This document shows, piece by piece, positions 1-25,756 of a stretch of DNA of 25,756 bases. Source of the stretch: a virus; IMG/VR virus record IMGVR_UViG_3300028025_000684, positions 1-25,756 of that record. One strand, 5' to 3'. Every line of letters starts with the position of its first letter. Position 1 is the first letter of the stretch. The translations under genes and the position numbers were made by a program. The notes under the pieces were generated by a model. It saw only the letters and a list, made by a program, of their open reading frames with translations. It ran no database searches and had not been told where the DNA came from.

Positions 1-101
1 CTTACGCTGTAATCCACTCCTCCAAATACATTCCACCAAACACCTCCCCTTCCTTTCCAAATCCTTACACCCCGGGGGTATATATATTTTTGAAAAAAGA
101 C
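1..101. other. Non-coding or gene-edge region upstream of the late operon
   Basis: No gene is supported here. The first 70 bases are pyrimidine-rich on the + strand, followed by an 8-base palindrome CCCCGGGG (70-77) and an AT run (79-92). On the minus strand a GTG codon preceded by a purine-rich, Shine-Dalgarno-like stretch could open a short frame running off the left edge, which would make this a divergent intergenic region. The fragment is too short to judge. Confidence 0.35.
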
Positions 102-130
102 TTGCGAACGTTCGCATTTGCGTTTAAACT
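102..130 (+). promoter_or_regulatory. Candidate promoter of the packaging/head operon
   Basis: A -35-like TTGCGA (102-107) and a -10-like TAAACT (125-130) are separated by 17 bases. Each matches four of six sigma70 consensus positions. Transcription would start near 137, only about 8 bases before the ATG at 145, leaving almost no leader and no Shine-Dalgarno site for the first gene. The -35 is inside a perfect palindrome and the -10 is inside a GTTTAAAC octamer, so a bound protein would block it. Inferred from sequence pattern only. Confidence 0.45.
104..115. promoter_or_regulatory. 12-bp perfect palindrome, candidate operator
   Basis: GCGAACGTTCGC is its own reverse complement and overlaps the -35 hexamer of the first promoter. 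This is the usual geometry of a repressor operator. It contains GAAC and GTTC half-sites like Gram-positive LexA boxes but without the four-base spacer those have, so a LexA box call is not justified. Confidence 0.45.
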
Positions 131-144
131 GGGTTTGTTTAAAC
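122..144. repeat. Paired GTTTAAAC octamers before the first gene
   Basis: Two perfect copies of the palindrome GTTTAAAC (122-129 and 137-144) are spaced 15 bases start to start. The first covers the -10 and the second abuts the ATG of the winged-helix gene. A similar pair occurs in the only other sizeable non-coding region (8073-8100). They could be operators or a small-terminase recognition site; function is not known. Confidence 0.55.
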
Positions 145-387
145 ATGAAGAAGACAATGACACCCCGCAGACAGCTTGTCCTTGATTTCATCAAGGCATA
201 CATTCGTATTCATGGCATTGCGCCGTCGTATGAAGTGATTGCCAAGGGATTGAAGATGAAGTCAAAGGCGAATATCCACCGCATAGTGCATCGCTTGCGC
301 GATGATGGGTTTGTGTCGATCAAGCCCCACAAGTTTCATTCGATCAAGCTGGTGGACAGGTCGGTCAAGGAGATGTCAGCCTTATGA
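145..387 (+). CDS. LexA-like winged-helix DNA-binding protein; possible small terminase or operon regulator
   Basis: 80 aa. Nearly the whole protein resembles the N-terminal DNA-binding domain of LexA: an initial helix (TPRRQLVLDFIKAYI, about 6-20), the APSYEVIAKGL turn leading into a recognition helix (about 26-51), and a beta wing (about 55-70). The LexA C-terminal Ser/Lys autoprotease domain is absent, so it cannot be a self-cleaving SOS repressor. The ATG at 145 is preferred; the in-frame TTG at 118 lies inside the candidate promoter. Its stop overlaps the start of the large terminase gene (ATGA), the usual place of a small terminase subunit, many of which carry helix-turn-helix domains. 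No other small terminase is visible. The domain call is strong; terminase versus regulator is open. Confidence 0.8.
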   Translation: MKKTMTPRRQLVLDFIKAYIRIHGIAPSYEVIAKGLKMKSKANIHRIVHRLRDDGFVSIKPHKFHSIKLVDRSVKEMSAL

Positions 388-1892
388 GTTTGCTGACCCG
401 TGAAGAGATTCTTGAATACTTAGGGGTAGCCAATTCTTTGCCGCCTGATGATCGGGCGAAGGTTTTCCAGTTATTGGAGATGGACAGGGTTGAGCGGTGT
501 CGGGAAAACTTCTTGTATTTTGTGACGCAGATGTGGCCCGGGTTTATTTCGGGTAAACACCATGCAATCATGGCAAATGCTTTTGAGCGGGTTGCCAACG
601 GAACCCTGAAGCGGTTGATCATCAACATGCCGCCCCGGCACACCAAGTCTGAATTTGCCTCTTACCTGCTTCCTTCTTGGTTTCTGGGCAAGTACCCACA
701 GAAGAAGATCATCCAGACTGCACACACCGCAGAACTGGCTGTTGGGTTCGGGCGTAAGGTCAGGAATCTTGTCCAGTCAGAAGCCTATGCCAAGGTGTTT
801 GAGACAAAACTGTCGTCGGATTCCAAAGCGGCAGGCCGCTGGAACACCGACAAGGGCGGGGATTACTTCGCTATTGGTGTCGGCGGTGCGGTAACCGGTA
901 AGGGTGCGGACATTCTGATCATTGATGACCCACATTCGGAACAAGAAGCCCGCCAAAACAACCCCGCAGTCTTTGATGGGGTGTATGAGTGGTACACATC
1001 CGGCCCGCGCCAGCGTTTACAGCCCGGTGGAGCCATCATCATTGTGATGACAAGGTGGTCAAAACGAGATTTGACGGGCCAAATCATCAAGAATTCGGAA
1101 AAAGGCGGCGTGGATGACTGGGAAGTCATCGAATTCCCCGCTATTTTGCCGTCAGGAACCCCTCTTTGGCCCGGATTTTGGTCGAAAGTCGAGCTGGAAG
1201 CCCTGAAAGCTGAATTGCCCGCAGCAAAATGGGAAGCGCAGTACCAACAAAACCCAACCGGCAACGAATCAGCCATCATCAAGCGGGATATGTGGCGCAT
1301 TTGGGAGAGTGAAATACCACCCCCATGCGAATTCATCATCCAAAGCTGGGATACCGCCTTTGAAAAGAACAACCGGGCTGATTTCTCAGCCTGCACCACG
1401 TGGGGCGTGTTCCAACACCCCGATGCGCAGGGCAATATGAAGTCCAACATCATCGTTTTGGACTCGTTTAAACAACGCATGGAGTTCCCAGAGCTGAAAC
1501 AAAAGGCAATGGAGATGTGGAAAGACTGGAACCCAGACACCCTGATTGTGGAAAAGAAGGCTGCTGGCGCACCCTTGATCTATGAACTGCGGGCGATGGG
1601 CATCCCGTTACAAGAGTACACACCAAGCAAAGGAAACGATAAGATAGCGCGTGTAAACGCGATATCAGACCTGTTTGCATCTGGCGTGGTCTGGTGTCCA
1701 GAAACCCGTTGGGCTGATGAATTGATGGAAGAGCTTGCGGCTTTTCCAAATGGCGACAACGATGACCTTGTGGATTCGACCAGTCAGGCATTGATTCGTT
1801 ACCGGCAGGGCGGCTTCATTTCGATTGACTCAGATGAGCAGGACGAAGTCAGGTACTTCAAAGGCCGCAAAGAGCGGTATTACACGGTTTAA
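384..1892 (+). CDS. terL: Terminase large subunit (packaging ATPase and nuclease)
   Basis: 502 aa, typical length for the family. It translocates DNA into the prohead through the portal and cuts concatemers. The ATPase domain has a Walker A-like NMPPRHTKS (about 81-89), Walker B ILIIDDP (177-183) and a coupling motif MTRW (222-225). The RNase H-like nuclease domain shows the expected acidic residues in SWDTA (D323), IVEKK (E390) and NDDLVDS (D460/D461). An AAGGAG site at 367-372 lies 11 bases upstream, slightly far, and the start overlaps the previous stop by four bases, so translation is probably coupled. It is followed after nine bases by the portal gene, the standard order. All key residues are present and there is no sign of truncation. 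Confidence 0.96.
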   Translation: MSLLTREEILEYLGVANSLPPDDRAKVFQLLEMDRVERCRENFLYFVTQMWPGFISGKHHAIMANAFERVANGTLKRLIINMPPRHTKSEFASYLLPSWFLGKYPQKKIIQTAHTAELAVGFGRKVRNLVQSEAYAKVFETKLSSDSKAAGRWNTDKGGDYFAIGVGGAVTGKGADILIIDDPHSEQEARQNNPAVFDGVYEWYTSGPRQRLQPGGAIIIVMTRWSKRDLTGQIIKNSEKGGVDDWEVIEFPAILPSGTPLWPGFWSKVELEALKAELPAAKWEAQYQQNPTGNESAIIKRDMWRIWESEIPPPCEFIIQSWDTAFEKNNRADFSACTTWGVFQHPDAQGNMKSNIIVLDSFKQRMEFPELKQKAMEMWKDWNPDTLIVEKKAAGAPLIYELRAMGIPLQEYTPSKGNDKIARVNAISDLFASGVVWCPETRWADELMEELAAFPNGDNDDLVDSTSQALIRYRQGGFISIDSDEQDEVRYFKGRKERYYTV

Positions 1893-1901
1893 GGAATCAA
1901 A

Positions 1902-4388
1902 ATGGCAATAGACAAAGGTTTGTACGCAGCGCCTAAAGGCTTGGAAGAATTGACCGCGCCGGACATCGAAATTGAAATCGAAAACCCTGACGCAGTTGAC
2001 ATCTACATGGATGATCTGGCTATCCACATGGAGCCAGATACCGACGCAGATTTCAACGCCAACCTTGCGGAATTCATGGATGAATCAGAACTGGAATCCT
2101 TGGGTTCTGACCTGATCGATGACTTCATGTCCGACCAGCGTGACCGCAAAGACTGGATTCAAACCTATGTCGAAGGCTTAAAGCTTCTGGGCTTGCGGTA
2201 TGAAGAACGCACAGAACCTTGGCAAGGAGCCTGCGGGGTGTTCCACCCCATGCTGACAGAGTCAGTTGTCAGATTCCAATCAGAGGGCATCTCTGAAACC
2301 TTCCCTGCAATGGGGCCGGTCAAAACCAAAATCATCGGAAAAGAAACCCCAGAAACAGAAGAAGCCGCCGCCAGAGTTCAAGAAGACATGAACTACCAAC
2401 TGACGGAAGTGATGACGGAATACCGCCCAGAGCATGAAAAGCTCCTGTGGTCGTTACCTATCACCGGCTCCGCCTTCAAGAAGGTCTACTACGACCCAAG
2501 CAAAGGCCGTCAGGTCGCCGTATTCATCCCCGCAGAAGACTTGGTCGTCCCGTACGGAGCCTCCAATCTTGAAACCGCAGAGCGTGTGACACACATCATG
2601 CGCAAAACCAAGAACGATGTCCTGAAACTGCAAAAGAGCGGGTTTTATTTGGATGTTGATCTGGGCGACCCGGGCTATGAACTGGACGACGTGGAGAAAC
2701 AGAAGTCAGAGGAAGACGGCATGTCCGCCATCCAAGACAACCGCTTCCGTCTTTTGGAAATGCATGTTGAGCTTGACCTCAAAGGATACGAACACAAAGA
2801 CAAGGACGGCGAGCCAACCGGCATCGCCTTGCCCTATGTTGTGACCATTGAAAAACAAACCGGTAAAGTTTTAGCCATAAGGAGAAATTGGTATGAAGGA
2901 GATGAACTGCACATCAAGCGCCAGCATTTTGTCCACTACCAATACATCCCCGGTTTTGGCTTCTATGGCTATGGTCTTATCCACCTTATCGGAGGCTACG
3001 CCAAAAGCGCCACGATGCTCATCCGGCAACTCGTGGATGCGGGAACACTTTCAAACCTACCCGGGGGCCTCAAGTCTCGCGGTCTTCGCATCAAGGGTGA
3101 TGACACGCCAATCCAGCCGGGAGAGTTCAGAGACGTAGATGTGCCGTCCGGTTCAATCCGCGACAACATTCTTCCGCTCCCATACAAAGAACCCAGTCAG
3201 GTTCTGTTTGCCCTCTTCCAAAACATCGTCGAAGAAGGCCGCTCGTTTGCCAACGGCGGCGACATGAATGTCTCTGACATGTCTGCCCAAGCGCCTGTCG
3301 GAACAACCTTGGCAATTTTGGAGAGAACCCTGAAGGTCATGGGCGCAGTCCAGTCCCGCATGCATTTCTCCATGAAGCAGGAATTCAAGCTGCTCAAGGT
3401 GATCATTGCCGACTACGCACCCGAAGATTACGACTACACCCCAGAAGAGGGTAGCCGCACCGCCCGCAAGTCAGATTACGACTCCACGGACGTGATTCCC
3501 GTCAGCGATCCAAACGCCGCCACAATGGCGCAAAAGATCGTCCAGTACCAAGCAGTTCTCCAATTGGCCCAGCAAGCCCCGCAGTTGTATGACATGCCCC
3601 TGTTGCACCGTCAAATGATTGAAGTCTTGGGCATCAAGAACGCCGCCAAACTGGTCAAGACAGACGAAGACCAAGTCCCAACCGATCCAATTCAGGAAAA
3701 CCAAGATGTCCTGACCATGAAGCCGGTCAAAGCTTTTGTGCAGCAAAACCATGAGGCACACATCAAAGTCCACATGATGGCGATGCAAGACCCCAAGTTG
3801 GCTCAAATTGTTGCTCAAAACCCACAAGCCCCAATGATTCAAGCAGCCATGCTGGCTCACATCAATGAACACGTGGGCTTTCAATACCGTCTGGAAATTG
3901 AAAAGCGCATGGGCATCACCCTTCCGCAAGAAGAGCAAAACAAACAAGTCCCGCCGGAAATGGCAGATCACATTGCCATCATGGCAGCAGAAGCTGCCCA
4001 ACAACTGTTTACACAAAACAGCCAAGAGGCCCAGCAACAACAAGCCCAACAGCAAATGCAAGACCCGATCGTCCAGATGCAGATGCAAGAGCTTCAGTTG
4101 AAGATGGAAGACTTAAAACTAAAGCAACAAAAACAAGCGATGGACGCTGCCGCCAAAGCAGACCAGATTCGGGTGGAAGAAGCCCGCATCGCCGCGCAGA
4201 AAGAAATCGCAGCCATGCAAGTTGGCGCAACGGCTGCTGCAAACAAGGATCGTTTAAACAAACAAATGGAGTTGGATGGCGCTCGACTTGGAGTCGATAT
4301 TGCCAAACACCGCGCACAGTTAAGTGCGCAGCAAGCGCAACGGGCAGCGCAAAAACAGCCTAGCAAACCCAAAAAGGAGCGTGATTGA
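1902..4388 (+). CDS. Portal protein, P22-like
   Basis: 828 aa, longer than P22 portal (about 725 aa). It should form the dodecameric ring at one capsid vertex through which DNA passes and to which tail factors attach. The N-terminus (20-80) is very acidic. The core begins near DRKDWIQTYVEGL (81-93), followed by a region around PWQGACGVFHPMLTES that is typical of P22-type portals as I recall them. The last 130 residues are Gln/Lys/Ala-rich and strongly helical (QEAQQQQAQQQM, then a charged heptad-like stretch), fitting the helical barrel that P22 portal extends into the head. The start ATG has AAGGAA upstream. Position between the large terminase and scaffold supports the call. Confidence 0.93.
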   Translation: MAIDKGLYAAPKGLEELTAPDIEIEIENPDAVDIYMDDLAIHMEPDTDADFNANLAEFMDESELESLGSDLIDDFMSDQRDRKDWIQTYVEGLKLLGLRYEERTEPWQGACGVFHPMLTESVVRFQSEGISETFPAMGPVKTKIIGKETPETEEAAARVQEDMNYQLTEVMTEYRPEHEKLLWSLPITGSAFKKVYYDPSKGRQVAVFIPAEDLVVPYGASNLETAERVTHIMRKTKNDVLKLQKSGFYLDVDLGDPGYELDDVEKQKSEEDGMSAIQDNRFRLLEMHVELDLKGYEHKDKDGEPTGIALPYVVTIEKQTGKVLAIRRNWYEGDELHIKRQHFVHYQYIPGFGFYGYGLIHLIGGYAKSATMLIRQLVDAGTLSNLPGGLKSRGLRIKGDDTPIQPGEFRDVDVPSGSIRDNILPLPYKEPSQVLFALFQNIVEEGRSFANGGDMNVSDMSAQAPVGTTLAILERTLKVMGAVQSRMHFSMKQEFKLLKVIIADYAPEDYDYTPEEGSRTARKSDYDSTDVIPVSDPNAATMAQKIVQYQAVLQLAQQAPQLYDMPLLHRQMIEVLGIKNAAKLVKTDEDQVPTDPIQENQDVLTMKPVKAFVQQNHEAHIKVHMMAMQDPKLAQIVAQNPQAPMIQAAMLAHINEHVGFQYRLEIEKRMGITLPQEEQNKQVPPEMADHIAIMAAEAAQQLFTQNSQEAQQQQAQQQMQDPIVQMQMQELQLKMEDLKLKQQKQAMDAAAKADQIRVEEARIAAQKEIAAMQVGATAAANKDRLNKQMELDGARLGVDIAKHRAQLSAQQAQRAAQKQPSKPKKERD

Positions 4389-4582
4389 AAGACTACCAAG
4401 AGTTGGCGTACGTAGCCAAAGAAATACAAAAACTGAAACAAGAGCGTGAAGCATACGTGGCGGCGGGCCGGTGCGACACGCTTGAAGAGTACCGAAGAGT
4501 CTGCGGAGTAGTCCAAGGTCTGAACTACGCAGAAAACATCATCCAAGACCTTGTGCAAAAAATGGAGAAATCTGATGAGTGA
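4385..4582 (+). CDS. Small coiled-coil protein downstream of portal, function unknown
   Basis: 65 aa, starting at TTG 4385, which overlaps the portal stop (TTGA). AGGAG at 4375-4379 sits five bases upstream and decides this start; GTG at 4381 is in another frame. The protein is charged and helical throughout (EIQKLKQEREAYVAAGR near the N-terminus, IIQDLVQKMEKSDE at the end), with no membrane segment. It overlaps the co-chaperonin gene by eight bases. Its place between portal and scaffold suggests a head-assembly role, but I do not recognise a characterised family. Confidence 0.8.
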   Translation: MKDYQELAYVAKEIQKLKQEREAYVAAGRCDTLEEYRRVCGVVQGLNYAENIIQDLVQKMEKSDE

Positions 4583-4985
4583 ATTTGACACCGCTGCCGT
4601 TGATCTGTCTGGCATTCTGAACAAGACTGCCGAAGAGAAAGCCAAGCAGTTGCCTGACCCCAAAACATTCCACCTTTTGTGCGTTGTTCCTGAAGCGATG
4701 GAAGAGTATGCGGACAGCGAAGTTGGCTTGATCAAGGCTGACAAAACCATGCATTACGAGGAAGTGCTGACCCCAGTGCTGTTCGTTGTAAAGCTTGGCC
4801 CCGATGCCTACAAAGACGTTACCCGCTTTCCCAGCGGCGCATCTTGCAAGGAGGGTGACTTTGTCATCGTCCGCCCCAATTCAGGAACTCGCCTGAAGAT
4901 CCACGGTCGTGAATTCAGAATCATCAACGATGACTCTGTCGAAGCAGTTGTGGAAGACCCGCGTGGAATTACCCGCGCTGCATAA
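4575..4985 (+). CDS. GroES-like co-chaperonin (Cpn10 family, phage-encoded)
   Basis: 136 aa, somewhat longer than GroES (about 97) because of an N-terminal extension of about 30 residues. The core shows a Cpn10 layout: opening strand FHLLCVVPE (32-40), a flexible loop with a hydrophobic tripeptide GLI (51-53) at the place of the GroEL-binding mobile loop, then KEGDFVIVRPNSG (92-104), matching the GDxVxF region of GroES, and IINDDSVEAVVED (116-128), matching its closing strand. GroES-type proteins cap GroEL; T4 gp31 replaces GroES to fold the T4 capsid protein. Position just before scaffold and capsid genes suggests a similar job here. ATG 4575 has GGAGAA five bases upstream. The assignment is by pattern and should be tested by profile search. 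Confidence 0.8.
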   Translation: MSEFDTAAVDLSGILNKTAEEKAKQLPDPKTFHLLCVVPEAMEEYADSEVGLIKADKTMHYEEVLTPVLFVVKLGPDAYKDVTRFPSGASCKEGDFVIVRPNSGTRLKIHGREFRIINDDSVEAVVEDPRGITRAA

Positions 4986-4994
4986 GGAGAAAAC

Positions 4995-5963
4995 ATGGCA
5001 ACAAAATTTGACGACGATTACACCTTCCCTGACGAAGTAAAAGTCAAAGCAGAAGACGACAAATTTGAAATTGAGGTGGAGGATGACACCCCCGCCGAAG
5101 ACAGAGGTCGCAAAACTGCACCACCCCCAGACGATCCCACGGACGAAGAACTGTCGTCTTACGACGAAAAGGTTCAAGCCCGGATCAAGAAATTCACCCG
5201 TGGCTACCACGACGAACGCAGGGCAAAAGAGACTGCGCTTCGGGAGCGGGAAGCCGCAGAAAACTTTGCCAAGCAGGTGTATGAGGAAAACCAGCGTTTA
5301 AAAGGACAACTCAAGACCGGCAGCGAAGTCTTCATTGAGCAAAACAAGTCATCTGCCCAGATGGAACTTGATGCAGCCAAGAAGAAATACAAGGAAGCAT
5401 ATGAGTCAGGCGACGCAGACGGCGTGGCTGAAGCCCAGATGCAGATTACCAAGGCAACCCTCAAGATCGACCGCGCAGAACAAATGCGCCCGATCGAAGA
5501 GCCAGACACGCCACTACCCCCAACGCAGTCAAAACCCAACGTCAGCCCACGTACCCAAAAGTGGATAGACGAAAACTCTGACTGGTTCGGCGCAGACGAA
5601 GAAATGACAATGGCTGCGATGGGGCTTGACAAAAAGTTGAAAACCAAATATGGTGACAACTATGCGGGTACTGAAGAGTATTTCCGTACCATCGATCAAA
5701 CGATGCGCAAACGTTTTCCTGAGCATTTCACAGATGATCAGAGCCATGAGGATGATGACACCTACCAAAGTCATACCCCGGACGAGGACGATAGACCGGC
5801 CCGCCGTGCAACAAAAACCGCTTCTCCTGTAGCACCTGCTACACGAAGCACCCCACCCAACCGCATTCGACTGAAGGCATCAGAAGCCGCGATAGCTCGC
5901 AGGCTTGGGGTTCCCATTGAAGAATATGCGAAACAGGTTGCCAACTTAAAAAGGAATGCTTAA
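4995..5963 (+). CDS. Capsid scaffolding protein
   Basis: 322 aa. Scaffolds guide capsid subunits into a prohead and then leave. It has the usual composition: a very acidic N-terminus with many Asp/Glu, a long charged helical stretch (about 55-155) likely to form a coiled coil, a proline-rich linker near 160-180, and a basic C-terminal helix (RIRLKASEAAIARRLG, about 292-307) like the coat-binding tails of other scaffolds. It is preceded by TAAGGAG and sits between portal/co-chaperonin and capsid genes. No protease motif is visible, so it is not an obvious scaffold-protease fusion. Confidence 0.85.
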   Translation: MATKFDDDYTFPDEVKVKAEDDKFEIEVEDDTPAEDRGRKTAPPPDDPTDEELSSYDEKVQARIKKFTRGYHDERRAKETALREREAAENFAKQVYEENQRLKGQLKTGSEVFIEQNKSSAQMELDAAKKKYKEAYESGDADGVAEAQMQITKATLKIDRAEQMRPIEEPDTPLPPTQSKPNVSPRTQKWIDENSDWFGADEEMTMAAMGLDKKLKTKYGDNYAGTEEYFRTIDQTMRKRFPEHFTDDQSHEDDDTYQSHTPDEDDRPARRATKTASPVAPATRSTPPNRIRLKASEAAIARRLGVPIEEYAKQVANLKRNA

Positions 5964-5965
5964 TC

Positions 5966-6430
5966 ATGGATGAAGTTAAACAAAACCGCGAACCCCGTGA
6001 CCTCAAATCCCGGGCCACCACGTACAGACCAACTTCATGGAAGGCTCCCGAAGCTCTTCCCATGCCAGATGATCGACCCGGCTGGAAACACCGGTACGTC
6101 AGATTGAGTACGCTTGGAACGGCAGATCCAAGCAATATTTCTTCCAAGTTGCGCGAAGGATACGAACCCTGCAAAGCAGAGGAATATCCCGAGCTAATGA
6201 TGCACGCTGCCATTGAAGGCCGCTTTAAAGGCGGTATTGAAATAGGCGGTCTGTTGCTCTGTCGTATTCCAACCGAGTTCATGGAACAACGTGCCAAGCA
6301 CTTTGACAACCTGAACAAGTCGCAAATGGAATCGGTGGACAACAATTTCCTTCGTGAAAGGGATGCTCGTTCAAATATGGCGTTATTCGCTGATAAGAAA
6401 ACGAACGTCACTTTCGGTTCTGGTTCTTGA
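5966..6430 (+). CDS. Conserved head-region protein of unknown function
   Basis: 154 aa, starting two bases after the scaffold stop; the likely Shine-Dalgarno AAGGAA (5950-5955) lies inside the scaffold gene. The first 50 residues are Pro/Arg-rich and probably extended; the rest looks globular and mixed helical, with GGIEIGGLLLCRIPTEFM (about 89-106) and a charged helix around 110-130. No catalytic motif or membrane segment is seen. Position between scaffold and capsid genes points to head assembly. I do not recognise the family. Confidence 0.85.
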   Translation: MDEVKQNREPRDLKSRATTYRPTSWKAPEALPMPDDRPGWKHRYVRLSTLGTADPSNISSKLREGYEPCKAEEYPELMMHAAIEGRFKGGIEIGGLLLCRIPTEFMEQRAKHFDNLNKSQMESVDNNFLRERDARSNMALFADKKTNVTFGSGS

Positions 6431-6448
6431 TTTTTAGGAGTCCTTTAA

Positions 6449-7105
6449 ATGGCATATCCAACGATCGACAAGCCTTACGGCTTGAAACCGATCAATCTAT
6501 ACGGCGGTACACCCTTCGCGGGCGCTACACGCCAGTATCGGATTGCTTCGGCGTACAACACCTCGATTTTTTACGGTGATGTGGTTGAGATGATTAACGA
6601 TGGCACGATTATCAAATCTGCTATCACTTCAGCTCGCGCAACTGTGACAACTTCGCAGGTCATTGGTGTTTTCTTGGGTTGTTCTTACGTTAATTCGCAA
6701 GGCCAAACCATTTTTGCCCAATACTTCCCAGCAAACACTGCCGCCCCGACAGGTACAGTTATTACCGCTTACGTGTGTAATGACCCTGATACCCTGTTCA
6801 AAGTGGTTATTGCCGCTGGTACAACCGCTGATGGCGCGTCTTCTGGACTGTTGCCCTCTTCGACCACTCAGTACACAGTAATCGGTACGAATGTGGAATT
6901 GGTTCAGAACTCTGGTGTTACAGCGACTGGCGATAGCCGCGTAGCTGTTGCAGCATCTGCAACCACAGGAACACTGCCCATGAACGTCGTAGACGTTGTG
7001 CCTGAGACATCTTATGTCAATGGTTCTGGCAACATCGTGTTCCCCGAACTCATCGTTCGTTGGAACTTTGAGATTCATACAACCACAATCGCTTCTGGCG
7101 TTTAA
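6449..7105 (+). CDS. Probable head decoration or minor capsid protein
   Basis: 218 aa, rich in Thr, Val, Ala and Gly, with alternating hydrophobic residues typical of beta structure. It opens with MAYPTIDKPYGLKPINLYGG, a start I associate with phage head-associated proteins. It has no signal peptide, membrane segment or enzyme motif. A good TTAGGAG site precedes it. It lies immediately upstream of the major capsid gene with a 15-base gap, the classical place of a decoration or cement protein. The role is inferred from position and composition. Confidence 0.7.
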   Translation: MAYPTIDKPYGLKPINLYGGTPFAGATRQYRIASAYNTSIFYGDVVEMINDGTIIKSAITSARATVTTSQVIGVFLGCSYVNSQGQTIFAQYFPANTAAPTGTVITAYVCNDPDTLFKVVIAAGTTADGASSGLLPSSTTQYTVIGTNVELVQNSGVTATGDSRVAVAASATTGTLPMNVVDVVPETSYVNGSGNIVFPELIVRWNFEIHTTTIASGV

Positions 7106-7120
7106 TCAAGGAGCTAAATC

Positions 7121-8032
7121 ATGGCTATTTCACGCGCACAACTGCTGAAAGAGTTGCTCCCCGGTCTGAACGCTTTGTTCGGTATGGAGTATGCTCGTTA
7201 CGGCGAAGAACACAAAGAAATCTACGAAACAGAGACTTCTGAGCGTTCATTCGAGGAAGAAACCAAGCTGTCCGGCTTTTCTGCCGCACCTGTCAAGAAC
7301 GAAGGCTCTGCCATCGCTTATGACAATGCGCAAGAAGCATGGTCAACCCGCTATACACACGAAACCATCGCCTTGGGTTTCTCAATCACTGAAGAAGCGA
7401 TTGAAGATAACTTGTACGACAGCTTGTCGTCACGTTACACCAAGTCATTGGCCCGTGCTATGGCTTACACCAAACAGGTCAAGGCTGCTGCCGTCCTGAA
7501 CAATGGCTTTAGCTCCAGCTACCCCGGTGGCGACGGCGTGTCTTTGTTCAACGCCAACCACCCATTGATCTCTGGTGGTGTCAACAGCAACACTCCCTCA
7601 ACCCAAGTTGATTTGAACGAGACTTCTTTGGAAGCCGCCGTTATTCAGATCGCCGCTTGGACAGACGAGCGTGGTTTGTTGATCGCAGCAAAACCCAAGA
7701 AGATGATTGTTCCCCCGAACTTGATGTTCGTCGCTAAACGCTTGTTGGACACCGAACTCCGTGTGTCTACTGCCGATAACGACATCAACGCCATCAAGCA
7801 AATGGGCGCAATCCCTGAAGGTTACGCTGTCAACCACTTCTTGACAGACACCAATGCTTGGTTCTTGACCACAGACGTGCCAAACGGTTTGAAGCACTTT
7901 GTTCGCTCCCCGCTGGCTAACAGCATGGACGGCGACTTCGACACCGGCAACGTCCGTTACAAGGCCCGTGAGCGTTACAGCTTCGGCTGGTCTGACCCTC
8001 TGGGCATGTGGGGTTCTTCAGGCACTGCCTGA
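7121..8032 (+). CDS. Major capsid protein (Mu gpT-like, HK97 fold expected)
   Basis: 303 aa, in the size range of Mu gpT-type capsid proteins. An acidic N-terminal region (about 20-55, ETETSERSFEEETKLSG) is followed by the body. Recognisable stretches include FSITEEAIEDNLYD (about 87-100), PKKMIVPPNLMFVAKRLLDT (about 190-209) and a C-terminal segment ending FGWSDPLGMWG. The combination resembles the phage Mu major head subunit family, whose members adopt the HK97 fold. GGAGCT lies upstream of the start. The gene follows scaffold in the usual order and is closed by a strong terminator, consistent with the most abundant virion protein. Confidence 0.88.
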   Translation: MAISRAQLLKELLPGLNALFGMEYARYGEEHKEIYETETSERSFEEETKLSGFSAAPVKNEGSAIAYDNAQEAWSTRYTHETIALGFSITEEAIEDNLYDSLSSRYTKSLARAMAYTKQVKAAAVLNNGFSSSYPGGDGVSLFNANHPLISGGVNSNTPSTQVDLNETSLEAAVIQIAAWTDERGLLIAAKPKKMIVPPNLMFVAKRLLDTELRVSTADNDINAIKQMGAIPEGYAVNHFLTDTNAWFLTTDVPNGLKHFVRSPLANSMDGDFDTGNVRYKARERYSFGWSDPLGMWGSSGTA

Positions 8033-8043
8033 TAGCCTCAAAG

Positions 8044-8070
8044 AAAAGGGAGCTTCGGCTCCCTTTTTTT
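8044..8070 (+). terminator. Strong intrinsic terminator after the capsid gene
   Basis: AAAAGGGAGC (8044-8053) pairs perfectly with GCTCCCTTTT (8058-8067) around a TTCG loop, followed by more T (seven T in a row at 8064-8070). It begins 12 bases after the capsid stop and probably ends most transcripts of the packaging/head operon. Confidence 0.95.
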
Positions 8071-8072
8071 AC

Positions 8073-8100
8073 GTTTAAACTCTTGTTGACAGCGTTTAAA
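8073..8100. repeat. Second pair of GTTTAAA(C) sites, flanking a -35 region
   Basis: A perfect GTTTAAAC lies at 8073-8080 and GTTTAAA (followed by T) at 8094-8100, 21 bases apart start to start, on either side of the TTGTTGACA that provides the -35. The layout parallels the pair at 122-144 in the first promoter, which suggests a shared binding protein. Inference only. Confidence 0.5.
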
Positions 8101-8111
8101 TGGTGTATATT
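8083..8111 (+). promoter_or_regulatory. Promoter for the unit starting at 8202
   Basis: The -10 TATATT (8106-8111) matches five of six consensus bases. Two overlapping -35 candidates exist: TTGTTG (8083-8088) with a 17-base spacer, or a perfect TTGACA (8086-8091) with a short 14-base spacer. A start near 8118 would give a leader of about 84 bases before the ATG at 8202. It comes directly after a terminator and before a gene in the same direction, so a promoter is needed here. Confidence 0.7.
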
Positions 8112-8120
8112 GAAGTCATT

Positions 8121-8190
8121 CCGGGGTTCTCCGGTGTATCAAACAGTCCCGGCTGACGACATGCAGATTGATACACCTTAACTTGCATGT
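8121..8190 (+). promoter_or_regulatory. Structured 5' leader, possible H-type pseudoknot next to the ribosome site
   Basis: A perfect 10-base inverted repeat pairs GGTGTATCAA (8133-8142) with TTGATACACC (8168-8177). Its 25-base loop contains ACATGCA (8159-8165), which is exactly complementary to TGCATGT (8184-8190) downstream of the stem. The second helix would therefore form a pseudoknot ending at T8190, the first base of the TAAGGA Shine-Dalgarno (8190-8195) of the gene at 8202. Loops would be 16, 2 and 6 bases; six bases across a 10-bp stem is tight, so part of the stem may fray. CCGG at 8121-8124 can also pair with CCGG at 8131-8134 as an alternative. Translational control is inferred. 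Confidence 0.6.
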
Positions 8191-8201
8191 AAGGAAAAAA
8201 C

Positions 8202-8753
8202 ATGGCACGCACTACGTTTCAAGGCCCAGTCCGGTCGCTCACAGGTTTCTATTCTCAAGGCCCCGGTTCTGTTGTAGCAATCTCCGCAACCGCCACTCTT
8301 AACCCCGTTGACCACGGAGGTCGCATCATCTCTGTTGGTGGCTCTTTGGCAGCAACAACCACTTTGACATTGCCAACCATCAATGTCTCCTCTGACCCCA
8401 CCTCTTCAGGCCCCGGTCAAGACCCCAACACCATCAACAACGAAGGCGTTGTTTACACCATCTGGGTTCCCACAACCATCTCTACCAGCTCTTTGAAGAT
8501 CGCTACTACAGCGGCTTCCGGTGACTATTTCATCGGTACTTTGATGGGCGTGGACACTGACTCATCCGACGCTTTGGTGGCCTACAACGCTTTGGCGGCA
8601 GACACCTTTGACTTCATCAACTTGAACGGCGGAACCACTGGTGGTGTTGCTGGTACATGGATCGAAATCGTTGCTGTTGCTGCAAACGCCTATATGGTTC
8701 GTGGCACTGTAAACGGCTCAGGCACTGTCGCAACACCATTCTCTACCACCTAA
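8202..8753 (+). CDS. Beta-rich virion protein (decoration or tail component candidate)
   Basis: 183 aa, low in Lys and Arg and high in Ser, Thr, Gly, Ala and Val, with no signal peptide or enzyme motif. The N-terminus MARTTFQGPVRSLTGFYSQG is basic, then several predicted beta strands follow. Start ATG 8202 has TAAGGA six bases upstream. It has its own promoter, a structured leader and a following hairpin, so it seems to be expressed independently of the head operon. Separate strong expression fits a high-copy structural protein such as a capsid cement protein, but the family is not one I can name. Confidence 0.8.
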   Translation: MARTTFQGPVRSLTGFYSQGPGSVVAISATATLNPVDHGGRIISVGGSLAATTTLTLPTINVSSDPTSSGPGQDPNTINNEGVVYTIWVPTTISTSSLKIATTAASGDYFIGTLMGVDTDSSDALVAYNALAADTFDFINLNGGTTGGVAGTWIEIVAVAANAYMVRGTVNGSGTVATPFSTT

Positions 8754-8763
8754 TCAACCCAAT

Positions 8764-8777
8764 GGGGCTTCGGCCCC
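8764..8777 (+). terminator. UUCG-loop hairpin, weak terminator or processing site
   Basis: GGGGC (8764-8768) pairs with GCCCC (8773-8777) around TTCG, ten bases after the stop of the preceding gene. It is followed by TGTTAAAT rather than a clear T run, so termination is likely partial, letting some transcription continue into the downstream genes, which have no other visible promoter. It could instead protect an mRNA 3' end. Confidence 0.55.
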
Positions 8778-8798
8778 TGTTAAATCAGGAGATTGATT

Positions 8799-9107
8799 AT
8801 GGGAATGCAAGCAGACATCCTAGCCAGTGCAATACGCACTGATGATGGTGTTTTAAACGACCAAGCTGGCAACGCAATTGGGCGGGCGCGTATCAAGGCT
8901 ATCCGCATCATTCCAACTGCTTCTACTGCTGGCACAGTGGTGTTCAAAGACGGCAGTGCAAGCGGCACTACACGCTTAACAGTCAATGTTTTTGCTGGCA
9001 CGACAGGGGCTGACTACATGTTGCTCCCCCATGAGGGCTTGCTGTTTAACTCTGGCATTTATGTTGACGTGACCACCATTGCGTCTGTCATGGTGTTCTA
9101 TGGCTAA
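8799..9107 (+). CDS. Small beta-rich structural protein, unknown
   Basis: 102 aa. ATG 8799 is chosen because AGGAG (8787-8791) lies seven bases upstream; the TTG at 8793 is too close. The sequence is rich in Thr, Ala, Gly, Val and Ile (for example IKAIRIIPTASTAGTVVF) and ends in hydrophobic strands (TTIASVMVFYG), consistent with a small beta-sandwich virion protein. It overlaps the next gene by eight bases. No motif allows a function call. Confidence 0.8.
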   Translation: MGMQADILASAIRTDDGVLNDQAGNAIGRARIKAIRIIPTASTAGTVVFKDGSASGTTRLTVNVFAGTTGADYMLLPHEGLLFNSGIYVDVTTIASVMVFYG

Positions 9108-9423
9108 ATCCCCCGCATGGCAGAGAGCGGAAGGGAAGAATCCCAAAGGCGGCTTGAACGCCAAAGGGCGAGCCTCCTACAACGCAGCAAATCCGGGGAA
9201 GCCGGGTCTGAAGCCTCCGCAGCCACAGGGCGGGAGCCGCCGCGACTCTTTCTGCGCACGTATGAAAGGCATGAAAGCGAAGCTTACGAGCGCCAAGACC
9301 GCAAACGATCCGGATTCGAGGATTAACAAGAGCCTTCGTGCATGGAACTGCGCAGATGGCGGGTACGTAACCAAAGCAGATGGCTGTGCCACCAAAGGCA
9401 AGACCAAAGGCAGGATGATCTGA
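9100..9423 (+). CDS. Small basic phage protein (DUF6321-like) with C-terminal ADGxAxxGKTxGxM tag
   Basis: 107 aa, highly basic. The N-terminal body with SPAWQRAEGKNPKGGLNAKG (4-23) and RRDSFCARMKGM resembles a conserved family of small phage proteins that I recall as DUF6321. After a natural end near SLRAWNC the protein carries an extra tail, DGGYV then TKADGCATKGKTKGRMI, which recurs at the C-termini of three of the next four proteins. The start ATG 9100 overlaps the previous gene; the longer frame from 9079 adds unrelated residues and has no better ribosome site. The stop overlaps the next ATG by one base (TGATG). Confidence 0.85.
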   Translation: MAKSPAWQRAEGKNPKGGLNAKGRASYNAANPGKPGLKPPQPQGGSRRDSFCARMKGMKAKLTSAKTANDPDSRINKSLRAWNCADGGYVTKADGCATKGKTKGRMI

Positions 9424-9662
9424 TGGACGTGAACACAATTTGGTCTGCAGCCTTGTCTTTGTTGATGGGTGGCTTGTGGTTTTTCATTCGGGAAAAGCTG
9501 GACGATGTCAAACGCATCGAGCGTCTTTTAAACATCACACGCGAGGAGATTGCCCGTGATACAGCAACTAAAGCAGAAGTGGCAAGAGTTACTGACCATA
9601 TTGATCAACGTTTCAACAAGCTGGAAGAAAAAATTGACCGGCTTCTTCAAGCGGGGAAATGA
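9423..9662 (+). CDS. Small membrane-anchored coiled-coil protein
   Basis: 79 aa. A single hydrophobic segment near the N-terminus (IWSAALSLLMGGLWFFI, about 6-22) is followed by a charged helical region with heptad-like spacing (KLDDVKRIERLLN and FNKLEEKIDRLLQ). The start ATG 9423 shares a base with the previous stop. One transmembrane helix plus a coiled coil is seen in phage membrane-associated proteins such as spanin-like or holin-accessory proteins, but this gene is far from the lysis region and may be a virion or ejected membrane protein. It is the only gene in the 9100-11160 run without the shared C-terminal tag. Confidence 0.82.
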   Translation: MDVNTIWSAALSLLMGGLWFFIREKLDDVKRIERLLNITREEIARDTATKAEVARVTDHIDQRFNKLEEKIDRLLQAGK

Positions 9663-10156
9663 TGCCAGCAACCAGTCTTAAACAAAAGAAATTCATGGAT
9701 GCTGCGGCGCACAACCCAGCATTTGCGAAGCAGGCGGGTGTCCCGCAAAAGGTGGCAAAAGACTTCAGCAGCGCCAGCAAGGGCATGAAGTTTGGTAGCG
9801 GGGCAAAGACCCGCGCAGATTCGCAGAAGGTCAACAATCCTAAAACCAATCAAGGTAAGCAGGAACTTTTCAAAAGGGGTGGGGAAATGAAAGAATCAAA
9901 AGCAATGGTCAAAAAAGAAGTCAGCTTTATGAAAGCCAAAGGCGCTCCCAAGTCTATGGTCAAGCATGAAATGAAAGAAGCTGGCATGAAGAAAATGGCA
10001 AATGGTGGCATCACCAAAGCCAAGATGGGTTCTGTGAAAACAGCCGCCCCAAGCCGTGACGGTCTTGCTTCAAAAGGCAAAACCAAAGGCGCAATGGTCA
10101 AGATGTCTGGCTCTAAGCCATTGGGCATGAACAAGGGCGGCAAAGCCTACTGCTAA
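9659..10156 (+). CDS. Lysine-rich virion-region protein with tag motif near the C-terminus
   Basis: 165 aa, strongly basic. The N-terminal segment PATSLKQKKFMDAAAHNPAF (3-22) resembles small DUF3008-type phage proteins. The middle repeats a charged pattern (MKESKAMVKKEVSFMKAKG, then SMVKHEMKEAGMKKMANGG), likely helical. The tag appears as SRDGLASKGKTKGAMV and is followed by about 20 further Gly/Lys residues, so here it is not at the extreme end. It starts inside the stop of the previous gene. Basicity suggests nucleic-acid contact or packaging within the virion, which is inference. Confidence 0.82.
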   Translation: MMPATSLKQKKFMDAAAHNPAFAKQAGVPQKVAKDFSSASKGMKFGSGAKTRADSQKVNNPKTNQGKQELFKRGGEMKESKAMVKKEVSFMKAKGAPKSMVKHEMKEAGMKKMANGGITKAKMGSVKTAAPSRDGLASKGKTKGAMVKMSGSKPLGMNKGGKAYC

Positions 10157-10168
10157 AAGGAGCCGATC

Positions 10169-10921
10169 ATGGCAAAGAATGTTGGAAGATTGGCTGGTCT
10201 TGCTGCGCTTGCGGGCGCAGCTTACATGATGACTAGGGGTAAGGGTAAGTCTGATGACGCAGGCGACCAAACAACAAGCTCTTACACCAAAGACACCAAA
10301 AAAGTTGGGTCAGATGGGGTTCCGTTAAAAACACAGGCGCAAAGCATTGCTGAAGCGGACAAGTCAGTTGGTTCTGGCCCTTCTCCTAATTCACAGCAGC
10401 CATCTGGCGTTCTTACCCAAGGAACGGATAAGTCTGCGGTGGATTTAAACGCAAACCGTAATCAGCCTGCCAAGCCTGCGCCTGCGCCTGTTGTTAACCC
10501 TGCACCTGTACCCAAACTCGTTTCCCAGCCAAGTGACAAAAGAGTCACGCTTTCGTCTGATGCCGCCGTTTTAGAGGCGCTAAACAGTCGCGGCAATCGG
10601 TCTGTAAAAAATGACAACTATAGCAATGAGGGGCGAAGCAGCATACTCGCTGCCAAGAAAAAACAAATCCCAGTGCTGCCTCTTGGTTCAAGTGATACCA
10701 AGACATACGATCGGAAACAGGGAGCCACAGCGAGTGGAATTGACACTTATAGAAAAGAGCAAGAGGAAAAAGAACGCATCAAAAAGCTGCAAGCTTCTGG
10801 TGGTCGCCGGGCTTCTGGTGGCGCGGTCAAAACTAAAAATATGGCTTCTGGTGGCATGACAGCTTCCAGCCGTGCTGACGGGATTGCATCCCGTGGCAAA
10901 ACCCGCTGCAAAATGTATTGA
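10169..10921 (+). CDS. Ala/Pro/Lys-rich protein with hydrophobic N-terminus and C-terminal tag
   Basis: 250 aa. A positive N-terminus and short hydrophobic stretch (LAGLAALAGAAYMM, about 8-21) could be a membrane segment or signal-anchor. A long low-complexity, probably disordered region follows (30-130, rich in Ser, Gln, Asn, Pro, including PAKPAPAPVVNPAPVP), then charged helices near 185-205. The end carries MASGG and the tag SRADGIASRGKTRCKMY; here Cys replaces the Gly seen in the other tags. AAAGGAG lies upstream of the ATG. Composition fits an ejected or internal virion protein, but this is not demonstrated. Confidence 0.82.
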   Translation: MAKNVGRLAGLAALAGAAYMMTRGKGKSDDAGDQTTSSYTKDTKKVGSDGVPLKTQAQSIAEADKSVGSGPSPNSQQPSGVLTQGTDKSAVDLNANRNQPAKPAPAPVVNPAPVPKLVSQPSDKRVTLSSDAAVLEALNSRGNRSVKNDNYSNEGRSSILAAKKKQIPVLPLGSSDTKTYDRKQGATASGIDTYRKEQEEKERIKKLQASGGRRASGGAVKTKNMASGGMTASSRADGIASRGKTRCKMY

Positions 10922-10929
10922 GGTGAATC

Positions 10930-11160
10930 ATGTTTGACGATCTGGAAAAGAACAAAGAAGCGCCAAAAGACATTGACGGCGCTTCCGCCGGTCGCAAGTT
11001 CAAGAAGAATGAGCCGGGTATGCCTGAGCAGCCCGGTCAAGACATTCGTGTTGACGGCAAGCCCGTGAAGCCAGCAAAGAAAATGGCTTCTGGCGGCTCT
11101 GCTTCCAGTCGTGCTGATGGATGCGCACAGCGTGGCAAGACTCGTGGGACGATGATCTGA
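10930..11160 (+). CDS. 76-aa basic protein ending in the shared tag
   Basis: The first half is charged and disordered-looking (DDLEKNKEAPKDIDG; KPVKPAKK), and the final third is MASGG followed by SRADGCAQRGKTRGTMI, the clearest form of the tag. It is close in DNA sequence to the end of the 9100 gene, and both finish with the same GATGATCTGATGG junction into the next gene. Small size and lack of a folded core suggest the tag itself may be the functional part. AGGTG upstream of the ATG is a modest ribosome site. Confidence 0.82.
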   Translation: MFDDLEKNKEAPKDIDGASAGRKFKKNEPGMPEQPGQDIRVDGKPVKPAKKMASGGSASSRADGCAQRGKTRGTMI

Positions 11161-11438
11161 TGATGGCTTCTCGCGGCATGGGCGCAATCAACCCGAAGAA
11201 GATGCCGGGGAAGAAAGTCGTTCGCCGCAAAGATCAGCCACAGAATGTTGACATGTACGCCGAAGGCGGCGGTGTAAACGCTGCTGGCAACTACACCAAG
11301 CCCAGTTTGCGCAAGCGAATTGTGGCTCAGGTCAAGGCAGCAGCAACACATGGCACTGGCGCGGGTCAGTGGTCAGCACGTAAGGCGCAGCTTGTAGCCA
11401 AGAAATACAAAGCCGCAGGCGGAGGGTACAGAGATTGA
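11160..11438 (+). CDS. Small basic protein (conserved phage family, unnamed)
   Basis: 92 aa. It starts at ATG 11160 (or the adjacent ATG 11163), overlapping the previous stop. The C-terminal half contains NAAGNYTKPSLRKRIVAQVK and GQWSARKAQLVAKKYKAAGG, a pattern I recall from many phages and large algal viruses, with aromatic and basic residues suited to nucleic-acid or capsid contact. No function is known to me. It is translationally coupled on both sides. Confidence 0.85.
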   Translation: MMASRGMGAINPKKMPGKKVVRRKDQPQNVDMYAEGGGVNAAGNYTKPSLRKRIVAQVKAAATHGTGAGQWSARKAQLVAKKYKAAGGGYRD

Positions 11439-11668
11439 AAGCACCGCAGACTTCCCTTAAAAACTGGGGCGACCAGAAATGGCGTACCAAGTCGGGGAAG
11501 CCTTCGTCAAAAACAGGTGAGAGGTATCTCCCTGAAGCAGCAATCAAGTCTTTGTCGCCAGCGGAATACGCAGCTACAACCCGCGCAAAGCGGGCGGGCA
11601 AGAAGGCTGGCAAGCAGTTTGTGGCACAACCCAAGAGCATTGCAAAGAAAACGGCAGGATTTAGATAA
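11435..11668 (+). CDS. Small lysine-rich protein (DUF5872-like pattern)
   Basis: 77 aa, start TTG 11435 overlapping the previous stop (TTGA), with GGAGGG (11421-11426) eight bases upstream. The sequence has a KWRTKSGKPSSKTGERYLPE core (15-34) and a basic C-terminal part ending QPKSIAKKTAGFR. This pattern recurs in small phage and algal-virus proteins; I connect it loosely with DUF5872. Together with the upstream gene it may form a two-gene version of a protein that is fused elsewhere. It overlaps the connector gene by one base. Confidence 0.82.
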   Translation: MKAPQTSLKNWGDQKWRTKSGKPSSKTGERYLPEAAIKSLSPAEYAATTRAKRAGKKAGKQFVAQPKSIAKKTAGFR

Positions 11669-12594
11669 TGGCAAATACTTCCGGCGCATCAAGCTTTAAC
11701 CTTGACCTGACAGAACTTGTCGAGGAGGCGTTTGAACGCGCCGGTGGTGAGCTGCGCACCGGTTATGACCTTCGTACAGCCCGCCGCAGTTTAAACATCA
11801 TGTTTGCCGACTGGGCAAACCGTGGCATCAATCTGTGGACAATTGAGCAAGGCACGATCGACCTTGTCCAAGGCCAGAATACCTACCCGCTGCCCAACGA
11901 CACCATTGACCTGCTGGAGCATGTGATCCGCACGGGAGCGAACATATCTTCGACTCAGGCTGACCTGACCATTACCCGTATCAGTGTTTCCACCTACGCA
12001 ACGATCCCCAACAAGATCACGCAAGCCAGACCCATTCAAATCTGGATTCAGCGGTACAACGGACAGACCTCGCCGACAGGGTTAACCCTTGACGGGGCAA
12101 TCACAAGTTCATCTACCCAGATCACACTGGACTCTGCGGTTGGCCTGCCAGCCGCTGGGTTTGTGAAGATCGACAATGAAATCATCAATTACGGGTACAT
12201 AGAGGGAAATGTCCTCTACAACTGCTTCCGTGGACAGCAAAACACCACGGCGGCAAGCCACACAGACAACACCGCTGTTTATTGGGAGCAGGTTCCCGCT
12301 GTAACCGTCTGGCCCACGCCAGACAATGCCCAGACCTACCAATTGGTTTATTGGCGTTTACGCCGCACGCAAGACGCTGGAGGCGGTGTAAACATCATGG
12401 ACGTACCTTTCCGCTTCCTGCCCTGTATGGCGGCTGGATTGTCGTACTACATCGCTGGAAAGATACCTACTGGCGCAGAGCGCCTTGGCTTCCTGAAAGC
12501 CCAGTATGACGAGGCTTGGGAACTAGCCGCCTACGAAGATCATGAGAAAGCAGCCTTGAGACTTGTACCCCGTCAGACCTACATTGGGAGGTAA
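11668..12594 (+). CDS. Head-tail connector, P22 gp4-like (tail accessory factor)
   Basis: 308 aa. gp4-type proteins bind under the portal and close the packaged head. The helical N-terminus (LTELVEEAFERAGGELRTGY, 14-33; LRTARRSLNIMFADWANRGI, 35-54) and the C-terminal region (NAQTYQLVYWRLRRTQDAGG; PFRFLPCMAAGLSYYIAGK; PRQTYIGR) match the family as I know it. Between about 130 and 200 a beta-rich insert (SSSTQITLDSAVGLPAAGFV, then a DNEIINYGYIEGN-type segment) is an added domain, since P22 gp4 is only about 166 aa. ATG 11668 overlaps the previous stop; AGGA lies eight bases upstream. Confidence 0.85.
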   Translation: MANTSGASSFNLDLTELVEEAFERAGGELRTGYDLRTARRSLNIMFADWANRGINLWTIEQGTIDLVQGQNTYPLPNDTIDLLEHVIRTGANISSTQADLTITRISVSTYATIPNKITQARPIQIWIQRYNGQTSPTGLTLDGAITSSSTQITLDSAVGLPAAGFVKIDNEIINYGYIEGNVLYNCFRGQQNTTAASHTDNTAVYWEQVPAVTVWPTPDNAQTYQLVYWRLRRTQDAGGGVNIMDVPFRFLPCMAAGLSYYIAGKIPTGAERLGFLKAQYDEAWELAAYEDHEKAALRLVPRQTYIGR

Positions 12595-12596
12595 GG

Positions 12597-13022
12597 ATGG
12601 GTAACAGGTTTGCCAGTGGTAAGTTTGCGATTGCCCAGTGCGATCGCTGCGACCAGCGGTTCAAATTGAATATTCTCAAGACGGAGATCATCAAGACCAA
12701 GAATTACAACCTCTTGGTTTGCCCGGCTTGCTGGGATCCAGATCAGCCGCAGTTGCAGTTGGGCATGTTCCCGGTGGATGACCCGCAGGCTTTGAGAAAC
12801 CCAAGGCCAGACCGCAGTTATCTCTTGTCCGGTACAAGCGGATTGCAGATTGTGCCGACAGGCAGTGGCCCGTTGGGTACAGGGACGGTGGAAGGTGGCA
12901 GTCGAATCTTCCAGTGGGGATGGAATCCAGTGGGTGGATCAAGAGCAAATGACGATGGTTTAACGCCAAACAATTTGGTTTTGACAGTGGAACTTGGTAC
13001 AGTATCAGTTACAACGACATAA
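12597..13022 (+). CDS. Zinc-ribbon-containing virion-region protein
   Basis: 141 aa. Two CxxC knuckles (C15/C18 in CDRC and C42/C45 in CPAC) are separated by 23 residues and are likely to bind zinc. A conserved-looking WDPDQPQLQLGMFPVDDPQA segment follows (46-65), then a Gly/Ser-rich tail. GGGAGG just upstream gives a strong ribosome site two bases after the connector stop. Position next to the gp4-like gene suggests a head-completion role. Zinc ribbons also occur in DNA-binding proteins, so this is uncertain. Confidence 0.85.
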   Translation: MGNRFASGKFAIAQCDRCDQRFKLNILKTEIIKTKNYNLLVCPACWDPDQPQLQLGMFPVDDPQALRNPRPDRSYLLSGTSGLQIVPTGSGPLGTGTVEGGSRIFQWGWNPVGGSRANDDGLTPNNLVLTVELGTVSVTTT

Positions 13023-13032
13023 GGAGTCGATG

Positions 13033-13194
13033 ATGGACGCAAAGAAAGCAGTTCGCAAACACGAACAAAACATGCACCCCGGTCAAAAGCCAACCAAACT
13101 TCGCGCTGGCGGCAAGACCAACAGCGACATGCTCAAGTATGGTCGCAACATGGCAAAGATTATGAATCAGCGTAGCTCTGGCAGAGGTAAATAA
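13033..13194 (+). CDS. 53-aa basic protein, unknown
   Basis: Very small and basic. It begins MDAKKAVRKHEQNMHPGQKP and ends KYGRNMAKIMNQRSSGRGK. ATG 13033 is six bases after AAGGAG (13021-13026), better than ATG 13030 in the same frame at three bases. Similar small proteins recur next to connector genes in related phages as I recall. No function is known; nucleic-acid contact is plausible from charge. Confidence 0.78.
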   Translation: MDAKKAVRKHEQNMHPGQKPTKLRAGGKTNSDMLKYGRNMAKIMNQRSSGRGK

Positions 13195-13195
13195 C

Positions 13196-13396
13196 ATGGC
13201 AACATACAAAGTACCCAAGAAGGTTGCGACTGTTGTTGTGGGCGAAGAGCCAGCAAAAGAAACGATGCGTAAAGCAAACGTGTCTGTTGCCAACGTACGC
13301 AGCCAAGACTACCCTCCCACCAAGACCAGCGGCATCAAAATCCGTGGTACTGGCGCAGCCACTAAAGGCGTGATGGCACGAGGCCCGATGGCATGA
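13196..13396 (+). CDS. 66-aa protein with TKTSGIKIRGTGAATKG motif, unknown
   Basis: It begins with a short beta-like stretch (VPKKVATVVVGEE) and ends with TSGIKIRGTGAATKGVMARG, a Gly-rich basic tail reminiscent of, but distinct from, the GKTxGxM tag upstream. AGGTAA before the ATG is a fair ribosome site. Its stop overlaps the adaptor gene start (ATGA). The C-terminal pattern is one I recall from small phage proteins of unknown role. Confidence 0.8.
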   Translation: MATYKVPKKVATVVVGEEPAKETMRKANVSVANVRSQDYPPTKTSGIKIRGTGAATKGVMARGPMA

Positions 13397-14112
13397 ATTA
13401 CAGCCAGCTTGTAACTGCCATTCAGTCATACACGGAGAATCAGTTCCCCGACGTATACCTTGCTGATGGATCGACTGAGAATTCAACCACTCAGATCAAT
13501 CGGTTCATCCAGCAGGCTGAACAACGCATTTACAACATGATTCAGTTTCCGTCGTTGCGGAAGAATCAATACACAGCAATCACGGCAAACAACAAATACG
13601 TGTCTTTGCCAAACGACTTCCTTGCTGTGTATTCGCTGGCTTTGGTGACAGGTGTTGTTGGTGGAAACTTGGACACCGGCACGTTTGAGTATCTGCTCAA
13701 CAAGGATGTGAACTTCATCCGTCAGGCGTACCCAGCACCAAACGACAAGGGCGAGCCGAAGTACTACGCGCTGTTTGGCCCAACGATTGTCAGCTCTGCC
13801 ATCACGAACGAGCTATCTCTTATTCTTGGCCCGACACCTGATGCTGCGTATTACGTTGAACTGCATTACTACTATTACCCAGAATCCATCACCACAGCTT
13901 TAACCACATGGCTTGGCGACAACTTTGACTCTGTGCTGCTGTATGGCTCTTTGGTTGAAGCTGCAACATTTATGAAAGCTGAACAGGATATGGTTGCTTT
14001 GTACAACCAAAAATATACGGAAGCAGTGGCACTTGCCAAACGCCTTGGAGACGGCCTCGAAAGAGGCGATGCGTACCGTGATGGACAAACCAAACTTAAG
14101 GTTACAACGTGA
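13393..14112 (+). CDS. Phage adaptor protein (SU10-like head-tail adaptor)
   Basis: 239 aa. The N-terminal part (NYSQLVTAIQSYTENQFPDV, then INRFIQQAEQRIYNMIQFPS) and the C-terminal helices (LYGSLVEAATFMKAEQDMVA; KYTEAVALAKRLGDG) fit the helical-bundle adaptor proteins of short-tailed phages such as SU10, with a beta-rich middle. These sit between portal/connector and tail. The order, after a gp4-like connector and before the fibre module, supports it. The start overlaps the previous stop; the stop overlaps the HNH gene start (GTGA). Confidence 0.82.
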   Translation: MNYSQLVTAIQSYTENQFPDVYLADGSTENSTTQINRFIQQAEQRIYNMIQFPSLRKNQYTAITANNKYVSLPNDFLAVYSLALVTGVVGGNLDTGTFEYLLNKDVNFIRQAYPAPNDKGEPKYYALFGPTIVSSAITNELSLILGPTPDAAYYVELHYYYYPESITTALTTWLGDNFDSVLLYGSLVEAATFMKAEQDMVALYNQKYTEAVALAKRLGDGLERGDAYRDGQTKLKVTT

Positions 14113-14618
14113 TACCAAAGACACGCAAAGAGGCTTTAGCTGGAGGGTATAAACGATACTCTACAGGTGTTGCTTGTGCGCAGGGGCATGTTGCAGAACG
14201 CCGTGCCAAAACAGGTGAGTGTCTTGCTTGTAGGGCTGATTTTTTAATTATTTGGCGTAAAAATAACCCAGCCAAGGTTAAACAACACAATGAAACACAG
14301 TATATAAATCACACACAAAAAATTAAAGATAACGTAAAAAAATGGAGTAAAAACAATCCTGTAAAAATATTGGCGCATACAAGAAAACAACAAACAAAAC
14401 GACTTATGCGTTCCCCAAAATGGTTGACGGAAGACGATCATTGGATGATTGAGCAGTCTTATGAATTAGCTGCGTTACGTACAAAAATGTTTGGGTTTTC
14501 TTGGCATGTTGACCATATACTTCCACTTCAAGGCAAAACTGTTTCAGGTTTGCACGTACCAACAAATTTGCAAGTGATCCCCGCAGTAGATAATATACGC
14601 AAGGGGAATCGTGTATGA
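14109..14618 (+). CDS. HNH endonuclease (probable homing or stand-alone nuclease)
   Basis: 169 aa with a GTG start. The N-terminal zinc knuckle residues C23, H27, C38 and C41 (CAQGH and CLAC) precede a basic Asn/Lys-rich linker. The C-terminal HNH core is HVDHILPLQGKTVSG with H136 and D135, then NLQ (N153) and NIRKGN (N162), an H-N-N version of the ββα-metal motif. The gene is clearly more AT-rich than its neighbours, especially 14230-14430, and uses codons they avoid, indicating separate origin. It is nevertheless seamlessly inserted with GTGA and ATGA overlaps, so translation is coupled. It could promote its own spread or act in packaging-related cleavage; the first is more usual. Confidence 0.93.
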   Translation: MIPKTRKEALAGGYKRYSTGVACAQGHVAERRAKTGECLACRADFLIIWRKNNPAKVKQHNETQYINHTQKIKDNVKKWSKNNPVKILAHTRKQQTKRLMRSPKWLTEDDHWMIEQSYELAALRTKMFGFSWHVDHILPLQGKTVSGLHVPTNLQVIPAVDNIRKGNRV

Positions 14619-15037
14619 GCTTCACAGGCAATTACTCTTGCAATACGTTGCGGGCAGGGCTGGCAAACGGGTCAATCAACTTGACCTCGGATACGTTCCG
14701 ACTGGCTCTGTACACCAATGATGCAACGCTGGACGAAACCACCACGGCGTACACAGTCACAGGTGAATCCTCTGGTGGCAACTACGTGGCTGGCGGGGAA
14801 ATCGTCACCACCACAGTGACATCCCAAACCACGGCTTCGGGCAGTGTGACCTATGTCACTTTCTCCTCACCTTCGTGGACTGGTCAGATCACTGCTCGGG
14901 GTGCTTTGATATACAAAGCAGGCGACAATGGCGCAGTCTGTGTTTTGGACTTTGGAAACACAAAGACATCAACATCAACATTCACCGTGACGATGCCTGC
15001 AAACACAAGCACGTCAGCACTCATAAGGATTGTGTAA
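14615..15037 (+). CDS. Beta-rich virion protein, paralogue of the 15243 gene
   Basis: 140 aa, Thr/Ser/Gly-rich, no membrane segment. Key stretches are FRLALYTNDATLDETTTAY, TGESSGGNYVAGG, ARGALIYKAGDNGAVCVLDF and TFTVTMPANTSTSALIRI. The same layout in the same order occurs in the protein encoded at 15243-15719, so the two are paralogues. Similar proteins occur in tail-region clusters of aquatic phages, role unknown. It overlaps the HNH stop (ATGA) and the next start (TAATG). Confidence 0.85.
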   Translation: MSFTGNYSCNTLRAGLANGSINLTSDTFRLALYTNDATLDETTTAYTVTGESSGGNYVAGGEIVTTTVTSQTTASGSVTYVTFSSPSWTGQITARGALIYKAGDNGAVCVLDFGNTKTSTSTFTVTMPANTSTSALIRIV

Positions 15038-15231
15038 TGGCACTTGTAACGACAACCAAAGGCGAGATGGATGACTCCCTGCTTGTAAAGCAGGAAGGCA
15101 CAGTAGATAATGACAATGAATTGACCACATGGGTTGAATACTGGCTGGATGGCGAGCTTGTCCACCGTTCCGCGCATGTGACTTTGAAGAAGCCTCCGAC
15201 ATTTGTTGGTGGTGAAGCAGCTTCGTTTTAA
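15037..15231 (+). CDS. 64-aa acidic protein, unknown
   Basis: Starts at ATG 15037 within the previous stop (TAATG), AAGGA nine bases upstream. A longer frame from 14875 exists but overlaps the preceding gene in a shifted frame and looks artificial there. The protein is acidic and compact (DDSLLVKQEGTVDNDNELTT; WVEYWLDGELVHRS), probably a small beta protein. It separates the two paralogous structural genes. No family is recognised. Confidence 0.8.
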   Translation: MALVTTTKGEMDDSLLVKQEGTVDNDNELTTWVEYWLDGELVHRSAHVTLKKPPTFVGGEAASF

Positions 15232-15242
15232 GGAGAATCCAA

Positions 15243-15719
15243 GTGGCAAACACTCAATCTATGTGTACCTCGTTCATGGGCGAGTTGATGACGGCAACTC
15301 ACAACTTTGGTACTGCACCAACCCGTGGCACATCCGCAGCCGACACCTTCAAAGGCGCGTTGTATTTGGCATCAGCCACGCTCAATGCTTCCACAACCGT
15401 GTATTCCTCAACAGGAGAAGTAACGGGTACGGGCTACTCTGCCGGGGGCGTGACTGTGACCAACGCAAACCCGCCTGTGGCAACCAACGCATCAGCAACT
15501 GCTGGCGTAGCCTACTGGACACCATCTGCCAGTCTGACTTACACCTCAGTGACCTTGACCACAGCGTTTGATGCAGTGTTGATTTACAACTCGTCGCAAA
15601 GCAACAAGGCAGTGAGTGTCCACACGTTTGGTTCACAGACCATTACAGCGGGTACTTTCACCTTGACAATGCCTGCAAGCACCACAACCACAGCACTGTT
15701 GCGTCTGGCTACAACCTAA
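15243..15719 (+). CDS. Beta-rich virion protein, paralogue of the 14615 gene
   Basis: 158 aa, GTG start with AAGGAG (15233-15238 region) just upstream. The first 30 residues are unique; then FKGALYLASATLNASTTVY, STGEVTGTGYSAGGVTV, FDAVLIYNSSQSNKAVSV and TFTLTMPASTTTTALLRLA match the 14615 protein motif for motif. Most likely a gene duplication with divergence, so the two may form related shells, rings or spikes. No enzyme motif. Confidence 0.85.
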   Translation: MANTQSMCTSFMGELMTATHNFGTAPTRGTSAADTFKGALYLASATLNASTTVYSSTGEVTGTGYSAGGVTVTNANPPVATNASATAGVAYWTPSASLTYTSVTLTTAFDAVLIYNSSQSNKAVSVHTFGSQTITAGTFTLTMPASTTTTALLRLATT

Positions 15720-15744
15720 GCGGAGGCGGCGTAGGCCGTAAACC

Positions 15745-16887
15745 ATGTTTGGTATATCCGCATACGCCCAGTCACCGTACGCCGCTCTTGGCGAGAACAA
15801 TGTCGTTGTAGCCCTGACGGGCGTATCTGCGTCTGGGGATGTTGGGACGGTTGTTGCAAATCCACAGCTTGCCCTGTCGGGCGTATTTGCGACAGGTGAT
15901 GTTGGGTCTGTAACAGAAACAAACAGCCCAGCCGAGACGGGCGATCAAGCAGACGGTTTTGTTGGTACGGTCGAGGCAAACATCTCTGTTGCTCTGACGG
16001 GCGTTTTGTGCCACCCAGATATTGGGCAGGTAGACCCATACCCAACTCCAGAGATTTCTGAAGTTCATGCCAACGGCTTCACGGGTACGGTAGCGGCGAC
16101 GCTGACAGTTGCGTTGTCGGGCGTAGAGGCTTCAGGTGCGGTTGGAACGGTTACCCAGAGCCAATCTGCGGCGCTTTCAGGGGTAGAGGCTTCTGGGGCG
16201 GTCGGAACGCTGATCTACAACGAGTCGGATGCAACAACCGGCGATGTGGCGATAGGTGAAGTTGGAACGCTGGGCGCGGTTACCTCTGTTGCTCTAAGCG
16301 GCGTAGCGGCTTCTGGGGCGGTGGGGTCTGTTACACAAACTCAGTCAGTTGCATTGACAGGAGTCGAGGCTTCTGGGGCGGTTGGAACAGTTAGTTTTAA
16401 CCAGACTGATGAATTGACAGGCGATGTTGCAGCTGGATCAGTTGGAACGGTAGATCCTGTTCTTTCTGTTGCTCTGACAGGTGTTCAGGCTTCTGGAGCG
16501 GTTGGGTCTGTTTCGTTCACCAGTACACAGTCAATAACAGGCAATCAAGCAGCAGGTGACGTAGGATCGGTTGTTTACACCGTAACCAAGGCGTTGACCG
16601 GGGTTCAAGCGGCAGGCGCAGTTGGTTCTGTTGAGTTTGTTCAGGTTGCTGAGCTAACAGGAGACAGTGCTACTGGATCGGTTGGTTCGGTTGGTCGAAA
16701 CACCACGGTTGCCTTGTCTGGGGTACAAGCCGCAGGCTCGGTTGGAAATGTGATTGCCATCTACTGGAGATTGGTAGATGACAGCCAGACCGCAAACTGG
16801 CAAAATGTCAACAATTCTCAAACTGCTGGCTGGACGTTGGTGAACAATGCAGAAACACCTGACTGGACGTTGGTTGAAACGGAATAA
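15745..16887 (+). CDS. Repeat-built virion protein with ALTGVxASGxVGTV units and Trp-repeat tail
   Basis: 380 aa. Residues 22-336 are built from about 15 units of roughly 20 residues with the pattern ALTGVxASGxVGTV plus a variable 6-7 residue linker; every third unit or so switches to a TGDxAxGxVGTV form. Such regular Gly/Val turns suggest a beta-helix or beta-roll rod. The C-terminus (341-380) changes to an 11-residue Trp repeat, WRLVDDSQTA, WQNVNNSQTA, WTLVNNAETP, WTLVETE. No close Shine-Dalgarno precedes ATG 15745; GGAGG at 15722-15726 is about 18 bases away, so expression may be modest. Position just before the fibre genes suggests a tail rod or fibre. Function not established. Confidence 0.85.
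   Translation: MFGISAYAQSPYAALGENNVVVALTGVSASGDVGTVVANPQLALSGVFATGDVGSVTETNSPAETGDQADGFVGTVEANISVALTGVLCHPDIGQVDPYPTPEISEVHANGFTGTVAATLTVALSGVEASGAVGTVTQSQSAALSGVEASGAVGTLIYNESDATTGDVAIGEVGTLGAVTSVALSGVAASGAVGSVTQTQSVALTGVEASGAVGTVSFNQTDELTGDVAAGSVGTVDPVLSVALTGVQASGAVGSVSFTSTQSITGNQAAGDVGSVVYTVTKALTGVQAAGAVGSVEFVQVAELTGDSATGSVGSVGRNTTVALSGVQAAGSVGNVIAIYWRLVDDSQTANWQNVNNSQTAGWTLVNNAETPDWTLVETE
15808..16752 (+). repeat. Tandem ~60-bp coding repeats
   Basis: About 15 imperfect units of 57-63 bases encode the ALTGVxASGxVGTV motif. Some units are nearly identical in DNA (the GAGGCTTCTGGGGCGGT block recurs near 16184 and 16364, with close variants near 16127, 16304 and 16484), showing recent expansion or gene conversion; others have drifted. 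Copy number may vary among relatives. Confidence 0.85.
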
Positions 16888-16895
16888 GGACACAC

Positions 16896-17366
16896 ATGGC
16901 TTTTGTACTTGCAGACCGAGTTAAAGAGACAACCACCACGGCTGGTACGGGAACGGTGACGTTGCTTGGTGCATCGACTGGGTATCAATCCTTCTCTGCC
17001 ATCGGTAATGGAAACACCACTTATTACACCATTGCTGGTCAGACCGGATCAGAGTGGGAAGTTGGGATTGGTACATACACCTCATCCGGCACAACGCTTG
17101 CCAGAACCACGGTAATTTCATCCAGCAACGCTGGATCGTTGGTTAACTTTAGCGCAGGTACAAAGGACGTGTTTGTCACCTACCCCGCAGAATTTACAGC
17201 TAACGCTATTGGCGGCGGTGTTGGTGCAGTGCTTCTTAACGCTACTACTGCTACTGCAAGCGGAACGATTGCCACAGGCCAGAATGGTTTCACTGTTGGC
17301 CCATTAACAATTAACAGCGGCGTGACGATCACAATTGCTTCTGGACAAAGGCACGTAATCATATGA
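16896..17366 (+). CDS. Tail-fibre-region structural protein (conserved FVLADRVKETTTT start)
   Basis: 156 aa. It starts FVLADRVKETTTTAGTGTVT (3-22), then QSFSAIGNGNTTYYTI and EWEVGIGTYTSSGTTLART, a domain I recall at the start of many phage fibre or fibre-associated proteins. The last 45 residues are Thr/Ala/Gly-rich. A beta-sandwich fold is likely. AAGGA lies upstream of the ATG; the stop overlaps the next start (ATGA). It may be the base to which the next gene product attaches. Confidence 0.85.
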   Translation: MAFVLADRVKETTTTAGTGTVTLLGASTGYQSFSAIGNGNTTYYTIAGQTGSEWEVGIGTYTSSGTTLARTTVISSSNAGSLVNFSAGTKDVFVTYPAEFTANAIGGGVGAVLLNATTATASGTIATGQNGFTVGPLTINSGVTITIASGQRHVII

Positions 17367-18646
17367 GTACGATCAAGTCATCCACCACGTTAACCACTGC
17401 ATATTCGGTAGAAGCAGATACCACAGGAGCGCTTGTCATTCAGACAGGCGCTACACCCACGACTGCGGTCACAGTAAGTTCTGCTCAAGTCGTTACGTTG
17501 GCTAATGCGTTGCCCGTGGCTTCTGGTGGTACAGGCGTAACAACAGCAACAGCGGGCTTTAACGCACTTGCACCGAGCCAAACTGGAAACAATGGTAAGT
17601 ACCTTACAACGGACGGGACAAATACAAGTTGGGGAGCTTTATCGGTTACACCAACAGCCGTGTCAGATCAAAACAATACATCAACTGGATATTTTGATTT
17701 GCCATCTGGCACAACTGCACAACGCCCCGGTAGTCCACTTGTTGGGATGATGCGGTACAACACCACAATTGGTGTCTATGAGGTGTATACAACATTAGGT
17801 TGGGCTTATGCACCACTGACATATTTGCAATTCTCTATTGATTATCTTGTTGTTGCAGGTGGCGGTGGTGGAAATGGCGCAGTAAATGACTTCACAGTTG
17901 CTGGCGGCGGTGGAGCTGGCGGATTTCTTACAGGCACGGGTCAATCTTTTAATTTGGGAGACAGTTTTACTGTAACTGTTGGCGCTGGTGGGCCGGGCAT
18001 GAACTACACGCAAGCCGGTTCTGTTGGTAACGGCAGTAATTCAGTGTTTAGCAGTTTTACCGCTACAGGCGGTGGCGGTGGTGCTTCATTTGCGACCCTA
18101 GCCGGTAATGGCGGCAGTGGTGGTGGAGCAGGCGCTGATTTCCCAACAGGTGGAACAGGAACTGTTGGTCAAGGAAACAATGGTGGAACAGCCACAAATT
18201 TTGCTAGCAAAGGTGCTGGCGGTGGCGGTGGCGCAAGTGCCGCTGGTGGCAATGGAGCTACAAATGCTGGTGGTGCTGGTGGTGCTGGTACTGCATCCTC
18301 TTACAGTGGGTCTTCTGTAACTTATGCTGGTGGTGGTGGCGGTGCAGGAGCTTCTTCTGGTGGTGCTGGTGGTGCTGGCGGCGGCGGCAATGGTGCGGTT
18401 TACAACGGAGATGGCGGGGCCGGTACTGCTAACAGAGGTGGTGGTGGCGGCGGTGCTGCTCGTAATAATGCCGCTGGTCAACAAACAGGCGGTGCTGGCG
18501 GCTCAGGCGTTGTTATTCTTCGATATTCAAGCGCACTTGGAAATATAACCAGTATTGGCGGCGGTTTAACATACACAGGCCCAACAACATCAGGCGGTTA
18601 CAAAATCTATATATTTACCGCCGGAACAGGAACGGTGACGCTTTAA
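17363..18646 (+). CDS. Glycine-rich tail fibre or adhesin 1
   Basis: 427 aa. The N-terminal part is a repetitive Ser/Thr stretch with SSAQVVTLANALPVASGGTG (about 39-58), which is closely shared with the adhesin at 20421, and is likely the virion-attachment stalk. A middle module (YFDLPSGTTAQRPGSPLVGM, then YNTTIGVYEVYTTLGW) resembles a common phage fibre domain. From about 165 on it is a glycine-rich domain beginning YLVVAGGGGGNG, with many GGGG runs, ending VVILRYSSA and IYIFTAGTGTVTL. Such domains pack as polyglycine helices in phage S16-type adhesins and often bind the receptor. The start overlaps the previous stop. Confidence 0.88.
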   Translation: MSTIKSSTTLTTAYSVEADTTGALVIQTGATPTTAVTVSSAQVVTLANALPVASGGTGVTTATAGFNALAPSQTGNNGKYLTTDGTNTSWGALSVTPTAVSDQNNTSTGYFDLPSGTTAQRPGSPLVGMMRYNTTIGVYEVYTTLGWAYAPLTYLQFSIDYLVVAGGGGGNGAVNDFTVAGGGGAGGFLTGTGQSFNLGDSFTVTVGAGGPGMNYTQAGSVGNGSNSVFSSFTATGGGGGASFATLAGNGGSGGGAGADFPTGGTGTVGQGNNGGTATNFASKGAGGGGGASAAGGNGATNAGGAGGAGTASSYSGSSVTYAGGGGGAGASSGGAGGAGGGGNGAVYNGDGGAGTANRGGGGGGAARNNAAGQQTGGAGGSGVVILRYSSALGNITSIGGGLTYTGPTTSGGYKIYIFTAGTGTVTL

Positions 18647-18987
18647 TGGCACATTATGCTTTTTTAGATCAAAACAACATTGTCACGGAAGTGATTGTTG
18701 GAAAAGATGAAACTGACACCACCCATGATTGGGAGCAGTTTTACGGAGAGTTTCGTGGTCAAGTATGCAAGCGCACTTCTTATCATGGAAATATTCGCAA
18801 GAACTACGCTGGCATCGGTTATTCATATGACCCAGAACGAGACGCATTTATTCCGCCTAAACCATTTCCAAGCTGGATATTGGTAGAAGAAACATGTCGT
18901 TGGGATTCTCCTGTAGCTTATCCAAATGACGGCAAGATGTACCAATGGGATGAGGCCACAACAAATTGGATTGAGATAACACCATGA
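18646..18987 (+). CDS. Small conserved tail-region protein
   Basis: 113 aa. MAHYAFLDQNNIVTEVIVGK at the start, then TSYHGNIRKNYAGIGYSYD and WDSPVAYPNDGKMYQWDEAT, is a familiar pattern in cyanophage-like and other aquatic phage tail clusters. Aromatic-rich and probably globular. Position between two fibre genes suggests a fibre tip, cap or chaperone. It is coupled to both neighbours (TAATG, ATGA). The biochemical role is not known to me. Confidence 0.85.
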   Translation: MAHYAFLDQNNIVTEVIVGKDETDTTHDWEQFYGEFRGQVCKRTSYHGNIRKNYAGIGYSYDPERDAFIPPKPFPSWILVEETCRWDSPVAYPNDGKMYQWDEATTNWIEITP

Positions 18988-19991
18988 CGCTAATCCTTTC
19001 AGGAACTGATGGACTGTCCGATGTTGATGGTTCTGCCGCAACCCCTGCTATCAGGGGAACAGATGCAAACACAGGTATCTTCTTCCCTGCCGCTGACACC
19101 ATTGCCTTTGCTGAGGGCGGTGCGGAGGTTGCAAGGTTTGATAGCTCAGGGAATTTTGGTATTGGCGTAACGCCAAGTTATCGTCTTGAAGTAAAAGGGC
19201 CAGCGGCTACTGCGGGTCAATTAAGCATCCACGATGGAACAGGCGATACTACTGTTTCTGGCAACAATGCGGCATCTTTGTTGTTCCAAACAAGAGACAC
19301 AAGTGTCAGGACTGTTGCTGAAATTGATGCTGTAAATACAACTACCAACGGCACTGGTGCGGCATTGGTGTTTCAAACAAGGATTACTGACACTCTTGCA
19401 GAACGTATGCGTATCGACTCCAGCGGTAATGTGGGTATTGGTACGAGTTCGCCAAGCAATAGATTACAGGTATATCAAAACGCCAGTGCCGCAGTAATGG
19501 CAGTGCAAAATCAAACTACCAGTCTACAACTGCAAGTAAATGATGGTGTAGCTACTGGTGCAGGAGTTATGTTGATAAATGGGGCATATCCATTAACTTT
19601 TTGGACTAACGGTTCCGAACGTATGCGTATCGACTCCAGTGGTAACTTGCAATTCAACTCAGGCTACGGCTCTGTTGCCACTGCTTATGGTTGCCGTGCT
19701 TGGGTAAACTTCAATGGCACAGGTACTGTGGCAATTCGTGCAAGTGGGAATGTATCAAGCATTACTGATAATGGTACAGGGGACTACACGGTTAACTTCA
19801 CGACTGCAATGCCGGATGCAAATTATGCTGCGCAAATATCAATTACAGCAGCAAATCATTATGCAACTAGCACTGGCGGGAATAACTCAAATTTTACTTA
19901 TGCAACAAACTCTTTTAAACCCGGATTATGTATATCGCAAGGGGGCGTAATTTATGATCCATCGCAATTAAACGTATCAATCTTCCGCTAA
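18984..19991 (+). CDS. Tail fibre protein with ERMRIDSSGNVGIG repeats
   Basis: 335 aa. The N-terminal segment (PAIRGTDANTGIFFPAADTI, 22-41) and two copies of a ERMRIDSSGN motif (plus a degenerate RFDSSGNFGIGVTPS) are typical of trimeric phage fibre shafts, where the repeat forms short beta turns. The C-terminal 110 residues (from CRAWVNFNGTGTVAIRASGN) look like a separate globular head with no repeats, a good candidate for receptor binding. The start overlaps the previous stop (ATGA). Confidence 0.88.
   Translation: MTLILSGTDGLSDVDGSAATPAIRGTDANTGIFFPAADTIAFAEGGAEVARFDSSGNFGIGVTPSYRLEVKGPAATAGQLSIHDGTGDTTVSGNNAASLLFQTRDTSVRTVAEIDAVNTTTNGTGAALVFQTRITDTLAERMRIDSSGNVGIGTSSPSNRLQVYQNASAAVMAVQNQTTSLQLQVNDGVATGAGVMLINGAYPLTFWTNGSERMRIDSSGNLQFNSGYGSVATAYGCRAWVNFNGTGTVAIRASGNVSSITDNGTGDYTVNFTTAMPDANYAAQISITAANHYATSTGGNNSNFTYATNSFKPGLCISQGGVIYDPSQLNVSIFR
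19401..19429 (+). repeat. 29-base direct repeat, copy 1
   Basis: Matches 19617-19645 at 28 of 29 positions and encodes the ERMRIDSSGN fibre motif. High DNA identity suggests recent duplication or gene conversion and a possible site for recombination between fibre genes. Confidence 0.85.
19617..19645 (+). repeat. 29-base direct repeat, copy 2
   Basis: Second copy, 216 bases downstream of the first and in the same reading frame, so recombination between them would delete 72 codons without a frameshift. Confidence 0.85.
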
Positions 19992-20002
19992 AAAGGATAA
20001 TT

Positions 20003-20191
20003 ATGAACTCAAGAATTATTTACCCAACAGACGATGGCGGCGTAGCGGTCATCATTCCAGCCGCTGAGTGCGGTTTAACCATTGAGGAAATTGCCGCCAA
20101 GGATGTTCCTAAAGGCAAGCCATTCAAGATTGTGGATGTTGCTGACATTCCAACAGACCGCACATTTAGATCAGCATGGGAGTACACATGA
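20003..20191 (+). CDS. Small conserved protein after the fibre gene (possible fibre chaperone partner)
   Basis: 62 aa. It reads MNSRIIYPTDDGGVAVIIPA, then PFKIVDVADIPTDRTFRSAW; acidic and probably a small alpha/beta protein. AAAGGA lies upstream of the ATG. It is followed with an ATGA overlap by a helical 77-aa protein, and I recall such a pair repeatedly after phage fibre genes. A role in fibre folding or attachment is inferred from position. Confidence 0.82.
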   Translation: MNSRIIYPTDDGGVAVIIPAAECGLTIEEIAAKDVPKGKPFKIVDVADIPTDRTFRSAWEYT

Positions 20192-20421
20192 TTACTATCA
20201 ACATCGACAAGGCCAAAGCAGTCGCCCACAATCTGCGCCGTGCAGCGCGATCAGTAGAGTTCCAGCCATACGACGATGCAATTGCCAAACAAATTCCCGG
20301 TCAGGCTGATGGCGCAGAAGCGGCAAGAGCAGCAATCAGAACCAAGTACGCAGAGATGCAGACAGCCATTGATGCGGCGACAACTACCGACCAAATCAAG
20401 GCTGTGTTGGAGAACACATAA
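20188..20421 (+). CDS. Small helical protein, tail fibre assembly candidate
   Basis: 77 aa from ATG 20188, which overlaps the previous stop; the in-frame alternative at 20176 is not needed. MITINIDKAKAVAHNLRRAA, then AARAAIRTKYAEMQTAID and a final helix TTTDQIKAVLENT, resembles C-terminal parts of tail-fibre assembly proteins (ID.A.T...IK pattern). All-helical and charged. TAATG coupling to the next adhesin gene supports a chaperone role for it. Confidence 0.82.
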   Translation: MITINIDKAKAVAHNLRRAARSVEFQPYDDAIAKQIPGQADGAEAARAAIRTKYAEMQTAIDAATTTDQIKAVLENT

Positions 20422-21341
20422 TGGCAACCACGATCAACGCTGACAACGGCGTATCTTCTGGAAGTGCGGGGTTAAAACAAACCGCAGATTCCACAGGCGT
20501 ACTTGCACTCCAAACAAACGGAACAACAGCGGTATCCATCAGCACTGCTCAAGTTGTCACGCTGACCAATGCACTTCCCGTAGCTTCAGGCGGTACAGGT
20601 CTTACAACTGCAACAGGGGTATTGGTGGGGGCTGGGGCATCTGTTTCTGCTGTTGCGGCAGGGACTAACGGCAATCTACTTACTTCCAATGGCACGACAT
20701 GGGTGTCTCAAGCCGCCGCCGCATCGGGTGCAACAGGCGCTAACACTGCAAACGCCTTTGTAAGCCCCGGTACATGGACAAAACCAGCTTCCGTTAAATC
20801 CATCAAAGTAACAGTTATTGGTGGTGGTGGTACTGGCGGCACTGCAAGTGTCGGAACACCTGTTGGTTTTTCCACTTGCGCTGGTGGCGGCGGTGGCGGC
20901 GGTACATCAATTCAATACTATCCGGCTCCTTCACTTCCGGGGCCACAGCCTTATACAGTTGGCGGCGCGGGTGCAACTTCATCATTCGGCGTTGCGCCAG
21001 CGACGGTTATATCCGCAACTGGGGGTTCAGCGGGGGATAATGGGGGTAATGGGGCAGCTGGCGGCAGTGGCGGATCTGGTTCAGGCGGCACTATAAATAG
21101 TAAAGGTGGTGGTGGCGCTTCTGCTACAGCTGAGCAAGGCGGGCCTTCCCCGGCGGGCGCGGGTGGCGCTGGTGGTTCATCATCTATGGGTGGCGGAGCC
21201 GCCGGAAGAGCGGGAGCTGGAACTGGAAATGTAGGGCAAGCGTATGGTGGAGGTGGCAGCGGCGGGTCTAGTAATGGCCCTGCACCCTATGCAGGTGGCG
21301 CAGGTGCAGCAGGCGTAGTTATTATTGAGGAGTTTTACTAA
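20421..21341 (+). CDS. Glycine-rich tail fibre or adhesin 2
   Basis: 306 aa. It shares its N-terminal stalk with adhesin 1: STAQVVTLTNALPVASGGTG (41-60), likely the same docking element. A central SPGTWTKPASVKSIKVTVIG (about 115-134) begins the glycine-rich domain, a start common in phage adhesins (FTSSGTWTVPAGV type), followed by many GGGG runs and a closing strand AAGVVIIEEFY. Compared with adhesin 1 the C-terminal domain is unrelated in detail, so this is a second receptor-binding variant or a partner protein. TAATG on both sides. Confidence 0.88.
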   Translation: MATTINADNGVSSGSAGLKQTADSTGVLALQTNGTTAVSISTAQVVTLTNALPVASGGTGLTTATGVLVGAGASVSAVAAGTNGNLLTSNGTTWVSQAAAASGATGANTANAFVSPGTWTKPASVKSIKVTVIGGGGTGGTASVGTPVGFSTCAGGGGGGGTSIQYYPAPSLPGPQPYTVGGAGATSSFGVAPATVISATGGSAGDNGGNGAAGGSGGSGSGGTINSKGGGGASATAEQGGPSPAGAGGAGGSSSMGGGAAGRAGAGTGNVGQAYGGGGSGGSSNGPAPYAGGAGAAGVVIIEEFY

Positions 21342-21757
21342 TGAAACAAGCCTTGATTTCAACTATTGAACCGTGTGAAACAGGTTATCGTGTAGCGCAG
21401 GTTGTTGCAGAAGGTGAAACATTTCCTGTTGCTACAGACTTTTTTTGGGCTGCCTGCGCAGATGATGTAGTCCAAGATAAATTTTGGTATGACCCGCAAG
21501 ATCAAACTACGCACATTAAAGAGATACCCCCACATATCCCAACAGCGGAAGAAAATAAATCTACAGCTATGGGGTATTTAGCATCCACAGATTGGGTAAA
21601 TCAGCCAGATGTCACTAACCCTGACATCAATCCACATCTGCTTAATTATGCAGAATTTATTACTTATCGCAGTCAAATTCGTGCAATTGCAATTAACCCA
21701 ACTGCGGGTTTTTTGATTTGGCCCACGGAACCGATTTCTCAATGGAGTAGTGTTTAA
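21341..21757 (+). CDS. Tail fibre assembly-like protein
   Basis: 138 aa. The N-terminal half (MKQALISTIEPCETGYRVAQ; FFWAACADDVVQDKFWYDPQ) looks globular; the C-terminal half has LASTDWVNQPDVTNPDINPH and FITYRSQIRAIAINPTAG, the pattern of XkdW-like or T4 gp38-like fibre assembly proteins (a TDW motif followed by YRxxIR). Its place right after an adhesin supports a chaperone that helps trimerise or attach it. Base composition is slightly more AT-rich than the head genes. Confidence 0.82.
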   Translation: MKQALISTIEPCETGYRVAQVVAEGETFPVATDFFWAACADDVVQDKFWYDPQDQTTHIKEIPPHIPTAEENKSTAMGYLASTDWVNQPDVTNPDINPHLLNYAEFITYRSQIRAIAINPTAGFLIWPTEPISQWSSV

Positions 21758-22869
21758 TGTGCGATCAACTCAGTCAGTTTGTTGTTGAAAAATATGTTCA
21801 CTTCAAGGACTTCCTTGACAAGGATAACTGCCGTGAGTTGACCAACGAACTTAAGCGATTGGTTGCAGAACAAAAAACTGTCAAAGACGATCAATGCCCT
21901 GTATCTGAAGCGGTGCATGGCGCAATGGCATTTGATAAATTGCTGGTTGACCTGTTACCGCACTTTGAAAAAACAAGCGGCAAACGGCTTTATCCCACTT
22001 ACAGCTACGCTCGTTTGTATTCACCCGGTGAAGAGCTTGTCATTCACACTGATCGCGCGTCTTGCGAAATCAGTGCAACGTTGACCCTTGGTTTTGAAGG
22101 CGATGTATGGCCTATTTTCTTGGGTGACAAAGGAGGCGCAAATGCTTCTGAAATCAAAATGTCTGTGGGCGACGCTGTTCTTTATCGTGGTATGGAGAAG
22201 TACCATTGGCGTAATAAATACACTGAAGGCAAATGGCAAGCACAAGTGTTTTTGCATTATGTTGATGCCGATGGCCCACATAAAGAGTGGAAGTTTGATA
22301 AACGTACTGGTTTAAATTTGCCGCAAGAAGAATTGCGCTATCGAGTATTTCAAGATATTCTTACACCGGAAGCTTGTGATTCTTTGATTCGTTTGTACAC
22401 CAGCGACAAAACAGAAAAGCAACCTCCCGTAATCGGTACAGGCAAAGGCGCAATTAACAAAACAGTCCGAAATGTTGAGCGAGTTATGTTGCCGACATAC
22501 AAAGATATTGGCGGTCGTTTGGCGGCGGCGGGCTTATCTGCTAACTATCACAATTGGAAGTTTGATATTACTCATGCCAACCAAGCGGAGTTTTTGATTT
22601 ATCCAGCAGGCGGACGCTATCAGGCGCATGTGGATACATTTTTAAAACAAGGTGACGATTGCCGCAAGTTGACGGTGTTGGCGTTTTTGAACGATGACTT
22701 TAAAGGCGGCAAGTTTTTCATCCAAGACGGGCAGAATAAACACTACCCCCCGCAAACCAAAGGCACCGTGCTGGTCTTCCCTTCATTCATAATGCACGGC
22801 GTGGAAGACATTGAAGAAGGCCAACGGTGTTCTGTTGTGTGCTGGATGGTTGGTAAATTTTTTAAATAA
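21757..22869 (+). CDS. Two-domain 2-oxoglutarate/Fe(II)-dependent oxygenase
   Basis: 370 aa with two fused oxygenase domains. Domain 1 (about 1-175) has the iron ligands H97 and D99 (HTD) and H150 (KYHWR); the 2-oxoglutarate-binding basic residue expected about ten further on is only K159 or nothing, so this half may be degenerate. Domain 2 (about 195-370) is prolyl-4-hydroxylase-like and complete: H291 and D293 (HVD), H347 (MHGV) and R357 (GQRCS), with AEFLIYPAGGRYQAHVD leading in. The enzyme would hydroxylate a protein or small molecule using oxygen and 2-oxoglutarate. Location between fibre genes suggests a fibre or surface substrate. TAATG start overlap; AT-rich relative to the head genes. 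Confidence 0.92.
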   Translation: MCDQLSQFVVEKYVHFKDFLDKDNCRELTNELKRLVAEQKTVKDDQCPVSEAVHGAMAFDKLLVDLLPHFEKTSGKRLYPTYSYARLYSPGEELVIHTDRASCEISATLTLGFEGDVWPIFLGDKGGANASEIKMSVGDAVLYRGMEKYHWRNKYTEGKWQAQVFLHYVDADGPHKEWKFDKRTGLNLPQEELRYRVFQDILTPEACDSLIRLYTSDKTEKQPPVIGTGKGAINKTVRNVERVMLPTYKDIGGRLAAAGLSANYHNWKFDITHANQAEFLIYPAGGRYQAHVDTFLKQGDDCRKLTVLAFLNDDFKGGKFFIQDGQNKHYPPQTKGTVLVFPSFIMHGVEDIEEGQRCSVVCWMVGKFFK

Positions 22870-22879
22870 AGGAAACACC

Positions 22880-23956
22880 ATGAGCAGTTCATATTCATCA
22901 AGCCTGCGGATCGAACTGATCGGTTCAGGTGACCAAGCCGGTGCGTGGGGTGCAACCACGGACAGCAACCTTGCTTACGTCTTGGACACAGCGATTGCTG
23001 GGTATCAGGCGGTCACCGTCTCGTCCACATCCCAAGCCCTGACGTACGTCAACGGGCCGTCCTCTACCGCCAACTTGAACCAATCAGTGTATGCCATGCT
23101 GAAGTTCAACAGCGCGGCAGCAGCTTCTGCCATCTACGCCCCACCAGTGTCCAAGCAGTACGTCATTTGGAACAACTCAGGGTATACCCTTACCATCTAC
23201 AACTCTACGGTCATCGGCAACACAACAGCCGCAGGTACGGGAATTGCAATCGCTAACGGCGACAAAATCATTGTCTGGTCTGACGGCACAAACTTCTACG
23301 ACACCAAGAGCAACAATGTCACGGGAACTGTGGCGGTTGCCAACGGCGGCACTGGAGCCACTACAGCTTCTGGTGCAAGAACAAACCTTGGCTTGGTGAT
23401 TGGCACAGATGTGGCGGCACTTGCCTCACCTGCGTTTACAGGCAACCCTACCGCGCCGACTCCGACGTTTGGTGACAACGACACATCAATTGCGACCACT
23501 GCTTTTGTGCAAGCAGCTCTTGCCGCTTTGCATCCTGTGGGTTCAATTTACACCGCCACTGTTTCTACCAATCCCGGCACATTGTTTGGTTTTGGTACAT
23601 GGACTGCGTTTGGTGCAGGGCGGGTAATGATTGGTGTTGGTACAGGTGGCGGTGGTACTTACACGGCTGGCGCAACAGGCGGCAGTAAAGATGCAGTTGT
23701 AGTTAGCCACACCCACACAGCAACAACAACATCAACAGACTCTGGTCACACGCACAGTATTGCTAACGTGTGGGAAGCGGCTGGTGCTGGTCGTGTCAGT
23801 GGTAGTGCTTATCAGTTCGGAAATCAAGTTGCATCAACAAACTCCGGTACTGCAAATATCACTTCGACAACAACGGTTGCATCTACTGGTTCAAGCGCAA
23901 CAGATGCGAATCTACAACCATATATCGTTGTGTATATGTGGGAACGCACAGCCTGA
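22880..23956 (+). CDS. Tail fibre with collar-type C-terminal domain
   Basis: 358 aa from ATG 22880, eight bases after AAAGGAAA; the longer in-frame start at 22811 lies inside the oxygenase gene and is not needed. The N-terminus (SSSLRIELIGSGDQAGAWGA, 5-24) is a familiar phage fibre attachment domain. A short repeat (NPTAPTPTFGDNDTSIATTA) leads to LHPVGSIYTATVSTNPGTLF and FGTWTAFGAGRVMIGVG, typical of tail collar or short-fibre tips, then HxH motifs (SHTHT, GHTHS) that in T4 gp12/gp37-type fibres bind metal, and the closing NLQPYIVVYMWERTA. No truncation. Confidence 0.92.
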   Translation: MSSSYSSSLRIELIGSGDQAGAWGATTDSNLAYVLDTAIAGYQAVTVSSTSQALTYVNGPSSTANLNQSVYAMLKFNSAAAASAIYAPPVSKQYVIWNNSGYTLTIYNSTVIGNTTAAGTGIAIANGDKIIVWSDGTNFYDTKSNNVTGTVAVANGGTGATTASGARTNLGLVIGTDVAALASPAFTGNPTAPTPTFGDNDTSIATTAFVQAALAALHPVGSIYTATVSTNPGTLFGFGTWTAFGAGRVMIGVGTGGGGTYTAGATGGSKDAVVVSHTHTATTTSTDSGHTHSIANVWEAAGAGRVSGSAYQFGNQVASTNSGTANITSTTTVASTGSSATDANLQPYIVVYMWERTA

Positions 23957-23967
23957 CGGAGTAGAAA

Positions 23968-24663
23968 ATTGATCCGATCAGTCTCCTCTTCGCCGCCAAT
24001 GCTTGTGTCGCTGCCATCAAAGAAGGGTGTGAGCTATACAAGCAAGCGAAGACTTCTTTCATGGAAGTCAAGGAGACCCTTGACGAGGCTGTTGGCATCG
24101 GAAAGGAAATTTATGGTTTCTGGGGGAAGCTGGCAAAATTCTTTGGCGGTGCGCCAACTCCTGTCCCGCTCAAGCCTGTGGCGAAAAAGAAGGACAGATA
24201 CGTTGCCATTGACGAAACGCAGGTCATGGTTGACGTTGTCAAAAATCTTACGGAACTTTTCAGACTTCAAGAACAATTAGCCGCACACATCAGGGAGGAA
24301 GAAGAAAAGTCCAGAAACGTCTACGAGCCTGACCAAAACCAAATGGAAGCCGCATTGAAGCGGATCATGGCGCAGGATCAGATGGCGGCGTTGGAGATTG
24401 AGGTTAGGGAAACGATGGTGTACCAGAGTCCTCCCGAAATGGGGGCGCTGTACAGCAAGGTGTTTGAAATGCGGGACATCATCGCCGCTGAACAGGAAGC
24501 CGCAAGACTGGCGCAAGAACAGCGGGAGCGAAGATTGAGATGGCAACGACACCAAAGGGAAAGAAGCCGAAACCTCAAAGCGGGAGCCGCCGTCCTAACC
24601 TTGATCCTTATCGCATACCTGTGGACGTGGCTCCTGTGGTTGAAACAACTGAGGAGCTTGTGA
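23968..24663 (+). CDS. Membrane-associated protein with probable ATT start, lysis region
   Basis: 231 aa if translation begins at ATT 23968. No ATG, GTG or TTG exists in this frame between the TAG at 23962-23964 and ATG 24061, yet codons 23971-24060 encode a sensible sequence (DPISLLFAANACVAAIKEGC, then ELYKQAKTSFMEVKE) that I recognise as the usual start (MDPISLLFAANA-type) of a phage protein family. GGAG (23958-23961) lies six bases before the ATT, ideal spacing, and none precedes ATG 24061. The middle is charged and helical; one membrane segment lies near the C-terminus (AGAAVLTLILIAYLWTWLLW, about 205-224). It overlaps the next frame by 124 bases if that uses its long start. Role unknown, perhaps lysis or injection. 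Confidence 0.75.
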   Translation: MDPISLLFAANACVAAIKEGCELYKQAKTSFMEVKETLDEAVGIGKEIYGFWGKLAKFFGGAPTPVPLKPVAKKKDRYVAIDETQVMVDVVKNLTELFRLQEQLAAHIREEEEKSRNVYEPDQNQMEAALKRIMAQDQMAALEIEVRETMVYQSPPEMGALYSKVFEMRDIIAAEQEAARLAQEQRERRLRWQRHQRERSRNLKAGAAVLTLILIAYLWTWLLWLKQLRSL

Positions 24664-24881
24664 TGGGAATGGTTGGTTGGGTTGTGGCGGTGCTGTTGGT
24701 CGCGTTGATGTTGCCGTTGTTGGCATTCATGTACCTTGATGTGCTGGAGACAAAGAACGAAGCCAAGCAGCAACTTGAAAAGGTAGAGAAGCTGCGGCGG
24801 GAAGTGGAGAGAAAGAATCGGGATACGCCCGAACGGGTAAAAGATGCCCCTGTTTTTGATCGAAGGGAAAAATATGAGTAA
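24540..24881 (+). CDS. Small membrane protein with two possible starts, holin-like
   Basis: Long form 113 aa from ATG 24540; short form 72 aa from in-frame ATG 24663. The short start has GAGGAG (24651-24656) six bases upstream and overlaps the previous stop (TGATG), so it is the stronger site. The long form adds 41 residues that are basic at first (TPKGKKPKPQSGSRR) and look protein-like (DPYRIPVDVAPVVETTEE), placed over the membrane-segment codons of the upstream gene. Both forms have one membrane helix (GWVVAVLLVALMLPLLAFMY) followed by a charged coiled coil. Two starts differing by a basic N-terminal extension recall dual-start holins; holin function is inferred. Confidence 0.7.
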   Translation: MATTPKGKKPKPQSGSRRPNLDPYRIPVDVAPVVETTEELVMGMVGWVVAVLLVALMLPLLAFMYLDVLETKNEAKQQLEKVEKLRREVERKNRDTPERVKDAPVFDRREKYE

Positions 24882-25200
24882 GCAACTTGAGAAAGACTCA
24901 ACCTACAACCAGTTTGATACCGACCATGACGGCGTGGTGACAGACACTGAACTGTCCCGCTCTGAGCGCATGATGCAGATTGAGAACATGGACAAGATGG
25001 CTGACCAGCAGCGCATCATGGCGTGGGCGGCTTTGGTGTTTCCACCTGCCTTGATTGCATACTTGGCTTCAGAGCTGGTAACGTTGGAGAAGGTCAATGC
25101 TTTAAACGGTTTGGCTACCACCTACTGCGCAGCAATGGGAACAATCGTTGTGGCATTCATGGCAGCACAGGCGTATGTGCGCGGTAAGGCAGAGGGGTAA
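24874..25200 (+). CDS. EF-hand protein with two membrane segments (holin-like)
   Basis: 108 aa from ATG 24874 (GAAGGGA upstream), overlapping the previous stop. Residues 15-26, DTDHDGVVTDTE, are a complete EF-hand loop with D at 1, 3 and 5, G at 6 and E at 12, preceded by a short helix and followed by a charged helix (LSRSERMMQIENMDKMADQQ). Two hydrophobic stretches (about 46-64, IMAWAALVFPPALIAYLAS; about 79-100, including YCAAMGTIVVAFMAAQAYV) give a helical hairpin like small holins. It would bind calcium, presumably on the N-terminal side of the membrane. I recall similar proteins in aquatic phages; lytic function is an inference from the neighbourhood. Confidence 0.85.
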   Translation: MSKQLEKDSTYNQFDTDHDGVVTDTELSRSERMMQIENMDKMADQQRIMAWAALVFPPALIAYLASELVTLEKVNALNGLATTYCAAMGTIVVAFMAAQAYVRGKAEG

Positions 25201-25202
25201 AC

Positions 25203-25445
25203 ATGGAACAAACACTACGAGGCAAACTGACCTACAAGGTCACCCTAATGGTTGCTGCCACCCTTTGTATTGTGGTGTGCAGTATGGTGTTTACTCTAAT
25301 GGTTGGATTGTTTGACGAAAAGGTGGACAACACCGAAATCTTTAAGCTCATCAGTCCTGCGTTCCAAACAGTGGTTGGCGGGTTTATTGGCTTGTTGGCT
25401 GGGATTAAGCTGTCCCATGATGATGAAGAAATCAATAAGCCATGA
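25203..25445 (+). CDS. Two-segment small membrane protein, probable holin
   Basis: 80 aa. Hydrophobic segments at about 13-35 (VTLMVAATLCIVVCSMVFTLM) and about 50-69 (AFQTVVGGFIGLLAGIKL) are joined by a charged loop (DEKVDNTEIFKLIS); the C-terminus is charged (SHDDEEINKP). Size and topology fit class II holins. It starts two bases after the EF-hand gene and overlaps the spanin gene (ATGA), so it sits where a holin is expected. The exact one of the membrane proteins here that makes the lethal hole cannot be told from sequence. Confidence 0.78.
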   Translation: MEQTLRGKLTYKVTLMVAATLCIVVCSMVFTLMVGLFDEKVDNTEIFKLISPAFQTVVGGFIGLLAGIKLSHDDEEINKP

Positions 25446-25756
25446 GTATCTTTAACCCATACATACTGCTCGCTGTTGTGCTTGCCGTCGTTGGCAGTTT
25501 TGGCGGCGGGTATTGGAAAGGCTCAAAGGATGAGGTCACGCGCCAGCAGTTGGAGATTGCTGCTTTAAACGCAGCCGCCCGACAGAAAGAACAGGCGCTG
25601 GTCGCCGCCGTCACCACCCAAGCAACCAAACTTCAGAAAGCAAACCAAGATGCCAAACTTATTGCAAAAGAGCGGGATGCTGCTATTGCCTCTGGCGCTC
25701 TCAAGCTGCGGATTCCTGTCAAAGCCCCCGTCTGCCCCGTACAAACCCCCGGAGAT
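25442..25756 (+). CDS. Rz-like inner-membrane spanin, cut by window end
   Basis: 105 codons visible, still open at the edge. The N-terminal membrane anchor (YILLAVVLAVVGSFGGGYW, about 7-25) is followed by a charged coiled-coil periplasmic domain (EVTRQQLEIAALNAAARQKE; KANQDAKLIAKERDAAI) and a LKLRIPVKAPVCPV segment, like the LRxPV-C ending of many Rz proteins. Spanins join inner and outer membranes during lysis, which indicates a Gram-negative host. An overlapping Rz1 lipoprotein could lie beyond the edge. The start overlaps the previous stop. Confidence 0.82.
   Translation, partial: MSIFNPYILLAVVLAVVGSFGGGYWKGSKDEVTRQQLEIAALNAAARQKEQALVAAVTTQATKLQKANQDAKLIAKERDAAIASGALKLRIPVKAPVCPVQTPGD

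What the first reader, a model, noticed from the sequence alone, without database searches (positions are those of the whole stretch)
9361..11160. Four proteins from a run of five genes share a C-terminal tag
The genes at 9100, 9659, 10169 and 10930 end, or nearly end, in TKADGCATKGKTKGRMI, SRDGLASKGKTKGAMV, SRADGIASRGKTRCKMY and SRADGCAQRGKTRGTMI, mostly preceded by an A(S/N/D)GG element. The upstream bodies are unrelated to each other (a DUF6321-like body, a DUF3008-like body, a hydrophobic/disordered protein, a short disordered linker). A common tail on unrelated neighbours resembles a sorting or cargo-loading tag, for example for packing basic proteins into the head beside the DNA, or a shared processing site. 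Function is inferred; the shared motif is directly visible.
Basis: partly seen in the sequence, partly recalled or inferred. Interest (0 to 1): 0.75.

Follow-up and report, generated by a model that had tools for sequence, protein, structure and literature searches.

The report
Shared tail peptide on phage head-module proteins
Four otherwise unrelated small proteins of a freshwater phage end in the same short peptide, and over a hundred related phages put that peptide on more than a hundred different proteins made next to the capsid gene, so it looks like an undescribed shared docking (probably capsid-loading) tag, although nobody has yet tested what it binds.

Summary
Four of five consecutive genes carry a C-terminal tag, GG-x(3-8)-RADG[IC]Ax[RK]GKT[RK]G[KR]M[VIC]. 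It usually ends exactly three residues before the stop. Every contig long enough to judge belongs to one podovirus-like lineage with a GpT-like capsid protein. In 18 long records nearly all tags lie in one short cassette between the capsid and adaptor genes. In 257 Gb of cellular genomes only four contigs carry a real tag; three are this phage lineage. The same DUF6321 body occurs with and without the tag, so it is a movable module. Gene ends reuse the last codons as the next gene's Shine-Dalgarno site, but internal tags keep the residues without that codon bias, so the peptide is selected as protein. A different tag (GCGKVMxxRRKxTK) replaces it in other members of the lineage. Best explanation: a disordered docking peptide that brings a hypervariable set of small basic proteins to one shared virion partner, working like the T4 capsid-targeting sequence. 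Virion location and partner are inferred, not shown.

The parts
9100..9423 (+). Tagged gene 1: DUF6321 body plus C-terminal tag (GGYVTKADGCATKGKTKGRMI)
   Evidence: Pfam DUF6321 E=7.4e-20; tag 9355-9420; same body mostly untagged in relatives
9355..9420 (+). Tag 1 of gene 1
9423..9662 (+). Untagged member of the run: small protein with hydrophobic N-terminus and likely coiled coil (phrog_462-like)
   Evidence: PHROG E=1.7e-6; homologs in 50 of 120 tag loci
9659..10156 (+). Tagged gene 3: N-terminal helical domain (PHROG 16759; also N-terminus of virion proteins of jumbo phages), internal tag, GG-rich tail ending in Cys
10034..10099 (+). Tag of gene 3, 21 residues before the C-terminus
10169..10921 (+). 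Tagged gene 4: hydrophobic N-terminus (GRLAGLAALAGAAYMM), long disordered-looking body, C-terminal tag
   Evidence: similar proteins in 27 of 120 tag loci
10841..10915 (+). Tag of gene 4
10930..11160 (+). Tagged gene 5: short charged linker plus C-terminal tag
   Evidence: no family match
11083..11157 (+). Tag of gene 5
11160..11668 (+). Two small basic proteins that close the cassette (11160-11438, 11435-11668), conserved in 97 and 72 of 120 tag loci
   Evidence: phrog_17747 and phrog_14910
7121..8032 (+). Major capsid protein, Mu gpT-like; upstream boundary of the cassette region
   Evidence: PF25209 E=3.3e-15, PF10124 4.4e-9; 74% identical to Pag-Yong1 capsid protein
11668..12594 (+). SU10-type adaptor; downstream boundary of the cassette
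   Evidence: PF24175 E=3e-6
13196..13396 (+). Small protein with a related but different tail, RGTGAATKGVMARGPMA ('tag 3')

Best explanation
The shared sequence is a short linear docking tag. A GG-rich flexible linker presents the basic peptide RADG[IC]Ax[RK]GKT[RK]G[KR]M[VIC], which is unfolded on its own and is recognised by one conserved partner made by the phage, most likely a head component (capsid protein, scaffold, portal or adaptor). Any protein carrying the tag is thereby brought to the assembling particle, most likely inside the head, so the phage can swap bodies freely (hypervariable internal or accessory virion proteins) while keeping one address. Shown: tag identity, C-terminal position, movability, restriction to the head-module cassette and to one lineage, selection on the peptide. 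Inferred: existence and identity of the partner, virion location, delivery of the proteins.
For: About 261 tagged bodies in about 119 clusters share essentially only this peptide (mean column identity 7%; only G, G, G, G and T invariant). All testable loci belong to one lineage: 117 of 120 carry a head or adaptor homolog, and the three others are short fetched stretches that hold other genes of the lineage. In 18 long records, 2-6 tags each, nearly all in one cassette between capsid and adaptor genes, with gene order kept in 10 of 10. The DUF6321 body occurs tagged (15 rows) and untagged (47) with 6 label changes on the tree. L071 has three tags identical in DNA on different bodies. Internal tags keep the same residues without the Shine-Dalgarno codon bias of terminal tags. 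AlphaFold gives the tag a pLDDT of about 30-53 on both bodies tried, against better-folded bodies. Tandem tags occur. The gene-3 domain is the N-terminus of CBB_322, found in virions by mass spectrometry with 30 peptides and 43.6% coverage (PMC5259590). DUF6321 ends a T4-like cyanophage protein annotated 'structural'. Another tag replaces this one elsewhere in the lineage, partly in the same gene slot.
Against: No virion proteomics exists for this lineage, no partner was identified, and no complex could be modelled. The tag is strongly basic, so nucleic-acid binding is possible. A few small proteins carry the core near the N-terminus (L028, L081, L117). Within-genome similarity of tags partly reflects DNA-level exchange (51% identical codons against 37% expected), so it does not show coevolution with a partner.
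Confidence: 0.55

Rival explanations
1. The tag is a small nucleic-acid-binding tail: a conserved basic peptide that attaches the small basic proteins to phage DNA or RNA (genome condensation or protection), with no protein partner.
For: Tag carries 4-6 Lys/Arg; 79% of bodies have pI above 9, median 9.7; neighbours are small basic proteins.
Against: Invariant Asp, Gly, Ala and Thr at fixed spacing and a fixed distance to the C-terminus point to shape-specific recognition; 12% of bodies have pI below 7.
Confidence: 0.17
2. The shared sequence is a nucleic-acid element (ribosome-binding and stop-start junction, or recombination joint) and the peptide is a by-product.
For: At gene ends, Gly+10 is GGA/GGG in 66% against 2-13% at the other two glycines; Arg+11 is AGR in 50% against 1-8% at the other Arg positions; 156 of 162 have a start codon overlapping or within 15 nt; identical tag DNA on three genes in L071.
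Against: Internal tags keep the residues without that bias (8%); the DGxAx[KR]GKT core lies upstream of the Shine-Dalgarno part; codons in the tag core differ widely among the four window tags.
Confidence: 0.06
3. The tag is a protease processing site or a degradation signal.
For: Prohead proteases and C-terminal degrons act on phage proteins in general (established knowledge).
Against: Usually only 3 residues follow it; no Mu-like (PF10123) or S78 (PF04586) prohead protease in 10 large records; a core of about 17 residues is far longer than known C-terminal degrons; tandem copies exist.
Confidence: 0.05
4. The tag addresses proteins to a host partner (membrane, transcription or protein-quality machinery) during late infection rather than to the particle.
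For: Some bodies start with hydrophobic segments (gene 4 family); no virion data.
Against: Genes sit inside the capsid-to-adaptor block in every long record examined; two tagged bodies have relatives reported or annotated as virion structural proteins.
Confidence: 0.12

Closest known systems
T4 capsid-targeting sequence (CTS) of internal proteins IPI-III and Alt
   Same: A short conserved peptide on a highly diverse set of small phage proteins encoded by one lineage; foreign proteins can be loaded with it (PMC3012670, PMC7411985).
   Different: CTS is N-terminal, about 10-20 residues, binds the prohead core and is removed by the gp21 protease; this tag is almost always C-terminal, uncleaved as far as can be told, basic, and no prohead protease of the two families tested was found.
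Encapsulin cargo-loading (targeting) peptides, Family 1
   Same: Short C-terminal peptide that brings cargo into an HK97-fold shell; also known at N-termini of some cargo (PMC8346489).
   Different: Different sequence (e.g. TVGSL motif); cargo are enzymes, shells are cellular compartments; shell binding is proven there, not here.
Sister tags in the same phage lineage: IA[RK]GCGKVMxxRRKxTKxx (tag 2) and RGTGAATKGxxARGPM[AG] (tag 3)
   Same: C-terminal, basic, often after a GG element, on several unrelated small bodies in the head module.
   Different: Different core; tag 2 usually on one protein per contig and never found together with tag 1; tag 3 mostly on one gene beside the second adaptor.

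Membership tests
T4-type capsid-targeting sequence | Conserved peptide shared by diverse phage proteins | tested here: met
   about 119 body clusters; A4 alignment
T4-type capsid-targeting sequence | N-terminal position | tested here: not met
   C-terminal in most; 169 of 275 exactly 3 residues from the end
T4-type capsid-targeting sequence | Removal by the prohead protease | tested here: inconclusive
   No PF10123 or PF04586 protease in 10 large records; other protease families not tested
T4-type capsid-targeting sequence | Brings proteins into the prohead | not testable with these tools
   Needs virion proteomics or reporter loading
Encapsulin cargo-loading peptide | Known targeting-peptide sequence (TVGSL-like) | tested here: not met
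   Tag sequence has no such motif
Encapsulin cargo-loading peptide | Short C-terminal peptide after a flexible linker | tested here: met
   GG linker and C-terminal position; low pLDDT
Encapsulin cargo-loading peptide | Binds the inside of an HK97-fold shell | not testable with these tools
   Capsid protein is GpT-like by Pfam, but binding is untested
P-loop (Walker A) | [AG]-x4-GK[ST] within a nucleotide-binding fold | tested here: not met
   The letters match, but Pag-Yong1 has GRT in place of GKT, the tag usually ends about 5 residues later, and it is predicted unfolded
DUF6321 (PF19846) | Domain match above the curated cut-off | tested here: met
   Gene 1, 71.8 bits against cut-off 28.5
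DUF3008 | Pfam domain match | tested here: not met
   No match at E <= 1 for gene 3

The most novel reading that the evidence does not exclude
An undescribed, lineage-wide addressing system in abundant freshwater podovirus-like phages: one C-terminal peptide, copied from gene to gene together with its built-in ribosome-binding site, loads an open-ended and rapidly changing set of small proteins into the particle for delivery to the host, with other tag types used elsewhere in the same lineage.
Probability: 0.35. Interest if true: 0.85.

Novelty: new variant of a known kind. Interest (0 to 1): 0.62.

Why it matters
It gives a testable handle on dozens of families of small proteins of unknown function in abundant aquatic phages: if the tag is a loading address, all of them become candidate virion-delivered proteins at once. 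It would be the C-terminal counterpart, on many more bodies, of the T4 internal-protein targeting sequence, and a ready-made peptide for loading foreign proteins into phage heads. The reuse of the tag's last codons as the next gene's ribosome-binding site is a neat example of layered coding that may ease plug-in of new genes.

Tried and rejected
tblastn of the tag alone or of gene 5 against INPHARED phages found nothing: too short for significance. Sequence and fold searches of PDB gave no relative. Literature searches for the motif letters, DUF6321/DUF3008 and Pag-Yong1 found no relevant paper. Pfam, PHROG and PADLOC scans of 109 tagged representatives gave only one weak match each in Pfam and PHROG and none in PADLOC, so there is no sign of enzymatic or known defence bodies. 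Walker A reading rejected (see membership test). A coevolution test showed tags more alike within than between genomes, but the control showed excess codon identity too, so shared descent and exchange explain part of it and I do not use it as evidence for a partner. Genes 11160 and 11435 as tag readers: conserved in tag-1 phages and with no hits in tag-2 loci, but not found in Pag-Yong1, which has a tag-1-like protein, so not required. L132 (a 613-residue acyltransferase-like frame ending in the tag, at a contig end) is probably an assembly chimera. Eleven hits in cellular genomes: L125, L127 and L131 are phage contigs, L132 as above, and the rest are chance matches (mostly not in the right reading frame).

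Full report
What is there. The window is a whole 25,756-base IMG/VR record. Its gene order is terminase, portal, GroES-like, scaffold-like, two small genes, GpT-like capsid protein, candidate cement proteins, then a run of small genes, then SU10-type adaptors and tail genes. Gene 5's tag finds the other three in its own record at E = 1e-6 to 2e-3 and nothing else. Gene 1 is DUF6321. Gene 3 is not matched by DUF3008, but its N-terminal domain is PHROG 16759, also the N-terminus of families called virion structural protein.

How far it reaches. A degenerate DNA pattern for the core hit the 120-stretch limit in IMG/VR, often several times per contig, but only 11 places in 257 Gb of bacterial and archaeal genomes, of which only four hold a real tag (L125, L127 and L131 from this phage lineage, and L132, a probable chimera). 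About 275 tags were read out. Features not fixed by my pattern are conserved too: R at -2 (69%), S at -4 (69%), A at -5 (69%), M at +12 (56%), V/I/C at +13, and a stop codon exactly three residues after the core in 169 of 275. Bodies of 261 tagged proteins fall into 119 clusters, 95 of them single, at E < 1e-5. Since the bodies are short and low in complexity, 'unrelated' means not detectably related. An alignment of 109 representatives has a mean column identity of 7%, with only tag and GG positions invariant. None of Pfam, PHROGs or PADLOC gave a model for the tag, and the paper library held no mention of it.

Where it sits. 117 of 120 loci hold homologs of the window's head or adaptor genes; the other three are short fetched stretches with other genes of the lineage. 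In 18 long records a tag profile finds 2-6 tags each, grouped in one stretch of about 0.3-4.6 kb apart from a few weak hits. Synteny in ten of them is the same: terL, portal, GroES, scaffold, capsid protein, DUF6321, tagged genes, g11160, g11435, adaptor; one record also has a tag just beyond the first adaptor. The cultured Planktothrix phage Pag-Yong1 (capsid protein 74% identical) has one tagged protein in the same slot.

It is a movable module selected as protein. The DUF6321 body ends untagged in 47 of 62 distinct rows and tagged in 15, with 6 changes on the tree. L071 carries three tags with identical DNA on different bodies, the identity running through the TAATG stop-start junction. The tag core uses different codons in the four window tags. 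At gene ends the last codons are biased to form a Shine-Dalgarno site for the next gene (GGA/GGG at Gly+10 in 66%, AGR at Arg+11 in 50%), while tags lying inside proteins keep the residues without the bias. So the nucleic-acid role is an overlay, not the cause. AlphaFold models of the two bodies tried give the tag low confidence (pLDDT about 30-53) and the body better confidence, as expected of a peptide that folds on a partner.

What it probably does. Position in the head block, lack of a fold, diversity of bodies and constancy of the tag fit a docking address read by a virion protein. Two bodies have relatives tied to virions: CBB_322, whose N-terminus is the gene-3 domain, was found by mass spectrometry in virions (PMC5259590; sequence), and DUF6321 forms the C-terminus of T4-GC0119, annotated as structural in cyanophage S-P4 (annotation only). 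[quoted passage not shown] This tag differs in being C-terminal and apparently uncleaved. The partner is unknown.

A second and a third tag. Other relatives, including phage 023Pt_psg01 from seawater, carry instead IA[RK]GCGKVMxxRRKxTKxx at the C-terminus (2 residues left in 104 of 119) on 14 body clusters, never together with tag 1 in the loci read, and often in the same capsid-to-adaptor slot. RGTGAATKGxxARGPM ends the window's 13196-13396 gene and several other bodies. This makes 'shared address on variable head-module proteins' look like a habit of the lineage.

Limits. Collection scans were capped, so counts are lower bounds. Contigs are metagenomic and may be fragments. No proteomics, binding data or complex modelling was available. 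Within-genome tag similarity is partly DNA exchange.

Noticed in passing
L156-L275 (e.g. L202, L206, L215); L140 near 17153-17350: A different C-terminal tag, IA[RK]GCGKVMxxRRKxTKxx, on at least 14 unrelated small bodies in relatives of this phage; never found together with the window's tag.
   Followed up: partly
window 13196-13396; L299, L313, L328, L336: Third recurring C-terminus RGTGAATKGxxARGPM, on the window gene beside the second adaptor and on unrelated bodies elsewhere.
   Followed up: partly
L028, L081, L117; L151 12987-13194 (reverse-complement coordinates): Small proteins with the tag core near the N-terminus (e.g. MAFTKSADGIAAKGKTKGKNLGDSGP) and a C-terminus like window gene 12994-13194.
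   Followed up: no
L071 (three tagged genes): Three tags with identical DNA, including the TAATG stop-start junction, on different bodies: recent copying of a tag.
   Followed up: yes
L138:8690-8956; L147:13385-13652: Dockerin/EF-hand-like loop DLTGDG(K/E)VT(K/Q)ADILKGRG in small basic head-module proteins; possible calcium-binding element.
   Followed up: no
L055:1154-1537: Gene-3-type domain fused directly to a DUF6321-like domain, showing that the small modules recombine.
   Followed up: no
L137:7667-7918 (minus strand); L299: A body beginning MPLKKGS.QKTIS occurs with a KKKTKIY end in phage DSL-LC04 and with tag 3 in L299: same body type, different tail.
   Followed up: no
window 21757-22869: Fusion-like protein matching ferrochelatase-labelled and 2OG-Fe(II) oxygenase phage families.
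   Followed up: no
L132 (Patulibacter MAG contig end): Membrane acyltransferase-like frame ending in a perfect tag at the contig end; probably an assembly chimera.
   Followed up: partly
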